Positions 1-64,000 of a stretch of 64,000 nt of DNA are shown here, one piece after another; positions within the stretch are counted from its first letter, which is position 1, and every line of letters begins with the position of its first letter. Source of the stretch: Bacillus sp. THAF10 (lineage in GTDB: Bacteria; Bacillota; Bacilli; Bacillales; Bacillaceae_I); the NCBI RefSeq assembly GCF_009363695.1, contig NZ_CP045403.1, forward strand, positions 2,150,001 through 2,214,000, in the 5' to 3' direction. The notes under the pieces are model-generated. The model saw only the letters and a program-made list of their open reading frames with translations, was not told where the DNA came from and made no database searches. The translations under genes and the position numbers were made by a program.

Positions 1-25
1 AGCAACAAACTTTACAAAAAGAGCC
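1..25. repeat. End fragment of an interspersed repeat
   Basis: The first bases (GCAACAAA, then a run ending AGAGCC) resemble the right end of the longer repeat at 19749-19950 (GCAACAAAG then ACAGCC). This is probably the tail of a copy whose main part lies left of the window. The match is short and imperfect. Confidence 0.35.
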
Positions 26-33
26 TAACAAAA

Positions 34-60
34 AGAGACAGGGCAAGGCTCCCTATCTCT
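34..60 (-). terminator. Terminator of the secreted coiled-coil gene
   Basis: The arms AGAGACAGGG and CCCTATCTCT pair with one G-U wobble. On the minus strand the hairpin is followed by a T-run, just after the stop codon of the gene at 71-592. Confidence 0.7.
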
Positions 61-70
61 ATACCAAGAA

Positions 71-592
71 TTATTCGCTAAGCAGAGCAATCAATTGGTC
101 AAGAATCTCCAACTCGTCCTGAAGCTTCTCGTTCACCTGCTCTCCTAGTAAACGAAGCTCCTCGAACTTCTCTTCAGACCTATCTTCTTTTGATGTCGGT
201 TTCTTTTCCTTCATCTCTTCGTGGATCGCTGTTATTTCATCCTGGACTGCCTTCATTTGCTGTCGTAATTCGTTCACCTCGGTCGCCTTTTCACTATCCT
301 CAGAAAGGCTCGCTTCTAAGGCAAGGTCCAGCAACTGGTCCTTTTTCTCCCCAATTTGTTTTCTTATTTCCAAACGTTCACTTTTCATTTCTTTTCTCGC
401 TTGCAGTTCATCCTTGTGTTCCTTCAAAAAATTTAAGCGATGCTTTAGCTTCTCCCTTCCCTCAAGCTCCGTGACCTGCTCGATGGGAGTTTCCAGATTA
501 GCCTCCTCTTCTGCTGCAGAAGTAGCGTTCACCCCATACATCCCACCACCAATCACAGCCGCTGTCAATACAGCAATCATTCCTTTTTTCAT
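71..592 (-). CDS. Secreted coiled-coil protein of unknown function
   Basis: A 173-residue protein with an N-terminal signal peptide: Lys-Lys, a hydrophobic stretch to about residue 20, and a likely signal peptidase site after ATSA near residue 26. The rest is almost entirely charged Glu/Lys/Leu-rich helix typical of coiled coils, with no cysteine and no catalytic motif. It is therefore probably exported and either wall-associated or periplasm-like. The AAGGAG site lies just upstream of the ATG at 592. It is a single-gene unit, with a hairpin terminator directly downstream and an orphan terminator upstream. I do not recognise a named family, so no function is proposed. Confidence 0.75.
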   Translation of the reverse strand: MKKGMIAVLTAAVIGGGMYGVNATSAAEEEANLETPIEQVTELEGREKLKHRLNFLKEHKDELQARKEMKSERLEIRKQIGEKKDQLLDLALEASLSEDSEKATEVNELRQQMKAVQDEITAIHEEMKEKKPTSKEDRSEEKFEELRLLGEQVNEKLQDELEILDQLIALLSE

Positions 593-684
593 CTTAACTC
601 CTCCTTACGTGTTATATCTTACAGTTTCAGTATAGGCAGGAGTTGTGGAAGAGCCTTGGTGGAATTGTGTGAAAAGGATGTGAA

Positions 685-713
685 AAAGGGACCGCTTAGA
701 GAAATGTCCCTTT
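685..713 (-). terminator. Orphan intrinsic terminator
   Basis: The arms AAAGGGAC and GTCCCTTT enclose a 13-base loop. On the minus strand the hairpin is followed by TTTTTC. No recognised gene ends just before it, so some minus-strand transcript starting between about 725 and 900 must end here, possibly the small ORF at 723-812 or an untranslated RNA. Confidence 0.6.
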
Positions 714-722
714 AGCACCTCC

Positions 723-812
723 TTAAACAGGTAATTTATCCGGATTTGGGATGATATACATTTCCTTGATCTGAAAATCAAAGGTACAAAAACCTAACAC
801 ACTATGCACCAT
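723..812 (-). CDS. Possible 29-residue peptide
   Basis: An ATG-initiated 29-codon ORF that ends 10 bases before the orphan terminator. The residues look protein-like and end in IPNPDKLPV, but no good ribosome binding site precedes the ATG. The frame stays open for about 21 more codons upstream without a usable start. It could be a decayed gene end or a leader. It is included only because a terminator follows it directly. This ORF, the hairpin and a TATAAT-like box before the plus-strand gene are all that is visible in the 593-899 gap. Confidence 0.25.
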   Translation of the reverse strand: MVHSVLGFCTFDFQIKEMYIIPNPDKLPV

Positions 813-899
813 GTCAGAAAGGTACGTTACAATTTGAAAAGTGCTATTGTATAAAAAGTCATGGTAAAGAAAACGCTATAATAAAAAGGAGGCGTTTGA

Positions 900-1148
900 A
901 TGTCATCCCCTTATTTGTGTCCAAACTGCAAAACAAATCGTTCTCGCTTTAACATTATTGAACAAAACGCAAAATCAGTGAAGCTTCATCCACAAACAGG
1001 TGAACTGATGGAGGAATATAGTGCAGAGAAGCTAGACCCATTTCATCTACCTTACAAAGGGCCTGTACAAAAAGTGCAATGTGCCACATGTGGATTAATC
1101 GAGGATGAGCAACTGTTTATAAAACGTGCTGAAATCCAAAACGGATAA
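900..1148 (+). CDS. Small zinc-ribbon protein
   Basis: An 82-residue protein with two CxxC pairs: CPNC near residues 7-10 and CATC near residues 61-64. This is the usual arrangement for one structural zinc in a zinc ribbon. The region between is soluble and slightly basic, with no membrane segment. The start has a strong AAAAGGAGG site 7 bases before the ATG, and a TATAAT box lies about 25 bases upstream. The gene stands alone and converges with the alpha/beta hydrolase, sharing a perfect bidirectional terminator. The role is unknown; nucleic-acid or protein binding would be typical for such a fold. Confidence 0.75.
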   Translation: MSSPYLCPNCKTNRSRFNIIEQNAKSVKLHPQTGELMEEYSAEKLDPFHLPYKGPVQKVQCATCGLIEDEQLFIKRAEIQNG

Positions 1149-1179
1149 AGGGATGGATATCCATCCCTTTATCCGTTTT
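1138..1179. terminator. Perfect palindromic bidirectional terminator
   Basis: A 42-bp perfect palindrome centred on GGATATCC, flanked by AAAA and TTTT runs. It lies between two convergent genes and includes the zinc-ribbon stop codon in its stem, so it can serve both transcripts. Confidence 0.9.
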
Positions 1180-1191
1180 TATATTGGCACA

Positions 1192-1989
1192 TTAATCTAG
1201 AGATTTGATAAAGTCTCTTATTGTCTCAATCAATTGCTTAGGTTCCTCTAGCATGCTCATATGTCCAGAGTCTTCTAAAAGTCTTTTTGTTACATGATTC
1301 CCCTCTTTTACGAAGGTTTTTTCTTTAGGAATAATTTGATCATTTTCTCCTGCAACCAATAAAAGCTTGCCTTGATAATCTTTTAGAAAGGGAATCATAT
1401 CCCTTCTATTTTTCATGGCATTTAATGCTCCAATTGCGCCTTGTGGCTTTGTTTTTAAGCCAAGAACCTTGGTAAACTCCACTTCTCCTTTGTGGGTTTC
1501 TAAGTTTTCTGGGGAGAACAGCTTTGGAACTAAATCATCTAAAAAGTTTTCCATCCCCTCGTCTAAAATCCGTCTCTTCCCTTTTTCTCTCCCCTCTTTA
1601 GCCTCCTCATTGTCAGAGTGTGGGGTGGAATGAACTAAACCTAAACCGTTTATGAGAGCTGGATTGTTCTTTGCTAACTGTAAAGCAACATATCCACCTA
1701 GTGAATGACCTATTACTGTTGCTTCTTCAATTTCTAAGCTCTCGAGTAATACTTTTACATCATCTGCCATATCCTCAATGGTAAATTCATTTTCTGCTAC
1801 AGCAGAATCTCCATGGCCTCTTAAATCAACGGCAATAATCCGGTATCTATCTTCAAGCTCATCGATGACATATTTCCAATATTCATGAGAACCACAAAAT
1901 CCATGAAGCAACACAATTGCATGCCCTACTCCTTGGTCTTCATAATGCAATGAGATATCATCTTTAATTACTTTTTCATATTCTGCCAT
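1192..1989 (-). CDS. Alpha/beta-fold hydrolase
   Basis: A 265-residue cytoplasmic alpha/beta hydrolase. The oxyanion-hole HGFCG lies near residues 29-33 and the nucleophile elbow GHSLGG near 94-99, giving Ser96. The probable acid is the Asp of GENDQ near 217 and the probable His is in DSGHM near 243, so the triad is complete. The length matches the haloperoxidase/esterase branch of the superfamily. Two ATGs are adjacent; the second (1989) is preferred because it sits 6 bases after GAGGGG. Substrate cannot be deduced; carboxyl esterase, epoxide hydrolase and haloperoxidase-like activities all occur in this family. It is a single-gene unit. Confidence 0.85.
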   Translation of the reverse strand: MAEYEKVIKDDISLHYEDQGVGHAIVLLHGFCGSHEYWKYVIDELEDRYRIIAVDLRGHGDSAVAENEFTIEDMADDVKVLLESLEIEEATVIGHSLGGYVALQLAKNNPALINGLGLVHSTPHSDNEEAKEGREKGKRRILDEGMENFLDDLVPKLFSPENLETHKGEVEFTKVLGLKTKPQGAIGALNAMKNRRDMIPFLKDYQGKLLLVAGENDQIIPKEKTFVKEGNHVTKRLLEDSGHMSMLEEPKQLIETIRDFIKSLD

Positions 1990-2089
1990 CATATGCCCCT
2001 CATTTCTTAAGTACTATTCGTTTAATTTACCACGAAAAGTGATGGGTTAAACAATGTCATCATAAAATGTTGTGAGGTGATGTTGGATA

Positions 2090-2830
2090 ATGAAAAATCA
2101 TAACCAGATGAATGTGGAACAATATCAATATCTTGCAGATTTTTACAAATATACGAATCCTCAAAAGCATTTGTACTATTATCAATTGTATTACAGTAAT
2201 GTCTATGAATACTCTCAACAGCAAAGAGAAATAGAAACAGCGCCACAAGAACTATCTGGTAATTTACGATTTCTTCATGCTGCACTTAACACTCAGGAAG
2301 TAGATATCTATCTTAATGATACCATCTTGGAAAGATCCTTTAGGTTTTCTAACAAAAGCGATTATGAAGCTATTCCAGAAGGAAGCTATCAAATAAGTAT
2401 TTTTCCAGCAAATACAAAAAACACACCATTACTATCAGGATATCTCCAAGTAGAAAATGACGCCTACTATACGATTGCCATTGCAGGGAACAATGAAAAT
2501 GTAGATTTATTTATCATCGAGGATGATGTAGAAATTCCTCAAAACGAATCGAAATTCAGGGTATGGAACCTTTCTCAATATCCCCCATCCATAGATGTTG
2601 CTGTAAAAAAAGGAGATGTAGTTTTTTCTGATATCGGCTATTCAGAGGTCACTGAATACCTAGCAATGACTCCCATGACGGTCGACTTAGAAGTACGGCA
2701 AAGCGGCACAACAAATAGTATTCGACCATTAAACAGAGTTAGTTTAAAGCCTAATTTTGGTTATACTATTGTGTTAATAAGCCATTCTGCTGATCCAAAT
2801 TCGCTTTATGCTATCTTTCTCGTTCCCTAA
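2090..2830 (+). CDS. DUF4397 domain protein
   Basis: A 246-residue protein. After a Tyr/Gln-rich N-terminus of about 60 residues (YYYQLYYSN), two tandem beta-rich units follow. The first begins LRFLHAALNTQEVDIYLN and the second begins FRVWNLSQYPPSIDVAV, which is the repeat pattern of DUF4397 proteins found in Bacillus envelopes and spores. No signal peptide or membrane segment is visible, although DUF4397 proteins are often exported. The start is supported by GAGGTGATG 9 bases upstream. It is followed by a terminator and convergent spore-peptide genes, so a spore-surface role is possible but is only inference from position. Confidence 0.75.
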   Translation: MKNHNQMNVEQYQYLADFYKYTNPQKHLYYYQLYYSNVYEYSQQQREIETAPQELSGNLRFLHAALNTQEVDIYLNDTILERSFRFSNKSDYEAIPEGSYQISIFPANTKNTPLLSGYLQVENDAYYTIAIAGNNENVDLFIIEDDVEIPQNESKFRVWNLSQYPPSIDVAVKKGDVVFSDIGYSEVTEYLAMTPMTVDLEVRQSGTTNSIRPLNRVSLKPNFGYTIVLISHSADPNSLYAIFLVP

Positions 2831-2835
2831 AAAAA

Positions 2836-2869
2836 TGCTCCATCAACAATGGATGGAGCACTCTTTTTC
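2836..2869 (+). terminator. Terminator of the DUF4397 gene
   Basis: TGCTCCATC and GATGGAGCA form a 9-bp stem, followed by CTCTTTTTCT on the plus strand. Confidence 0.85.
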
Positions 2870-2876
2870 TATTCAT

Positions 2877-2999
2877 TTAGCACCAAGCTGCACCAACGAT
2901 GATTAGAAGAATAAACAATACTACGATTAACACGAAAGAGCTTCCGTAACCATATCCTGCACCTGCCACTGGGCCATATCCGCAACCACACCAACTCAT
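2877..2999 (-). CDS. YjcZ-family spore peptide
   Basis: A 40-residue peptide, [15 protein letters not shown] at the start, then a Gly/Tyr segment, one hydrophobic helix rich in Val/Ile/Leu, and VGAAWC at the end. This Gly/Tyr head plus single membrane helix is the hallmark of YjcZ/YtzI-like small proteins, which are annotated as sporulation proteins in Bacillus. A strong GGAGGTGAC site precedes the ATG. It is paired with a second copy at 3040-3132 on the same strand, so the two are probably co-transcribed during sporulation. Confidence 0.8.
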
Positions 3000-3039
3000 A
3001 GCTGTCACCTCCTCCTTAAAATCAATCTATTCCTTTATA

Positions 3040-3132
3040 TTAGTAGCGAAAACCACCCGCACCTACAATCACCAATAAGATAAAGAGAACAACTAACAAC
3101 GCGAAACCTGAACCATAACCGGCTCCACCCAT
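3040..3132 (-). CDS. YjcZ-family spore peptide, second copy
   Basis: A 30-residue peptide starting MGGAGYGSGFALL. A single hydrophobic helix follows and the C-terminus is Gly-rich (VGAGGFRY). It is a shorter paralogue of the gene at 2877-2999 and is preceded by GGGGGGAGGTGTAG. The helix matches its neighbour closely (LFILLVIVGAG against [11 protein letters not shown]), which suggests tandem duplication. Confidence 0.8.
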   Translation of the reverse strand: MGGAGYGSGFALLVVLFILLVIVGAGGFRY

Positions 3133-3253
3133 GCTCTACACCTCCCCCCTCATTTCTACTACATAATGTATTCACCAAACGAATAAAGGTAAAGGCATAT
3201 GCCCAGTTCCAAAAAATTTGGGTAGTTTTTCAAAACGAAAAAAATAAAAAAAA

Positions 3254-3289
3254 TGCCCAAAAAGTCAAAAACAAATGACTTTCTGGGCA
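3254..3289 (-). terminator. Terminator after ypmS
   Basis: A 14-bp stem with one wobble (TGCCCAGAAAGTCA on the minus strand), then a run of seven T. It ends the ypmQ/ypmR/ypmS group. Confidence 0.8.
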
Positions 3290-3315
3290 AATGCATTATT
3301 AGATGCTGGAATCTC

Positions 3316-3906
3316 CTAATCTTCTACTGGGACCAGCAAGTTGAGTTTGATATCATTTTTTTCTAAATCAAATGTTGAAAATCTTACTTTCGTGTCACTT
3401 TGCAATTCCAAGTCCTGTAAGGAGACATAAATACTTTGTTCTTTTGGAATTATCTTAACCCATTCAGGTAAAGGATAATTATCTGCTACATATTTAAGAA
3501 CCATAGAGACTGGTACTTGAAGTCTACCGATGGACATAGAATCCTGCTTCAATAGAACATCGCCATTTTCCTGCACTTCAGGAACAAATGTCATTGTTAG
3601 GGGAAGATTCCGTTCAAATACTGTCATTTCTCCCCTAAGTTCCACTTTGTCTGTCAAGACAACCTCATAGTTAAGAGGTCGTCTGGTTTCTTTTTCTAAA
3701 TAATAGCGAATCAGTTCATTAATATCCGCTTTGTCTGATTGAATCGTCAGTGCTACTCGTTTTCGGTCGTCCTCTTTACCGTTTCCCATAAATTTTAGTT
3801 TTGAATTATTAGGGAGAAAAACGAGAGCGACAGCAAATGCTGCAATTAAAATATTTACAATTAATAAACCTATAAAGGCATTTTTCCAATTTACAATCTT
3901 CTTCAT
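3316..3906 (-). CDS. ypmS: YpmS-family membrane-anchored protein (DUF2140)
   Basis: A 196-residue protein with an N-terminal membrane anchor (about residues 11-31, AFIGLLIVNILIAAFAVALV) and an extracellular beta-rich domain. The family is YpmS/DUF2140, whose biochemical role is unknown. The GGAGATGGACTGA site supports the ATG at 3906. It lies 15 bases after ypmR, in the same order as in B. subtilis, which suggests co-transcription and a shared envelope role. No catalytic motif is visible. Confidence 0.85.
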   Translation of the reverse strand: MKKIVNWKNAFIGLLIVNILIAAFAVALVFLPNNSKLKFMGNGKEDDRKRVALTIQSDKADINELIRYYLEKETRRPLNYEVVLTDKVELRGEMTVFERNLPLTMTFVPEVQENGDVLLKQDSMSIGRLQVPVSMVLKYVADNYPLPEWVKIIPKEQSIYVSLQDLELQSDTKVRFSTFDLEKNDIKLNLLVPVED

Positions 3907-3920
3907 TCAGTCCATCTCCA

Positions 3921-4826
3921 CTATTCTTCTTCAAGCATTTCGTCTATACTAGTTTTTTCATTAAAACGATTAATTTCCGTTACGATATTGTTTCCTATTA
4001 ATTCATACCCTTTTTCATTTGGATGAAACTGATCATCGTCAAGGAGGTTTTCTTCAGGATTAACAAATAAATCCTGGATAGGTACAAAGGCGGTATTAGG
4101 ATATTGATCTAACACAGAGACAGTGGTCTCATTCCAATTTGTTACGACCTGATTCATCTCTTCAATCTCTTCAAAAAATTGATAAAAAGGATTAAACAAT
4201 CCAACAAGATATATTCTACTATTTGGATTATGTTTCCGAGTTTCTTTAATCACACTATTTAAGCGTTCTGCATATTTCTCCTGTTCTTTATCGAATAAGT
4301 CGAAGGTTAAGTCAAGAAAGTTTTCTCTTACAACTTTCATTAGGTCATTGCCACCAACCGTTAAAAAAATCACATCTGCTTCTTTCAATGCCTTTTGGAC
4401 TTTTGGATCCTCTAACCTTTTTAGGAGATGATTTGTTCTGTTCCCCCTTACACCAAGATTCGTGACAGAAACATTGTCTATAAATGGCTTGGATTCATAG
4501 TGCGTTTTTACAACACGAGTAAATCCACCCTGACCTGAAGTATCACCAACTCCTTGTGTTAAGGAATCCCCAAAAAAAGTCAATTTAAAAGAACGGTCAA
4601 AAAACTCCTCTGACACACCTTCTTTTTCTTCTATATTTACTGTTTTCTTCTGATTTTCGTTTTTGTCATCTATTTTAAAAAAATCTTTAAACAAGCGTTT
4701 CTCCTGTTGATTTTCTCGCCGTTCCTTTACTTTTTCCAGTACATAACCAGAAGAATTTTCCGTGGAACAACCTACAATACTTATCACCAACAAGAAAAGA
4801 ACGCTTAGTAAGCCCCATTTTTTCAT
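3921..4826 (-). CDS. ypmR: SGNH/GDSL-type lipoprotein esterase
   Basis: A 301-residue lipoprotein. The signal peptide ends in the lipobox IVGC, with Cys20 as the lipid-attachment site. A charged linker of about 55 residues then leads to an SGNH hydrolase domain. Block I is FFGDSLTQG with the nucleophile Ser88. The invariant Gly and Asn are seen in VRGN and GGND (Asn160). The Asp-His pair is in the C-terminal DQFHPNEKGY. It would act on the outer face of the membrane on an ester substrate, lipid or acylated polymer, that the sequence does not reveal. It is followed by ypmS. The spacing to ypmQ is about 200 bases with a terminator, so ypmR may have its own promoter. Confidence 0.9.
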   Translation of the reverse strand: MKKWGLLSVLFLLVISIVGCSTENSSGYVLEKVKERRENQQEKRLFKDFFKIDDKNENQKKTVNIEEKEGVSEEFFDRSFKLTFFGDSLTQGVGDTSGQGGFTRVVKTHYESKPFIDNVSVTNLGVRGNRTNHLLKRLEDPKVQKALKEADVIFLTVGGNDLMKVVRENFLDLTFDLFDKEQEKYAERLNSVIKETRKHNPNSRIYLVGLFNPFYQFFEEIEEMNQVVTNWNETTVSVLDQYPNTAFVPIQDLFVNPEENLLDDDQFHPNEKGYELIGNNIVTEINRFNEKTSIDEMLEEE

Positions 4827-4985
4827 CGTTCTGTCTCCTTATATCACGGTCAACTCCCGAGCCCTATTTGTTAAGGAATAATATTTGATAATATATTTTT
4901 TATAACATAATTTAGTATATTTTTCAAAAAAGTAATTTAATCTTGTCTCCTACATTCTTAAATAATATGTTTTTATAAGAAAAAA

Positions 4986-5017
4986 ACCAGGGAAAAGAAG
5001 CATTTGTTTTCCCTGGT
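4986..5017 (-). terminator. Terminator after ypmQ
   Basis: ACCAGGGAAAA and TTTTCCCTGGT form an 11-bp stem followed on the minus strand by a T-run. Confidence 0.85.
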
Positions 5018-5022
5018 ACCGA

Positions 5023-5604
5023 TTATTGCTTTTCTAATATTTCAATATGCTTTAAGATTTCTTCGTAAGGCACATCAAGTCCATCATAGCTTTTAATAAT
5101 AACTCCTTCTTGATCTATTAAATAAAAGCTTGTACCATGTACTACCTCTCCACCATCTTTTGGCTTGGCAACAATGGTTTTGAAGTTCTCTTGCCCAAAG
5201 CTCTCAATGTCCTGTTGAGAATAACCTGTTAGGAAATTCCAATTTGATAAATCTTCTGTAAAACGACCTGAAAACTCTTTCAATACATCTGGCTTATCTA
5301 CTTCAGGATCTACGGAAAATGATAGAAACTGAACGTTAAGTTCTTTTTCATCCGCCATTTTTTGTAGCTTTGCCATGTTCGCAGTCATAGGAGAGCATAC
5401 GGTTGTACAATTAGTAAAAATAAGGTTGGCCACTGTAATGTTTCCTTTTACGTTGTCCAGACCAAAGCTTTTTCCATCTTGGTTCGTAAACTGAAAGTCA
5501 GCTAATTCCCAATTTGTTTTATCAGGGATGTCTTGACTGCAGCCAGCTAAAATGAATATGAAAAGGATTCCGATAGTTAACCATGTTTGTTTCACGTTTT
5601 TCAC
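5023..5604 (-). CDS. ypmQ: SCO1/SenC-type lipoprotein, copper or thiol-redox protein
   Basis: A lipoprotein of about 193 residues with the lipobox ILAGC followed by a thioredoxin-like SCO domain. The CxxxC metal/redox motif is in TNCTTVCSPM and the distal His is in VHGTSF, the three ligands that bind copper in SCO proteins. Family members deliver copper to the CuA site of cytochrome oxidase or act as thiol reductases on the outer face of the membrane. Two GTG starts, at 5604 and 5595, fit the ribosome signals. I chose 5604, which gives the usual length; the longer ATG reading at 5643 has no binding site. Confidence 0.88.
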   Translation of the reverse strand: MKNVKQTWLTIGILFIFILAGCSQDIPDKTNWELADFQFTNQDGKSFGLDNVKGNITVANLIFTNCTTVCSPMTANMAKLQKMADEKELNVQFLSFSVDPEVDKPDVLKEFSGRFTEDLSNWNFLTGYSQQDIESFGQENFKTIVAKPKDGGEVVHGTSFYLIDQEGVIIKSYDGLDVPYEEILKHIEILEKQ

Positions 5605-5710
5605 CTTTTTTCCTGTTATAATCTTCCCATCAAATCCTATCATTAATTGGGTTGTATATAAAGAATGTAGCTTACAAATTCATAAAATGCACACATTTCC
5701 ATCACTAAAA

Positions 5711-5734
5711 AGATGGCTAAATAGTTAGCCATCT
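5711..5734 (-). terminator. Terminator of the MoxR/VWA operon
   Basis: AGATGGCTAA and TTAGCCATCT form a perfect 10-bp stem with a 4-base loop. On the minus strand TTTTTAGT follows, directly after the stop of the last operon gene. Confidence 0.85.
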
Positions 5735-8499
5735 CAAGGTTTATTTCTTTTTCGATTTTTTGCTTGAAGCAGTTGATTCATTCTTTCCTCAGAAGTCCTA
5801 GCATTGCTTTGGGGTGGAGGCGCTTTCTCTTTCTTTTTGTTTTCCTCTTTTCCCGGTGAAGGCTTACTTATTGCTACTTCTTTTCTAGCAAGGGATTGTT
5901 TACTAGATGTTTGCCTTTTTATTTCTACTTTTTGAGGAAGCTGTTGCCGTTGTATCTTCTTTTTAGGCTTTTTCTTAATTGGAATCCGCACTAATCCGAA
6001 TCTACGGATGAAAATCTCGACGATGAATAAAAGGAACGCCAACACGACAAAAGGCACCCATACACTTTGGCTTCTGTAAAGGTTTTTATGCCATGGTCTA
6101 AAAGCATCCTTAGGTTCTTCCAGAATCTTTCCATTCATATTTCCTGTAAGTGTCTCTAATAGCTCCATGTTTACAGGTCTTTGTTCATACTCTGTGGAAA
6201 ACGGGACGACAATGCCGCTTTTAAAGGTAGAAATTACTTCGCCTTCCTCTTCCTGCATCACATTAAGAAAGTAGATATCAGGCAGTGCGGAAAACTCCAG
6301 TTCATATTGGCCTGGGCCAACCATTTTGCTTGTAACATTTTCTATCTTTTGTCCTTTATTATCGGTTACTGAAATGGCAAGTGGCAATAGATTGTTGTCT
6401 GTAGCATCTATCTTAAGCGAAACTTTGCCCCCTTCTACCATAGAAGAAACGAAGTAAGATCCTGTTTGATAGGATGGTAATGACCAAGTAAGTAGATCAT
6501 TCCAAAATCCAGACCATTGCTCCCACGATGGAAAATCGCCACTCCAAGCCCCGGAAACATCCGTTGTCCAAGCAATTGATCTACCTAGCCCATAACTCAT
6601 TCTTGAAAGAATTGGGTCTTTCTTTTCACTTTCCACAATAAGATCTGCCCGTGGTTTTAGGGTAGTAGCTACATAAGCATTTATACTTGGTGTTCCGCTC
6701 TTAAATCTTGAAGACCAATCGTAACCATCATATACAGAAGGGACATGTGGATTATCTTCAATATATGTTTTGGTAGTTAAGGCGGTTTCTCTTGATAAGA
6801 TACTCGGCACAGCGCTTGCATCATACACTTCGTAAAATCTACCTGTGCCCAAACCTGCAAGCTCTTCAAGTAGGTTAATATCCGCATCCCCACCAATAGC
6901 GACGGTTGATAGAGTTACATTTTTAGACAGACCCTCTTCTATGATTTCCTCATACGGCCCATTTTCTGACTGCCCATCTGTAAGAAGGATAATATGCTTT
7001 CTTTTTAAATTCATTTCACTCAGCTGTCCATATGCTTCGCTTAGAGCAGGGAAGATATTGGTTCCTCCTCCAAGAGCGGTAGAGCGAATAGAATTGATTA
7101 CTTCTTCCTTATCGGAAATTGGCTTTGTTTCCACTACTTGCCAAGACTCTGTATCAAAAGCAATGAATCCAAAGGTGTCATCATCCTTTAAAAGCTCTAC
7201 AGACCTTGCTGCTGCTTCTTTTGCCAGCTCAAATTTTTCTCCCATCATACTTCCTGATCGATCTAACACGATTATTAACCCTAGTGATGGTATTTCTTTT
7301 TTCCCTTTTACATCCATATCGACAGGGAGGAGCTTTTCAATTGGCGTTTTGAAATAGCCCCCAAGCCCATAGGATTCATTCCCACCTGTCATGATAAACC
7401 CTGTGCCAAAATCTCTAACGGCACTTTCCATCAATTCCATTTGTGTTTCACTTAAGTGATGACCTGAAATGTTATGTAGGATAATGCTATCATAATCAAG
7501 AAATCCAGATAAGGTGGTAGGAAGTAGTTCTGGCAGCATTCGGTCCACTTTCCACCCACTCGCTGTAAGAGCTTGAAACACATTTTCCCCTTCTCCTTCT
7601 TGATCCACCATTAAGATTTTTGGCTGACCTGATACTTGTGTAAGGGCATGTGATACATTATTTTCCACAATCTGATCACTTTTTGGATAAATCTCTGCTT
7701 TAAAAGTGGACATTCCTGGTTCACTTACTTTAAATTGATAGGAAAACTGATTGGTTCCTTTAGCGATGTCTACTTCTTCTTTTACTATCGTTTCTTCGTT
7801 TTTAGTTACAACTAAAGTAGCCGTCGTATCCACGTTAGAATCCAACACAATTTGAAGAGGAATAGCTTCCCCTTCAAAGCTTGTTTGTGGGGAAACGAAT
7901 GATTGTATGGATACATCCTCCACATTAGGTGGCTGAAAAGAAATGGCATCAAGCTCGATGTTTTCTTTATTACCTAATCGTGACAAGCGTTCACCTTTTC
8001 CATTTGTCTCTACACCATCACTAATAAGGACAATTCTGCCTTTTTTATTTTCTGGAATCGTGTTGGTAGCGAATCTAATCGCCTCTTCTATATTGGTGAA
8101 TTGAGATTCTGTGTTTATTGATAAATTCGAAACGGTATCACTTTCAGATGTAAAAGATTTATCAAGCTTCGGTTTATTTGCAAATGTGACAATACTGTAC
8201 TGATCTTCTTCCTGCTTAGTCTTAATACTTTCATTTATTGTAGCAAGAATCTCTGTTTCCACCCTTTTTACACTGTCTGATTGATCAACCAAAAACACCG
8301 TATGCAAGCCTTTAACAGGATAAAGGAGAGAAGGAATGGTAAGGGCTAAAATTAATAGCAAATATACGGCTCCTCGTAAAGAAAAGATTACATACTCCTT
8401 TTTGGTTTTTTTTCTTTTCTTCATCCAGTAAAGATAAAGACTAATCAGCATTGGTATTACTATTAATAGCATGAGAGGATGCTCAAGTTGAAATCCCAC
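5734..8499 (-). CDS. Large membrane protein with two VWA domains and a GATase-like domain
   Basis: A 921-residue last gene of the operon. Two membrane helices lie in the first 60 residues, and one near residue 800 precedes a Lys/Pro-rich cytoplasmic tail. A first VWA-like domain (about 65-200) carries DQSDS, and a glutamine-amidotransferase-like fold follows (about 290-390). A second VWA domain (about 400-570) has the full MIDAS sequence DRSGS, then the TxG Thr and LLTDGQS. VWA domains bind metal and mediate protein contacts. The start at 8499 overlaps the stop of the upstream BatA-like gene by 17 bases, implying translational coupling. With MoxR and DUF58 in the same operon it is probably a client or partner of the AAA+ ATPase at the membrane. 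The exact function is unknown. Confidence 0.85.
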   Translation of the reverse strand: MGFQLEHPLMLLIVIPMLISLYLYWMKKRKKTKKEYVIFSLRGAVYLLLILALTIPSLLYPVKGLHTVFLVDQSDSVKRVETEILATINESIKTKQEEDQYSIVTFANKPKLDKSFTSESDTVSNLSINTESQFTNIEEAIRFATNTIPENKKGRIVLISDGVETNGKGERLSRLGNKENIELDAISFQPPNVEDVSIQSFVSPQTSFEGEAIPLQIVLDSNVDTTATLVVTKNEETIVKEEVDIAKGTNQFSYQFKVSEPGMSTFKAEIYPKSDQIVENNVSHALTQVSGQPKILMVDQEGEGENVFQALTASGWKVDRMLPELLPTTLSGFLDYDSIILHNISGHHLSETQMELMESAVRDFGTGFIMTGGNESYGLGGYFKTPIEKLLPVDMDVKGKKEIPSLGLIIVLDRSGSMMGEKFELAKEAAARSVELLKDDDTFGFIAFDTESWQVVETKPISDKEEVINSIRSTALGGGTNIFPALSEAYGQLSEMNLKRKHIILLTDGQSENGPYEEIIEEGLSKNVTLSTVAIGGDADINLLEELAGLGTGRFYEVYDASAVPSILSRETALTTKTYIEDNPHVPSVYDGYDWSSRFKSGTPSINAYVATTLKPRADLIVESEKKDPILSRMSYGLGRSIAWTTDVSGAWSGDFPSWEQWSGFWNDLLTWSLPSYQTGSYFVSSMVEGGKVSLKIDATDNNLLPLAISVTDNKGQKIENVTSKMVGPGQYELEFSALPDIYFLNVMQEEEGEVISTFKSGIVVPFSTEYEQRPVNMELLETLTGNMNGKILEEPKDAFRPWHKNLYRSQSVWVPFVVLAFLLFIVEIFIRRFGLVRIPIKKKPKKKIQRQQLPQKVEIKRQTSSKQSLARKEVAISKPSPGKEENKKKEKAPPPQSNARTSEERMNQLLQAKNRKRNKP

Positions 8500-10282
8500 G
8501 TCTATACACCTCCCATTCTAGAAAAAGGATGAAGAGTGCTAGTAAAATAAATACATAGCTGATATCCATTTTCACATTAGCCTTTGTTGAATCTGTGGTT
8601 GCTCCACCTGCAGATACAGTGAATCCTTCGTCAGATTTCGTTGTTTTCTCACCATCTGGAAGCATTACATATAATTTTTTTGACAATTCTTGGCCGTTTT
8701 CTACTTCTTTAAAGGTATAAAGACCCGGCTTGGCTGGAACTTGAATAGCCTCATTGGGATCGTTATAGGAACGAACCAGATTGTTGTCAAAATTGAAAAA
8801 TTCCAGCTTCTCTGTTTTGGGATCAGGAACAAAATCAAGATACTGTCCCGGATAAAAATATCCTAGCTTTTCCTGTTTTTCTGTGAGCTGTTGAATGGCA
8901 TGATACATAAACAACGGGAACCCTGTGTGAAGGGGCCAATCGCTATCAGAAAGGTCAAACAAGACCACAACAGCAGGTGATCCTTCGAATTCGCCACTTT
9001 TTATTAAAGGAGAATCTCCTTTCTTAGCAATTACTTCCATGTTTTTAAACACTTCTGCTGTATATACGCTATCTACATATACTTTATCTATTTCAACTGA
9101 TTGCATTAGGGCATGGGTGTGATCAAAATTCATTTCTCCAGATGCTTCTTTTTTTCCATCCTCTTGTGCTACAAAAATTAGTTTAGGACCCATTGGCCAC
9201 TCATCTTTTGGCATTCCTTGTAAAATATGAATACCTGAGAGCTCATCTATTTCTGTTTTGGCACTAGTTAAATGAACAACGTCCTCACTCGCAATTTCTG
9301 CTGCTTTCCTGGCAAAGGGATGAATGGTTCCATGAAGATACACTGTACCTGTTTCCTCTATGGGAGAAAAAGCATATAGTTCATTATCTAACTCATAAGC
9401 ATGATCACCCGTGATAACAGCTTTATAGACGTCCGAAGGTGGGAGATTTTCAATGTATACATTTTTTGAACTGTTTGCCTCGATGTTTTCGGTTCTTTTT
9501 TCAAGCACGGTCCCATCATTGTTGGTAATCACTAACTCCGCTTCTTTAGGTGATTTTCCTTCGTTTTTAATGGTGACAACGCCAATCATTTTATTTTGCT
9601 GGGAAGCTACTCCAAAGGTATTTAGAGCGAGGTTTTCACTACTAGTTCCTAAGTTATATGCTACAAAGGTAGTATTTTCATGAAAGGTAAGGTCTGCTTC
9701 TTTTGAAAGATTGTCAGTCAGCACGTGAATTTGCCCTTCCTCGTCTCCTAATAGATTTTTAGCCAGTTCGATGGAGTCTAATAGATTGGCATTCCCATAT
9801 GTAGATTCCATTGCATCAATATCATCGATTACTTCCTTTGATGACATTGTTTTTTCAACTATAATTTCTGGGAATTCTTTCGCATGGACAAGTGTTATTG
9901 ATTGATCCTCTACCTTTGAAAGCAGCGTTCTAGCCTCTTCTTTAGCAAGCTGGAGCCTTGATTTTCCATCCTCTTTTGCAGTCATGGATGCTGAAGTATC
10001 GAGAATAATAACAATATGATTCCCTTTCAATCCATCCTTGTTAAAAAATGGTTGAGCTAATGTGAATATTAATAATAACAGCGCGAGTAATTGAAGGTAT
10101 AAAAGTAAATGATGCTGAAGCTTCTTCCACCATTTTTGTGCCTCAAATTCATTCATCCACTCCTGCCAAAGTAGCACAGAAGGAATATTCTTAGTTTCAT
10201 ATTGTTTACGGAAGAAGTACATTACAATCACTATTAATAAAAATGCGCTGAATAAAAAATATATTGGTGCTGAAAAACCCAT
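8483..10282 (-). CDS. BatA-type membrane VWA protein
   Basis: A 599-residue protein with the N-terminal BatA layout: a helix at about 5-23, the conserved IPSVLLWQEW region, a second helix ending in LAQPFF, then a VWA domain whose MIDAS reads DTSAS. A long extracellular beta-rich region follows and a final helix (YVFILLALFILFLEW) ends the protein. BatA/BatB-type proteins occur with MoxR ATPases and DUF58 proteins and are thought to assemble or stabilise envelope complexes. The gene starts 4 bases after the DUF58 gene and overlaps the next gene. Specific partners cannot be read from the sequence. Confidence 0.87.
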   Translation of the reverse strand: MGFSAPIYFLFSAFLLIVIVMYFFRKQYETKNIPSVLLWQEWMNEFEAQKWWKKLQHHLLLYLQLLALLLLIFTLAQPFFNKDGLKGNHIVIILDTSASMTAKEDGKSRLQLAKEEARTLLSKVEDQSITLVHAKEFPEIIVEKTMSSKEVIDDIDAMESTYGNANLLDSIELAKNLLGDEEGQIHVLTDNLSKEADLTFHENTTFVAYNLGTSSENLALNTFGVASQQNKMIGVVTIKNEGKSPKEAELVITNNDGTVLEKRTENIEANSSKNVYIENLPPSDVYKAVITGDHAYELDNELYAFSPIEETGTVYLHGTIHPFARKAAEIASEDVVHLTSAKTEIDELSGIHILQGMPKDEWPMGPKLIFVAQEDGKKEASGEMNFDHTHALMQSVEIDKVYVDSVYTAEVFKNMEVIAKKGDSPLIKSGEFEGSPAVVVLFDLSDSDWPLHTGFPLFMYHAIQQLTEKQEKLGYFYPGQYLDFVPDPKTEKLEFFNFDNNLVRSYNDPNEAIQVPAKPGLYTFKEVENGQELSKKLYVMLPDGEKTTKSDEGFTVSAGGATTDSTKANVKMDISYVFILLALFILFLEWEVYRRGIST

Positions 10283-10286
10283 ATTA

Positions 10287-11162
10287 TCACCTAATCCAAC
10301 CTTTAGTGGTCATCCTATTAAATATTATATCTTCCACCTTTTCTTCTGTATGGCAAGTAAGGTAGGAAATGCCCCTTTCAAAGCAGAAATTTCCGAGTGT
10401 TTCCATTCGTTGTTTCATTTTCTCCTGATAATTCTTCCGAGTATAATCCGAGACCGTTACATTGACTTCCTGGTTGGTCTCACTGTCTACCAGCATAAAG
10501 TCTCCATCAAAGCTAGGGACGAGTTCATCTTTTTCTAGTACCTGTAAAAGATAAACAGTTTGGCGGTTTGCTTGAATTAATTTTAACGATTGTAAAACGC
10601 TTTCAAGTGGCTCCATTAAGTCCGTTATAACGACAGATACACTTGCTTTTCTTTGCAAATGTCTACCGATTACTTCAGAAAATAACAAAGATGAATCTTC
10701 TGGTGTTAGGCTTTCCACGTATTCCATCATTTTATAGAGATGAGCTTTTCCTTTTCTGTACAAGTATGGCGCTTGTTCTCCATTAACACTGACAATCGAA
10801 ATCCTATCATCATTACTTAGTCCGATATAGCCAAAAGCAGCAGTTAACGTCTTAGCTAGCTTCCATTTCTCCATGGAAGTCGTCATAGATTTTGTGCAAT
10901 CCAAATAAATAGCTGCCGTTAGCTCCTGCTCATCTAAATACCTTTTGATATAATGCTTTTGAGTACGAGCATAAATATTCCAATCTATTTGACGCAGATC
11001 ATCCCCTAATTCATACATACGATAATCTGAAAAATCATGAGAGGATCCAAAACGGGAAGACCTTCTTGCGCCTTTATGCCAGCTTCTCTTTAGTTTACCT
11101 GCTTGAAGGGTATATGCACCAAGTTGCTTGGATAATATCGCGTTTAACATACTACCTACCAA
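10287..11162 (-). CDS. DUF58 domain protein, MoxR partner
   Basis: A 291-residue soluble protein of the DUF58 family. The family signature is clear: HDFSDYRMYELGDDLRQIDW, then a VWA-like core beginning AAIYLDCTKSM. The MIDAS-like motif has Thr in place of the first Ser (DCTKS). No membrane segment is visible. DUF58 proteins are nearly always encoded next to MoxR ATPases and are proposed to act with them. The frame starts at a TTG (11162) overlapping the moxR stop by 11 bases. An ATG four codons later (11150) is an equally good start. It is part of the eight-gene operon. Confidence 0.85.
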   Translation of the reverse strand: MVGSMLNAILSKQLGAYTLQAGKLKRSWHKGARRSSRFGSSHDFSDYRMYELGDDLRQIDWNIYARTQKHYIKRYLDEQELTAAIYLDCTKSMTTSMEKWKLAKTLTAAFGYIGLSNDDRISIVSVNGEQAPYLYRKGKAHLYKMMEYVESLTPEDSSLLFSEVIGRHLQRKASVSVVITDLMEPLESVLQSLKLIQANRQTVYLLQVLEKDELVPSFDGDFMLVDSETNQEVNVTVSDYTRKNYQEKMKQRMETLGNFCFERGISYLTCHTEEKVEDIIFNRMTTKGWIR

Positions 11163-12159
11163 TTAAACCCTTATCAATATGTTGTATCACTTCTTCTAAA
11201 ATCTCATCCTCTTTCACACCAGTTGCTTCTCCTTCAAAATTGAGGAATAATCTGTGTCGAAGAACTGGGATGGCTGCATGTTTAATGTCTCCTTTCGAGA
11301 CATGCAATCTTCCGTTGCAAAAAGCTCTTGCCTTAGCAACACGAATTAAGCTTTGAATACCACGTGGTCCTACACCGTAACGAATGTATTTTCTTACCAT
11401 CTCACTAGCTTGTTCCTGTTCAGGGTGTGTTGCTTGGATTAAATGAACCGCATAATCCAGGAGATCCTGCGAAACAAGAATTTCCTTCACCGCATGCTGA
11501 ATTTTTTTCATGGTTTCAATATCTAATAAACTCTGTACTTGATAAGTCTCTGTACCTGTTGTTCGTTTAATAATTTCATAGAGCTCTTCTTTTTTGGGAT
11601 ATCCCATATGAATTTTCAATAGAAAGCGGTCCATTTGAGCCTCTGGCAATGGATAAGTACCTTCCATATCAACAGGATTTTGCGTTGCAAGGACGAAAAA
11701 TGGGGTAGCAACTTTACGAGTTTCTCCCATGATTGTTACCGTTTTTTCTGCCATTGCTTCTAATAGAGAGCTTTGGGTTTTTGGTGTTGCACGATTTATT
11801 TCGTCAGCAAGAACGATATTTGAAAAGATCGGCCCTTCATGAAACACAAAGGACTGCTTACCGTTTTCATGAATTTCAATCATTTTCGTACCAGTAATAT
11901 CAGAGGGCATAAGGTCTGGTGTAAATTGAATTCTTGAAAATTGGAAGTTTAGCACTTCAGAGATTGTCCGGACTAACATTGTTTTACCAACACCAGGCAT
12001 TCCTTCAAGCAAGGCGTGTCCATCAGAAAGCATCGCCCACAACACTTGTTCTGTTACTTCCTCCTGGCCAACAATCACTTTCCCAATTTCATTTTTCACT
12101 TTTTGTAATGTATCTTGAAAATGTTTTAGTTCTATCTCTTTTTCTTCGAGACTTATCAT
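11152..12159 (-). CDS. MoxR-family AAA+ ATPase
   Basis: A 335-residue AAA+ ATPase. Walker A is EGMPGVGKT (about 52-60) and Walker B is LADEINRA. Sensor 1 and the MoxR signature appear in ATQNPVDMEGTYPLPEAQMDRF, and an arginine-rich lid lies near the C-terminus. MoxR proteins use ATP to remodel or activate VWA-containing partners, and three such partners (DUF58, BatA-like and dual VWA) follow in this operon. The start codon follows the upstream stop directly. The family and mechanism are secure; the client is inferred from the neighbours. Confidence 0.92.
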   Translation of the reverse strand: MISLEEKEIELKHFQDTLQKVKNEIGKVIVGQEEVTEQVLWAMLSDGHALLEGMPGVGKTMLVRTISEVLNFQFSRIQFTPDLMPSDITGTKMIEIHENGKQSFVFHEGPIFSNIVLADEINRATPKTQSSLLEAMAEKTVTIMGETRKVATPFFVLATQNPVDMEGTYPLPEAQMDRFLLKIHMGYPKKEELYEIIKRTTGTETYQVQSLLDIETMKKIQHAVKEILVSQDLLDYAVHLIQATHPEQEQASEMVRKYIRYGVGPRGIQSLIRVAKARAFCNGRLHVSKGDIKHAAIPVLRHRLFLNFEGEATGVKEDEILEEVIQHIDKGLIGR

Positions 12160-13740
12160 TTAATCAGCTCCCTTTGGCTCTACTTCACTGAAATATTGTT
12201 TAACGATGTTCTCGAGTCTTGAAGGTAATTGCATTCTTTGCAATGCTTCCCTATTGGAACGATCGTAAGAAGAATACACATCCTCATAGGACCTGACAAC
12301 ACCCTTTAATGTGGGAGAATCTGGAGCATCCTCATATTGCGATTGCCCTTCTCTCATTTGTCCTCCGTCTGTTTCCGTTTTTCTCTCTCCATCCATAAAA
12401 GAAGGTACGGTGAAATTCTGTTCTCCAACTCCTACCCCACCTCCAAGTCCACCGCCACCTTGGCCTTGGCCTTGACCTTGTCCTTGGCCTTGACCTTGAC
12501 CTTGGCCTTGACCTTGGCCTTGACCTTGACCTTGGCCTTGACCTTGTCCCTGGCCTTGACCCTGGCCTTGACCTTGTCCTTGTCCTTGATCCTGGCCTTG
12601 ACCTTGTTCTTGATTTTGATTCTGACCTTGATTTTGTCCTTGGGTTTGATTTTGAGCAGTGCCGTTCGAATTAGACAATGCTAATGCACTCGGATTTAGT
12701 TCTGAGCTCATCATATTGTTAAACATATTAATAGAAGCATCATGCATTAAAGCATGTAATTGCTCCATAGAAGGCAGGCTATCTATGTCTTTCAACATTT
12801 CTTCAAGTTGTTCCATTAAAGCTTCTAGCTCTTTCTCTAGCATGGCATTCATGTCCACTTCATTATCTAAAAGTTGCTCTGACAACTTTTCTAATTCTTC
12901 CATTTCTTCTGGTGTTAATTCATTTAATCGATTTTTCTTATCATTTAACTGTTTTTTCAGTTCTTCGTTTTTCCCGTTTAGAGCAAGATTTGCTAATGAG
13001 TTTTCAGGTTGTTCCTTGGCAAGCTCTTGCAGCTTTTCCTCTTTCTCTTTCAGTTCTTTCATACGTTCATGGTATTCATTTTCTTTTTCCATTAATTCTT
13101 TTAATAGCTCATTTGCATCTTCTTTTTTACTTAGCTCTTTCAACTCTTCTAATTGCTCTTCTATCTTTTTATCATCTAATTTGTCCGTCTCTTTTTTCAT
13201 TTCCTCGAGGGTTTCTTTTATTATTTCCTTTTCTTTTTCCACTGCCTCCGCTTCATTCATGGTACTGTTTGGAAACAAGATAGATCCTGCTCCAAGAAGT
13301 ATGGTTAGTAAGGAGACTAGAATTAGCTTTGGATAGAAATGTTTCAGCTTTGCTTTTCTAATTTCATCATCCTTACTTTTCAGGCAGGTAAGGGTCTCTT
13401 TGCGTTGCAGCTGCGCGATGAAAGAAGTATCCTCAACATAATCAAGCGTGGTAGTTAATCTGTCTTCTTCTAAAAATTGATCACAATAGCGCGCAGCATC
13501 CCTAGTAGTAGGACGTATCTTCCAGAAAAAGAGTAATGCAACAATAAATGCGATTCCACTTGACCATAATGTTTTCTCTAACATGTAAGGAGTGACAACC
13601 ATTCGAGCTACACATGCTATTAAAAGGAAGGTAAGACTTGCTGCTAGAAGGGCAATTTGAGCTTGTTTCGTAAGCTTTTGCAACCTCAACTTCTTTCTCA
13701 TAGAAAGTAGAAACTGCAGTATTTTGTCTTTTTCCATCAT
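12160..13740 (-). CDS. Membrane protein with coiled coil and long Gly-Gln repeat
   Basis: A 526-residue protein. There are three membrane helices in the first 150 residues (about 27-45, 55-73 and 135-155). A long Glu/Lys/Leu coiled coil covers about 160-330. Asn/Gln-rich sequence leads into roughly 30 Gly-Gln pairs (about 370-430), followed by GGGGLGGGVG and a hydrophilic tail. The layout recalls the large DUF4175-type proteins encoded beside MoxR in other bacteria, but I cannot claim homology. The Gly-Gln tract is coded by a 6-bp DNA repeat. The gene lies between the permease and moxR with short gaps. It could be a scaffold linking exporter and VWA partners, which is inference. Confidence 0.75.
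   Translation of the reverse strand: MMEKDKILQFLLSMRKKLRLQKLTKQAQIALLAASLTFLLIACVARMVVTPYMLEKTLWSSGIAFIVALLFFWKIRPTTRDAARYCDQFLEEDRLTTTLDYVEDTSFIAQLQRKETLTCLKSKDDEIRKAKLKHFYPKLILVSLLTILLGAGSILFPNSTMNEAEAVEKEKEIIKETLEEMKKETDKLDDKKIEEQLEELKELSKKEDANELLKELMEKENEYHERMKELKEKEEKLQELAKEQPENSLANLALNGKNEELKKQLNDKKNRLNELTPEEMEELEKLSEQLLDNEVDMNAMLEKELEALMEQLEEMLKDIDSLPSMEQLHALMHDASINMFNNMMSSELNPSALALSNSNGTAQNQTQGQNQGQNQNQEQGQGQDQGQGQGQGQGQGQGQGQGQGQGQGQGQGQGQGQGQGQGQGQGQGGGGLGGGVGVGEQNFTVPSFMDGERKTETDGGQMREGQSQYEDAPDSPTLKGVVRSYEDVYSSYDRSNREALQRMQLPSRLENIVKQYFSEVEPKGAD
12459..12650 (-). repeat. 6-bp tandem repeat coding Gly-Gln
   Basis: On the plus strand CCTTGG and CCTTGA units alternate, giving a long in-frame array that decays into related CAA-rich codons at the right edge. 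Because the unit is 6 bp, gain or loss of units keeps the reading frame, so tract length could vary between strains. Confidence 0.9.
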
Positions 13741-13748
13741 CGCATCAT

Positions 13749-14594
13749 CTATCCTTTACGAGGCTTCATATTTGGACGTAGCTTTCTAATACTAAAAAAT
13801 AATAGGGTGACAGTAATGACAATAAATGTGATTAGTTGACCAATCCCAAGATGTACATCTATTCCAGTGATATTTTTCAGTTCCATATTTGCCGCAGGTT
13901 CAAACAGTGCTAACATGACGCCAAAAGGATTAAACATCGCAATGAAATAGGGAATAGGATTTGATTGTGGTCCTGTGGCACCATAGGAAGTAAAGCTAAT
14001 GGTAAACATCGTGATAATTGCCGTACCAGCAGCTAGAAAAAATGCTACGCCATACGTACAAACCATTGCCACAATCGTTTTTCTAATTATGGTAGAAAAG
14101 AAAACTCCGATACTGCCCAATGTAACCATTGTTAAAAAATATAACCCAAATGTAAGCAACAATAATTTTGGGGAAATTCCACCAAATAAGAAAACAATGC
14201 TGTACAACGGCAAGCTAGATATCACAATGAGTAATAAAAAGGACAAAGATGATACTAGCTTACTAATAATAATACTTGCCGATGACTGCTGAGTAGTAAG
14301 GAGAATGTTTAAGGTCTGTTTTTCTCGCTCACTACTGATAATTCCTGCTGTTAGGCCTGGTGTCATGAAAAAGATTAAAGCAAGCTGAACAAATGCGAGA
14401 ATCATAAACATGTTTTTACTGTTCTCTGGGCGGAACATACCCATAGATTGATACCTAGTCTCCATGTAGATGTAGAAAAGGGCAATCAAGCCCAAAACTC
14501 CAAGGTAGAATAATATACCTAAAAAACTCTTAAAACTTCTAAACCTCAATTTGAATTCTTTATTTAGCATTGGGTTAATTACTTGTGCTTTCAT
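13749..14594 (-). CDS. ABC-2 type permease
   Basis: A 281-residue integral membrane protein with six predicted helices. The family signature of ABC-2 exporters is present: GIISSEREKQTLNILLTTQ between helices 2 and 3. Its start overlaps the stop of the ATPase gene by one base, so the two form one exporter. Proteins of this type move lipids, polysaccharides or peptides, or act in gliding-type machines (GldF). The rest of the operon suggests coupling of export to a MoxR/VWA complex. The substrate is unknown. Confidence 0.88.
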   Translation of the reverse strand: MKAQVINPMLNKEFKLRFRSFKSFLGILFYLGVLGLIALFYIYMETRYQSMGMFRPENSKNMFMILAFVQLALIFFMTPGLTAGIISSEREKQTLNILLTTQQSSASIIISKLVSSLSFLLLIVISSLPLYSIVFLFGGISPKLLLLTFGLYFLTMVTLGSIGVFFSTIIRKTIVAMVCTYGVAFFLAAGTAIITMFTISFTSYGATGPQSNPIPYFIAMFNPFGVMLALFEPAANMELKNITGIDVHLGIGQLITFIVITVTLLFFSIRKLRPNMKPRKG

Positions 14595-15526
14595 TATTCC
14601 ACCCCCTTTGTAATTTCTAAGAAGATATCCTCTAAGTTAGACTCTTCCTGACTTAGGCTTAAAATCATTACTCCAGCTTCTAATGCTTCTTTTAGAAGTG
14701 TGACTTGTTCTTCATCTGTCCCTTCGTAAGAAAAGGAAAGAAGATTTCGCTTTTGTTCACTTACGGTAATGTTGGATATTTTCGGATTATCCTCAAAATA
14801 CTCTATCGCTTTTTCCACGTTTTGATAAATCAATACTCTTAATACTTTGTTTGCTTGAAGCTGCTGGTGGATTTCTTCTACTCTCCCAGTTGCAACAAGC
14901 TTTCCTCCATTGATCACACCAATCTCGTCACACATCTCTGCAAGTTCAGGAAGGATATGAGAGGAAATCATGATTGTTTTTCCCATACTTTTTAATTCTC
15001 TTAAAATTTCACGCATTTCAATTCTTGCTCTTGGATCTAGTCCTGATGCTGGTTCATCTAAAATTAAAACTTCTGGATCGTGAATGAGCGCCCTTGCAAG
15101 ACACAGCCGTTGCTTCATTCCTCTTGAAAGGACATCTACATAGGAATCCTTTTTATCGGTCAAGTTCACAAGTTCCAATAGCTGTGGAATAAGTTTCTGT
15201 CTTTCCTCATAAGGAATGCCATAACTAGCTCCATAAAAATCAAGATATTCATCGGTCTTGAATTGATCATACACGCCAAAAAAATCTGGCATATAGCCGA
15301 TGTATTTCCGTACCATTTTAGGATTTTTTGTTACATCATACCCATTCACAAAAGCTGTTCCTGAAGTTGGAGCTAATAGTGTAGATAGAATCGAAAATGT
15401 GGTAGACTTACCCGCACCGTTATGACCAACAAACCCAAAAACAGTACCTTTCTCCACTTTTAAGTTTAATGAATCCAGCGCGGTAAACTTACCGTACTTT
15501 TTTGTTAGATTTATTGTTTCGATCAT
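14594..15526 (-). CDS. ABC transporter ATPase
   Basis: A 310-residue ABC ATPase. Walker A GHNGAGKST lies at about 34-42, then the signature LSRGMKQRL, Walker B LILDEPASGLDPR and switch His in ISSHI. The signature has RG in place of the common GG. A C-terminal extension of about 85 residues is typical of exporter ATPases of the CcmA/NatA/GldA group. The start overlaps the upstream gene by 4 bases (ATGA). It powers the permease encoded next. Confidence 0.93.
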   Translation of the reverse strand: MIETINLTKKYGKFTALDSLNLKVEKGTVFGFVGHNGAGKSTTFSILSTLLAPTSGTAFVNGYDVTKNPKMVRKYIGYMPDFFGVYDQFKTDEYLDFYGASYGIPYEERQKLIPQLLELVNLTDKKDSYVDVLSRGMKQRLCLARALIHDPEVLILDEPASGLDPRARIEMREILRELKSMGKTIMISSHILPELAEMCDEIGVINGGKLVATGRVEEIHQQLQANKVLRVLIYQNVEKAIEYFEDNPKISNITVSEQKRNLLSFSYEGTDEEQVTLLKEALEAGVMILSLSQEESNLEDIFLEITKGVE

Positions 15527-17964
15527 TCCTTTATCTCTCCCTTGACCTGAATTCCCGGAATTTCTATATCACTATCCATAGAATTTACTTTCAACGATAA
15601 CTGAATAACCCCTTCGTCACTTAAATAATCTTTTAAATTATTTTCAAGGGTAATGGATGATTTGTTTTCCAGGATTTCGAGTTCATCTTTTGCAAAATTG
15701 TAGATGGCATATTCGATATCAAGCTCTCTTACTCGAAGCTTTAGTTTCATATCCGTAATTTCATCCTTCTTTTTATCAACAAGGTCAGGTAGTTGGTAGG
15801 ATAGAGTATACGTCCCGTTACCTAGATAAACATAGTTTTCTCCAAAAGCAAGACCGTTGTGATGAATCATACCTGATGCATTTTCAGCAACTGCAAGAGT
15901 TGGTTGCATTTGTTTTTCTGTAAATGAAAAACTTCCTCCACCTGAATGGATAATATCAACTGGTAGCACGACTAAATGAGTTGCATTCGGTGTATTGGAT
16001 TTCCCTTTTACTTCCGTCCCTACTAAATCAGAGGTGACATAACCGACCAATAATGGTTGATCTGGCATAGACAGGAGCTCTTTTCTGTATAGCATAAAGT
16101 CTAGCATTTGGAATCTTTTATAAGTTTCTAGTTCCTCTTTTTCAATGTTGTTTGCGCTAGGACCATGATGATAATTGCTCGAGAATCCTGGAAATGCCTT
16201 ATTGGCAGCGGAATTCTGAGGAACAGTTAAAGCATTTGCGATGTTGCCCTTTGCAACTTCGTACTTTACCTCTACAGATTCTCCTGCTTTGATATTTCCT
16301 AGTTTATGTGCGTTGTTACCTGAAAGAATATAAGCATCGGTTAACTCAAAGTTTAGTTGATTGGTAATGGATCCTTGTACCGTACTATCTTTAAAGGATA
16401 TATCGTAGTCTATTTTACCCACCGGTTTATTAGAAATCGTTCCAATACTCGTTCGAGTCGACCAATACTCTACATTATTAAATGTAATATCAGTCCTTTC
16501 CGAAATTGGATTGATATAGGCAGCATGCTTTATCATTTCAAAGCTTCCTGAATGCACGGAAGAAGCAACGGGAAAATAAGAAGTGTGTGCATCGGTTGAA
16601 ACCTGATAATCCCCCCCGCTATTAGTTAGGATAGTAGACACACCAAAACCTGACCCAAGACCAGATTGATTATCTAACAAGAGTACACTTGCTTCATTAA
16701 TTTGTGTTCCAGCAATTCGATCCTTTGCTCCTATTCCAAATACTGCCACACTTGTGAAAACAGCGATTGCTGGAATAATCCACCAAGCTTGCTCTCGTTT
16801 GTCAAGCTTTCTCAACACAATGTACAACACCGGTATTAATAAAATTAGATAAATGATAAAAGAGCTTATTAGAAGAGGGACCGAGACAATAGAACCTGGA
16901 AATGCCTCTCCGATGGAACTAAGTTGGTAGGATAACTCCTCCAATAATGGTTGTTTATAATGGCTAGGGCTTTTGGAAGTTAGCTTTGGCAGCACACTGT
17001 TCCACCAGAGGTTTACTTCTTTCCAATCTGCCCACTGTGGAGCTGCGAAATTACTAGTGACTTGTGCAACCGCCCCAGCTCCAACCTTTCTTACGATGGT
17101 AAAAGGTGTTTTATCATCTTTTGTTACAACGGTTATATCTTCATATAAAAGGTTCCCAGTAAAAACAGGGAAATTAGGGAATGTGCTATCTTCATTGATT
17201 TTTTGAATCGTCGTTTCTTCTTTCGGATCTAAAAGCAAAAATTCGTTGATATCTCCTAAATCTTCTTTAATACCTACCTTTGTATCAAAGATGATGGAGC
17301 CACCACTGTTTACCCAATCCTTGATTGCTTTTTGCTGTTCATTTTTCAGGGTGGAAATAGGAAAATCATGTACGAGGAGAACATCAAACATTTCTAGGCC
17401 TACTGCATTTGAAGGAACATTCGCACTTGTTATATTCAAAATTTCCATGCTCTCCATTTGATACTTGAAAAGCTTCATATAATTAACTGCATCATGGTTA
17501 TTACTTAACACTCCCATGACAACCCGATTGTCACCTAGATATCTTGGTTTCGTTTTGACATTGCCACTCAGTTTGACTTCTTTGCCTTTTTCTACTCCGC
17601 CCTCAAAGAAGCTAATGTAGTTGTCATTTGTGCCTGTGCCTCCATAAGAGTGATGATCGGTGTTACCTTTAACGGACAATTCAATCGACTTAGTACCGCC
17701 AGCTTCTATTTCAAAGGGCACGATGTAACTTCCAGCCATGTTATAGTTAGGGTTGGAGAAAATGACAAAGTCTCCTTTTACTGCTTCTCCCTTGTTAACG
17801 ACTTCAAGTCTGACAGGATGCCCCTTTCCCATTTGCACTTTATTATCTACTCCATATTCCACTTTCACTTCCAACTTTGCTGCTGCATTTGCTTCTGTTG
17901 GAGTGAGGATGAACATGACAAAAAATAAGATCAAAAAGCTTTTCCAAATTTTTAATGCTTTCAC
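15523..17964 (-). CDS. Secreted/membrane protein with GATase-like domain, first gene of the operon
   Basis: An 813-residue protein. The GTG start at 17964 follows GGGGGAAG by 4 bases; the longer frame to 18108 has no binding site. A signal peptide ends near ANA-A (about residue 27). A beta-rich domain (about 30-160) follows, then a GATase-1-like fold (FDVLLVHDFPISTLKNEQQ and DWVNSGGSIIFD, about 185-260). Two adjacent membrane helices lie near residues 370-430, with a large C-terminal beta-rich part outside. The position before an ABC-2 exporter recalls GldG-like auxiliary proteins, which also carry this fold. Sequence identity to them cannot be judged here. No catalytic Cys of true amidotransferases was seen. 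Confidence 0.75.
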   Translation of the reverse strand: MKALKIWKSFLILFFVMFILTPTEANAAAKLEVKVEYGVDNKVQMGKGHPVRLEVVNKGEAVKGDFVIFSNPNYNMAGSYIVPFEIEAGGTKSIELSVKGNTDHHSYGGTGTNDNYISFFEGGVEKGKEVKLSGNVKTKPRYLGDNRVVMGVLSNNHDAVNYMKLFKYQMESMEILNITSANVPSNAVGLEMFDVLLVHDFPISTLKNEQQKAIKDWVNSGGSIIFDTKVGIKEDLGDINEFLLLDPKEETTIQKINEDSTFPNFPVFTGNLLYEDITVVTKDDKTPFTIVRKVGAGAVAQVTSNFAAPQWADWKEVNLWWNSVLPKLTSKSPSHYKQPLLEELSYQLSSIGEAFPGSIVSVPLLISSFIIYLILLIPVLYIVLRKLDKREQAWWIIPAIAVFTSVAVFGIGAKDRIAGTQINEASVLLLDNQSGLGSGFGVSTILTNSGGDYQVSTDAHTSYFPVASSVHSGSFEMIKHAAYINPISERTDITFNNVEYWSTRTSIGTISNKPVGKIDYDISFKDSTVQGSITNQLNFELTDAYILSGNNAHKLGNIKAGESVEVKYEVAKGNIANALTVPQNSAANKAFPGFSSNYHHGPSANNIEKEELETYKRFQMLDFMLYRKELLSMPDQPLLVGYVTSDLVGTEVKGKSNTPNATHLVVLPVDIIHSGGGSFSFTEKQMQPTLAVAENASGMIHHNGLAFGENYVYLGNGTYTLSYQLPDLVDKKKDEITDMKLKLRVRELDIEYAIYNFAKDELEILENKSSITLENNLKDYLSDEGVIQLSLKVNSMDSDIEIPGIQVKGEIKE

Positions 17965-18018
17965 TTTACTTCCCCCTAAAAGAATACTGTCTCTTTTTAT
18001 CTTTTTTTGTGTTGAATA

Positions 18019-18048
18019 ACTATATCTATGACGATGTAGGAATGTAAA
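18019..18048 (-). promoter_or_regulatory. Possible sigma-A promoter of the MoxR/VWA operon
   Basis: On the minus strand TTTACA and TATAGT are separated by 18 bases, about 55 bases upstream of the GTG start. No other candidate stands out between the upstream terminator and the first gene. Confidence 0.35.
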
Positions 18049-18068
18049 AAGTTGCAAACAACAAAAAA

Positions 18069-18094
18069 AGAAAGGAAAAAAATCCTTCCTTTCT
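18069..18094 (-). terminator. Terminator of the nucleoside hydrolase gene
   Basis: AGAAAGGA and TCCTTTCT pair around a 10-base loop and are followed on the minus strand by a run of seven T. It separates the hydrolase gene from the operon. Confidence 0.75.
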
Positions 18095-18108
18095 CCCTTT
18101 GAAGACAT

Positions 18109-19092
18109 TTAATTTTGGGCTCCATTATTGGTTATTTCTTCCGTTAGCACAAGTAATACTCTTTCGATAAATGCATCATAATCTAAATCCATTGCAATTC
18201 GGTGGACAGGATATTCATAAAGCTGAACAAATTGACGAAAGTCACCAATTGTTTGCCCGAATGCTGAACCTGAAGAAGTAACGATTTTAACTGGTTTTAT
18301 CTCATACTCTATATATTTTTCATTAAAAACTCCCCATAGTGTAACTACATCATGCAAGGGAGCGCCAGATATAGAAGGTATTTGCGTTTTATAAAACTGC
18401 CAATAATAATCCATCATTGGTTTAATGAGCATCCCCAATTGGTTGTTAGTTTCTCTGCTAATCTTATCTATATAATCAACCATTTCAGATGTAAGAATGG
18501 CATTTTGCGTGACATTGAGAGGGAATATCGTTAAATTTGTTGCGTAATTAAACACAATATTTGCTGCATAAGGATCTCCAAATATATTGGCTTCTGCCAC
18601 TGGCGTAACATTCCCTGGATAGTTGAATGCACCACCCATGACAAAGAATTCATCCACCTTCGCCACTGTTTCAGGATAAAGGATAAAGGAAGTCGCTAGC
18701 GAGGTTAGTCTGCCAACACAAACAATGGTAATATGCCCATCATATTTTTCAATGATATCGTAAATTTGATGAAAATTTTCAAATACATCATCCTCTTCCC
18801 CGAATTCTTCTGCAAGCACATACCCTCCAAATCCTTCTGGGCCATGAACCTCGGGGTAATAAACGGGGGGATCACCAATCATGGATCTTTCCGCACCGCC
18901 AATTAAAGGGATATCATATCTCCCTGTATTTCGTTGAAGAAATCTTGCATTTCTTAAAGCTGTACTTTTTGAAACATTTCCATACTCTGCAACAACCCCC
19001 ACAATATCTACATTTCTTTCATAATAGGCATATATAATTGCCATAATATCGTCGATTCCAAAATCAGCGAAAAGAAGAACTTTTTTCGACAT
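18109..19092 (-). CDS. Nucleoside hydrolase (IunH/RihA-like)
   Basis: A 327-residue protein of the inosine-uridine nucleoside hydrolase family, which splits the N-glycosidic bond of ribonucleosides in salvage. The N-terminal calcium/ribose motif reads FADFGIDDIMAI, a variant of the usual DTDxGxDDAxAI: the first Asp of that motif is replaced (Ala-Asp) while the central DD is kept. Other landmarks are VGRLTSLA and the FVMGGAF block, and the Asp at the NIFGDPYAA position. The altered N-terminus means activity or specificity may differ from IunH. It is a single-gene unit with AGGAGG before the ATG. Confidence 0.85.
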   Translation of the reverse strand: MSKKVLLFADFGIDDIMAIIYAYYERNVDIVGVVAEYGNVSKSTALRNARFLQRNTGRYDIPLIGGAERSMIGDPPVYYPEVHGPEGFGGYVLAEEFGEEDDVFENFHQIYDIIEKYDGHITIVCVGRLTSLATSFILYPETVAKVDEFFVMGGAFNYPGNVTPVAEANIFGDPYAANIVFNYATNLTIFPLNVTQNAILTSEMVDYIDKISRETNNQLGMLIKPMMDYYWQFYKTQIPSISGAPLHDVVTLWGVFNEKYIEYEIKPVKIVTSSGSAFGQTIGDFRQFVQLYEYPVHRIAMDLDYDAFIERVLLVLTEEITNNGAQN

Positions 19093-19171
19093 TTATCAGT
19101 CCTCCTACTAAACTATTTATAATGTGTGCTATAGTGTTGGTGGTACATTTTATGTGAATGAGGTGCATTTT

Positions 19172-19699
19172 ATGAAAAAAGTGGTAATGGGTATCACCTG
19201 TTTAGCCTTTTTAACAACTGGGTGTTCTGCAAACAATGACGAACATCATCAGGCTAATTCTTCACAAAACCAGAAAAATGATAGCCATCAACATCACGAA
19301 AAGCCTTCTTTTTTTCAAGGAGACATTAGAGAGGAAACAGCTTCTGTTGAAGAGTTACCTACTTTTCTTACCAACAAGCCAGATGATATGAAAGTCATTT
19401 ATTCTGCAGCAGCAAAGCACGAAGAACTGCTGTCGCAAATCCCCTGTTATTGTGGTTGTGGAACAAGTGCTGGTCATAAAAACAGCTATGATTGCTTTGT
19501 GCATGAAAACAAAAATGATGGCTCCTTAGTTTGGGATGATCATGGAACAAAATGCGGTGTTTGTTTGGAGATTGCCGCTACTGCAGTAATGGATTATAGT
19601 GAAGGAAAAAGTGTGAAAGAAATAAGGGATAAGATTGATGATGCATACAAAGAAGGTTATGCAGAGCCAACGCCAACACCTATGCCAAAGGGAAGCTAA
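19172..19699 (+). CDS. PCYCGC-motif lipoprotein
   Basis: A 175-residue lipoprotein. The ATG at 19172 has GAGGTG upstream and gives a clean signal peptide with lipobox TTGC (Cys18). A His/Asn-rich spacer follows, then the name-giving PCYCGC motif, further Cys in YDCF and GTKCGVC, and a Pro-rich end. The six or so conserved Cys plus His suggest metal or redox chemistry on the outer face of the membrane. The family is widespread in Bacillus but functionally undefined. It is divergent from the nucleoside hydrolase and ends in a terminator. Confidence 0.85.
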   Translation: MKKVVMGITCLAFLTTGCSANNDEHHQANSSQNQKNDSHQHHEKPSFFQGDIREETASVEELPTFLTNKPDDMKVIYSAAAKHEELLSQIPCYCGCGTSAGHKNSYDCFVHENKNDGSLVWDDHGTKCGVCLEIAATAVMDYSEGKSVKEIRDKIDDAYKEGYAEPTPTPMPKGS

Positions 19700-19705
19700 A
19701 TAAGA

Positions 19706-19745
19706 AAAGCCTCTAAAAAGGAGATATCCTTTCTGGAGGCTTTTT
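19706..19745 (+). terminator. Terminator of the PCYCGC gene
   Basis: AAAAGCCTC and GAGGCTTTT pair outside, with a second inner AAAGGA/TCCTTT stem, followed by TTTTTAT. Confidence 0.8.
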
Positions 19746-19748
19746 ATA

Positions 19749-19950
19749 AGGCTCTTTTTTAAAAGCTCTTTTCTAAAAGATTGTTGCTAAAAACCTAAGA
19801 AAAAGTCGGCTTTAAGACTTTTTCCATCCATTACTCGAAGAAAAGTTGCCACATTTTTAAAACTTCCTCCACGAAAAGAGCACGACAGCAACGTTAGTTA
19901 CGTGTTGCTTAACTATACGCAGTAGCAACAAAGTTTGTGAAAACAGCCTT
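19749..19950. repeat. Interspersed intergenic repeat of about 200 bp
   Basis: A non-coding stretch with internal partial symmetry: TTGTTGCTAAAAACC near the left end and AGTAGCAACAAAG near the right end are inverted versions of each other. Its right end is echoed at the first bases of the window. Similar elements are recalled from other Bacillus genomes, but the copy number here cannot be counted. It lies immediately downstream of the DegV gene stop. Confidence 0.55.
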
Positions 19951-19953
19951 CTA

Positions 19954-20796
19954 TTATGAGGTGTAATACATTAGTGCAAGTGCACCTGGACCTGTATGAG
20001 TAGAGATTACAGGTGTTGTATAAGAAATTTGCACTTCTTCAAAGCCTGATATTTCAACAAGAGCATTTTTCAGCGTTTCGGCCTGTTTTAAGGAACCTGC
20101 ATGAGCGATTCCGATACCCTTTACCGTTTTTCCAGCAGTATCTTCTTTAAATTGTTTGGTCAAAAATTTTATAACCTGAGAATGACTTCTTGCCTTCGTT
20201 ACTGGAGTGTAGACTCCATCTGCCAATGAGGCAATTGGCTTAATATTGAGAAGGGACCCTATTAATGCTTTTCCTCTTCCAATTCGGCCACCCTTAACAA
20301 GATTATCTAGTGTATCTACCATAATAAATAATTCTGAATTGTTACGTATGTTGTCCAAAGCTGACAAGATCTCGTCTTTCGTTTTTCCTTGCTTAGCCAT
20401 TTTCGCTGCTTCGACTACTTGAAAGGAAAGTGCGAAAGAAATGAAGCGAGAATCTACAACAGTTACATCCGCTTCAGAAATTCCAGCAGCACTTTCAGCC
20501 GATCCCACAGTTCCACTCATTCCACCAGTCATATGAATTGAAATGATACTGCTTCCATCCGCACCTAATCGATTGTAGGTATCAACAAAATTACCCACCG
20601 CAGGCTGAGAGCTTTTTGGAAGTTCTGCAGAGTGCTTCATTTTATCCATAAATTCTTCAGGAGTAATTCCAAATCTATCTATATACGATTGCCCATCAAT
20701 GGTGATGGATAGAGGGACTATTTCTATATTCCATTCTTCAATAATGGATTGCTCAATATCAATTGTAGAGTCTGTAACAATTTTAACTTTTGTCAA
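19954..20796 (-). CDS. DegV-family fatty-acid binding protein
   Basis: A protein of about 280 residues of the DegV family (FakB-like), which binds a fatty acid for phosphorylation by the kinase FakA before entry into phospholipid synthesis. Family landmarks are VTDSTIDI at the start, SSQPAVGNF, SIHMTGGMSGT and the C-terminal STHTGPGALALMYY. I chose the TTG at 20796, 8 bases after GGGAAG; the GTG at 20805 lies too close to that site. It lies downstream of ypmP behind a terminator. A second member of the family lies at 31944-32786. Confidence 0.9.
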   Translation of the reverse strand: MTKVKIVTDSTIDIEQSIIEEWNIEIVPLSITIDGQSYIDRFGITPEEFMDKMKHSAELPKSSQPAVGNFVDTYNRLGADGSSIISIHMTGGMSGTVGSAESAAGISEADVTVVDSRFISFALSFQVVEAAKMAKQGKTKDEILSALDNIRNNSELFIMVDTLDNLVKGGRIGRGKALIGSLLNIKPIASLADGVYTPVTKARSHSQVIKFLTKQFKEDTAGKTVKGIGIAHAGSLKQAETLKNALVEISGFEEVQISYTTPVISTHTGPGALALMYYTS

Positions 20797-20865
20797 CGAT
20801 TTCACTTCCCTAAATTATCCTTGTGTTTCATCATACATATCATTTGTTTATAGGCAAAAAAAATA

Positions 20866-20884
20866 ACAGGGTTACTAACCCTGT
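20866..20884 (-). terminator. Terminator after ypmP
   Basis: ACAGGGTT and AACCCTGT form an 8-bp stem with a 3-base loop, followed on the minus strand by ATTTTTTTT. Confidence 0.85.
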
Positions 20885-20910
20885 CTTAATTTTATCATAC
20901 ATCTCACGTT

Positions 20911-21162
20911 TTAAGCATTATTTTTTAATATATCTGTCTTTACTACATTGCAATAGTCAGGCCACTTTAATACTTTTCTCAAATGATCTTTAAAGGAGTA
21001 AACATGCTTTGGTTCTTTTTCAGACATGATGGATCGGATATACGCTTCTAATCTCATGCGAACCATAAAGTGATAAGTGCTATCGTCCTCCAATACTGGA
21101 ATTTCAATGACTTTTACCTTCTGTCCCTCATTAATTGTGAACTCTAGGCTTTTCCATAGCAA
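20911..21162 (-). CDS. ypmP: YpmP-like protein (DUF2535)
   Basis: An 83-residue soluble protein. A TTG start at 21162 is preferred because AAGAGG lies 8 bases upstream and the length then equals that usual for YpmP; a longer frame to 21246 has no binding site. The sequence LWKSLEFTINEGQKVKVIEIP marks the N-terminus. The family is of unknown function. Position beside DegV and ypkP-dfrA-thyA matches the B. subtilis neighbourhood, although ilvA, next to ypmP there, is absent here. Confidence 0.75.
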   Translation of the reverse strand: MLWKSLEFTINEGQKVKVIEIPVLEDDSTYHFMVRMRLEAYIRSIMSEKEPKHVYSFKDHLRKVLKWPDYCNVVKTDILKNNA

Positions 21163-21250
21163 AATATCAATCCTCTTTTTCACCCGTTTGTGTATATTAT
21201 ACCTTAATATTTTTGATTCGTGTAAACTTTCGATAGACAAAATCAAACAA

Positions 21251-21916
21251 TTAAACCGGCTCTACACATTTAGCATGATTATTTTTAGGGGAATTAACAA
21301 GGCTAGAAACTTCGTAAGCTTTCATGAGTTTTGCGTCAAATGGCTGACACATATCCAATAGTTCATTCTTATCAGTATAGCCTTTCTTCAGCCAGTTTTC
21401 TTCCTGTTCTTTTTTTAAAATTACCGGCATTCGGTTGTGGACCTCTTTTACAAGTTCGTTAGGTGAAGTGGTAATCAGTGTGCAACTGACATACTCTTCT
21501 TTATTATGAACCCATCTGTCCCACAATCCTGCAAATGCAAATGGTTCATGGTCCTTCATCGTAAAACGCACGGGCACTTTCTTTCCATTCATCTGCTTCC
21601 ACTCGTAAAACCCATCAGCTGGTATCAGGCATTTCCGTCTATCTAGAAGCCTGTTAAAGCTAACTTTATCCTGCAAGGTTTCTGCCCTAGCATTGATCAT
21701 TTTATAGCCAATCTTTTTATCCTTTGCAAAGCTAGGAACGAGCCCCCAATTCAAATAACCTGCCCTGTTTTTCTTTTCCCCTGAAACAATAGCGAGAATC
21801 CGTTGACCAGGAGCAACATTAAAGCTTAGCTGGTAATCTAAGTCGGAGGAATTTTCAAGAAAAAAACGTTCTGCTAACTTATGAAGCTCTGTTGTCAAAG
21901 AAAACCTGCCGCACAT
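21251..21916 (-). CDS. SRAP-domain protein (HMCES/YedK family)
   Basis: A 221-residue SOS-response-associated peptidase-like protein. SRAP proteins bind single-stranded DNA and use Cys2, freed by removal of Met1, to form a thiazolidine link with abasic sites. The second ATG (21916) is the right start: it makes Cys residue 2 (MCGRF) and lies 7 bases after GGAGG, whereas the ATG at 21922 almost touches that site. Other active-site parts are visible: the Asn of INARAET, the Glu of FYEWK and the His in HNRMPVIL. It is a single gene between ypkP and ypmP. Confidence 0.92.
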   Translation of the reverse strand: MCGRFSLTTELHKLAERFFLENSSDLDYQLSFNVAPGQRILAIVSGEKKNRAGYLNWGLVPSFAKDKKIGYKMINARAETLQDKVSFNRLLDRRKCLIPADGFYEWKQMNGKKVPVRFTMKDHEPFAFAGLWDRWVHNKEEYVSCTLITTSPNELVKEVHNRMPVILKKEQEENWLKKGYTDKNELLDMCQPFDAKLMKAYEVSSLVNSPKNNHAKCVEPV

Positions 21917-21944
21917 GGTCATTCCTCCTATTTAAATACCTACT

Positions 21945-22655
21945 TTATAAGCTTTCCCTAATTATCTCTTTTATTTCCATACCGAGAGCATTTCCATCGA
22001 TCTTTTCTTCCTGTGGTAGAAAAATGGGATCATGAATGGTAATTCTCACGTTTGCCGCCTGGAATCCAAATTTGCTTTCTTCCATAATTATATAAGAACC
22101 ATTAATGGTGATAGGAACCACAGGAACCTTACTATCTGTTGCAAGTCTTAATCCACCTTTTTTGAACTCGCCCATTTCGTTACCCTTACTTCTTGTTCCT
22201 TCAGGAAAAATGACTAAAGAATGACCCTTTTTCAAGGTTGCTATTCCATCTCTAATGGATTGGACAGCTTTTCTTCTATCTTTTCTGTCAATAAAAACAC
22301 AGTTCATGGCTTCCATCCAAGTAGGAATAAAAGGGATTTTTTTGACTTCTACCTTGGATATAAACCCGAATGGCTTTTCAATAAAACCTATTAGTAATGG
22401 TACATCGAAATTCCCTTGATGATTACTGACAAACAAAACCGGTCCATCAGGTAATTTATGCTCCCCGATTACTTCTACCTCAGTTCCAGTAATTTCAACG
22501 AGCCTTCTAGCCCATATTTTTGGTTTTTGATGAATCATGCGATCGTGTTCTTCTACTGAAAAAGAGGACTCTGCCTTTTTCATTTTTTTAATACTAGGCA
22601 AATGGTAAATCATATAACCGAAAAAAAACATAAACCACCAGATTGTTCGTAACAT
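21945..22655 (-). CDS. ypkP: 1-acylglycerol-3-phosphate acyltransferase-like (PlsC family)
   Basis: A 236-residue PlsC-type acyltransferase. The catalytic NHQGNFD (NHx4D) lies near residues 76-82 and the glycerophosphate-binding FPEGTRS near 154-160. A hydrophobic N-terminal segment anchors it to the membrane. It would transfer an acyl chain to lysophosphatidic acid in phospholipid synthesis. The gene begins 15 bases after dfrA, so thyA, dfrA and ypkP form one unit, as in B. subtilis. Confidence 0.9.
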   Translation of the reverse strand: MLRTIWWFMFFFGYMIYHLPSIKKMKKAESSFSVEEHDRMIHQKPKIWARRLVEITGTEVEVIGEHKLPDGPVLFVSNHQGNFDVPLLIGFIEKPFGFISKVEVKKIPFIPTWMEAMNCVFIDRKDRRKAVQSIRDGIATLKKGHSLVIFPEGTRSKGNEMGEFKKGGLRLATDSKVPVVPITINGSYIIMEESKFGFQAANVRITIHDPIFLPQEEKIDGNALGMEIKEIIRESL

Positions 22656-22670
22656 TATTGTTTCTCCCTA

Positions 22671-23159
22671 TTATGTTTGTGCTTGTTTTTGATATTTTCT
22701 AAAATAATAGTCATACGGATTTATTTCATCCTTCCATCCTTTTTCGGATGAAATAAGCTCCCACTCTTTTTCATTTAACGGCGGAAAATAGGTATCTCCT
22801 TCAAATTCTTCATCAATATACGTGAGGTAAAGGAAATCAGCATGTGGGAGAGCTTCTTCAAACACCTTCGCACCACCAATTACAAATATTTCATTGTTTG
22901 GTTTTGAAGTTTTGATTACTTCGCCAATGGAATGAAATGTTTCGCAACCTTCAGCTTTATAGTTGTTTCTACTGAGGATGATATTTTTCCTCTTCGGTAG
23001 AGGCTTGCCGATAGATTCAAAGGTTTTCCTTCCCATCACAACGGTATTTCCCAGAGTGATTTTCTTAAAATATGCAAGGTCTGCCGGAAGCCTCCAAGGC
23101 AGATCATTGTTTTTCCCAATTAATCCATTTCTGTCGGTTGCGACTATTAAAGAAATCAT
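22671..23159 (-). CDS. dfrA: Dihydrofolate reductase
   Basis: A 162-residue DHFR that reduces dihydrofolate to tetrahydrofolate with NADPH. Typical parts are visible: [22 protein letters not shown] at the N-terminus, with the substrate-binding region around [19 protein letters not shown] and [14 protein letters not shown] bind NADPH. The start overlaps the thyA stop by 4 bases (ATGA). Coupling with thyA makes sense because thymidylate synthase produces dihydrofolate. Confidence 0.96.
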
Positions 23160-23950
23160 ACACTTACCACTCCTTTTATATGAGGGTGAGCTTCATAGCC
23201 TTCTAGTGTAAAATCTTCAAAAGTGAAATCAAAAATGGAAGTCACCTCTTTGTTAATTTTCATCAAAGGAAGCTTTTTCGGTTCTCTTTTCAACTGGGTG
23301 TTTACTTGCTCCAGATGATTAGAATAAATATGGGCATCTCCGAGTGTATGTATAAATTCTCCAGGCTCTAAATCACATACCTGAGCAATCATCATGGTTA
23401 ATAAAGCGTAGGAAGCAATATTAAATGGCACTCCTAGGAAAACATCTCCTGACCTTTGATAAAGTTGACAGGACAGTTTTCCATCTGCAACATAAAATTG
23501 AAACATCGTGTGACAGGGAGGCAATGCCATGGAATCCACATTTGCTACATTCCATGCAGAGACGATTAACCTTCTTGAATCCGGATTCTCTTTAATCTGT
23601 TGAATGACATTGGATATCTGATCAATACCTTTCCCATCAGGAGTAGGCCAAGATCTCCATTGGTAGCCATACACTGGTCCTAGATCACCATTTTCATCAG
23701 CCCATTCATTCCAAATCCTTACACCATTTTCTTGTAGATATGAAACATTGGTATCACCCTTTAAAAACCAAAGGAGCTCATGAATGATGGATTTTACGTG
23801 CAGTTTTTTTGTTGTTACTAATGGAAAACCATCCTGAAGATTAAACCTCATTTGATAGCCAAACGTACTGATTGTTCCTGTGCCTGTTCTATCTTCTTTT
23901 TTCGTTCCATTTTGCAAGATATGCTCACATAGATCTAAATACTGTTTCAT
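23156..23950 (-). CDS. thyA: Thymidylate synthase (ThyA type)
   Basis: A 264-residue enzyme that methylates dUMP to dTMP using methylene-tetrahydrofolate. The catalytic Cys146 is in [10 protein letters not shown], and RRLIVSAWN and [13 protein letters not shown] line the dUMP site. Length and residue numbering equal those of the short ThyA class; in B. subtilis the gene at this position is called thyB. It is the first gene of thyA-dfrA-ypkP. Confidence 0.97.
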
Positions 23951-24008
23951 CCTTTATCACCTCTATGTTTGTCTTATTCCAACCTACATTTTATCATAAG
24001 GATAAATA

Positions 24009-24035
24009 AAGGTGTCCTTTTTTGTTGGACACCTT
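24009..24035 (-). terminator. Terminator of the PPEP-like gene
   Basis: AAGGTGTCC and GGACACCTT form a perfect 9-bp stem directly after the stop codon. On the minus strand TTTATTTAT follows. Confidence 0.8.
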
Positions 24036-24037
24036 AC

Positions 24038-24787
24038 TTAGTTTTTTCTAGTATAAAATTGTTGTGTTAGTGGCAGCTTCTCCATGTTTTGCATGAATAG
24101 AAACGTTTTAGGGGCTTGATTTGCCAATTGAATTCTTGTCTTATCATTTACATAATACATAGCAAATGCCTCTGCAAAATATTCCTCCGGAAAGGTGTTA
24201 AAATAGGTCTTTCCTGGAAACAAGGCACCTACTTCTTTTTTCCACACTTCTAAAAAAACCTCATTATAACGAATGTTTCCTAATACGAAACGGTCCACAG
24301 AGTGTGCAAGTTCATGAAGTTCTAAATTTACCGAGCCATGTCCCATTCCCTTTTTGCTGTGTCCAATTTTAGCAAGTACTAGCTTTGACCCTCCAATACC
24401 AGGAACCTCTTCCCAGCTTTTTCCTGACATACTGTAGCCTCTAGGCTTTGTACCATGTAAATGCTCAAAACCCTCAATATCTGTCAGCTTCCCTTCAAAG
24501 AGGTAGAGATGAACATTTTGTTGAACCAGTCTATCTAAAATAGAAGGAGGAATATTGGATATATGTCGAATCATACTAGCCGCTTCTTTTTTAGAAAAAT
24601 CTGATGAAGGAACATAAATCATTTGGTTGATGATGGGTCTACTGGGGAGATCCTGAAGGTGTTTTTCTAGCTCAGGAGAATGATATGCCTCTAATGGTAC
24701 CGCATCCAAACTCGCATATGCCTTCCAATATATCGGGATAATAATAAATGAAATTAATAATGCTATCGCCAAAATACGCCTTTTCAT
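24038..24787 (-). CDS. Secreted zinc metalloprotease of the anthrax lethal factor/Pro-Pro endopeptidase type
   Basis: A 249-residue protein with an N-terminal signal or anchor helix (about 5-20). The zinc site HELAH is at 158-162, followed by SVD. A C-terminal PEEYFAEAFAMYY block (about 200-212) supplies the third ligand, the Glu of AEAF, and an active-site Tyr. This arrangement and length match the ATLF-like group that includes Pro-Pro endopeptidases, which cut Pro-Pro bonds in secreted surface proteins. It is transcribed alone, with AGGAGAGG before the ATG. Cleavage specificity cannot be proven from the sequence; a lethal-factor-like domain without Pro-Pro specificity is the alternative. 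Confidence 0.8.
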   Translation of the reverse strand: MKRRILAIALLISFIIIPIYWKAYASLDAVPLEAYHSPELEKHLQDLPSRPIINQMIYVPSSDFSKKEAASMIRHISNIPPSILDRLVQQNVHLYLFEGKLTDIEGFEHLHGTKPRGYSMSGKSWEEVPGIGGSKLVLAKIGHSKKGMGHGSVNLELHELAHSVDRFVLGNIRYNEVFLEVWKKEVGALFPGKTYFNTFPEEYFAEAFAMYYVNDKTRIQLANQAPKTFLFMQNMEKLPLTQQFYTRKN

Positions 24788-24948
24788 GTTACCTCTCCTT
24801 CTTACGCTGATGCTTCTAAGATGTAAAAAAGTTGAAAGTTTCTATGATACTTGTATTATATCATTAATATATTTAATTGGAATGTTGTTTTTGTAATATT
24901 CACTTAATATAACGCAGAAAATTATACCAAAAGAAAAAAATAAAAAAG

Positions 24949-24972
24949 GCTGTCCTGTGAAGGATAAGCCCA
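24949..24972 (-). terminator. Probable terminator after ypjQ
   Basis: An imperfect stem (GGCTTATCC with GGACAGCC on the minus strand), followed by a long T-rich run. Confidence 0.55.
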
Positions 24973-24986
24973 TTTGATAATCGCAA

Positions 24987-25517
24987 CTATACAATAACTT
25001 CTTTTTCATTCAACCCAGACTCTTCTAGATCTCTCGTCCGGTGAGCTATTCTACTTGCGGCTGCAGCTGCTAGGGCACATACAATATCATCCATAAAGGT
25101 ATGTACTTCTTCTCCTTCTGATTCGTCCAGTTTTTTTATGATACCAAACTTTTCTTTATCAAGATAACCGAAATTGGTTAAACCTATTGAGCCGTATACG
25201 TTAACAATAGATAGTGGAATAATTTCGTCAATACCATAAAGCGGTTCATCTGTTTCTACCAAATACTGAAGCGGCTCTGGTAAGAGGTTTTTCTCAGCAA
25301 GCATATCCAAAGAAATACCCGTCAGAACGGCGTGTACAATCTCCCTTTTTTCCAATACTTTTTCTACATTGTGCATACAATCTTCTAATGTTACATCTTC
25401 AATATATTTTTGCTGAAGCTGTAGAACGATTTCTGCTATATCCTGAATCGTTACGCCTCTTTTTTCTAGCATATTTTTCGTTATTTCCTGCATCTGTTGA
25501 AGTGTATATTTTCTCAT
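24987..25517 (-). CDS. ypjQ: Phosphatidylglycerophosphatase A family protein
   Basis: A 176-residue protein of the YpjQ/PgpA family. Conserved acidic motifs are visible near the C-terminus, including EEVHTFMDDIVCALAAAAASR, and LDKEKFG in the middle. PgpA enzymes dephosphorylate phosphatidylglycerophosphate, but the Bacillus YpjQ branch lacks the multiple membrane helices of E. coli PgpA, and its substrate is unproven. It follows ypjP by 22 bases. Confidence 0.8.
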   Translation of the reverse strand: MRKYTLQQMQEITKNMLEKRGVTIQDIAEIVLQLQQKYIEDVTLEDCMHNVEKVLEKREIVHAVLTGISLDMLAEKNLLPEPLQYLVETDEPLYGIDEIIPLSIVNVYGSIGLTNFGYLDKEKFGIIKKLDESEGEEVHTFMDDIVCALAAAAASRIAHRTRDLEESGLNEKEVIV

Positions 25518-25539
25518 TCTGTAATGACCCCGTTTCTCT

Positions 25540-26133
25540 CTAACTTAACCACTTAGGCGGTGTGTTTTTTGCCCAGTAGATAGCTCCTAACGCATGGTGT
25601 TCTTGAAAGTTATCATGATGAGTGTGATAGTGAAAATTAAAATAATACCCTTCCAATGGAGGATGATCCTTTCTAACATGAAAGCGAATCAAATCATTTC
25701 CTTTTGAGGCATGGTAAATATGAAAAATCTTTTCACTGTCTCCACCACCAGGTTTCTCAGAAATAGCCAGGTTACTTAAATCTTCTTCAGGATATTCATT
25801 TGCAAGCTGTTGAATGATTGTTTCCATTTTAGGAAGAACCACTTCTTTAAATTCATCCTGAATTAGTGGACCGATACGGCTACCAAACTTTGTAAGGCTT
25901 TGCAACTCCGCTTGCTCCCTAGCAAATGTTAGAAAGGAATCCCTTGTGACCTCATCATCTTGAAAAGGTTCAAGGAGCGAACTAGAATAGCTGTCGACTT
26001 CTTTATTGGATACATTACCAAAGCTAGAATCATCCTTTGCATCGTCGACAGTCAAATAAGCAGGTGGGGATACGGTACCAAATGTTAATGCCGAAATCAA
26101 GACTACAAGTGACTTTCTTAACCATTTTGGCAT
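25540..26133 (-). CDS. ypjP: YpjP-like exported protein
   Basis: A 197-residue protein with an N-terminal hydrophobic signal (KSLVVLISALTFGTVSPPAY). A mostly soluble domain ends in a His-rich region (NFHYHTHHDNFQEHHALGAIYWAKNTPPKW). It belongs by position and pattern to the YpjP family of unknown function. The cluster of His could bind metal. It contains three Pro-Pro sites, which is noted because a PPEP-like protease is encoded nearby; no link is shown. Confidence 0.78.
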   Translation of the reverse strand: MPKWLRKSLVVLISALTFGTVSPPAYLTVDDAKDDSSFGNVSNKEVDSYSSSLLEPFQDDEVTRDSFLTFAREQAELQSLTKFGSRIGPLIQDEFKEVVLPKMETIIQQLANEYPEEDLSNLAISEKPGGGDSEKIFHIYHASKGNDLIRFHVRKDHPPLEGYYFNFHYHTHHDNFQEHHALGAIYWAKNTPPKWLS

Positions 26134-26341
26134 GGCAGTCTTCCTTTCTATCTCTGTTGTAGGGAGTATTCTATTAATCTATTATATCATAAATGTAAGA
26201 ATATTTTATCTATTTTCTTATTAAGATGGTATTTCTGACCTTACAAGTATTTAGATTGGATAGCATGAGTGATAAAAATGATTCATTTATTAAAGGTTTT
26301 TTGTTAATATTAAGTAAGAGTACATATTGGAGGTAAAACAC

Positions 26342-26416
26342 ATGGCTGAAATTGCAATGATTGTAACGAGCTTTCTAACTTTAGGAGTTATGGTATATTT
26401 TTGTATCGTTGATTAA
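26342..26416 (+). CDS. 24-residue membrane peptide
   Basis: A very short ORF (MAEIAMIVTSFLTLGVMVYF, then CIVD) with an excellent TTGGAGG site 7 bases before the ATG and a strong terminator 4 bases after the stop. The peptide is one hydrophobic helix. These signals argue for real translation, although the function is unknown. It is the only gene in the 200-base region left of ypiP and is convergent with it. Confidence 0.65.
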   Translation: MAEIAMIVTSFLTLGVMVYFCIVD

Positions 26417-26420
26417 TGGG

Positions 26421-26457
26421 AAAAACTCGTAAAGTCAAATGACTTCACGAGTTTTTT
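26421..26457. terminator. Bidirectional terminator
   Basis: AAAAACTCGT and ACGAGTTTTT pair, with an inner AGTCA/TGACT stem, and a T-run follows on the plus strand. It serves the membrane peptide and probably ypiP as well. Confidence 0.85.
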
Positions 26458-26476
26458 TATGTGTTTAAAGCAGACT

Positions 26477-27250
26477 CTATACCTCGATAAAACCAAAGTG
26501 AAAGGTAGAGGTTTTGCGTTTTAGAACTTGAAAACCGAATGCTTCAAAACGGTGGCTTTGCCAGTGATCTTTCATCACTACTCGTTTTGAGGCAACCCGT
26601 TTTGCTTGTTCGATGGTTTGTACTGTAAGTTCGTCGTATAATGCTACCTTACTTAGTCTTCTTATTCCGCTAGAGTCAGCAATTTCTTTTTCAAACATCG
26701 GATCCAAATAGACAACATCGAATGCATTATCAGGAAACAATGACAATAGTTCGATGAAATTCCCCTTAATCACATGAATGCGCCTCATCGATTGCTTCAA
26801 CTGTGTGTTTTCAGATTCCCAATTTTTTAATCCTGATTTTACTAAAAAACTTAGAATACTGTTCCCTTCTATACCAACAACCTCTCCCTTTTCCCCTGCA
26901 GCCAAGCTAGCAATAATACTGTCTGAAGCTAGGCCTAACGTACAATCCAGCATACTCATTCCAGGCTCTAGACGGGCTGCGGTAATAAAAGGATCGTGTT
27001 CCCCTTTCATCCATCTCTTGACCCTAAAGCTTGCGCTGTTGGGATGAAAAAATAATGGGTCCTTGTCTCCATATCGGTGCCATTCATATCGGTTTTTCCC
27101 TATCACAAGTACATCTGACTGATATTCTTTCCCTAGATTATCGATGGACTTTTTGTTCCGCGCAATGTAAGGAAAAGTTAGTTCTTTAGCTATTGAGCGG
27201 GCTTGTTCTACCATGCGATCATCGGTTCTCCCTGCCGTTGTTACAATCAT
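26477..27250 (-). CDS. ypiP: Class I SAM-dependent methyltransferase (YpiP, RsmJ-like)
   Basis: A 257-residue methyltransferase. The N-terminal domain begins MIVTTAGRTDD. The SAM-binding fold contains MSMLDCTLGLASDS (motif I), VVGIEGN (motif II) and the catalytic VVYLDPMFE (DPMF), a motif of base-modifying enzymes. It resembles the rRNA guanine-N2 methyltransferase RsmJ group, which also has DPMFP. An rRNA or tRNA target is likely but not proven. It is followed by the brxA unit on the same strand side. Confidence 0.85.
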   Translation of the reverse strand: MIVTTAGRTDDRMVEQARSIAKELTFPYIARNKKSIDNLGKEYQSDVLVIGKNRYEWHRYGDKDPLFFHPNSASFRVKRWMKGEHDPFITAARLEPGMSMLDCTLGLASDSIIASLAAGEKGEVVGIEGNSILSFLVKSGLKNWESENTQLKQSMRRIHVIKGNFIELLSLFPDNAFDVVYLDPMFEKEIADSSGIRRLSKVALYDELTVQTIEQAKRVASKRVVMKDHWQSHRFEAFGFQVLKRKTSTFHFGFIEV

Positions 27251-27281
27251 TGTGTTTCTCCTTTGTTTCGGTATGTAGAAA

Positions 27282-27308
27282 AAAGGATGTGTAAATTACA
27301 CATCCTTT
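27282..27308 (-). terminator. Terminator after brxA
   Basis: AAAGGATGTGTAA and TTACACATCCTTT form a perfect 13-bp stem with a one-base centre. A T-rich stretch follows on the minus strand. Confidence 0.8.
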
Positions 27309-27314
27309 CCGCCG

Positions 27315-27749
27315 TTAACAGTGTTGATGAAACGCTGCTTGTAAATTGGTCATAATATTTTCCATCGTATTTGCTTCTATGTCGTGACGGTGAATAAAAT
27401 GGACAACTTCTTTTCCTTTCATCAGTGCCATAGATGGGGAGGACGGAGGTATATCTCCAAACAATTCACGCATTTTAGCCGTAGCTTCCTTATCCTGTCC
27501 AGCAAACACGGTTACTAAATGATCAGGAGTATTATCTGCACTGATTACTGATTGGGTAGCAGCTGGTCGTGCAAGCCCTGCGGCACATCCACAAACAGAG
27601 TTAACGACTACTAAAGTGGTGCCCTCAACTTTATTAAAAAACGTTTCTACATTCTCGGCGGTGGTAAGCTCTTCAAATCCAGCTCTCGTCAGCTCATCTC
27701 TCATTGGTTTAACAAGCTGTCTCATATATTCTTCATATGCCATAGACAT
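27315..27749 (-). CDS. brxA: Bacilliredoxin BrxA (YphP family)
   Basis: A 144-residue thioredoxin-fold protein with the CGC redox motif at residues 53-55 (NSVCGCAAG). Bacilliredoxins remove bacillithiol from mixed disulfides on proteins after oxidative stress, acting in the cytoplasm with bacillithiol and the reductase YpdA. Length and motif match BrxA. The site AAGGAGG supports the ATG at 27749. ypgR is encoded just upstream on the same strand, 45 bases away. Confidence 0.95.
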   Translation of the reverse strand: MSMAYEEYMRQLVKPMRDELTRAGFEELTTAENVETFFNKVEGTTLVVVNSVCGCAAGLARPAATQSVISADNTPDHLVTVFAGQDKEATAKMRELFGDIPPSSPSMALMKGKEVVHFIHRHDIEANTMENIMTNLQAAFHQHC

Positions 27750-27793
27750 GTTGGTATTCCTCCTTCAATGTTTTCATGGTTTTGGAAAAACAA

Positions 27794-28918
27794 TTAATTA
27801 TTTCGTTCCGTCATTTGCTTCCAAACGGAGCCTTTTGCTTCTTCTCCGCCTTCAATCCTTCCAATTGCCATTTTCACTTGCATACTGACCTCAAACTCAG
27901 GATCATGTTCAGCCTCATGCAGTGCAGGCAAGGAAGTTTCATCCCCTACCTCGTACAAAAACATTGCGGCTCTCCATCGGACTAGTTTATTTTTATCCTT
28001 TAAAGCTTCTATCATTGCAGGCATCGCCTTTTTGTCACCAAGGTCAGACATACAATCTCCAGCTGTCCTTCTGACCGTTACGGACTTATCTTTGAGTGCA
28101 GTTGTTAGATAAGGCAGAATATCAGATTCGTCTAGCATTCCTAAATAAACAGTGGCAAGGCGTCGGATGGATGCTTTTTCATCGTTTAATGCCTTTGCAA
28201 GTACAGGAATGTCTTCTTCTGTTGGGTCCATTTGGTCTAAGGCAGCAAACCTTTCTGCCCAATCTGGATTTTCAAGCATGTCAATGGTCACTTTATAACG
28301 CTGCTTTTGTTTGATAGTATTATTTGTTTTTTCATTATTTTCATCTTTGCTCATCATTTGCTTTATACGTTCTTCTGAAAAGGTGGCAGATAGTTCATCG
28401 ACTATCTCATTTCCCACAGCTTCTAATTCGCCATATCTAATACCGTGCTCTTTCCATTCTCGCTCTAGCACAACATTATCTTCTAGTTGCTGTGCCTTTA
28501 AGACGGCATCCATGAATCGTTGCGGAAGCCCCACACGCTTTTCTTGCTCCCCATTAGTTAGCTTCACTTGCATTGGAATGCCCTGAAACATTTGAACAAA
28601 AACTTTCACTTCGCCAAATCCATCAAGTGATGAAAGCTGTTCTCTACCACTTTCTTCTTCTGTCTCACCAAATGCTGCACGCACGTCAGACAAAATACCT
28701 TTCCAATCATATCTTGCATTTCTTTCGACAGCCAAAAAGTCTGCCACATGATAGACACCCTTTACACCGTCTACATTTAAAATGTCCTGGATGATCTGTG
28801 GTGCCAGCTCACTATTCTCACTAGTATAGTTATTCCTCGATCCTGCAGGAAGTTCTTCACTTAGAATGACCTTCATGGTGTTTGGACTTGGAGTAGGTTC
28901 AATGGATCGTATTTTCAT
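27794..28918 (-). CDS. ypgR: YpgR-like protein: NifU-N-like domain plus HEAT-like repeats
   Basis: A 374-residue cytoplasmic protein of the group annotated as conserved virulence factor C. Residues 1-90 form a scaffold-protein NifU N-terminal-like domain (SIEPTPSPNTMKVILSEELP, then GVYHVADFLAVERN). After a linker, residues 210-365 form HEAT-like repeats of about 31 residues, with repeated WAERFAAL and IRRLATVYLG type blocks. HEAT repeats mediate protein contacts; the first domain suggests a link to iron-sulfur protein maturation. It is probably co-transcribed with brxA, consistent with thiol or Fe-S homeostasis. Its molecular role is not established. Confidence 0.88.
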   Translation of the reverse strand: MKIRSIEPTPSPNTMKVILSEELPAGSRNNYTSENSELAPQIIQDILNVDGVKGVYHVADFLAVERNARYDWKGILSDVRAAFGETEEESGREQLSSLDGFGEVKVFVQMFQGIPMQVKLTNGEQEKRVGLPQRFMDAVLKAQQLEDNVVLEREWKEHGIRYGELEAVGNEIVDELSATFSEERIKQMMSKDENNEKTNNTIKQKQRYKVTIDMLENPDWAERFAALDQMDPTEEDIPVLAKALNDEKASIRRLATVYLGMLDESDILPYLTTALKDKSVTVRRTAGDCMSDLGDKKAMPAMIEALKDKNKLVRWRAAMFLYEVGDETSLPALHEAEHDPEFEVSMQVKMAIGRIEGGEEAKGSVWKQMTERNN

Positions 28919-28950
28919 AACAAATCACTCCTTTTCACATCGATTCGATT

Positions 28951-30876
28951 TTATAGTTTCGTTTGTGAATTGATTTGGTCGACTTTTTCTGAAAGCTCTT
29001 CCCATCGTTCCATTAGCTGCTCTAGGTGGGAAGTTGTTTCCTTTTGTTTTTCCAGCAGTTTACTTATCTTCTCATAATCGCTTCCACCATTCAAAATCTC
29101 TACCTCAATGGCAACCAATTTTTCCTCAAGTTCCATAATTCTTTCTTCTATTGTTTCCCAATCCTTTTGTTCTTGGTAGGAGAGTTTTAATGTTTTTGAT
29201 CTATTTACCTTTTCTTGAATGGGCTTTTGAGCTTGCTCTGCTTCTTTCTCTTCTTGTTTTTGCTGTATTTTTAGCGCGACATAATCCGAATACTCCCCAA
29301 ATATTCGTTTGATCTGTCCATTTCCATCTAAAACAACCAACTCATCTACCACTTTGTCCAAGAAATAGCGATCATGAGATACCGTAATGACCACTCCAGG
29401 AAATTCATCAAGATAAGCTTCTAAAATCGTTAAGGTTTCCGTGTCTAGATCATTTGTTGGCTCGTCTAGCAATAAAACGTTAGGTTGGGACATTAATATC
29501 CGAAGAAGGTAAAGGCGCTTTTTTTCTCCTCCTGAGAGCTTACCAATTGGAGAACCGTGTGAATAAGGAGGAAAAAGAAAACGTTCGAGCAATTGTGAAG
29601 CACTAATATGTGTTCCATCCTCAGCTTTTAAAACTTCTGCCTCTTCTTTAACATACTCAATCATCCGCTGATTTGGGTTCATTTCTTGCTGTTCTTGAGT
29701 ATAGTAGCCAACTTTTACCGTCATACCGATATCTACAACTCCACTATCAGGTTTTACTCTTCCTGATAGTAGATTTAACATCGTTGATTTTCCAATGCCA
29801 TTCGGTCCGACAATGCCAATTCTATCTTTTTGTTTTATTAACAGGTTCACTTTATTGAAAATGACATGGCTGTTATACGCTAGGCTGGTATCCTTTAATT
29901 CAATGACCTTCTTTCCAAGCCTTGTAGAACCTGAAATTAATTCCAAATCATTTGATGCGCTTCCGTTTGCCATTTTTTTCTCAAGCTCATCAAATCGTTT
30001 AATTCTTGCTTTTTGCTTTGTTGTTCTTGCTTTAGCACCTTTTCTCATCCAATCTAGCTCTTGTCGGAAAAGACTTTTTTGCTTTGATTCTGTTTTCTGC
30101 AATTCTTCTTCTCTTATCGCTTTTGCTTCTAGATATGCTCCATAATTACCATGGTAAGAATGAATTTCACCTTGATGCAATTCAAAAATACGGTTTGTTA
30201 CCTTATCTAGAAAATAGCGATCATGGGTGACAATCAAAACAGCACCATTGTATTTACTTAAGTAATCCTCCAGCCATTCAATCGCTTCGAAATCAAGGTG
30301 GTTGGTTGGTTCATCCAAAATTAAAAGATCGGCAGCTTCTAATAAAGTTTGCGCGAGTGCCACCCGTTTCTTTTGTCCGCCAGAGAGGCTGATAATCTTC
30401 TGATGAACATCTTTAATTCCCAGCTTACTTAAGATTGCTTTTGCCTGTGCACTAGCATCCCATGCATTCAATACATCCATTCTTTCTTGCACTCTTACTA
30501 ATTTCTTGTGCAAAATTTCATTCATTGGTTGATCTTCAAGCTCCAGTAGACATGCTTCGTAGTCTTTGATAGCAAGGTTAACCTCTGAATCTCTACTGAA
30601 TATTTGTTCTAAAATCGTACTTTGTTCTCTTAAAATAGGCTGCTGTGATAAAAACCCAATACGATAATCATTAGAAGTTGTAATAGTTCCTGTATCTGGA
30701 AATTCCATTCCTGCAATAATTTTTAACAACGTGGATTTCCCTGTACCATTCACGCCAATAAGGCCAACTCTTTCCTTATCCTGAATACTGAATGAGGTAT
30801 GGTTAAGTAGGATTTTTTCCACATATGTTTTTGATATGTCTTCTCCAATTAACATTTTCATTTGGTTAAATCTCAT
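28951..30876 (-). CDS. ABC-F family ATPase (Uup/YfmR-like)
   Basis: A 641-residue protein with two ABC domains and no membrane segment. The first has GVNGTGKST, LSGGQKKR and LILDEPTNHLD; the second has GPNGIGKST, LSGGEKKR and LLLDEPTNDLD. A linker between them is rich in Arg/Lys (RKGAKARTTKQKARIKR). A C-terminal coiled coil of about 80 residues (about 555-635) is the Uup-like feature. ABC-F proteins bind the ribosome E site and relieve stalls or act on nucleic acids. The start overlaps the stop of ypgQ by 11 bases; internal ATGs at codons 6 and 8 are alternatives. Confidence 0.93.
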   Translation of the reverse strand: MRFNQMKMLIGEDISKTYVEKILLNHTSFSIQDKERVGLIGVNGTGKSTLLKIIAGMEFPDTGTITTSNDYRIGFLSQQPILREQSTILEQIFSRDSEVNLAIKDYEACLLELEDQPMNEILHKKLVRVQERMDVLNAWDASAQAKAILSKLGIKDVHQKIISLSGGQKKRVALAQTLLEAADLLILDEPTNHLDFEAIEWLEDYLSKYNGAVLIVTHDRYFLDKVTNRIFELHQGEIHSYHGNYGAYLEAKAIREEELQKTESKQKSLFRQELDWMRKGAKARTTKQKARIKRFDELEKKMANGSASNDLELISGSTRLGKKVIELKDTSLAYNSHVIFNKVNLLIKQKDRIGIVGPNGIGKSTMLNLLSGRVKPDSGVVDIGMTVKVGYYTQEQQEMNPNQRMIEYVKEEAEVLKAEDGTHISASQLLERFLFPPYSHGSPIGKLSGGEKKRLYLLRILMSQPNVLLLDEPTNDLDTETLTILEAYLDEFPGVVITVSHDRYFLDKVVDELVVLDGNGQIKRIFGEYSDYVALKIQQKQEEKEAEQAQKPIQEKVNRSKTLKLSYQEQKDWETIEERIMELEEKLVAIEVEILNGGSDYEKISKLLEKQKETTSHLEQLMERWEELSEKVDQINSQTKL

Positions 30877-31495
30877 TCCATTCTTTCATAAATTGATGAA
30901 CAAAGCTCTCCATAAAGGCGTGCCGTTCTGCAGCTATCTTTTTGGCAGTTTCTGTTTGCAGGGTATTTTTCAAAAGAAATAACTTTTCATGAAAATGATT
31001 AAGTGCCGTGGACTTTTGATTTCGATATTGTTCATAACTCATCGATGTTCTTACTTCAATTTCAGGATCGTACATCGACTGCCCTTTTGCACCAGAATAC
31101 ATAAACGTTCTGGCTATACCGATTGCCCCAAGCGCATCTAAGCGATCTGCATCCTGCACGACTTTTCCTTCTAGACTTTCTAGCACGATGCCATTGCCGC
31201 CTTTGTACCCAATATTATCAATACAAAACAAAATCTCATCTATATGTAGCTTTGATAGTGGTAATTCTGACAATATTTCTTGCATTTCTGATGTAGCAAC
31301 CGCTTTATTTTCTATTAGTTTATCATCCAGAACCTCATGCAAAAGGGCGATAATTTCAACCATTAATGGATTTGCCCCTTCTTTCTCACCAATATGAAGG
31401 GCAAGACGTTTTACCCGTTCTATATGATAAAGATCATGACCTGTCGTGTCATTTGCAAAGACAGATTCAACGTAATTTTGTAGTTTATGTATCAA
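30866..31495 (-). CDS. ypgQ: HD-domain phosphohydrolase (YpgQ)
   Basis: A 209-residue HD hydrolase. The metal motif is split as usual: H near GHDLYHIERV, the HD equivalent at ALLHEVLD (HE here in place of the common HD), and DADRLDALGAIG. YpgQ proteins are nucleotide pyrophosphohydrolases acting on (d)NTPs with metal. The HE in place of HD is worth noting. It is translated with the ABC-F gene (11-base overlap). Confidence 0.87.
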   Translation of the reverse strand: MIHKLQNYVESVFANDTTGHDLYHIERVKRLALHIGEKEGANPLMVEIIALLHEVLDDKLIENKAVATSEMQEILSELPLSKLHIDEILFCIDNIGYKGGNGIVLESLEGKVVQDADRLDALGAIGIARTFMYSGAKGQSMYDPEIEVRTSMSYEQYRNQKSTALNHFHEKLFLLKNTLQTETAKKIAAERHAFMESFVHQFMKEWNEI

Positions 31496-31628
31496 GTGTG
31501 TTAACTCCCTTATCTATTCTCTGCTTCCACCTATATTCTAACATGGATTACAATTTAACTATAACATTTAGCAATTTGTAGAGCACCATCTCTCCTTATT
31601 TTCATATAATAACTCTACAAAAAAAGTA

Positions 31629-31672
31629 ATAGGCTGCCTTTATACGGAAATACTCCGAATAAAACAGCCTAT
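31629..31672. terminator. Hairpin between ypgQ and a small ORF, probable degV terminator
   Basis: ATAGGCTG and CAGCCTAT form an 8-bp stem with an inner TAT-CGGA/TCCG-ATA arm. On the minus strand TTACTTTTTTT follows, fitting a terminator for degV. On the plus strand the hairpin ends 5 bases before the ribosome site of the ORF at 31689, so it could also influence that start. Confidence 0.6.
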
Positions 31673-31688
31673 CTCGGGAGGAAATAAC

Positions 31689-31940
31689 ATGTGGTGTTCT
31701 CGTCAAATGAACTCGCCACAAATTGGCACTGCTTGGATTGGAACACATATTATCCTATTAAGATGTAATTATCAAACAGATTCTGTGGTCTCTATCAATA
31801 AAAGCGATTATGCTCCCGTTGAGCCTGTTGTAAAAGGATGTGCAGAGACTTTATCAAGGTATTTAAGTATAGGATATACACTCCTTTACACCTTAGCTTT
31901 ACATGATAATGAAGTCTTATTTGTTCTGCAATATCGGTAA
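31689..31940 (+). CDS. Small protein of unknown function
   Basis: An 83-residue ORF with a strong GGGAGGAAATAAC site before the ATG and a TATAAT box about 80 bases upstream. The residues are mixed, with two mildly hydrophobic stretches (AWIGTHIILL, LSIGYTLLYTLAL) and two Cys, and no recognised motif. It ends 3 bases before the stop of the convergent degV gene, so degV transcripts would be antisense to it. Translation is supported only by the start signals. Confidence 0.55.
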   Translation: MWCSRQMNSPQIGTAWIGTHIILLRCNYQTDSVVSINKSDYAPVEPVVKGCAETLSRYLSIGYTLLYTLALHDNEVLFVLQYR

Positions 31941-31943
31941 GAA

Positions 31944-32786
31944 TTACTCGTTATACCAAGCAATTCCAATTGTATTTACACCAGCATGAACAGCAATGGC
32001 TGTTGAGAGTGGGTAAGGGTTGATAGGGATATTAGGATAAATATCCTTTAATTTTTCGACAAGTTCTTTTGCTTCTTCTTCGTTGGTTCCATAGAGGACA
32101 AACAATTCTTTTAAGGATGTATGCGAATCTGCCTCTTCCACGAACTCTAATATTTTTGATAACGCTTTCTTTTGGGTTCGTACTTTTTCAGCAACTTCCA
32201 GTTTTCCATCTTTAATCTGTATGATTGGTTTAATTTGTAATAAGCTACCTAATAACTTTTGGACTCCTGACATTCTGCCACTTCGGTGCAATTGCTCTAA
32301 GCTGCCAATCAGCACGTAAATTTCACACTTATTGGAAAGGTCTTCTAGATAACCGACAATTTCTTCAAAGGACTTCCCTTCCTCTTGTGCACGAATCCCT
32401 TTTTTCACCATAGCGGACAGAGGGAATGATATTACTTTTGAGTCTATTGTTTGAACGGGGATATCAACCATTTCTCCTGCTTGCATACTTGATGAAACGG
32501 TGCCACTTAGTTTACTTGATAAATGAACAGAAATAATGCGATCATAATTCTCTGCTAACTTATTGTAAAGTTCCACAAAAGCTCCAACAGAGGGCTGACT
32601 TGTTTTTGGAGGCGTTGCACTCTTTTCCAGCTTTGAATAGAATTCATCTAATGAAAGGGTTACTCCATCTAAATACTCCTCATTTTCAAAATAGACAACC
32701 ATCGGAATACTATACACATCCGGATGATTTTCTAGCATATTATCTAGATATGCTGTACTATCTGTTACCCAAGCTATTCTTTCCAT
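31944..32786 (-). CDS. DegV-family fatty-acid binding protein, second copy
   Basis: A 280-residue DegV/FakB-like protein. Landmarks are VTDSTAYL, TSQPSVGAFVELY, SVHLSSKLSGT (the Ser-rich fatty-acid headgroup site) and VHAGVNTIGIAWY at the end. The ATG at 32786 has GGGGGAG upstream. It and the copy at 19954-20796 are distant paralogues: the SKLSGT loop here is GGMSGT there. FakB paralogues usually differ in the acyl chains they prefer. Confidence 0.9.
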   Translation of the reverse strand: MERIAWVTDSTAYLDNMLENHPDVYSIPMVVYFENEEYLDGVTLSLDEFYSKLEKSATPPKTSQPSVGAFVELYNKLAENYDRIISVHLSSKLSGTVSSSMQAGEMVDIPVQTIDSKVISFPLSAMVKKGIRAQEEGKSFEEIVGYLEDLSNKCEIYVLIGSLEQLHRSGRMSGVQKLLGSLLQIKPIIQIKDGKLEVAEKVRTQKKALSKILEFVEEADSHTSLKELFVLYGTNEEEAKELVEKLKDIYPNIPINPYPLSTAIAVHAGVNTIGIAWYNE

Positions 32787-32875
32787 TCTATGCTCCCCCA
32801 ATCTCTATCTAATTACCTATTTTATTCTATTATTCTGATAATAACATAATTACTATTAAATATATAATAAAAAAT

Positions 32876-32908
32876 AAAACCCTTTTCAATAATTTAGAAA
32901 AGGGTTTT
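32876..32908 (-). terminator. Terminator after gpx
   Basis: AAAACCCTTTTC and GAAAAGGGTTTT form a perfect 12-bp stem; a T-rich run follows on the minus strand. Confidence 0.85.
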
Positions 32909-32971
32909 GTTTATTATCAAGTAAAGCTGGATTCAGCAGACTTTTTCAAGGTAGAAAAAACGTTATAGTCA

Positions 32972-33448
32972 TTATAGTAATTTTTCAATATCATTCTTCA
33001 TTTTTTCAGGTGTGGTTGCAGAAGCAAATCGATCGACTACCTTTCCATTTCTATCTACTAAAAATTTCGTGAAATTCCATTTTACTGCTTTTGTCCCCAT
33101 TACTCCCTTTGCTTCTTCTTTTAAGTATTCAAAAAGAGGGTGTGTGTTATCACCATTCACATCCACCTTTGAAAACATCGGGAAAGAAACGCCGTAATTT
33201 AACTGACAAAATTCATTGATATCTTTTTCTTCGCCAGGTTCTTGATTTCCAAATTGATTGCAAGGAAAGCCAAGAATGACAAACTTTTTGTCCTGATATT
33301 CCTTGTACAATTCTTCTAGGCCCGCAAATTGTGGGGTAAACCCGCATTCACTAGCAGTGTTCACAATTAACATCACATATCCTTCATAATCGGATAAGGA
33401 TACTTCTTGACCTTTAATATTGTTTGCTTTGTATTCATAAATAGACAT
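32972..33448 (-). CDS. gpx: Glutathione-peroxidase-like thiol peroxidase
   Basis: A 158-residue peroxidase (BsaA in B. subtilis). The peroxidatic Cys35 is in NTASECGFTPQ, Gln and Trp of the catalytic tetrad are in NQFGNQ and VKWNFTKFLVDR, and the probable resolving Cys81 is in NEFCQL. Bacterial members use thioredoxin or bacillithiol rather than glutathione. It lies 20 bases after the ORF at 33469 and forms a unit with fhs and that ORF. Confidence 0.93.
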   Translation of the reverse strand: MSIYEYKANNIKGQEVSLSDYEGYVMLIVNTASECGFTPQFAGLEELYKEYQDKKFVILGFPCNQFGNQEPGEEKDINEFCQLNYGVSFPMFSKVDVNGDNTHPLFEYLKEEAKGVMGTKAVKWNFTKFLVDRNGKVVDRFASATTPEKMKNDIEKLL

Positions 33449-33468
33449 TCGTTACACCTCTCCCTTTT

Positions 33469-33957
33469 TTATAAGCATGATACCATTATTTTTATCATTT
33501 CTCTCAAGTCGTCTATGTTCTCTTCATTAATAGAGCGACGAAAGTGAATCAATGCAGTCACCATTTCTGGTTCATTTGAATCATAGGTATGCAGGCTTTT
33601 CATCGTAATTTGTCTTTGTGGCCATATATTCTGTAGTTCTTTTTTCCACATCATGACGGACTCTTCTATGGTGTCATTTCTTTCCATTGGTTTGGTGAAC
33701 ATTAATTCTACCAAACAGCCAGGATTTTCTAAACTATTTTGCAATTCACCTGCTAGATTTTTTATATCAGCTTGGAGCTCAATCGTCCCAAAAGTTAGGT
33801 TATCTTTAGTCACTCTCATGATAAATGTTCTAGACATCGTTGCAAGATTTATTATATCTTTTCTGTCGCTAACGATAATACTTCCGACTAAATCTAACTC
33901 ATAGAGATCGCCTTCCATTACTACTTTGAGATTGTCAAACACTGTAGGATCAAACAT
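33469..33957 (-). CDS. Protein of unknown function coupled to fhs
   Basis: A 162-residue soluble protein without membrane segment or recognised motif. It has alternating strands and helices, a Lys/Glu-rich centre and a short Ile/Met-rich C-terminal helix. Its ATG overlaps the last base of the fhs stop, so it is translationally coupled, and gpx follows by 20 bases. Synteny gives the only hint: one-carbon metabolism upstream, peroxide defence downstream. I do not recognise it. Confidence 0.7.
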   Translation of the reverse strand: MFDPTVFDNLKVVMEGDLYELDLVGSIIVSDRKDIINLATMSRTFIMRVTKDNLTFGTIELQADIKNLAGELQNSLENPGCLVELMFTKPMERNDTIEESVMMWKKELQNIWPQRQITMKSLHTYDSNEPEMVTALIHFRRSINEENIDDLREMIKIMVSCL

Positions 33958-35648
33958 TAAAAAATACCTTTAGCTTTTCCTTGCTCATCCACATCCATTT
34001 TCAAAGCAGCAGGCTCTTTTGGTAGCCCAGGCATAGTCATGATGTTCCCTGTTAATGCCACAATAAAACCAGCACCAACAGAAGGCTTTAACTCACGAAT
34101 GGTGATGGTAAAATCCTCTGGTCTTCCTAGCTTTTTTGCGTCATCACTTAAGGAGTATTGTGTTTTCGCCATACAAATTGGAAGATGCGCCCACCCTTCG
34201 CCAATTATTTGCTGAAGCTGTTTCTGAGCAGATGGCAATAACTCCACTCCAGTTGCACCATACACCTTTTGGGCGATAGCGTTCAACTTTTCCTCTAATG
34301 AGTGTTCTACTTGATATAACGGTTGATAGTCAGCTTTCCCTTTATCCAATTCAGCTAACACCACTTTAGCCAGATCAACTCCACCTTCTCCACCCTTTTC
34401 CCAAACCTGAGTTAGCGCCATCGGTATTTCATGTGCTTCACACCATTTCTGAACGAAATCAATTTCAGCTTCCGTATCTGTGACAAATTCATTTAACGCG
34501 ATGACAAAAGGTAAGCCGAAGCTTTGAATGGTTTCCACATGTTTCTTCACATTTTCTATCCCGCTGGAAAGCGCTTCTAAGTTTTCTTCCTTTAACTGTT
34601 CTTTCCCTACGCCTCCATGCATTTTTATGGCTCGGATGGTTGCCACTATTACCACTGCTTCGGGATGAAACCCTAGTGCAGGTGTTTTAATATGTAGAAA
34701 TTTTTCCGCACCAAGATCAGCGCCAAATCCTGCTTCTGTAACTACGTAATCACCAAGCTTGGCAGCCATTTGCGTTCCTATTACACTGTTGCAGCCGTGA
34801 GCGATGTTTGCAAATGGACCTCCATGGATGATAGCAGGTGTATGCTCCATCGTTTGTACGAGATTTGGCATACTTGCATCCTTTAACAGCAAGGTTAGTG
34901 CACCTTCTACTTTTAACTCTTTAACTGTAATAGGTTTTTTATTCACATCATAACCAATGACAATCCGGGAAAGGCGTTCTTTTAGATCTTTTAAATCCTT
35001 AGCAAGACAAAATACTGCCATTATTTCTGAGGCCACAGTAATATCAAAGCCATCTTCCCTAGGGACGCCCTGTGTTGCACCACCTAGTCCAATGACAACC
35101 TTTCGAAGGGCACGATCGTTTAGATCGAGCACCCTTTTCCATGTGATTCTTCTCGTGTCGATTTGGAGGAGGTTACCTTGATGAATATGATTATCTATCA
35201 TCGCTGCGAGCGCATTGTTTGCCGTGGTGATAGCGTGGATGTCTCCTGTAAAATGAAGGTTTATATCCTCCATCGGAAGCACCTGGGAGTATCCTCCTCC
35301 TGCTGCGCCTCCTTTTAATCCCATTGTGGGTCCAAGAGAGGGCTCTCTCATGGCAATTACCGTCTTCTTGCCAAGCTTATTCATCGCTTGTCCGAGTCCC
35401 ACAGTAACGGTTGATTTCCCTTCACCTGCTGGTGTAGGATTAATCGCTGTTACAAGAATTACTTTCCCATTGGGTGAATTTTCGAGCCTCTTTAAAATAT
35501 CAAGAGACAGTTTTGCTTTGTATTTACCATAAAGCTCAATTTCATCTTCCTCAATATCCAGCTGTTGTGCAATTTCTGTAATCCTTTTCATTGACGCATT
35601 CTGAGCAATTTCAATGTCACTTGGAACGGTTGCTGCTGTATGTTTCAT
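33957..35648 (-). CDS. fhs: Formate-tetrahydrofolate ligase
   Basis: A 563-residue enzyme that makes 10-formyl-tetrahydrofolate from formate, tetrahydrofolate and ATP. The P-loop is TPAGEGKST, and the family sequences [20 protein letters not shown] and [15 protein letters not shown] are intact. The ATG at 35648 follows GGGGGATT; the longer frame to 35666 would start inside the ribosome site. It is the first gene of fhs-ORF-gpx. Together with thyA and dfrA it places two parts of folate metabolism in this window. Confidence 0.96.
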
Positions 35649-35838
35649 CGTTAATCCCCCAACCAAATTGTCTTTAATTTTATTACGCTTATTGTACCAC
35701 TAAAGAAAAGATTTATGGGTAACTTATGCTTGAAATCGCTAGTGTGATTATATTTACATAAACTTTAACCTTGATTAATCTTCTCCCTATATTACTCTGC
35801 TATAGTTTGGAAAAAATATTACTTTTTTAGGGGGAACG

Positions 35839-37005
35839 ATGATGAATCAGCAAACAAAGATTCTAATTCTGACTGCATCTTACGGTAATGGACACATACA
35901 AGTAGCCCGTTCACTTTATGACGAATGCATAAGGAGGGGTTTTACGTGTACAAAAATATGTAACTTGTATTCAGAATCACACCCTTTTATTACAGAAATT
36001 ACAGAAAAGCTTTATTCTAAAAGCTTTTCATACGGTAAACACTTTTATAAGCTTTTCTATTACGGAACAGATAAAGCATCACGTAAAAAGCTTTTACGAT
36101 GGTACTATTCCTATGGCTACAAGCGTTTATCTTTATTAATAGAGCAAGAAAAACCAGATATTATCATTAACACCTTTCCCATTAATGCTGTTCCTGAGTT
36201 TAGGAAGAAAACAGGAACGTTTATCCCAACCTTTACTATTCTCACTGATTACTGCCTGCATAGACTGTGGCTTCATGAGGACATCGACAAATACTTTGTG
36301 GCTACAGAAGAATTACGCCAATCTCTATTAACTAATGGGGTTTGTTCCTCCAAAATTCATGTAACCGGCATTCCAATCAGACCAATATTTTATGAAGAAA
36401 AAAACAGGGATGAACTATTTAGGAAGTATCGTTTTTCTTCAACAGAAAAATTAATTCTTTTATCTGCCGGTGCAAATGGTGTCATGAAAAATGTAAAGGA
36501 GGTAAGTAAATCTATATTAGAGAGCACTACCTATCAAATGGCGGTAGTATGTGGAACAAATCAATCACTATATGAAGAGCTTTCTTCATTGCAAAAAATG
36601 TATCCCGATAGATTTAAGGCATTTTGCTATGTGGAAAGAATGGATGAACTACATGCAATTTCAAGTGTTCTAGTGAGTAAACCTGGGGGCATCACATTGA
36701 CTGAAGCCACTGCCATTGGTAAACCTTTAATCTTATTCCGTCCAGTACCAGGTCAAGAAAAAGAAAATGCTCGTTATTTTGAAAACAAAGGAGCTGCATT
36801 AATTGTGCAAAATCAGGAACAACTTACCGAAACCATTCATTCTCTTTTAGAAAATAAAGCATGGCAAGATTCCATTTCCCTGGCATTAACAAGACTAAAT
36901 AAACCTCATTCACAAAAAAGTATTCTTGATGATATTCTTATCGAAAGTAGTAAAGTATCCAGTTTTTCACCAATGAGAGTTAAAAAAGAACAGCTTGGAA
37001 ACTAA
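35839..37005 (+). CDS. ugtP: Processive diacylglycerol glucosyltransferase
   Basis: A 388-residue GT28-type glycosyltransferase of the UgtP/YpfP family, which adds glucose from UDP-glucose to diacylglycerol to make glycolipids and the lipoteichoic acid anchor. The N-terminal LTASYGNGH motif, VTGIPIRPIF in the middle and the nucleotide-sugar motif KPGGITLTEATAIGKP near residues 285-300 are all intact. In B. subtilis UgtP also links nutrient status to division. Length matches the family. It is a single gene, and the last codons lie in the terminator stem shared with the convergent methyltransferase gene. Confidence 0.95.
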   Translation: MMNQQTKILILTASYGNGHIQVARSLYDECIRRGFTCTKICNLYSESHPFITEITEKLYSKSFSYGKHFYKLFYYGTDKASRKKLLRWYYSYGYKRLSLLIEQEKPDIIINTFPINAVPEFRKKTGTFIPTFTILTDYCLHRLWLHEDIDKYFVATEELRQSLLTNGVCSSKIHVTGIPIRPIFYEEKNRDELFRKYRFSSTEKLILLSAGANGVMKNVKEVSKSILESTTYQMAVVCGTNQSLYEELSSLQKMYPDRFKAFCYVERMDELHAISSVLVSKPGGITLTEATAIGKPLILFRPVPGQEKENARYFENKGAALIVQNQEQLTETIHSLLENKAWQDSISLALTRLNKPHSQKSILDDILIESSKVSSFSPMRVKKEQLGN

Positions 37006-37027
37006 ATGCTATAGCTTCCAAGCTGTT
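36989..37027. terminator. Bidirectional terminator
   Basis: AACAGCTTGGAA and TTCCAAGCTGTT form a perfect 12-bp stem between the convergent ugtP and methyltransferase genes. The left arm is inside the ugtP coding sequence. Confidence 0.85.
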
Positions 37028-37029
37028 GT

Positions 37030-37713
37030 TTACTCACCCTTTTCCAGCATAAACACCCACATAAAGGTTAAAGACTGCTGTAAAATACGGGGAAGAGAAG
37101 ATGGATTAATTTTTTTCACTTCTTCTTTGTATACAGGCATCCCATCAAGAAGGTTCCACCCATTTTCTAATGCTAGTCTCTCAAATTCCCAAGGCATCAT
37201 CGTATTGCAAATAGCATTTTGATTATACAGACGAGGAAAGCTATGACCTCTTGGACCAGCTGTCGGACCAAGCAAGCCAATAAACAATTTTCCAGCTGGC
37301 TTAAGTACATTGTGAAACTCCTGCAGTACCTCTAAAGGCTTTTCTACCCATTCGATAGAATTAATTGCCATAATAGCATCAAAGGATTCTTTTTCAAGAG
37401 CTAGGTTAGTTAGATCTCCTTTTTGGAAATGGATGTTTTGATGCACTCTTTTTCTTTTCGCTCGTTCAATCATGTTTTCAGCAATGTCCATTCCCGTTAC
37501 TATATAGCCATTTTCTGCAAGTAGTAAGGAGCCAAATCCATCTCCGCAACCTGCATCAAGTACAACCGACCCAGTAGCTAACCTCTCCTTTAGGAAAGGT
37601 ATAATCGTCTTTCTGCTACCGTTTAACCACATGTTTTCACTATTTTCATGCCAGAATTCTGCACGCTCATTCCATGCTTTTTCTGTCTCTTCATTCCAAT
37701 TGTATTTCTGCAT
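37030..37713 (-). CDS. Class I SAM-dependent methyltransferase
   Basis: A 227-residue methyltransferase of the small-molecule type. Motif I is VVLDAGCGDGFGS and the acidic motif II is VTGMDIAENM. MAINSIEWVEKPLEVLQEF follows. No target-recognition domain is seen, so a small-molecule or lipid substrate is possible. It is a single gene with AAGGGGG before the ATG. Confidence 0.85.
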   Translation of the reverse strand: MQKYNWNEETEKAWNERAEFWHENSENMWLNGSRKTIIPFLKERLATGSVVLDAGCGDGFGSLLLAENGYIVTGMDIAENMIERAKRKRVHQNIHFQKGDLTNLALEKESFDAIMAINSIEWVEKPLEVLQEFHNVLKPAGKLFIGLLGPTAGPRGHSFPRLYNQNAICNTMMPWEFERLALENGWNLLDGMPVYKEEVKKINPSSLPRILQQSLTFMWVFMLEKGE

Positions 37714-37789
37714 CCCTTCTCCCCCTTGCTTTGAATAATTTTATTCTACTAGGAAACGCTACAATCGTATATAGAAAGGAGGATTTCCC

Positions 37790-38014
37790 ATGAGTGAAAC
37801 CTTTGTGGCAGTTCAAAAAAATGGTGACGGAGACATCACTGGCTTCAAAACATCCACCGGCAGAGTCCTCACCTATCAAGAAGCATTACAAGATGTAAAT
37901 CAAGGCAATGTGATCGGAGCTAATGTGTTTAAAGGAAAGGATGGAGAAATGTATATTAGAGGAAATGCGGATGGAGATCCAAGCAATAACCTTGATCAAT
38001 TACCCATTTTCTAA
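37790..38014 (+). CDS. DUF3892 family protein
   Basis: A 74-residue soluble protein of the DUF3892 type: FVAVQKNGDGDITGFKTSTG and a C-terminal YIRGNADGDPSNNLDQLPIF. The family is small, Bacillus-centred and functionally undefined. AAAGGAGG lies before the ATG. A second small ORF follows 17 bases later and is likely co-transcribed. Confidence 0.8.
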   Translation: MSETFVAVQKNGDGDITGFKTSTGRVLTYQEALQDVNQGNVIGANVFKGKDGEMYIRGNADGDPSNNLDQLPIF

Positions 38015-38031
38015 AAAAAGGAGCGATACGT

Positions 38032-38175
38032 ATGACGAAAAAATTCAACAAAGGCAGTAACAACCAAAACAGCCCTACTAGCAGCTGGATGAATCAATCG
38101 GATAATCCATCTGGAGACAACAGTAAAGGAAACAAACGAAACAAAGATCAAAACGATAAAACACAATTAAATTAG
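38032..38175 (+). CDS. Small hydrophilic Asn/Lys-rich protein
   Basis: A 47-residue ORF, MTKKFNKGSNNQNSPTSSWM at the start, then Asn/Asp/Lys-rich to the end. AAAAGGAGCG lies 5 bases before the ATG. The composition (no hydrophobic core, many Asn/Gln/Lys) resembles small spore-associated proteins, but no family signature is visible. It follows the DUF3892 gene and precedes a terminator. Confidence 0.65.
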   Translation: MTKKFNKGSNNQNSPTSSWMNQSDNPSGDNSKGNKRNKDQNDKTQLN

Positions 38176-38184
38176 AGCTAGATT

Positions 38185-38220
38185 AAGCCCCCCGATTAAT
38201 CGTTAATCTGGAGGCTTTTA
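38185..38220. terminator. Convergent terminator
   Basis: AAGCC with GGCTT and an inner CGATTAA/TTAATCTG arm; a T-run follows on the plus strand. It separates the DUF3892 unit from fetB. Confidence 0.65.
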
Positions 38221-38970
38221 TCTTATACGCACCAATTGCATTCTATCAGTAAATAGCGTTTTGTATGACAGAAATCCAAGCATTGTGCTAGTAACTGCAG
38301 CAGTTGTTAACAACAAGAAGACAATCAACAATTGAAATTGCACCGCTTGAATGGGACTTGCACCTGCAATAATTTGTCCGCTCATCATTCCGGGTAATTG
38401 AACTAATCCAATTGTTTTTTGACTTTCAATTGTTGGAATCATACTTGCTTTAATTGCTTGAATCAATTGGTTATGTACAGCCTGCTTCGGAGTTCCTCCT
38501 AACGAGAGAACCAAATCAATTTCATCCTCTCTCGATTCCACTTCAGAGGTAAAACGATTTAAAAAAAGTATTCCAAGCACCATAGAATTACCAATAATCA
38601 TGCCACTTATAGGAATGATATATTGTGCTGTAGGAGGAGTAATTTCAAGTCCAAGCAAAATCCCTTGTGTTAAGACCTCAATAACAATGAAGGTGAACGC
38701 AACCTTCCACACAATCCCTTTTATTGGTGTTTTCTTTCTTGCTACATTTTGTACGGCAGCCCCGATAATGATCATCACCATCAGAATAATAAAAAAGTAG
38801 CCCTCTGACTCAAAGACAAACGTTAACAAGTAACCAACAATAAACAATTGTATAATGGAACGAATGACTGCAATGCTCGTATCTTTTTCTAATCCTAGTC
38901 TGAAGCTTCTTGAAAGAAAAATTGGAATTAATACAAATACAAGTGCCATTCCAAGGGTTATAGGATTCAT
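38218..38970 (-). CDS. fetB: FetB/YbbM-type ABC permease (UPF0014)
   Basis: A 250-residue integral membrane protein with about seven helices and the family blocks ISGMIIGNSM, LSLGGTPKQAV and LPGMMSGQI. E. coli FetAB exports iron and helps against oxidative stress. Its start overlaps the ATPase stop by 4 bases, so the two make one transporter. Metal specificity here is inferred from the family. Confidence 0.88.
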   Translation of the reverse strand: MNPITLGMALVFVLIPIFLSRSFRLGLEKDTSIAVIRSIIQLFIVGYLLTFVFESEGYFFIILMVMIIIGAAVQNVARKKTPIKGIVWKVAFTFIVIEVLTQGILLGLEITPPTAQYIIPISGMIIGNSMVLGILFLNRFTSEVESREDEIDLVLSLGGTPKQAVHNQLIQAIKASMIPTIESQKTIGLVQLPGMMSGQIIAGASPIQAVQFQLLIVFLLLTTAAVTSTMLGFLSYKTLFTDRMQLVRIR

Positions 38971-39692
38971 TCCAGCTCCCCCTTTAAAAATCTTTGTACC
39001 TGCTCAACCTTTGAGTTCTTTATTTTCTCACTTTGACAGGCTTCCATTAACTCTCCATCCATCAAAACCCATGTATAGGTGCCCACCTTTAATGCCTGCT
39101 CAATATTGTGGGTAATCCAGATGATGGTGGTCCCATATTTTTCATTGATTTTCTGAATAAGGTTATTGATTTCCCTTTGGGAGACCTGATCTAAGGAAGC
39201 GGTTATCTCATCCAACAATAAAACCTTAGGCTTATTTACCAGCGTTCTTGCTATCGACACCTTTTGTTTTTGACCACCAGATAGATCTTTTACATTTTGA
39301 AGGATATAGTCCTCTCCAAGTCCAACGATATTTAATATTTCCTTGGCTTCCTTTTCTAAGAGCTCTTTTCCTTGTAGCTTTAATGGTAGAGTAAGATTGT
39401 CATATACATTACCAGAAATCATTGGTGCGCTTTGAAGGGCAATACCGACTAGCCTTCGCAGCTTTAGTGGTTCATACTGCTCTATTGGTTTTTCATTTAT
39501 CCTTATTTCACCGGACGTAAAGGAAAGTAGTCCATTTATCAGCTTTAAAAGGGTGGTTTTCCCTGCTCCAGATGGTCCAACAAGAGTGGTAATTTCGCCA
39601 GCTGCAATCCTTCCTGAAATTCCTTTTAATATATGTACATGATCTTTCTCTGAATAAAAGTGAACATCTTTAAGTAATAAGGGCACACTCAT
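38967..39692 (-). CDS. fetA: FetA/YbbL-type ABC ATPase
   Basis: A 241-residue ABC ATPase with Walker A VGPSGAGKTT, signature LSGGQKQKV, Walker B VLLLDEITASLD and switch WITH. The Walker B Ile in place of Pro (DEIT for DEPT) is typical of this subfamily. It partners the permease encoded next. GGAGGAAATGGG precedes the ATG. Confidence 0.88.
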   Translation of the reverse strand: MSVPLLLKDVHFYSEKDHVHILKGISGRIAAGEITTLVGPSGAGKTTLLKLINGLLSFTSGEIRINEKPIEQYEPLKLRRLVGIALQSAPMISGNVYDNLTLPLKLQGKELLEKEAKEILNIVGLGEDYILQNVKDLSGGQKQKVSIARTLVNKPKVLLLDEITASLDQVSQREINNLIQKINEKYGTTIIWITHNIEQALKVGTYTWVLMDGELMEACQSEKIKNSKVEQVQRFLKGELE

Positions 39693-39749
39693 CCCATTTC
39701 CTCCTCTCCTTACTTATACTATCGTTCCCTTTTTCTCCCTAAAATAAAA

Positions 39750-39767
39750 AACCGGAAAGCTCCGGTT
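39750..39767 (-). terminator. Terminator of topB
   Basis: AACCGGA and TCCGGTT form a 7-bp stem overlapping the topB stop codon; TTTTTATTTTA follows on the minus strand. Confidence 0.75.
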
Positions 39768-41940
39768 ATTTATTTTGAAAGGCAAATTGTACTTTTTCGT
39801 TTTTCCACTCAAGATTTGCGTTAAATATTTTCTCTCCCTTTTTGAAGCCTTTTATTTCTTCTGTTTTTCCTTCCGTTAACAATTTTTTAGCATTAGTGAC
39901 GGAAATGGCTTTCCCAAGTATCTTTTTTGAAATGGTAAAATCACATTGGTTCTCTTTGTAATTGGAACATCCATAAAAGCTTCCTTTGTCAATCACATTT
40001 CCATCACATTTTTTACAAGGGCCTATTTTTGCCCCAAGAGAAGAGGCCCTACCCTTCCCTTTTCCTTTATGCTTATAGGTAAATTCGCTTTTATCAATAC
40101 CTGTAAAATTCCATTCTTCACTAAGCTTTTTTGCATCCTCAATGAGCTTTACTGACAATTTTTTTGCTTGTTCCATAAACTCTCCAGGTGAAGCGTTACC
40201 TTGTCCAATTTCATGGAGCCTTTGCTCCCATTTAGCGGTCATCTCAGGGCTTGCAAGAATACTTGATCCTATTGACTGAATCAGTAGCTTTCCTTTATTT
40301 GTTGCAAACACTTGATTTTTCCTTACTTCGATGTAATTTCTATTCTTTAATACTCCAATAATTCCTGCGCGCGTTGCTTCGGTACCAAGTCCTTCTGTTT
40401 TATGAAGAACCTTTGTCAGTTCACCATCCTCTAAATGCTTCCCTGCAGTCTTCATTACCGTAATTAATTGACCTTCTGTATAACGCTTTGGGGGCTGAGT
40501 TTTGCCCTCTTTTACATGGATATCTTCCACAAGACCGGTTTCTCCTTTTTCTAAGCTTGGAAGATCCTGTTCCTCTTCGTCTTGTGCTTTTTCCTTTTCA
40601 ACTAGTACTTTGCGCCACCCTGACTGAATTTGTTCCTTACCTTTAGAGATGAATTGAGCACGTTGATCCACTAACGTATGTATGGTCGTGTAGTCAAAAA
40701 TGGCTTTTTCAAAATGAGCAGCAATCAGCCTTTTCACAATAAGCGTATAAATTTTCGCCTCTTCTTCAGGGAGTTTTGCCGGATCCTTCACTTGTTCTGT
40801 CGGGATGATGGCATAGTGATCTGTCACCTTTTTTTCATTCACGTATCGTTTATTGTTCATGATAGATTTTGTTGGTAATGGAAAAAAATCCTGGAATGAA
40901 GCATAACCACTTAATTTTTGTAATATTTCTGGAAAGCTTTCAGCCTCTTCTTTTGTCACAAAGCTAGAATCGGACCTTGGGTAGGAAATAATTCCTTTCA
41001 CATAGAGCTTTTGTGCGATTTCCAGTGTCTTTTGTGGTGAGTATTTATACAGACTATTAGCTATAGCTTGGAGGGAAGAAAGGTTAAACAAAAATGGTGG
41101 ATGAAATTCCTTCCGCTCCTTTTCGATGGCTGCAATCGTCGCAGGTTTTCCCTTACAGAATGCAGCAATTTTTTCTGCCATTTCTGAGGTTTCTATTCTT
41201 GACTCGTCATCCTTTTGCCATTTTCCTTGATAAGATTTGCCATCCATACGAAAGTTTGCCATAACCTCCCAAAAAGGCTTTGATTGAAAGTTTTCGATTT
41301 CCAGTTCCCTTTTCACAATTAAAGCAAGGGTAGGGGTTTGTACTCTGCCTGTGGAGAAAACATCTGAAATGCCTTTTTGCTGCAGTAGTAGTGTGTATGC
41401 TCTAGAAGCGTTCATCCCTACTAGCCAATCCGCACAGGATCTGCTTAGGGCTTCATAGTATACATTTCTTGTTTCGTGCTCTTCTAAGAGATTTTCAAAA
41501 CCTTTCTGAACTGCTTTTGGTGTTAAAGAGGAAATCCAAAGGCGTTTAAGTGGTTTATTACAGTTACTTACTAGCAGAATAATACGAATAATTGCCTCTC
41601 CTTCACGCTCTGCATCACCAGCCATAACGACTTCTGTGACTTCAGGGTGATGAACCAGTTTTTTTACAATTTGAAACTGCTTCCACTTTGCCTTTGAAAC
41701 TTTGTGTTGGAATTTTTCAGGAATGATTGGGAGGGTTTGAAGCGACCAGCGCTTCCAATTTTCGTCATACTCTTCCGGGGACAGGAGCTCACATAAGTGA
41801 CCGACAGCCCATGTTAACAGGGCCCCTTGAGGAAACATAGGTTGAGGGGGAATCTCCACATAGCCTTCCTTCTTCTTAAAGGAAAACGGAGCAGCCAGTT
41901 TCAGGCCTTGATCTGGCTTTTCTGCAATAATAAGCTTCAA
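39766..41940 (-). CDS. topB: DNA topoisomerase III
   Basis: A 724-residue type IA topoisomerase. The TTG start at 41940 gives the standard N-terminus MKLIIAEKPDQ and standard length; AGGAG lies 11 bases upstream, and the frame to 42030 is not homologous. TOPRIM residues are seen in AGDAEREGEAI, the catalytic Tyr in ISYPRSDSSF, and a C-terminal zinc-finger-like region in CKKCDGN, YGCSNY and QCDF. It decatenates DNA during replication and recombination. It is a single gene. Confidence 0.95.
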   Translation of the reverse strand: MKLIIAEKPDQGLKLAAPFSFKKKEGYVEIPPQPMFPQGALLTWAVGHLCELLSPEEYDENWKRWSLQTLPIIPEKFQHKVSKAKWKQFQIVKKLVHHPEVTEVVMAGDAEREGEAIIRIILLVSNCNKPLKRLWISSLTPKAVQKGFENLLEEHETRNVYYEALSRSCADWLVGMNASRAYTLLLQQKGISDVFSTGRVQTPTLALIVKRELEIENFQSKPFWEVMANFRMDGKSYQGKWQKDDESRIETSEMAEKIAAFCKGKPATIAAIEKERKEFHPPFLFNLSSLQAIANSLYKYSPQKTLEIAQKLYVKGIISYPRSDSSFVTKEEAESFPEILQKLSGYASFQDFFPLPTKSIMNNKRYVNEKKVTDHYAIIPTEQVKDPAKLPEEEAKIYTLIVKRLIAAHFEKAIFDYTTIHTLVDQRAQFISKGKEQIQSGWRKVLVEKEKAQDEEEQDLPSLEKGETGLVEDIHVKEGKTQPPKRYTEGQLITVMKTAGKHLEDGELTKVLHKTEGLGTEATRAGIIGVLKNRNYIEVRKNQVFATNKGKLLIQSIGSSILASPEMTAKWEQRLHEIGQGNASPGEFMEQAKKLSVKLIEDAKKLSEEWNFTGIDKSEFTYKHKGKGKGRASSLGAKIGPCKKCDGNVIDKGSFYGCSNYKENQCDFTISKKILGKAISVTNAKKLLTEGKTEEIKGFKKGEKIFNANLEWKNEKVQFAFQNK

Positions 41941-42045
41941 TTTGTTAACGACTCCTCTCAGTGTAAAAAAATAAAAGTAGGAAAAGCTTTTGTCATTACT
42001 TTTCCTACGTTCATTATAAAAGCAAAACATGTGTTTGTATAGGTT

Positions 42046-42288
42046 TTAACGAATGATATTTTCCACTGGCACAATGGAGAGGATCGTTATAAGCGGAATC
42101 GCACTTTGTTTTGTTTCTCCCACGATCATATACTCGCCTGAGATAACAGCAAACAACTCCATTTGATAGATGGTCTCTAGATGAGCGAGAAGAGACTGGT
42201 ACACTTGCTCTTCTGTTATTTGTTGGGGCAAAGGGCAATGTTTTATTCTTACAATTACTTCCCTACCTTGAAAATGAGTCCTCAGCAC
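42046..42288 (-). CDS. Protein of unknown function, start uncertain
   Basis: The minus frame is open to 42603, but its upper part lies opposite cspD and its leader. The most convincing start is the GTG at 42288, 8 bases after GGGGAGG, giving an 80-residue protein with a central TEEQVYQSLLAHLETIYQME helix and an Ile-rich C-terminus. The preceding 35 codons (YLVYRSQEGLFLPVLIPG) also look protein-like, so a longer product from an unrecognised start is possible. No family is recognised. Confidence 0.5.
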   Translation of the reverse strand: MLRTHFQGREVIVRIKHCPLPQQITEEQVYQSLLAHLETIYQMELFAVISGEYMIVGETKQSAIPLITILSIVPVENIIR

Positions 42289-42487
42289 AGCTAATCCCTC
42301 CCCTTTTACGATAAATATATGTTTTTTCCCGGGGATTAGCACAGGTAAAAAGAGCCCTTCTTGACTCCTGTAGACTAAATAATGTATATTGAAAGTGTCA
42401 TTTAACCGCTTTCTATAAGATAAGCCTGGTTGTGATAATACACTTTTCTGCACGTTTAGTGCGCTATTTTTAGGAGGAAAAAGTAAA

Positions 42488-42688
42488 ATGCAAAACGGTA
42501 AAGTTAAATGGTTTAACAACGAAAAAGGTTTTGGATTTATCGAAGTGGAAGGTGGAGACGATGTATTCGTACATTTTTCTGCTATCACGGGAGAAGGTTT
42601 CAAATCTTTAGAAGAAGGTCAAGAAGTTTCTTTTGAAATTGTTGAAGGAAACCGTGGACCTCAAGCAGCCAACGTTTCAAAAATTTAA
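42488..42688 (+). CDS. cspD: Cold-shock protein
   Basis: A 66-residue single cold-shock domain with RNP1 (KGFGFIE) and RNP2 (VFVHFSAI) motifs intact. It is an RNA chaperone that melts secondary structure at low temperature. TAGGAGG lies 10 bases before the ATG. As usual for csp genes, a long untranslated leader may lie upstream. Position next to ugtP/topB and ypzA matches B. subtilis cspD. Confidence 0.95.
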
Positions 42689-42723
42689 TTAAAAGGATAT
42701 AAAAAATATATCGCTTAAAAATT

Positions 42724-42754
42724 GAGTTCTCATGCTATGGGAACTCTTTTTTTG
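42724..42754 (+). terminator. cspD terminator
   Basis: GAGTTC and GAACTC with an inner CAT/ATG, followed by TTTTTTT. Confidence 0.85.
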
Positions 42755-42816
42755 TTGGTAATTATGTATAGCTTCCTTCAATATAACCTATTCTAACAAC
42801 AGAAGGAGGCGCAATA

Positions 42817-43092
42817 ATGATAAACAATCATGAACCTAATGATGTACACACTGGATATAATGACCTGCAGCAAGTTCAAGTTTCCATTCAATCTGCTGAA
42901 AAAATGGTGGGATCAGCAACAATGAGCATGGATCCAGACACCCTCGATCATGCAAAAAGAGCCGTTTCCGATGCAAGGTCTCTTCTTCACGATGCCAAGG
43001 CAAATGGTACTGGCTTAGACACAGATTTTCTTCAAAATTGTGAGTTAACGTTAGCACAATGTGAACACCAGCTAAATGAAGCACAAAAATAA
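42817..43092 (+). CDS. ypzA: DUF2564 family protein (YpzA-like)
   Basis: A 91-residue, mostly helical soluble protein (LQQVQVSIQSAEKMVGSATM and ALSDARSLL-like helices). It fits the DUF2564/YpzA group by sequence type, size and position between cspD and ypeQ. AGAAGGAGG precedes the ATG. Function is unknown. The symbol is given by synteny. Confidence 0.75.
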   Translation: MINNHEPNDVHTGYNDLQQVQVSIQSAEKMVGSATMSMDPDTLDHAKRAVSDARSLLHDAKANGTGLDTDFLQNCELTLAQCEHQLNEAQK

Positions 43093-43115
43093 CCGCCGAT
43101 GAGGCGGTTTTTTGT
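43091..43115 (+). terminator. Terminator after ypzA
   Basis: AACCGCC and GGCGGTT form a 7-bp stem, followed by TTTTTTG. Confidence 0.85.
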
Positions 43116-43127
43116 TCATGTGGTCAT

Positions 43128-43313
43128 CTAATTACGTTCTACAAGCTGATCTCCGAGTCTTTTTATCTCAGCTCCTACCGTACAATCATTGATGCAAAAG
43201 GCCTGAGCATGCGTTTTGCCATGATCTTTACGCAATGCTTGTTTTACCAAGCATTCTGTACAGTATGTATCGAGAATTTCACCAACTTCCATCAATATTT
43301 TTTTCCTGTTCAT
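43128..43313 (-). CDS. ypeQ: YpeQ-like zinc-finger protein
   Basis: A protein of about 61 residues with CTEC and CINDC (with a nearby His in KTHAQAFC), a likely zinc-binding set. Starts at 43328 (GTG), 43316 and 43313 are all in frame; 43313 is preferred because AAGGG lies 7 bases upstream. The family is annotated as zinc-finger proteins of unknown role, next to ypeP in B. subtilis as here. Confidence 0.8.
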   Translation of the reverse strand: MNRKKILMEVGEILDTYCTECLVKQALRKDHGKTHAQAFCINDCTVGAEIKRLGDQLVERN

Positions 43314-43334
43314 CATGCTACCCTTCACTCCTAT

Positions 43335-43988
43335 TTACATTAGCATATTACTTTCAATTGGGGTTCCTTCTAACGCTTGCTTTGCCAGCTGATGGGCTTC
43401 ATTATTGTCTTTTCTTGATATACTTTGATACGTTGCTCTAATTTTGAGTACTTTTAGTTTTTCTTCAATTCTGTCTAACCAACGATTAAACAGTTCATCA
43501 TAACAAGGCCATTCCCCTGATAGCTGATTTAATACAACTAGAGAATCCCCCTTAAATGTTACATCCATTGCTCTAATTCCGAGGTGCTCGAGCTGATTTA
43601 CTAGAAAATAGAATGCAGCGTATTCTGCTTCGTTGTTGGAAACAAGCTCTTCAAGCCTTGCATTTATTCGATACCTGTAGTCTTTTCTATTTTGATTATA
43701 ATAAACCACATTTCCGATTCCCGCCAGTTTGGAGTCTACATCATAGCCTCCATCAAAATAAGCAACTACATCTGAAAATCCAACCTCAGATTCTTTTATC
43801 CATTTATTTATTTCTTTTTTTGTCCATTCTCTTCCATCCATATCATAAATGGACAGTCTTTTTACTCTTCCTGTTTTTTCAATATCTTCAGCAAGACGTA
43901 GAACAAGGCGTACGTCCATTTCTTCACTTTTAAAGATTGTCTCGATATGCTTTGGGGTATGATAATGCCATTCTAGCGTCATTTTCAT
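43335..43988 (-). CDS. ypeP: RNase H-like domain protein YpeP
   Basis: A 217-residue protein. The N-terminal 85 residues are of a type unique to the YpeP group. An RNase H-like fold follows (AYFDGGYD, the Glu of NNEAEYAAFYFLV, GDSLVVLNQL and DNNEAHQLA), and these supply the Asp-Glu-Asp-Asp metal set. The first Asp sits in DGGYD, so cleavage activity is possible. The start at 43988 follows GAGAGG; upstream in-frame codons have no site. It follows a zinc-finger gene and faces the RNase HI-like ypdQ. Confidence 0.85.
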   Translation of the reverse strand: MKMTLEWHYHTPKHIETIFKSEEMDVRLVLRLAEDIEKTGRVKRLSIYDMDGREWTKKEINKWIKESEVGFSDVVAYFDGGYDVDSKLAGIGNVVYYNQNRKDYRYRINARLEELVSNNEAEYAAFYFLVNQLEHLGIRAMDVTFKGDSLVVLNQLSGEWPCYDELFNRWLDRIEEKLKVLKIRATYQSISRKDNNEAHQLAKQALEGTPIESNMLM

Positions 43989-44103
43989 AAAACAGGCCTC
44001 TCTCTCCACTTTCATACGCTAATAATTTTGTGTATTCTTATCTTATCACACAAATGTGATAAATATGTTTGTGTAACAATGATGTAACAGGGTGGCTGAT
44101 CAT

Positions 44104-44496
44104 ATGATTGAAGTATATATTGACGGGGCTAGTGCTGGAGACCCAGGTCCTTCAGGGGCTGGTATATTTATTAAAGGACACGGTAAGGCAGAATCATTTA
44201 GTATACCTTTAGGAAGCATGTCAAATCATGCTGCAGAGTTTCATGCATTAGTGGAAGGTTTAAAGATATGCCGTGATAAAGGGTATCATGTGGTGTCATT
44301 TAGAACAGATTCTCAAGCAGTGGAGGCTGCCATGGAAAAGCGTTTTGCAAAGAAGGAAGAATACAAGAACTTGTTAGAGGAAGCATTAAATCTTGCTGAT
44401 AACTTAGAACTCTTTTTTATCAAATGGATTCCAAGCAAGCAAAATAAAATGGCAGATGAGCTTTCTAGAAAAGCCATTAGATTAAATAAGATATAG
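44104..44496 (+). CDS. ypdQ: RNase HI-like protein YpdQ
   Basis: A 130-residue single RNase H domain: YIDGASAGDPGPSGAGIFIK, the Glu in HAAEFHALVEG, FRTDSQAVEAAM and KMADELSRKA, so all four acidic residues are present. The ATG at 44104 is 8 bases after AGGGTGG and gives the normal N-terminus; a GTG at 44092 is less likely. It may degrade RNA in RNA-DNA hybrids, although the B. subtilis homologue was reported to lack clear activity. It is separated from ypeP by a short divergent promoter region. Confidence 0.85.
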   Translation: MIEVYIDGASAGDPGPSGAGIFIKGHGKAESFSIPLGSMSNHAAEFHALVEGLKICRDKGYHVVSFRTDSQAVEAAMEKRFAKKEEYKNLLEEALNLADNLELFFIKWIPSKQNKMADELSRKAIRLNKI

Positions 44497-44510
44497 CTAT
44501 GTGTAAAAAC

Positions 44511-44639
44511 GCTGATAGCTTCCGCAAATGGCTCCGCATCCGCGGGGCAATTTGTAAGCCACCTCGGTTCCGCTTGTGTGGTTTCCAGTCAAGCGCTTCA
44601 TCCTAGAGAAGAGTTTCCGCATTTGCTACAATTATCAGC
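44511..44639. repeat. Bacillaceae-type intergenic repeat, copy 1
   Basis: A 129-bp non-coding element bounded by GCTGATA and TATCAGC, with a TTCCGCAAATGGCTCC / GCATCCGCGGGG core and complementary segments near its right end. It is one of three related copies in the window (46966-47040, 63495-63620). It fills the gap after ypdQ. Confidence 0.65.
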
Positions 44640-44672
44640 TAGAATCGCCTTTACGTTAGCGATTACCTTTCT

Positions 44673-44945
44673 TCAAATAATATTTTTATCCTGAGCCAGT
44701 GCAAAGGCTGCTTGTTGTGTGTAAATCTGTTCTTCTTTAATCATTTCTAAAAAAGACACAAAAAAACTTCCATCAAATTCTTTTTGTGCTTTTAACGTGA
44801 TTTCAATTGCTATATTTACTAAATAATCAGAACTTCCCGTGTAATGCTTTCCAAACTCAATAAAGCCGAGTGAATCTTCTCCGAACTTGAAGCCTTTTGC
44901 GGTAAGCTCTTGAAGGTATTCTTCTGTAGTCCATGATTTTTTCAT
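44673..44945 (-). CDS. Small protein of unknown function (DUF6123-like)
   Basis: A 90-residue soluble protein (MKKSWTTEEYLQELTAKGFKFG at the start), entirely helical in appearance. The ATG at 44945 follows AAGGA by 9 bases; the longer frame to 44981 is less well supported. I associate it tentatively with DUF6123. No function can be assigned. Confidence 0.6.
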   Translation of the reverse strand: MKKSWTTEEYLQELTAKGFKFGEDSLGFIEFGKHYTGSSDYLVNIAIEITLKAQKEFDGSFFVSFLEMIKEEQIYTQQAAFALAQDKNII

Positions 44946-45008
44946 GTATGCCCATCCTTCTTCATCATTCCCTTTTATCATCTTACCGCAAAATTTGTCG
45001 TTTGCCCA

Positions 45009-45497
45009 TTAAAGTTTGTCCCAAAGTTCCAATTTTTTCTTTTTAAATATCATCCTCATTCCAATCAGAGCGTATAGGATACCAAAAAGGGCCCCACCTA
45101 ACACCTCTTCTGGTTGATGACCAAGTCTTTCCTTTAATCGTTTTCTCAACTTGTCATGCACATTTATGTCTGGTTTCCCTTCTAACCTGTCTAATTTTTC
45201 AGCAAGATCGTTCACAGCAAGGGTTATTTCTCCCGTTTGTCTTCTTACCCCTTGAGCATCGTACATGACAATTAATCCAAAAATCGATGCAAGCGCAAAG
45301 TCAATGGTTTTAAAGCCTCGTTTTACTGCAATGATGGTAGCTAAAGTCGTTACACCTGCAGAGTGCGAGCTTGGCATACCTCCCGTTTCAAAGAAGGTGT
45401 TCCATTCCCATTTTTTTGTTCTTAGGTATTTTATCGGAATTTTTAAAAATTGTGCAAGAAAAATAGCACTAACTGCAAGCTTTAAAGGCCTGTTCAT
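45009..45497 (-). CDS. Divergent PAP2-family membrane protein (YuiD-like)
   Basis: A 162-residue membrane protein with about four helices. The family motifs are GMPSSHSAGV and the second half of the phosphatase signature, MYDAQGVRRQTGE, and the C-terminal RLGHQPEEVLGGALFGI. PAP2 proteins usually remove phosphate from lipids or pyrophosphates; this divergent branch (DUF212/YuiD) has no proven substrate. The ATG at 45497 is set by GAGGTG upstream. It stands alone. Confidence 0.85.
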   Translation of the reverse strand: MNRPLKLAVSAIFLAQFLKIPIKYLRTKKWEWNTFFETGGMPSSHSAGVTTLATIIAVKRGFKTIDFALASIFGLIVMYDAQGVRRQTGEITLAVNDLAEKLDRLEGKPDINVHDKLRKRLKERLGHQPEEVLGGALFGILYALIGMRMIFKKKKLELWDKL

Positions 45498-45566
45498 TTT
45501 AATCACCTCTTTAGCTAGTTTGAGTTGGAATGAAATTTGTCATGCAAGATAAATTATTACAGTAAA

Positions 45567-45596
45567 AAAGCTGCCAGCAGTTACACTAGCAGCTTT
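45567..45596 (-). terminator. Terminator between the ypcP region and the PAP2 gene
   Basis: AAAGCTGC and GCAGCTTT form an 8-bp stem, followed on the minus strand by TTTTTTAC. It probably ends the ypcP transcript after the repeat at 45658-45810. Confidence 0.75.
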
Positions 45597-45657
45597 CTTG
45601 TTGTTTAGGAAATTATAAAAAAATATGTCTGTGGATATCTGGAACAAAAGTAGCAGC

Positions 45658-45810
45658 GTCCAGCTCCATGCGCCAGCGACTAGCAAACTTCCCTCACCTC
45701 CTTACGATAAGGCAACATCGAATCGCATCCGCTCTTCGTGTTTTCTTTATCTCATACGGCTCAGTCCAGTTTGTACGTCGCAAAACGGGCGCATTGCGCT
45801 TTTGTTCTTC
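45658..45810. repeat. Intergenic repeat of a second family
   Basis: A 153-bp segment beginning GTCCAGCTCCATGCGCCAG, with CTTCCCTCACCTCCTTACGATAA inside and ending GGGCGCATTGCGCTTTTGTTC. It shows partial dyad pairing (GTACGTCGC with ACGATAAG-type segments) and resembles elements I recall from other Bacillus genomes. It fills most of the gap between ypcP and the PAP2 gene. There is no convincing ORF. Confidence 0.6.
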
Positions 45811-45818
45811 TCTAATTT

Positions 45819-46688
45819 TCAGCATACTTTATTGATAAAGGTCAAAAGAGTTTTGAATTCAAGTTCTTCAAACTTGCTTGAAACTTTTCCACGATTTATG
45901 GAAACTGTCGCATCATGGAGGTCACAGCTAACAGGAACATCACATTTAATGGTTGCTAGCTCTCTAGAAAGATGCAATAACTCTAGGCTATCCTCAAATT
46001 TTTGACGCTGGCTTTTGGTTAAAGAGGATAAATTCTCTAAAATACCATCGACCGTTCTATATTCCATTAGAAGCTTTGTTGCCGTCTTTTCCCCTACCCC
46101 TTTTACTCCAGGATAGTTATCGCTAGTGTCACCCATTATTGCTTTTAGATCTATAAGCTGCTGGGGTGTTAGTCCTTTTTTCTCATAAAAACCATCTTGA
46201 TCAAGCACATCATAGTTGCCATACCCTTTTAATAATAGTGCAACTTTAATGTTCGGTTTTATGAGTTGAAGCACATCTTGATCTCCAGTCAAAATAATCA
46301 CTTCCGCTTCATTGCGGTAAACCTCTGCCAGAGTGCCTAAGCAATCATCTGCTTCATAGCCTTCAAGACCAATGTTCGGGATATCAAAAGCCGCTACAAC
46401 ATCTTTGACAAGATCAAATTGAGGAATAAGCTCCTGAGGTGGTGCAGGACGATTTGCTTTGTAGCTATCAAACATTTCTGTACGGAATGTTTTAGATCCC
46501 ATATCCCAGCAGCAAACAACATGCGTTGGCTCAAAACTTTCCATTGCTGTAATCATATGTTTCACAAAGCCTTGGACGGCATTTGTGGGAATTCCTGATG
46601 ATGTGTACATAAAACGATTGTAAACACTTGTAGCAAAAAAAGAACGGAACAATAATGCCATTCCATCAATTAACAACACTTTTTTCAC
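45819..46688 (-). CDS. ypcP: 5'-3' exonuclease YpcP (FEN/Pol I exo domain)
   Basis: A 289-residue stand-alone 5'-nuclease. Metal-binding Asps are in LLIDGMALLFRSFF, YEADDCLG, TGDQDVLQL and IMGDTSDNYPGV; the helix-hairpin-helix GVKGVGEKTATKLL follows. It removes 5' flaps and RNA primers as backup to the Pol I exonuclease. Start is GTG (46688) 7 bases after GAGGGAG. Confidence 0.92.
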   Translation of the reverse strand: MKKVLLIDGMALLFRSFFATSVYNRFMYTSSGIPTNAVQGFVKHMITAMESFEPTHVVCCWDMGSKTFRTEMFDSYKANRPAPPQELIPQFDLVKDVVAAFDIPNIGLEGYEADDCLGTLAEVYRNEAEVIILTGDQDVLQLIKPNIKVALLLKGYGNYDVLDQDGFYEKKGLTPQQLIDLKAIMGDTSDNYPGVKGVGEKTATKLLMEYRTVDGILENLSSLTKSQRQKFEDSLELLHLSRELATIKCDVPVSCDLHDATVSINRGKVSSKFEELEFKTLLTFINKVC

Positions 46689-46759
46689 AAAAACACTCCC
46701 TCTCTTTTCCGACTTAAATTATATCATAATTATGTATTGTTTAAACAGGCAAAGTAAAA

Positions 46760-46783
46760 GCCCTGCCAGAGGATTGGCAAGGC
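46760..46783 (-). terminator. Terminator of the small basic protein gene
   Basis: GCCCTGCCA and TGGCAAGGC pair around a short loop; TTTTACTTTG follows on the minus strand. Confidence 0.75.
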
Positions 46784-46793
46784 ATAATGTTCG

Positions 46794-46928
46794 TTAGTGG
46801 TTTTTCTTATTTGTCATCTTAGCTGCTTCGTATTCTGCATAGGAAGCAAATTCTGAATCCATATTTCCTTTTTGCTTGGCATTATTGTTGCGTTGCGCAT
46901 TCTTGTTCCCTTTTTTTGTACGACCCAT
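46794..46928 (-). CDS. Small basic protein, possibly spore-associated
   Basis: A 44-residue protein, MGRTKKGNKNAQRNNNAKQK at the start, then NMDSEFASYAEYEAAKM and a basic end. AAAAGGAGG lies 8 bases before the ATG and a terminator follows. The EFAS segment is reminiscent of gamma-type small acid-soluble spore proteins (TEFAS), but the match is short. In B. subtilis sspL lies at this position, although the sequence does not show homology to it. Confidence 0.65.
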   Translation of the reverse strand: MGRTKKGNKNAQRNNNAKQKGNMDSEFASYAEYEAAKMTNKKNH

Positions 46929-46965
46929 TAAAATCTCCTCCTTTTATTAAAAACCTTTCCATAAC

Positions 46966-47040
46966 GCTGTAGATTTCCACAAAAGTCTGCGCGTTCTGCG
47001 GGGCGATTATGCCTCCTTAGGCTTTGCTTAATTCAACAGC
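46966..47040. repeat. Bacillaceae-type intergenic repeat, copy 2 (shortened)
   Basis: GCTGTAGATTTCC at the left and CAACAGC at the right, with TGCGGGGCG and CCTCCTTAGGCTTTGC inside. It has the same order of blocks as the copy at 63495-63620 but lacks about 50 bp of the middle. Confidence 0.55.
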
Positions 47041-47124
47041 TACGACACACATAAGTGTCACTATTATTGTGTTCTGGAGGATGGGTTATCAGTACGGTTA
47101 AAATTAGTCAGCTTACCCAGTTAG

Positions 47125-47382
47125 TTATTGCCCTCTTGCGACATACTCCTCTACCATCTCTTTTGTCACTATTTTTCTTTGTGGAGCAATTCCCAGTCGT
47201 GCTAGCTCATTCATCTTTCTAGTCACGTCATTAATGGTGTCAGTTGTAAATGGTTTGTTTTGTTTACAAAGCGTTATGGCCTCCTCGATAAACAGTTCTC
47301 GCTGTTCCTCTAAACGCAGAAAGCTCATGACGATCTCATTTTGTTTTTTGGAATGTGCTGAAATTTCTTTATGTACACTCAT
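47125..47382 (-). CDS. ypbS: YpbS-like protein (DUF2533)
   Basis: An 85-residue helical soluble protein (EQRELFIEEAITLCKQNKPF in the middle). Size and position beside ypbR match YpbS, a DUF2533 protein of unknown function. GGGAGGTACAGCA precedes the ATG. It starts 23 bases after the nucleotidyltransferase stop and may be co-transcribed with it. Confidence 0.85.
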   Translation of the reverse strand: MSVHKEISAHSKKQNEIVMSFLRLEEQRELFIEEAITLCKQNKPFTTDTINDVTRKMNELARLGIAPQRKIVTKEMVEEYVARGQ

Positions 47383-47405
47383 TGCTGTACCTCCCGTTTC
47401 ATTTG

Positions 47406-48155
47406 TTAATTTTTCAAAACAGCCTGCAAAAAAAGAGCATTTAATTTTTGTAGGTCTGGGTGATTTATTTTTTGCTTTGTTTCCTCTTTTGCTTCTAATT
47501 CTTCTATAAGATGTTTTAATTTTTGTAAGAGATATTTACTACTTGGATATTTACTACTTGCAGTAATATTGTCATGCTTCATCTCTTCAAGAAAAGAATA
47601 ATCTTCTGATGAGAAAGTATTACTTCCACTCATTAATTCCTTTAAATTTATCCCTGGCAGTAAATCAGTATGGATAATTTCTTCTGCCATCAGTGCTCCA
47701 CGTAGGGCATGAACCAGAAAGCCAGTTTTGTTTTTTTCTTGAAAAGCACGACCATTCTTATTTGCTAAATTTATGTAATGTGCTTTCAACGTTTTTTTAC
47801 AGTAATCAGTTGATACTATACCCTTTAATTCGTTAATGAGTGGAGCCATGCTTTTGTATACTATTGGCGAGTAGAGCCATTCAAAAAGGGTGGGATTAGA
47901 CTTATTTGCTAGTAGTAGAGCTTTTTGTAAATCCCATCCATGACAATCGATGTTAGCTATTTTTTCTGTAATGGTATCTGCACCTTTTGAAATGGATAAA
48001 TAGTGCTCTATATCACAAATGTATAGAAAACGGAGGTCAAAATCACTTGAAGAGGAAACAAGGCCGTATGCCCTGCTCCCTGCTTCACAGGCATAAAGGA
48101 TTGTTATATGATATTTTTTTTCTAAATCAGCAATCATATCCTCTATGACTTTCAT
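47406..48155 (-). CDS. Predicted nucleotidyltransferase (YcgL-like)
   Basis: A 249-residue protein of the Pol-beta nucleotidyltransferase superfamily. The catalytic loop is EAGSRAYGLVSSSSDFDLRFLY, with the GS and the paired Asps (DFD) needed for metal. A helical C-terminal domain follows. YcgL-type proteins are predicted to transfer nucleotides, but targets are unknown. It lies between ypbS and dynA, where B. subtilis has no such gene, so it is an insertion relative to that order. Confidence 0.82.
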   Translation of the reverse strand: MKVIEDMIADLEKKYHITILYACEAGSRAYGLVSSSSDFDLRFLYICDIEHYLSISKGADTITEKIANIDCHGWDLQKALLLANKSNPTLFEWLYSPIVYKSMAPLINELKGIVSTDYCKKTLKAHYINLANKNGRAFQEKNKTGFLVHALRGALMAEEIIHTDLLPGINLKELMSGSNTFSSEDYSFLEEMKHDNITASSKYPSSKYLLQKLKHLIEELEAKEETKQKINHPDLQKLNALFLQAVLKN

Positions 48156-48167
48156 GATGATGACTCC

Positions 48168-51100
48168 TTACTTTTTAAATGCTTCCATTTTTTTCTGAAG
48201 AAGTTCCAATTTCGCGATATCCTGTTTTTGTTCAAGCGCTGATTGCATGCCATCAAAAAACTCCTGAACCTGTTGAAGAAGATAGTTTTTCACTTCCTGA
48301 TAAGCCTGCTCAAGCTCTTTCTGATAATGGGCATGGAGCTGCTCTTTATTTTCTTGAAGATAGGAATCCATCAAAGGAGAAAACTGTTCTTCAAGAAATA
48401 TGAGCATTTTCTGTTTTTCATTTTTCTCAAAAAATGACTTGGCATTACGATAAAATCCTGCTGTTTGCTTATAAAGCTTCGTACTCAATGGTGGATAGGT
48501 TTTATCTACTTTAAATGGTGGAAAGTTTTCCATTTCCATTTTACGTAAACTGCAAGTCGATTCCAGATTTTGCGCATCCTTTTCCATTTCCATTTGCCAG
48601 CCTTCTAGCATATTGGATATATAATTTTCCACACGAACAGTAGTTGCCCGTACTTCCTGTGAAAGATTGTAGAAAATATCTTCTCCTAGTTCCTTTAGAC
48701 AAAGGGAAAGTTGTTCCTTTATATTTCGCCCATCCTCCCTTAGTACCGCAGGATTAAAGCTTTCTTTAAAGAAATCGGTGAAACGTAAAACCGTTCGTTG
48801 TTTCACATAATAAATTAGTTCTTGAATTTCCTTTTCCAATAGATTAGAAAAGCTTTGATTAGAGTATAATTCGACTGTGTTTTTAATCTCTTCTTTGCTA
48901 CGGTTGTATCTTTGTATTAACGCTTCTTTTTCATGCTCCCCAAGCTTAGCCTGATTCACATAATGAGTGAGAATGTCGGCTGCTCGATTCAAATCCAGTT
49001 GTGCTGCATGTATACTCATGTCTTTTAAATCCGATTGAATAAAATCAGAAAAAGCTTCTTCAAATTCCTGAATATAAGCCCCTTGTAAAAACGGATGCTC
49101 AACAGATTCTCCTTGCTTTTCTTTTAATGCGAGTAAACTTGAAACCGGGTAAAGTCGCGGGTGGCGAATTCCATAAGTTATAAGCTGGTCTTCTACATAG
49201 TTGGAAACCAGTTGAAGCTCCTCTTCATTATTCGCTAAATCTGCTGCATTTACTAAGAAAAACATTTTATCCATAGCAAAAGCATCTTTGACCCGTCCAA
49301 GTTGAATGAGAAATTCTCGATCCGCCTTAGAAAATGCATGCTGATAGTAGGTGACAAACAGAATTGCATCCGCATTCTTGATAAACTCAAATGACACATC
49401 CGTATGTCTTGAATTAATAGAATCCGCACCTGGAGTATCCACAAGTGTTAATCCCTGCTGTGTAAACGGACAATCATAAAACACTTCAATCCATTCTACA
49501 AAACACGATTTTTCCTCTTTGGCAACATAGTCTTCAAAGACGTCCAAAGTAACCGTTAAACGTGAACCAAGATACCCTTTCATTTCGTCATAGCCCATTA
49601 GAAAAGCTTTCAGAAATTGAAATTGCGGTTTTTGACTTGAATCCAGTTGAATATGGTCATTTTTTTTGATAATTTTCTCCATTACCTGAATTGCTTCTTG
49701 TAAAGAAGTAACGGTTTGATTGAAAATCGTAAAAGCCTGCTGGATATCATTCAGAATTTGCTCCTCTGTCTTCACCATCACATGGACAGTACCGTGAGGA
49801 TTGGACGATGTAACCGGAGAAATTTTATTGATCGACGCAGTTGTAGGATTTGGAGAAACAGGGAGTACCTTCTCTCCAAACAACGCATTAGCTAAGGAAG
49901 ATTTCCCTGCGCTGAATGCTCCAAAAAGTGCCACTGTAAACGTTTGATCTTTCAGCTTAGCACTACGCCTTCTCAAATCTTGGGAAATGGTCTGAAAGCC
50001 TGGAATGTCAGAGACGATTTCACAAGCTTCCTCTATTTGCTTAATAAGGAGTGAGCCATCCTTTTGCTGCAATACACTTTTTGGGACATCGTCTTTCTCC
50101 TTTGCCCGTGTCAACTTAGTGTGTTGACTAGGTAGCTTATCGCCACGAATTTTAGAGTAGTTTTTTTCTGTATAATTGGTCACCAACTGGAAAGATTCTT
50201 CCGTTTGTGGTAACAAGGAATTTTCATTCCAAAGATCCATGACCATTTCATACTCTTGTTCGAGCAATAAATAAAGAGAACTAATCTTGTTTTGCGCTTC
50301 TTGAATCAGCCTTAAGTGCTCCACTTGTTCTTTAATGGATGTGAATTTCTCCTTTTCACGATCATCAAGCTTCTCAAAATATGTTTCCATAAAGGTTTGG
50401 ACGTTTTTTTGATAGCTAACTTTGATAGTATGGGCCAGATCCTTCGTATAATTTAAGACCGCATTTCCAGTGTAGCCTGCACCCTGCTTCACATGTCCTG
50501 CTATCAATTCTACGTTTATTGGGACAGAAATTCTCTGCACTTCTTCAAACGAAAGTGAATGATAAAATTCCTGTTCTTTGAGAAATGACATCACATGTTC
50601 TTGAAGGAATTTATCCATTTGTGTCTGAACTCTGGTCTCAAGGTCGTGACGAAAGGCGTGACTGCGAAGCTCTTTTTCTTCCTCTGTTTTTTTTCCTGAA
50701 AAAATCAACCCAACCTTAAAGCCTTTTTGCCTGGATTCGAGAAACTTTTCTGCAAGCTCACGCATTTCAAAGGGAGTAATGTTTGCATTATCTAGAATTC
50801 TCTTTGTTTCAAGAATGAACTCTTCTTTGATCTTGCTTGTTTTTGCTTCAAGGTGCACAAGTTTTTCGCTCATCTCCGAATATAAAGAAGGCACATCTTC
50901 CATTTCGCCTTCATAATTATTAATAAGAGCTTCATTTTGTTGGATTTCTTGTTCCTTTTGTTCAAACAACCAAGTTCTATGCTCAGCTACCACTTGCTCC
51001 AAAGCTTTATCTATCGTTTTAGGTAATATTTCTACTTTATCCTGTCGGAGAATTTGAATGGTTTCTTTGACGATGGACAAATCATTTAGGGCATGTTCTT

Positions 51101-51839
51101 TATCCTGTAAGCTTGTATAATAAACCGATGCAGGTTGAAGGCCCCAATCATGAAAAGAGTCGTGTATTCTTTTTGTATAAGTAGAAAAAGATAATTCTTC
51201 TTCCCTGTGTTTGTCAATCTGGTTAACAATAAGATAGATTTTTTTCTCTTTTTCCTGCAGCTCTTTGATAAATTTTAAATTTACTTCTGATTGAACATGA
51301 TTGTAATCCATTACATAAAAAATCACATCAGCTAAATGCAAAGCTGATTCTGTTGAAAGTCGATGTGCGTCATCCGTTGAATCAACACCAGGTGTATCTA
51401 ATACAACTAGATCCTCTGGGAGCCTTTCAAAAGGGTATTGATATTCCACCGTTTCTACATGATCTCCATCTTTACAATAAGCTTTCACAAGCTCAAATGT
51501 AACAGGAGGCATAATTTCTAAGGATTCCCCCTTAAAAAAATTTACATATGCCCGTTCTGGTCCTTTTCTAATCTTGACCACATTTGCAGAGGTAGGTATT
51601 GGACTTGCAGGCAAGATTTTCTCATCTAGGATTTCATTAATAAAAGATGATTTTCCTGCAGAGAAGTGACCACAAAAGGCAATTGTTAATTCTTCTTCTT
51701 GTGCCTTCTGATAAAGCTCAGCAACTTTGCGGGCACCCTTTTCATCCTTGCGATTATGTAAAACTTCCAAAATGGAAGAAAGTTTTAAAAAAAGCCGTTC
51801 ATTTATCTGTTTTATGTGGTTTTGTTTTTGTGTTCCCAT
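48168..51839 (-). CDS. dynA: Double dynamin-like GTPase DynA
   Basis: A 1,223-residue protein (YpbR) with two dynamin GTPase units in one chain. The first has GHFSAGKSS (near 57), PTSANV and DTPGVDST; the second (near 640) has GAFSAGKSS, PTTASI and DTPGADS, with NKxD-type NQID and NAAD loops. Long coiled-coil stalks follow each GTPase. In B. subtilis DynA fuses and protects membranes. The ATG at 51839 follows GAGGGG by 7 bases; the longer frame to 51878 has no site. A Fur-controlled small gene lies just upstream. Confidence 0.93.
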   Translation of the reverse strand: MGTQKQNHIKQINERLFLKLSSILEVLHNRKDEKGARKVAELYQKAQEEELTIAFCGHFSAGKSSFINEILDEKILPASPIPTSANVVKIRKGPERAYVNFFKGESLEIMPPVTFELVKAYCKDGDHVETVEYQYPFERLPEDLVVLDTPGVDSTDDAHRLSTESALHLADVIFYVMDYNHVQSEVNLKFIKELQEKEKKIYLIVNQIDKHREEELSFSTYTKRIHDSFHDWGLQPASVYYTSLQDKEHALNDLSIVKETIQILRQDKVEILPKTIDKALEQVVAEHRTWLFEQKEQEIQQNEALINNYEGEMEDVPSLYSEMSEKLVHLEAKTSKIKEEFILETKRILDNANITPFEMRELAEKFLESRQKGFKVGLIFSGKKTEEEKELRSHAFRHDLETRVQTQMDKFLQEHVMSFLKEQEFYHSLSFEEVQRISVPINVELIAGHVKQGAGYTGNAVLNYTKDLAHTIKVSYQKNVQTFMETYFEKLDDREKEKFTSIKEQVEHLRLIQEAQNKISSLYLLLEQEYEMVMDLWNENSLLPQTEESFQLVTNYTEKNYSKIRGDKLPSQHTKLTRAKEKDDVPKSVLQQKDGSLLIKQIEEACEIVSDIPGFQTISQDLRRRSAKLKDQTFTVALFGAFSAGKSSLANALFGEKVLPVSPNPTTASINKISPVTSSNPHGTVHVMVKTEEQILNDIQQAFTIFNQTVTSLQEAIQVMEKIIKKNDHIQLDSSQKPQFQFLKAFLMGYDEMKGYLGSRLTVTLDVFEDYVAKEEKSCFVEWIEVFYDCPFTQQGLTLVDTPGADSINSRHTDVSFEFIKNADAILFVTYYQHAFSKADREFLIQLGRVKDAFAMDKMFFLVNAADLANNEEELQLVSNYVEDQLITYGIRHPRLYPVSSLLALKEKQGESVEHPFLQGAYIQEFEEAFSDFIQSDLKDMSIHAAQLDLNRAADILTHYVNQAKLGEHEKEALIQRYNRSKEEIKNTVELYSNQSFSNLLEKEIQELIYYVKQRTVLRFTDFFKESFNPAVLREDGRNIKEQLSLCLKELGEDIFYNLSQEVRATTVRVENYISNMLEGWQMEMEKDAQNLESTCSLRKMEMENFPPFKVDKTYPPLSTKLYKQTAGFYRNAKSFFEKNEKQKMLIFLEEQFSPLMDSYLQENKEQLHAHYQKELEQAYQEVKNYLLQQVQEFFDGMQSALEQKQDIAKLELLQKKMEAFKK

Positions 51840-51960
51840 CCCTAATCCCCTCAGTTGTAAAATCGTAAAAGACATCAAACTCTATTCTACTGCAAAATGA
51901 TACTTTTTCCTACTTTCCTCTAAATAATTATTCATATTTCTATACAGACGTGCATAAAAA

Positions 51961-51988
51961 AACAGGGTTTTCTAAGGAAAACCCTGTT
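51961..51988 (-). terminator. Terminator of the Fur-box microprotein
   Basis: AACAGGGTTTT and AAAACCCTGTT form an 11-bp stem with a 6-base loop; TTTTTTTATGC follows on the minus strand. It isolates the microprotein from dynA. Confidence 0.88.
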
Positions 51989-51993
51989 ATGTA

Positions 51994-52089
51994 CTATTTA
52001 ACTGAATTAGGCTCACATGTTTGCTTTAAAACAGCTTTCATTAAGACTGAATAAGTAACAATTGTCGCACCAACGAAAATCCAAGTCAT
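51994..52089 (-). CDS. 31-residue Fur-box-controlled membrane microprotein
   Basis: A short ORF, MTWIFVGATIVTYSVLMKAV at the start, then LKQTCEPNSVK. It has one hydrophobic helix and a short polar tail with one Cys. The ATG is 7 bases after AAGGGGG, a near-ideal site, and an isolated terminator follows. The upstream promoter overlaps a Fur box, so expression should rise when iron is scarce. Other Bacilli have small Fur-regulated proteins (FbpA, FbpB, FbpC), but no similarity is claimed. A role in iron-sparing or membrane response is inference only. Confidence 0.7.
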   Translation of the reverse strand: MTWIFVGATIVTYSVLMKAVLKQTCEPNSVK

Positions 52090-52112
52090 GTTGGCAGCCC
52101 CCTTGTTGAAAG

Positions 52113-52132
52113 TGATAATTATTATCATTATC
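52113..52132 (-). promoter_or_regulatory. Fur box
   Basis: TGATAAT-T-ATTATCA is a perfect 7-1-7 Bacillus Fur box, and the extended 19 bases match the classical GATAATGATAATCATTATC at 17 positions. It lies directly downstream of the -10 hexamer and 24 bases before the start of the microprotein. Confidence 0.88.
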
Positions 52133-52158
52133 ATATCAGCTTTTGGGCTAATTGACAA
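52130..52158 (-). promoter_or_regulatory. Sigma-A promoter overlapped by a Fur box
   Basis: On the minus strand TTGTCA, 17 bases, TATGAT. The -10 lies at 52130-52135 and overlaps the end of the extended Fur box, the usual placement for Fur repression. Confidence 0.8.
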
Positions 52159-52164
52159 TGACTT

Positions 52165-52740
52165 TCATTCTAAATCCTTGTGAAATGATGGAGAAAACCT
52201 ATTCCTTTTATTCATGTACACATCATAGTTTGCCGAAATATCAGCGAGCGCATTCTCTTCAAGTGGAATTCTTACAGAAAGCATCCAAGCATTAAGAGCA
52301 GTAAAAACTATTGCTGTAACGTACGCTTGAAAAAGGATAGGAATCAAAATTATCTCCATTACGACAATTAAATAATTGGGATGCCTCATGAATTTATATG
52401 GTCCCACCTTCACAATTTCGGCACCAGCAATTAATAACACTTTTGTATTCCAATAAGGACCTAATGAGTGAATTGCCCATACTCTAAGGACTTGTGTAAG
52501 AATAAAGAATGTCAAAATGATTGGCCAGAAGGGATTCGGTTGTTTATCCAGTAGGACGACCTCAAATAAGAATGAAGTTAAAAACGCAATATGCAAGGTG
52601 ACCATGTACTTGTAATGCTCTGCACCGTATTCTACTGCACCATGTTTTCGCATCCAACTTTCATTCTTCTTCGCAATGGACAGTTCTAGTAGCCTCTGAA
52701 GAACGACAAACACAAAAAACAGTGTAAACCACATACCCAA
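52165..52740 (-). CDS. ypbQ: Alkylpyrone O-methyltransferase (ICMT family)
   Basis: A 191-residue membrane methyltransferase with about five helices and the C-terminal isoprenylcysteine-methyltransferase-like sequence YKFMRHPNYLIVVMEI, the SAM-binding RHPNY motif. The B. subtilis homologue BpsB methylates alkylpyrones made by the neighbouring type III synthase. It is encoded immediately after bcsA (adjacent bases). Confidence 0.92.
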   Translation of the reverse strand: MGMWFTLFFVFVVLQRLLELSIAKKNESWMRKHGAVEYGAEHYKYMVTLHIAFLTSFLFEVVLLDKQPNPFWPIILTFFILTQVLRVWAIHSLGPYWNTKVLLIAGAEIVKVGPYKFMRHPNYLIVVMEIILIPILFQAYVTAIVFTALNAWMLSVRIPLEENALADISANYDVYMNKRNRFSPSFHKDLE

Positions 52741-53820
52741 TCACTCCCACTTCAGTAGCAGCATTTCTGAACTGAATCCAGGTCCCATCGCAGCCGCTAA
52801 GCCAATATCCCCTTTTGCAGGGTTATTTCCCATAATCTCTTTAAGCACATACAATACGGTTGCAGAGGACATATTGCCAAATTCCTTTAATACTTTAGAG
52901 GACGTTTCTAAATTTGCTTTTTCTATACCAAGACATTCTTCATATGCCTCTAACACTTTTTTTCCACCTGGATGCAAGACAAAGTGATCTAGGCTTTCTA
53001 AACGACAATTGTGCGTAGATAAAAAGTGGTGCACATTTGGAGCAAGCCAATTAGTGATGATGGTAGGGATATCACGGGAAAAAACGACATAAAGCCCTTC
53101 ATTCTTCACTTCCCATCCCATTACATCTTCAGAATCTTTCATAAGGGTGGATTGAGTGCCAAGAACTGTAGGATATACCCCGGTTTCATCGATCTTTACG
53201 TCATCTCCAACCATAAGCACACTGGCTATGCCATCTGCAAATAAAGAAGTGCCCACTAAGTTACTTTTTGACCGATCATTTTTCTGGAAAGTCAGACTAC
53301 AAAGCTCTACACATAATACAAGCACCTTTGCTTTTGGAAACGCCAGACAGTATTCAGCTGCTCGGGAGAGACCTGCTGCCCCCCCTGCACAACCTAGTCC
53401 CCAAATGGGTATTCTTTTTGTGTAAGGTGAAAACGGAAGAACATTCATAATTCTTGCCTCAATACTTGGAGTAGACATTCCGGTAGTGGAAAGATAAAAA
53501 ATCGCCTCTACTTCTTCCATTGGAATTGTATTGTTCATCGATGAAGCGTGTTGTAGGCATGCGTTAATTGCCTCTACACCGTAGGTAACAGCCTCTTCTA
53601 TGTAAAGGTTGTTTTTTTCCTCAAATGTATGCTGTTCCTTGAACCATTCCACATTTCTGGCAAAATGTCTTTTTTCAATCTCACCATTCTTAAATACTGT
53701 CAACAAACGATTTATGTCTTTAAAGGATTCTTCAAACATTTCTTTTGCAAATTCAACAGCTGTGTCCTGGTAGATTGGATATTTAGGTATGGCGGTACCT
53801 ATGGAGAGAATTTTAGGCAT
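52741..53820 (-). CDS. bcsA: Type III polyketide synthase (chalcone-synthase-like)
   Basis: A 359-residue enzyme (BcsA/BpsA). The catalytic triad is visible: Cys144 in WGLGCAGG, His in FVLHPGGK and Asn in FGNMSSATV. It condenses fatty acyl-CoA with malonyl-CoA to alkylpyrones. The ATG at 53820 follows GGGGTG by 8 bases; the frame to 53874 is not supported. It forms the pair bcsA-ypbQ. Confidence 0.95.
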   Translation of the reverse strand: MPKILSIGTAIPKYPIYQDTAVEFAKEMFEESFKDINRLLTVFKNGEIEKRHFARNVEWFKEQHTFEEKNNLYIEEAVTYGVEAINACLQHASSMNNTIPMEEVEAIFYLSTTGMSTPSIEARIMNVLPFSPYTKRIPIWGLGCAGGAAGLSRAAEYCLAFPKAKVLVLCVELCSLTFQKNDRSKSNLVGTSLFADGIASVLMVGDDVKIDETGVYPTVLGTQSTLMKDSEDVMGWEVKNEGLYVVFSRDIPTIITNWLAPNVHHFLSTHNCRLESLDHFVLHPGGKKVLEAYEECLGIEKANLETSSKVLKEFGNMSSATVLYVLKEIMGNNPAKGDIGLAAAMGPGFSSEMLLLKWE

Positions 53821-53892
53821 TGTACGAGCACCCCGTTCAAGTTGGTACCTATACTTTATCCTTATATTTTTCATTTATACAATTATTGGTAT

Positions 53893-54423
53893 TTAGTGAT
53901 AAAATTTAGCCATCCAAATCTCATCTACGTACTCCCCGTTAATAAATGCCTGTTCCTTTTGATTTCCTTCTTCGTGAAAGCCATACTTTTTATAAAGCTG
54001 ATAAGCAATTTGGTTGGATGAAAAAACGGTAAGGGACAGCTTTCTAATATGGTGTTCACACCACATATCTGTATAATCCATTATTTTCTTTCCAATACCA
54101 AGTCCTTGTGCCTCTTCTGAAAGCCACGTCCGAAAAAGTCCTGTGTGCCTTTTCATTCGTATTTCTCCACGAATGACTCTCCCAATTCCTACAACTTTCT
54201 CGTTTCTTTCCACTCCTATATACATATTTTCTTTTGCCTTCATTTCTTTGATAAAGTCTTTCTCTTCCTCTACCGATCGCGGGACATCCTTTTGAATATA
54301 TTCCCCTGCTGCAATAATGCTTTCTACTGCTTTTACGATATCAAATGCATCGTTTTCTTCCACCGGGCGTAATATCACGGTAGATCCATCCTTTGCGGTA
54401 AATTCCATACGTAAATCTTGCAT
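53893..54423 (-). CDS. GNAT-family N-acetyltransferase
   Basis: A 176-residue GNAT protein. The acetyl-CoA loop is LSEEAQGLGIGKKIM and the strand-helix end is AYQLYKKYGFHEEG. The ATG at 54423 follows TAGGAGG by 6 bases; the longer frame to 54450 overlaps that site. Substrate unknown; an N-terminal DGSTVILRPVEENDA start is common to broad amine acetyltransferases. It is divergent from the CheX-like gene. Confidence 0.87.
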   Translation of the reverse strand: MQDLRMEFTAKDGSTVILRPVEENDAFDIVKAVESIIAAGEYIQKDVPRSVEEEKDFIKEMKAKENMYIGVERNEKVVGIGRVIRGEIRMKRHTGLFRTWLSEEAQGLGIGKKIMDYTDMWCEHHIRKLSLTVFSSNQIAYQLYKKYGFHEEGNQKEQAFINGEYVDEIWMAKFYH

Positions 54424-54589
54424 GTTGCTCCTCCTAAAAAAAATCTTCAAGTATTAAATCCTAATATAGATGTGAGTAGTGTTCAACAAAAAGAGATGAA
54501 TTATAAATTTGTAGAAAATTGTTGAAATTTACACAATGAAATGTGATATGATAAATAAGTACTAGTTATTTTTTCTTAGGAGGTGCAAG

Positions 54590-55048
54590 ATGTCCCCATC
54601 AGAGAATATAAATCAGTTAATCCACAGGGCATTGGACTCATTCAAAACGGTAATTCCATTGGAAATGTCATTTGATTCACCGCAAGTTCATACAGAAAAA
54701 CTTGCCACCATTGCCCTAGGGGTTCTTATTGAATTGACCGGAGATATTCGGGGTCAATTAATTATTCAAGGGGAAAAAACTGCCTTTCAAGAAATTGGTG
54801 AATCCATGTTTGGAATGCAGCTCGATGGCGACATGCTACATTCTTTTACAGGAGAACTTGGAAATATGATCGCCGGAACACTCTCATCCAGTATTGCTCA
54901 AAGTGGAATTCATATGGATATTACACCACCCGATGTCATAAATGAACAAGAAAAAGAATTCCATTTTTTACACAGGCTACATACTCCAGTTCTATTAAAG
55001 AACCAGCTACAAATGCAAATTATTGTTGAATTAGAGGAAGCCTCCTAA
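54590..55048 (+). CDS. CheX-like chemotaxis phosphatase family protein
   Basis: A 152-residue CheC/CheX-type protein. The family signature ExxN is present (E89 and N92 in GELGNMIAG), which in CheX coordinates attack on CheY-phosphate. No second copy of the motif is seen, so it is CheX-like. TAGGAGG lies before the ATG. Its terminator stem is split by the transposon described at 55071-58068. No chemotaxis gene is adjacent, so the target may be another response regulator. Confidence 0.82.
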   Translation: MSPSENINQLIHRALDSFKTVIPLEMSFDSPQVHTEKLATIALGVLIELTGDIRGQLIIQGEKTAFQEIGESMFGMQLDGDMLHSFTGELGNMIAGTLSSSIAQSGIHMDITPPDVINEQEKEFHFLHRLHTPVLLKNQLQMQIIVELEEAS

Positions 55049-55053
55049 TAAAT

Positions 55054-55070
55054 AAGAACCCTCCATTTGA
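55054..55070. other. Left arm of a split terminator and 7-bp target duplication
   Basis: AAGAACCCTC is the left arm of the former cheX-like/ypwA terminator, followed by the target copy CATTTGA (55064-55070). The right arm GAGGGTTCTT is at 58076-58085. Rejoining them without the element restores a perfect 10-bp stem. Confidence 0.9.
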
Positions 55071-55097
55071 GTAAGTAGTTCAGTTTTTGTGGAGAAA
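55071..55097 (+). repeat. Left terminal inverted repeat
   Basis: 27 bp starting GTAAGTAGTTCAG. Against the right copy (58042-58068, inverted) only positions 16 and 17 differ (TT for AA). Confidence 0.93.
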
Positions 55098-55103
55098 CAA
55101 TAG

Positions 55104-55219
55104 AAATAGCATACTAATTTTAAGACCAAATCGCATAGTGATTTGGTCTTTTATATTTATTGATATATCAATGTTTTTGTTCAAAATTGGTATAAAATAG
55201 CATACGAAATCGCATACTA
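55104..55219. repeat. Left subterminal array of a 13-bp motif
   Basis: Four direct copies of AAAT(A/C)GCATACTA-like sequence occur at 55104-55116, 55128-55140, 55195-55207 and 55207-55219. A fifth, inverted and weaker, is at 55282-55294. Transposase-binding sites are commonly arranged this way. Confidence 0.75.
55122..55154 (+). terminator. Terminator inside the left end of the transposon
   Basis: AAGACCAAATC and GATTTGGTCTT form a perfect 11-bp stem with TTTTAT following on the plus strand. It can end read-through from the CheX-like gene and shield the transposase. Confidence 0.85.
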
Positions 55220-55325
55220 AATAACAGAGTGACAATAACTGTTGTCAATGTGAAAATTAGGATGTTAAAATGGGTGTTAATTACTATGCTAATTGTACTA
55301 CCTTTTAAAAGGAGTGAAAAATATC

Positions 55326-55577
55326 GTGCAATTCATCAAACCTAAGAATAATAATGCTGATAAAGTGGATTGGCTAATATCTGAACAAGTCCGAGAAATA
55401 ATAAAGAATTATGCGGAATTCTGCGAATATAGCGAGAGCGAAGTAGTTGATATGTTCTTAAAAAACCTTCTCAAAGATGAAGAGTTTCTTAAATGGATTG
55501 ATGGCATACGGAACAATAAAAGAATGATAAGGAAAATGGGGTTAGAGGATGTAATGGAGGGACAAAAACTTGGCTAA
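55326..55577 (+). CDS. Small accessory protein of the transposon
   Basis: An 83-residue soluble protein. The GTG at 55326 follows AAAGGAGTGA by 7 bases; an ATG at 55293 lies before the site. The N-terminus is basic (QFIKPKNNNADK), then two acidic helices (WLISEQVREIIKNYAEFCEY and EVVDMFLKNLLKDEEFLKWI) resembling a ribbon-helix-helix or helical DNA-binding fold, without a firm match. Its stop overlaps the transposase start by 8 bases, so the two are translationally coupled. It may regulate or assist transposition. Confidence 0.7.
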   Translation: MQFIKPKNNNADKVDWLISEQVREIIKNYAEFCEYSESEVVDMFLKNLLKDEEFLKWIDGIRNNKRMIRKMGLEDVMEGQKLG

Positions 55578-57516
55578 ATTACAACGACTGGCTACAAAAG
55601 AAGATGGCATCGTTGTTGTTCATAATCCTCTAAGTGAAGAAGATTTAAAACACAGAAAGGAACAATACAAAGTCTTATCCGATAAACAATTTGCCTTTCG
55701 CTATAATCATATGATGTTTCTCCCTATCGAATTCAATTGGAATGGAAATACACATATAATACAATACAACTTCTGTACGAACCCTTTTTGTAAATGGTGC
55801 GGTCAAGAACAAGAGAAATTCGAAACAGTCAAGGGTAAACCATCAAGATACAAGTTGAGCGGTAGAAGCAGTAAGAAAATGCTTGTATGTAATACAGACC
55901 CTATTCACCCTAATAGGGGTATGACTTTAAATTGTTATTCGACAGCTATTTCGAATTGGTCTGTCGCAGAAGAAATTTCGAGACTTGTTCGTATCAACCA
56001 GACCAAAGATGTTGAGACGGAATATAACTTCCATAAGGATAGCTGTGTTATTGGTCATCTAACGCCTTTTGATAAGCCAAGCGAGTTCTATAAACAAGGA
56101 AAGACATTGAATAAAGCTCAACGATGGCAATGCAAAGTGTGTAAGAAAAAGACAAGTATTCTTCCAAACAAGCGTCAATCCACTACTTATCGTCAAAAGA
56201 AGAATGATATTCTTCCGATGTTTGCTAAATTACTATTAAACAAAATGCCTATTAGTCGAACTTGTGATATTTTAGAAATCGGTGTCGGCACTTACTATCA
56301 TAAATTAGAATGGTTGTACCGTTGTTGCTTGGAATTCTTAGAGAAGTATGAAACAACGCCATTGGCTACTATGTCATTCAAAGAAATGTGATTAAATACC
56401 GATAAAATGCACTACAACCTTAATAATGTTCGCAAGAAAGGTCAAGGCGGTCAAAAGTATTTTGGTTTAGAAGATAGCCAAGTACAGACTTATGTGGTTG
56501 TCTCAGCGGATACCATTTCACGATATGTTTTCAGGTCAGATGTTGCGTATGATTGGGAAATGACAGTAGAAGATTTGAAACTCGATACGGAAATTTATAA
56601 AGAAGACCATTTGAATGATTTCAGTAAGAAGAATAACCGTTTGGACTTTTCGTATTACCCTCAAGAACCAACCGAGAAGGACACTCAAAAGCCACACGAA
56701 TATCGAGCTGAATTAAATGAATTCAATAAGAGGTTGCAGTATGTGGATGGACTTCACGTTAATCCGACTTACACGACAATGGCTCACTATTGGCTAATAA
56801 AACAAATGGTAAAATCTAATGAATGGAGAATGATTAGCGATAATGACGCTTCTATAATGACTGCGTTTTTTAGGGTGTTCTCGAAGGAAGTAAGAATGTC
56901 TGATGCACATCACTTCCTTTGTTTGCTTGATAAGAACAAGAGTAGAAAACAATGTTTAGAAGAGTTTGATGATGCAAAATCCGATTTATTGGACTGGGGA
57001 TTTCATAGAGATTACGAAACAAAGAACTTGCGTATATTGGCTTATTCATATTTAAAAGAACTATTTGAAACTCATCAGTTTCATAAGGAAATCAAAACAC
57101 CAACACACTCTTATAACGATTTGGCTAAAAATCCAATTACACACCCATTTGCATCGAGAGATAAAGGTTTTCATAGAGTGGATTGTACAACTGATTTATC
57201 ATCTCTTGAACCGAAAGAAATAGCGAAAATGGTATTGAATGTGAACGATAATGCCACGAATAGTTTTATCCAACAAATTCGCAGAAGGTTGTCTATTCTT
57301 GAAAGACCATTGATGACAGCCAGAGGAGATGGGAAGAGTTATATTTACGCTAACTTTAATCCGAAGTTTGCACAATACGCACTAACCATTCTAAGAACAT
57401 ACTACAACTTTTGCGAAACCTACAAATCAGCCGATGGAAAAGAACTTACTCCTGCACAACGATTGGGTATTACAGATAAAGTATTTGATTTAAAAGATAT
57501 AATCTATATGAGGTAG
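55570..57516 (+). pseudogene. Transposase interrupted by an in-frame TGA
   Basis: A single 648-codon frame starting at TTG (55570) with GGAGG 8 bases upstream, broken only by TGA at 56389-56391 (codon 274). Before it lie two zinc-finger-like Cys groups (FCTNPFCKWCG near 78; WQCKVCKKK near 190) and a helix-turn-helix (ISRTCDILEIGVGTYYHKLEWL). After it lie the Asp of NTDKMHYNLNN (just 3 codons past the TGA), ISDNDASIM, and the C-terminal RRRLSILERP and NFNPKFA, a likely DDE core. TGA replacing Trp TGG would restore EMWLNTD. It is probably inactive unless the codon is read through; a second ATG at 56407 could start a partial product. Confidence 0.85.
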
Positions 57517-57548
57517 GTTCGTCTATAATTTTCAGACGAACTTTTTTA
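57517..57548 (+). terminator. Terminator after the transposase
   Basis: GTTCGTCT and AGACGAAC pair around a 9-base loop; TTTTTTATTTTT follows. Confidence 0.85.
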
Positions 57549-57645
57549 TTTTTTTAAAGGGATATTGTAAATTTATGTTAAAATATGAATAGGACTGTCA
57601 ATGGTAGTTTTAAGTAAAAGGTTGATTATGTTAAGGGGTGAAAAA

Positions 57646-57918
57646 ATGAATAATATTAGTCGTTGGGTAATTGCAGGTGTTTTAATTTTATTTGGAGTTT
57701 TATTGCTTAACAAAGGGTTAGAATTATGGTCACTCGGAACAGATGTTGATGGAGACGGTATTGGAGTATTTTTTTTAGGATTTGAAATAAATAACAGAGT
57801 GCCAGAAGAAAGTATCCTTTCATACGCAATTGGATTTTTTATATCGAGTTTAGTTGCTTTAATCGTTTCTGGTGCATTTGTTCGAACAAACTTGAAATTC
57901 AGAAATAAAGCAAGTTAG
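57646..57918 (+). CDS. Small membrane protein carried by the transposon
   Basis: A 90-residue protein with two membrane helices (about 8-24, IAGVLILFGVLLLNKG, and 56-78, SYAIGFFISSLVALIVSG) and a basic end. AAGGGGTG precedes the ATG at 57646; an earlier frame start at 57601 has no site. It has its own downstream terminator. No family is recognised; as the only gene not related to transposition it is the element's cargo. Confidence 0.7.
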   Translation: MNNISRWVIAGVLILFGVLLLNKGLELWSLGTDVDGDGIGVFFLGFEINNRVPEESILSYAIGFFISSLVALIVSGAFVRTNLKFRNKAS

Positions 57919-57933
57919 TCACTGATAATGATA

Positions 57934-57965
57934 AAAAACGCTTGGAGATTATTCCAAGCGTTTTT
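57934..57965. terminator. Bidirectional terminator inside the right end of the transposon
   Basis: AAAAACGCTTGGA and TCCAAGCGTTTTT form a perfect 13-bp stem with A-runs and T-runs on both sides. It can end the cargo transcript and also ypwA transcripts entering the element. Confidence 0.88.
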
Positions 57966-57987
57966 AAGTGCTAAATTAACTGCTAAT

Positions 57988-58024
57988 TATAATGCTATCT
58001 CTATTCTTTTTTGAGATGCGAAAT
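57988..58024. repeat. Right subterminal copies of the 13-bp motif
   Basis: Two degenerate inverted copies, TATAATGCTATCT (57988-58000) and TGAGATGCGAAAT (58012-58024), about three mismatches each from the left-end consensus in reverse. Confidence 0.5.
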
Positions 58025-58041
58025 CTACTGTGATTTTTAAT

Positions 58042-58068
58042 TTTCTCCACATTAACTGAACTACTTAC
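58042..58068 (-). repeat. Right terminal inverted repeat
   Basis: 27 bp ending CTGAACTACTTAC, the inverse of the left end with two internal mismatches. The target duplication CATTTGA follows at 58069-58075. Confidence 0.93.
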
Positions 58069-58085
58069 CATTTGAGAGGGTTCTT
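58069..58085. other. Right target duplication and right arm of the split terminator
   Basis: CATTTGA, then GAGGGTTCTT, the arm that formerly paired with 55054-55063. A T-rich tail (TTCAT) follows on the plus strand, 6 bases before the ypwA stop. Confidence 0.9.
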
Positions 58086-58091
58086 TTCATA

Positions 58092-59612
58092 TTATTCATT
58101 AAGTTGATAGATGGAAGCGTATTTTGCTTCTAAATATTCGATGAGATAGTTTACGTTTAATTCTTCGCCTGTTACGTCACGAAGTATCTCAAGTGGCTTT
58201 TTCATTTTACCGTATTGATGGATATTTTTGGTGAGCCATAATTTAATCGGTTCTAGTTCACCAGTTTCTAATAGCTCATCATAATTTGGTAGATCATGTT
58301 GCATCGCATTTTTAAATTGAGCGGCATACATATAACCTAACGCATAGGATGGAAAGTATCCAAAGCTACCACCAGACCAATGTACATCCTGCAGCACTCC
58401 TTTTGCGTCGTTTGGCGGCGTAATCCCAAGGTAGCTTTCATATTTCTTGTTCCAAGCCTCCGGCAAATCTTTTACTTCTAATTCCTCGTTAAAAAGTGCT
58501 TTCTCTAGCTCATAACGAATCATAATGTGAAGCGAATAGGTTAGTTCATCTGCTTCTATTCTGATAAAAGAGGCTTTCGACTCATTAATAGCCACATAAA
58601 ATTCCTCAAGGCTCAAGTGATCAAAGTTTCCATCAGCATAGCTTTGCAGGGTTTCATAATGCCTCTTCCAGAAGTTCTTGTGACGGCCGACAAAATTTTC
58701 ATAAAATAACGATTGAGATTCATGAATACCCATGGAAGTACCTGTACATAAACCAGTTCCTTGGAGATCTTTAGCAATATTTTGTTCATATAACGCATGT
58801 CCACATTCATGAATCGTTCCAAAGACAGCTGTACGGAAGTCTTCTTCATCATATTTCGTTGTTACTCTCACATCCCCAGGATTTAAGCCAATAGCAAAAG
58901 GATGGACAGTCTCATCCAATCTACCGGAATCAAAATCATAGGATAATTCCTTTAATATATCTAAACTAAAGGCTCTTTGCTTTTCTTTTGGAAAATGCAC
59001 AAGCAAGTCCTTTGAGCGAGGCTGAACGGAAGAATCGGTAATTTTTTTGACTAATGGTACAATACGATCCTTTAATTTTCCAAACACTTCATCCAGCTTT
59101 TCTACGGTAATTCCAGGCTCGTACATATCAAGAAGAGTATTATATTTGTTCCCTTCATAACCCCAATATTCAATAAATTTTTTATTATAGCTTACTAACT
59201 TTTCTAAGTACGGTAGGAGCATAGAAAAATCGGAATTTTCTTTTGCTTCCTCCCAAACCGACTCTGCCTTTGTGCTAAGTACTACATAATCTTGATAATC
59301 CTTGGCAGGAATTTTTTTATTTCTTTCGTAGTTCTTTTTGCTTTCATCTAAGGAAGCTTTGGTTGTTTCATCTAACGTAGCCATGTTTTCATCGTTTAAT
59401 AGCTGTGTTAAATAGCTCGCCATTTCCTCTGAGGTAGACATGTTAAATACTTCTGAGGAAAGCATGCCTATGACGTCTGAACGTCTGTCCGCTCCCTTTT
59501 TCGGGGCGCCTGTTCGCAAGTCCCAAAACATAAGAGATAGTGCTTCCTTATAGCTGTCAATTTTATTTACATAGTTTAAATATTCCTCTTTAAGTGTAGT
59601 AGTTTCAACCAT
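58092..59612 (-). CDS. ypwA: Metallocarboxypeptidase, M32 family
   Basis: A 506-residue cytoplasmic M32 carboxypeptidase. The zinc site is HECGH in TIHECGHALYEQN, with the third ligand Glu in the following GTSMGIHESQSLFYEN (HESQ). It releases C-terminal amino acids from peptides. Length equals the family norm. It is a single gene; its original terminator is split by the transposon. Confidence 0.95.
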   Translation of the reverse strand: MVETTTLKEEYLNYVNKIDSYKEALSLMFWDLRTGAPKKGADRRSDVIGMLSSEVFNMSTSEEMASYLTQLLNDENMATLDETTKASLDESKKNYERNKKIPAKDYQDYVVLSTKAESVWEEAKENSDFSMLLPYLEKLVSYNKKFIEYWGYEGNKYNTLLDMYEPGITVEKLDEVFGKLKDRIVPLVKKITDSSVQPRSKDLLVHFPKEKQRAFSLDILKELSYDFDSGRLDETVHPFAIGLNPGDVRVTTKYDEEDFRTAVFGTIHECGHALYEQNIAKDLQGTGLCTGTSMGIHESQSLFYENFVGRHKNFWKRHYETLQSYADGNFDHLSLEEFYVAINESKASFIRIEADELTYSLHIMIRYELEKALFNEELEVKDLPEAWNKKYESYLGITPPNDAKGVLQDVHWSGGSFGYFPSYALGYMYAAQFKNAMQHDLPNYDELLETGELEPIKLWLTKNIHQYGKMKKPLEILRDVTGEELNVNYLIEYLEAKYASIYQLNE

Positions 59613-59690
59613 ATGTATCTCCCCCTATTCTTTACTGACTACAGTTAAGAATACACAATTTTCACTCTAATTTGCAACAATAAAAAAAAG

Positions 59691-59712
59691 AGCACCCCTT
59701 TTTAGGGATGCT
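59691..59712 (-). terminator. Terminator of the DinG-like gene
   Basis: AGCACCCC and GGGATGCT with one wobble pair and TTTTTA loop; a run of eight T follows on the minus strand. Confidence 0.8.
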
Positions 59713-61630
59713 ACAAAGTAACAGGTGCTGTAGGGAGTACGTTATCTAATCGTTCTTTTACAGCATCATGCAGGTTTTCAGGAAGATAAATCGTGATTTC
59801 CCCTTTGTCTTCAGTGGTCCGGATAAGTCGTCCCATCCCTTGACGAAGTCGTAAGAGCATATAAGGAACATCAACTTCCATATAAGCGTTAGCGAGACCT
59901 TTTCTTTTTGCAGCAAAAACTGGATCATTTGGCGGAAACGGCAAAGACCAAATCACAACGTTTGATAAAGAAGGCCCAGGAATATCAAGCCCTTCCCATA
60001 AGTGATAGGCGCAAAGTACAGCCTTTTCATTATTTTGAAATTCGGAAACGAGTTGACTTATTTCCTTATCCCCTTCATAAAGGAATGGATAGACCTGATT
60101 TCCTTCATTCATGGATTTAAAGGTTTTTAACTCTTGCTTAGAGTTAAAAAGAATTAAGGTTTTCCCACCATTGCGGTGGATGGATTCCATCGTTTCTGAG
60201 TATTTTACTTTATCGTCTATTTGATTTTTCAACGTAAGTTTCATGTTATTTTCATAATCAAATGGCGAATTGATGGTAAAGGCTAAATAGTCCGTTATCC
60301 CCAACGTGTTTGCCATGTAACTAAAGTTTTCATTGTCAGAAAGAGTGGCAGATGAAAAAATGAAAGGAATTTTCTTTGAAAACACTTTTTCTTCTAATAC
60401 TTCTTCCACTGTACGAGGCATAACCACAAGCGTTAAATCAGAATTTTGCTGTTCTGCCCAAGTAATAACGTCCTCTTTGGAAAGCAAGAGCTTCATTAAA
60501 TATTCAATGGAATCCAAGTATTCTTCCACAATGTGTAGCTGGTAGTGATCTACTGTATGAAGTTCACCTTCAAATACAAGCTGATTACCGATTTCTTCAA
60601 TGTTTTGAAGTAACCCCTTTGCATGCTTGATAAGCTCGTCATTCAAATTTATATTCTTCCGTTCAGAGCCCGAAATGCTTGTTGTATTTTGTTCCAACGC
60701 TTCAAAAAATACATCATTTGCTTGGAGCGAATCTTCTACTAACAAGGCAAATTCTTCACGCAAATCGTTTCCTAATAGCCTTGTTAAAATCTCTTCAATC
60801 TGTTTATTTTTTATTTTATAGGTAAGTGCCTTTTGAGCTGCAAATTCTAACAAATGACCTTCATCAAAAATGACAGTAGATGCCTCAGGTAATAGTGGTA
60901 GCTGTCCTTCTCTTTTCCGTTTCTCAACCGTCCAAACGTGCTCCATGTAAAAATCATGGGAACAAATAATCAAATCTGTTGCTTTTCGATAATGGTCTCG
61001 AGAAAGGGTTTGTCCACAACGGTGACGTTTGTCACAGCTAAAACAATCCTGAAAACTATCCCAGCTAATGGCATTCCACTCTTCATCATTTAGCTGTGCA
61101 TAGTCTTTTCTATCGCCGTACGCATAAAACGATTGCATGGCAGATGGCTTGTTCACAAACTTAGGTAATGATTCATAAACATCATCAATGTTATCATTTT
61201 CTATCTTTTCCATTGCCTCATCTAATTTATTGAGGCAAAGATATTGATCGGGAGATTTCGCTAAACGCACATCAACGGTAATATCTAATACAGAGGACAG
61301 CTTTTGAATATCTCCTTCTTTTTTCACTAATTGTTCAATTAGTGATTCGTCCGCACAGGTAATAATAGCAGGTTTGCCCATATATCTTGCATAACAAATG
61401 GCATATAAAAGGTATACCATCGTTTTACCAGTTCCTACACCAGCTTCTGAAAAAATGATCTTTTTCTCTTTAAATGCTCTTTCTAGCTGAAAGGCCATGA
61501 AAATTTGTTCATCTCTAAGTTCAAATCCAGCATCAGGTAGGATATCGTAAAAAACATCCCCAATCCATTCATTCAACTTATCAAAAAAAGCATCTCCTTT
61601 GTTCAAGGGAAATGGCAGACGATTATTCAT
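59711..61630 (-). CDS. ypvA: DinG-like ATP-dependent helicase (YpvA)
   Basis: A 639-residue superfamily 2 helicase of the XPD/DinG type. Walker A is EAGVGTGKT, Walker B with DEGH is in VIFDEGHLLEF, and motif VI is LRQGMGRLIRT. Four Cys (one in DQYLCLNK, then CFSC and RCGQTL) may hold a 4Fe-4S cluster. No N-terminal exonuclease is present. It would unwind DNA or RNA-DNA structures. GGAGGTAAAG precedes the ATG. Confidence 0.9.
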   Translation of the reverse strand: MNNRLPFPLNKGDAFFDKLNEWIGDVFYDILPDAGFELRDEQIFMAFQLERAFKEKKIIFSEAGVGTGKTMVYLLYAICYARYMGKPAIITCADESLIEQLVKKEGDIQKLSSVLDITVDVRLAKSPDQYLCLNKLDEAMEKIENDNIDDVYESLPKFVNKPSAMQSFYAYGDRKDYAQLNDEEWNAISWDSFQDCFSCDKRHRCGQTLSRDHYRKATDLIICSHDFYMEHVWTVEKRKREGQLPLLPEASTVIFDEGHLLEFAAQKALTYKIKNKQIEEILTRLLGNDLREEFALLVEDSLQANDVFFEALEQNTTSISGSERKNINLNDELIKHAKGLLQNIEEIGNQLVFEGELHTVDHYQLHIVEEYLDSIEYLMKLLLSKEDVITWAEQQNSDLTLVVMPRTVEEVLEEKVFSKKIPFIFSSATLSDNENFSYMANTLGITDYLAFTINSPFDYENNMKLTLKNQIDDKVKYSETMESIHRNGGKTLILFNSKQELKTFKSMNEGNQVYPFLYEGDKEISQLVSEFQNNEKAVLCAYHLWEGLDIPGPSLSNVVIWSLPFPPNDPVFAAKRKGLANAYMEVDVPYMLLRLRQGMGRLIRTTEDKGEITIYLPENLHDAVKERLDNVLPTAPVTL

Positions 61631-61722
61631 ATACTTTACCTCCGAGAAAAAGTTTGCATTTGAAAATTATTGAATACAAAGGGGTATTTTGTCAAGAGGT
61701 AATAGAGGAAGTATGAAAAAAA

Positions 61723-61750
61723 AAGCTCCCTGTTATGAAGCAGGAAGCTT
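61723..61750 (-). terminator. Terminator after the small ORF
   Basis: AAGCTCCCTG and CAGGAAGCTT pair with one mismatch, followed by nine T on the minus strand. Confidence 0.8.
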
Positions 61751-61752
61751 TC

Positions 61753-61947
61753 TTAGTTTCTGATGATATGAATAATTTCGTCGTCCAGGAGGGTTGCATA
61801 TAGCATTGCTTTTGTATATTCATCACGTGCGGCATTCATTCTTTCCACACATTCATGATTATGCAGAAGATTTTCGGAAACAAGCTTATTATAGCTACTT
61901 TCTAATGCTTTTGAAATTTTCATAAAATCATTTACGTGTAAAGGCAT
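61753..61947 (-). CDS. Small protein of unknown function
   Basis: A 64-residue soluble protein, all helical in appearance (MNAARDEYTKAMLYATLLDD in the middle). GGAGGGATTTT precedes the ATG and a terminator follows. It stands where B. subtilis has yptA, but I cannot confirm identity. Confidence 0.7.
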   Translation of the reverse strand: MPLHVNDFMKISKALESSYNKLVSENLLHNHECVERMNAARDEYTKAMLYATLLDDEIIHIIRN

Positions 61948-62022
61948 AAAATCCCTCCAATCTCAGAGATAGAAGTATTTTATGCCATTTTTTTGAAAAA
62001 TATACTACACACTTAGAGTAAT

Positions 62023-62226
62023 TTAGTCCTTTTCACTACTAGAACGGTTTTTTGTTGTTTCTTTATCTCGTTCTTCTTCCTTTTCGTACTTTATTTCTTG
62101 TAAGGGTAATTCATCTATAGGCATGACGAGCTGGTCTCGATCTTTTTGTGTTTTTTCACTGTGTTTGAATGCTTGTTCTTTTTCATTTCTTCTCTTTAAC
62201 TCTTGGGCTTTCTCTTTGTTTTTCAA
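62023..62226 (-). CDS. Small charged protein of unknown function
   Basis: A 67-residue, highly charged protein (LKNKEKAQELKRRNEKEQAF at the start, EEERDKETTKN near the end) likely disordered or coiled. The TTG at 62226 follows AAAGGAG by 8 bases; an earlier ATG at 62271 lacks a site. It lies 50 bases after ypsC and may be co-transcribed. Confidence 0.55.
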   Translation of the reverse strand: MKNKEKAQELKRRNEKEQAFKHSEKTQKDRDQLVMPIDELPLQEIKYEKEEERDKETTKNRSSSEKD

Positions 62227-62276
62227 GACAATCACTCCTTTTTTACACCATTCCCTGTGAAAGTCTTTCATAAACG

Positions 62277-63419
62277 TTACCCTTTTTTAGGAGGTCTCTT
62301 CCCCCAATATTGATATAAATCTGTTTTGATGAAGCCATTGAACAGCTTCCGTTTCTTAGTGGCTTTTTTACCATATAAATTTTCAAATCCCTCATGAGAG
62401 GTGAGCATATAAATAGACCATGTATCCAGATCAGAAAAAGCTTTTCCCATTTCTTTATACATCTTCTCCACATCTGGTCTATCTCCAAGTCGTTCTCCAT
62501 ATGGAGGGTTACCTACAATAACCCCGTATTCTTTTTGTGTGGTAAAATCGGCAACCTGCATTTGTTTAAATTGAATAAGCTCTCCAAGACCTGCTTCAAA
62601 AGCATTTTCTTTGGCTATCCCAATCATTCTGTGGTCCACGTCAAAGCCTGCAATATCTAAAGGCTGATCATAGTTTGCAAGGCCCTCAACTTCATCCCGT
62701 GCACGATTCCACGCATCTTGGCCTATCCATTCCCACCCCTCAGACACAAATTCTCTATTAAAGCCTGGTGCAATATTTTGGCCAATAAGGGCAGCTTCTA
62801 TCGGAATGGTACCAGATCCGCAAAAAGGGTCAACAAATGGTTTGCTTGGATTCCAATTTGTTAACAGCACCAAAGATGCAGCGAGGGTTTCTTTCAGTGG
62901 TGCTTCCCCTTGAGATGCTCGATATCCACGTTTATGCAGGCCTGCTCCACTGGCATCGATTGTAATTTGTGCAACATCTTTTAAAAGAGCAACTTCAATT
63001 TTAAATTTCGCCCCATTTTCATCTAACCATGAGGAAGAAATTCCGTAATGTTCTTTCATTTTTTCAACAACTGCTTTTTTCACGATCGATTGGCAATCGG
63101 GTACACTAAAAAGCTTTGATTTAACAGACTTTCCCACAACAGGAAATTCTGCGTTCTCCGGCAGATAATCGCCCCACGGGATGGCTTTTGTTTGTTGAAA
63201 AAGTTCTTCAAAGGTTGTCGCTTTAAATTCGCCTACTAATATTTTTATTCTGTCTGCGGTTCTTAGCCATAAATTAGTTCGGCAAATGGCGGCAGCGTCT
63301 CCTTTAAAAATGACTTTTCCATTATCGACGGTACAATCATAACCTAGATCTCTAACTTCCTTTGCTACCAATGCTTCTAGTCCCATTGCTGCTGTAGCAA
63401 TCAATGTGTATTGTTTCAT
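62277..63419 (-). CDS. ypsC: THUMP-domain 23S rRNA (guanine-N2) methyltransferase-like
   Basis: A 380-residue protein of the RlmL N-terminal type. An N-terminal ferredoxin-like/THUMP region (about 1-160) is followed by a SAM fold with FVDPFCGSGTIPIE (motif I) and the catalytic VGNPPYGERLG (NPPY), typical of guanine-N2 methylation in rRNA. The ATG at 63419 follows AGGA by 8 bases; earlier in-frame ATGs are weaker. It lies next to rnpB as in B. subtilis. Confidence 0.92.
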   Translation of the reverse strand: MKQYTLIATAAMGLEALVAKEVRDLGYDCTVDNGKVIFKGDAAAICRTNLWLRTADRIKILVGEFKATTFEELFQQTKAIPWGDYLPENAEFPVVGKSVKSKLFSVPDCQSIVKKAVVEKMKEHYGISSSWLDENGAKFKIEVALLKDVAQITIDASGAGLHKRGYRASQGEAPLKETLAASLVLLTNWNPSKPFVDPFCGSGTIPIEAALIGQNIAPGFNREFVSEGWEWIGQDAWNRARDEVEGLANYDQPLDIAGFDVDHRMIGIAKENAFEAGLGELIQFKQMQVADFTTQKEYGVIVGNPPYGERLGDRPDVEKMYKEMGKAFSDLDTWSIYMLTSHEGFENLYGKKATKKRKLFNGFIKTDLYQYWGKRPPKKG

Positions 63420-63494
63420 CTTCTTCATCCTAACTGTAGTCAGTTTCATTTTTATTATGTAATTGTAAGGAAAGTATTTTGGTCTGTTAAACTA

Positions 63495-63620
63495 CTGTTG
63501 ATTTCCGGAAATGGCTCTACTCCTTCGAGTCGGTGCTGGAGCCTCCTCGGCTTCGCCTGTTGTGTCACAAGTCTTTCGCTTCACTCCCGCGGAAGTCTTC
63601 GCCTTTGATCTAATCAACAG
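63495..63620. repeat. Bacillaceae-type intergenic repeat, copy 3
   Basis: A 126-bp element with ends CTGTTGATT and AATCAACAG and a core of GGAGCCTCCTCGGCTTCGCC and CCCGCGGAAGTCTTCGCC. It is the best-preserved of three copies in the window. This family is common between genes in many Bacillaceae. It can fold into a long stem. Confidence 0.7.
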
Positions 63621-63646
63621 CTAACTACTAGCCAACCTATTAAATA

Positions 63647-63675
63647 AAGCTCCCCTGAAGCGTTCAGGGGAGCTT
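63647..63675 (-). terminator. rnpB terminator
   Basis: AAGCTCCCCTGAA and TTCAGGGGAGCTT form a perfect 13-bp stem with a GCG loop; TTATTTAAT follows on the minus strand. Confidence 0.88.
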
Positions 63676-63704
63676 AGTTCATCATTATTGTAATGGTGCG
63701 ACAT

Positions 63705-64000
63705 TCAATCAATAGTGATCTGTAAGCCATGTTCTGTTCCTTTGTACTGCAAACGGATCGCTCCTTGTACGCAGGTGGTAACCATCTGTCTACAGAAACT
63801 TAAAAGTATCTGTCCCTCTCATTGTTGGATTCCTTAGAGAAGGTGCCCCTACCATTATTTGGGTTTCTCGCTCGAGGGGTTTACCTCGTTCCACTCTTAC
63901 AATTTCTTGTAAGACTACGTCACTGTGGCACTTTCAAGGTAGTAACACCATATCACAAGGACTTAGGTGTGTTCCCTGCCGTTAGCCTCGTCATAAAAAC
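63705..64000 (-). ncRNA. rnpB: RNase P RNA (class B), 3' part
   Basis: On the minus strand the sequence contains landmarks of Bacillus RNase P RNA: GAAAGTGCCACAGTGACG, GAGTGGAACGAGGTAAACCC, TCGAGCGAGAAACCC, GGTAGGGGCACC and the 3' GCAGTACAAAGGAAC then GGCTTACAG. It is the catalytic RNA that matures tRNA 5' ends. The 5' part lies beyond the right edge; the 3' end is set approximately. Position after ypsC matches B. subtilis. Confidence 0.95.

Follow-up and report, generated by a model that had tools for sequence, protein, structure and literature searches.

The window, a stretch of 64,000 nucleotides from Bacillus sp. THAF10 (contig NZ_CP045403.1), contains a transposon of 2996 bp (55072-58067) lying between a cheX-like gene (54590-55048) and a gene for an M32 carboxypeptidase (58092-59612, minus strand), which converge on it. 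Its ends are 26-bp inverted repeats beginning TAAGTAGTTC, the left one at 55072-55097 (plus strand) and its partner at 58042-58067 (minus strand); one end reads TAAGTAGTTCAGTTTTTGTGGAGAAA and the opposite end is the same but for two changes, so that 24 of 26 positions are identical. Two copies of a 9-bp target duplication, CCATTTGAG, can be read directly outside these ends, at 55063-55071 and 58068-58076. The first-pass annotation had recognised the inverted ends, but it set the borders at 55071 and 58068 and the length of the ends at 27 bp, and these values were corrected when the borders were re-read from the sequence. The 7-bp duplication that it reported, CATTTGA, is wrong: seven bases were counted because one base of the repeat on either side had been taken as part of the inverted ends, and the two extra flanking bases agree between both sides of the element. 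In the family copies described below, each of these two bases agrees in 85 of 89 copies, compared with about 23 when shuffled. The direct repeats of these copies match at 9 of 9 positions in 72, at 8 of 9 in 11 and at 7 of 9 in 6.

The element encodes, in this order, a small ribbon-helix-helix-like protein, a transposase with a zinc-binding/HTH part and a DDE core, and one cargo protein. This bears out the gene set originally read at the locus, a small coupled protein, a split transposase and a cargo gene. The accessory gene (55326-55577, plus strand; 83 aa, GTG start) was identified from its reading frame, an alignment and a structure model of pLDDT 84.7, whose best matches are AmrZ, TacA1 and CopG, all at E > 1; a search of PDB sequences with its profile gave nothing convincing. 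It is present in 45 of 47 rows of autonomous elements, one row having later been dropped as a duplicate. The first part of the transposase (55570-56391, plus strand), zinc-binding and HTH, shares 8 nt with the accessory gene and ends in an in-frame TGA stop (56389-56391); the second part, with the DDE core, follows in the same frame (56392-57516, plus strand). When searched separately, the second part found 402 relatives, of which the best 120 were listed, and these could be aligned. In relatives the transposase is about 650 aa long. Because of the in-frame stop that splits it, the transposase of the window copy is probably inactive. Thus the description of the locus as a complete small transposon with cargo holds for the element and its cargo, which are real, but not for the transposase gene, which is interrupted.

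Neither the two window pieces of the transposase nor the intact relative P0003 passed any Pfam or NCBIfam cut-off, and a PHROGs search gave nothing convincing. When its profile was run against PDB sequences, nothing appeared up to an E value of 10. A structure model of the transposase of an intact relative was only moderate (pLDDT 66.3); Foldseek gave no match for it at ≤ 0.001, and no IS1 structure was found among the VIA-align rows listed. IS1 itself makes a 9-bp target duplication, and a weak resemblance to the IS1 family is found in the zinc-ribbon and HTH stretch of the transposase, at 22.8 bits for P0003 and 24.8 bits for the first part of the window transposase, against a curated IS1 cut-off of 100 bits. 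The window family differs from IS1 in the length of its transposase, its accessory gene and its cargo. The cargo gene of the window copy (57646-57918, plus strand) encodes 90 aa with two hydrophobic stretches, judged by eye. Homologues that are 52-56% identical to it occur in 8 of 15 congeners, and its own genome yielded no second copy. Rfam gave no match at gathering cut-offs over positions 54500-58600, and k-mer counts of subterminal repeated motifs revealed nothing clear.

The element has a named relative. This is Tn7491, a dfrG transposon of Listeria, Staphylococcus and Enterococcus that was first seen inside Tn6198. According to the available part of PMC10763498, it has ends TAAGTAGTTCAGTTTTGGAGTACAAAA and a 9-bp duplication, and one copy lies between the convergent genes csbB and saeS. 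The terminal repeats in the window begin TAAGTAGTTCAGTT, as published for Tn7491-type transposons in that same portion, and the two elements share nearly the same ends, a 9-bp duplication and the gene order, with a small gene before a related transposase and cargo after it. They differ in their cargo and in the inner part of their ends. Among plasmid records, 114 have a match to a relative of the transposase; the identity is 60-80% in 106, and 90 of the 114 come from Enterococcus. The 40 matches listed are at 63% identity. In all three plasmids opened, the small protein, the transposase and the cargo stand in the same order, and dfrG is present. Judged by its Tn7491-like ends, duplication and gene order, the window element is a new member of the Tn7491 group. 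The family had been called unassigned, which is true insofar as no Pfam or NCBIfam cut-off was passed but not in view of this relative, and the novelty claimed for the element itself is largely refuted by a named element with nearly the same ends. The apparent novelty seems instead to lie in where the family lands. The word "terminator" is absent from the main text of PMC10763498, and in the open-access literature searched, where Tn7491 occurs in one paper, we recognised no description of terminator-loop targeting by Tn7491 or its family.

When the two flanks of the window element are joined, they read AAGAACCCTC-CATTTGA-GAGGGTTCTT followed by TT, a terminator-like hairpin with a 10-bp stem and a 7-nt loop whose arms now lie at 55054-55063 and 58076-58085 (plus strand). 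The duplicated 9-mer corresponds to the loop of this hairpin and its closing pair. This position had been overlooked in the first-pass annotation. The empty site that it had read was confirmed: an uninterrupted match over both flanks was found in 8 of 15 congeners. Among the other seven, the flanks are 98-281 bp apart in four, and one flank only was matched in three. The gap between the two genes contains a hairpin reaching a score of 20 in seven of the eight congeners with an uninterrupted match; in the eighth, none reaches that score. By eye, a CCCTCC...GGGT hairpin stands just past the end of cheX in four of five aligned congeners, only one of which reaches the hairpin score there; it looks like the counterpart of the hairpin in the window.

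Further copies of the family were collected and delimited by their ends and repeat only. From the best 80 of 130 transposase matches, 79 loci were named, and 46 were delimited by terminal inverted repeats of at least 19/24 and at least 6/7 repeat bases; the other 33 were not delimited. Eleven further copies, the window's included, were taken from a search in which the repeat was found. A set of 46 elements collected by end pattern included 9 already among these eleven; it left out a further 53 loci where ends occurred without forming an accepted pair. Three of these, L033, L169 and L198, have both ends, but only 6-7 of their 9 repeat bases are alike, and they were not counted. After the duplicates L004, L013, L015, L215 and L165 were dropped, 89 copies remained. 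L097 was kept with its ends placed a few bases off. Only duplicates with the same flanks were removed, and the 89 copies include related species and hence are not independent. The end patterns came from a scan of 299 genomes of the order, in which the first end-type occurred in 60 and the second, TAACGGGTTC, in 27, with no genome positive in either control (reversed, for the first); the ends of the first type were fetched in part. For the second end-type, 33 regions yielded 9 elements and 24 gave no pair. These nine sites repeat none of the 89, although some copies of the second end-type were already included among the 89.

In 67 of the 89 copies, when about 50 nt on each side were considered, the strongest hairpin had its centre no more than 2 nt from that of the insertion, where a uniform distribution, computed on 90 rows before one duplicate was dropped, would give 3.9. 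This was so for 40 of 46 autonomous copies, 25 of 39 copies without a transposase and two of four with a partial one. The same rule, applied afterwards to the fresh copies with the second end-type, placed the hairpin centrally in 9 of 9 (expectation 0.39). Consistent with this, the 45-nt joined sites had a median folding z of -5.1 against mononucleotide shuffles, with 67 of 89 below -2. Most sites have A 13-16 nt out to the left and T at the same distance to the right, more often than do 340 other terminators of the same loci; the used terminators are also more symmetric than these 340, with A at -15 in 91% of 58 compared with 52%. The 22 sites without a central hairpin tell against this reading, as do the poorer fit of the copies without a transposase and the three loci that have both ends but no good repeat. 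Most of the family copies examined nevertheless lie in the loops of transcription-terminator hairpins, usually between genes. This putative targeting rule is striking and testable, and it concerns a family that includes a carrier of dfrG, a trimethoprim-resistance gene, in Gram-positive bacteria.

Selection might produce such a pattern if insertion were near-random and copies survived only in harmless intergenic spots, so that terminators became enriched. The neighbourhoods are in keeping with this, since at the 64 sites where both neighbours could be classified the genes are convergent in 35 cases and tandem in 28, and just 5 of 89 fall inside a predicted ORF of at least 90 aa (18 are without a classifiable neighbour pair). 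However, a preference for intergenic DNA would not centre three-quarters of the insertions within 2 nt of a hairpin centre, and control windows about 40 nt away do not fold in this manner (z below -2 in 13 of 178); we consider this explanation very improbable. The pattern could also arise if all that the transposase read were an A-tract and a T-tract spaced by about 26 bp; terminators carry such tracts, and the hairpins would then be bystanders. The bases A at -15 and T at +15 are indeed among the most constant, and of the 22 sites without a central hairpin by our measure, 10 keep both tracts and 12 do not. Tracts alone are nevertheless insufficient, since among A/T-matched stretches a central hairpin was found at 52 of 62 sites and in only 198 of 2717 stretches elsewhere, and recognition of this kind is improbable.

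The remaining alternative would leave the rest of our explanation standing and have the terminator recognised through its RNA or a stalled RNA polymerase rather than through the symmetry of its DNA. Although the targets resemble working terminators with T-tracts, the insertions are centred on the hairpin, the upstream A-tracts are about as constant as the T-tracts, and the autonomous copies have no clear orientation bias. Relative to the transposase, 22 of the 46 lie between convergent genes, 10 and 10 between tandem genes in the two directions, none between divergent genes, three in an ORF, and one is unclassed; the richer tract was on the left in 18, on the right in 12 and equal in 12. Such recognition is conceivable but unlikely.

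We hold it very probable that the window element is a Tn7491-type DDE transposon inserted in the loop of a two-way intrinsic terminator where the cheX and M32 carboxypeptidase genes converge, and we propose the following mechanism for its arrival. A two-fold symmetric transposase complex would recognise the symmetric DNA of a bidirectional terminator, laid out as A-tract, stem, loop, stem and T-tract and perhaps extruded as a cruciform. The two strands would be cut 9 nt apart, symmetrically about the loop, and joining of the ends and repair of the gaps would then leave the 9-bp repeat. The host terminator is split, but its role would pass to the hairpin terminators that the element has inside either end, and the neighbouring genes would stay insulated. 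The window copy has a terminator-like hairpin with a T tail inside its left end (55122-55150, plus strand), and a two-way terminator-like hairpin can be read from the sequence inside its right end (57933-57965), which is absent from the hairpin listing that gives the left one. The left-end hairpin is at the same place (element nt 63-65) in 12 of 14 autonomous elements displayed. Hairpins with an A or T tract occur in the left 250 bp of 40 and the right 250 bp of 39 of the 46 autonomous copies, with an interior rate of 0.10 per 250 bp; the corresponding figures for the other 43 copies are 30, 33 and 0.17.

Other mobile elements resemble the family in part. The mobile insertion cassettes of Bacillus cereus (MIC231) are transposase-less gene cassettes moved in trans, and they rely on an IS231/IS4-type transposase. 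REP-targeting insertion sequences use other transposases, and their targets are palindromes of a repeat family, as against terminators in general for the window family. ISPsy8, ISPa11, ISPpu9 and others of this kind enter extragenic palindromes (PMC1525189, in the part available). IS1272 and TnSha1 (IS1182 family) also insert into hairpins: in the accessible portions of PMC4923244 and PMC5678879, five of seven first sites are terminators confirmed by RNA-seq and a metabolic gene was moved. Their insertion removes the hairpin wholly or in part, with blunt ends, and produces no target duplication (PMC4923244, PMC5678879), whereas the window element keeps both stem arms and duplicates the loop. 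Loop duplication is drawn in the available text of PMC5678879 solely as a hypothetical pathway. The family points to a structure-guided choice of target by a DDE transposase in which, in contrast to IS1272, the normal duplication of the target is retained. In the part of the IStron paper PMC4227781 that was available, we found no mention of terminators.

The region after the transposase is an exchangeable cargo slot. Close relatives of the window element, whose DNA is about 80-88% identical to it across 2.4-2.7 kb, differ from it in cargo: L026 and L044 have an acetyltransferase, L043 and L075 DUF4871. On these comparisons the cargo is exchangeable. Of 63 autonomous cargo ORFs of at least 75 aa, the scan covered 59, with one from L053, two from L101 and a short one from L102 omitted, and these matched 50 Pfam families; 31 chosen ORFs of copies without, or nearly without, a transposase matched 30, with overlap between the two groups. 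The families listed, the first 25 of each tally, where one ORF may match several, include acetyltransferases, dihydrofolate reductase, HAD and NUDIX hydrolases, transporters, an erythromycin esterase family protein and regulators. By tblastn (E 1e-5), 39 of the 89 copies gave no match to the transposase, and 35 of these 39 are 0.3-1.6 kb long. Many are one-gene cassettes of about 1 kb, a natural set whose ends offer a means of cataloguing them; copies that lost the transposase and kept both ends are probably moved in trans. Identical 3276-bp copies at different sites in Chryseomicrobium and Oceanobacillus records show recent movement; one of them (L053) is among the 22 sites without a central hairpin. 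We would guess that cargo is captured by composite transposition. With a terminator at either border, cargo would tend to be taken up as complete transcription units. Terminator targeting suggests why such elements can spread without breaking genes. More broadly, it seems reasonably likely that Tn7491-like transposons make up a gene-cassette system in Bacillota. Such a system would home to the loops of two-way intrinsic terminators, duplicate the loop and supply terminators in replacement, and it would shuttle an exchangeable cargo of one to a few genes, much of it as cassettes without a transposase that are moved in trans.

Several individual copies stand apart. L155, L156, L157, L182 and L184 are MITE-like elements of about 0.3-0.4 kb without ORFs of 60 aa; they form two groups at different sites with 81-89% identity, and one of the five is centred on a hairpin within 2 nt. 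A 6.3-kb element is 98.1% identical between L071 and L101, whose records are titled Chryseobacterium sp. ISL-80 and Bacillus sp. ISL-55; the former title may reflect a mislabel or contamination. In L102 (3875-9223), a 5.3-kb element has transposase matches spanning 3.4 kb, as if another insertion lay inside the transposase gene. The window genome itself holds a right-end remnant of a related element (L002:1501-1619, equivalent to C1:343432-343550), 83% identical over 119 bp, whose other side was lost beside what by eye resembles an insertion-sequence fragment; as it has no left end, its target is not readable. The phage records OP328421.1, OP328422.1 and MN270274.1 also match the transposase, two of the three over its whole length. 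Transposase matches in plasmid records of Rhizobium (two) and of Pseudomonas, Marinobacter and Acidovorax (one each) suggest relatives outside Bacillota.
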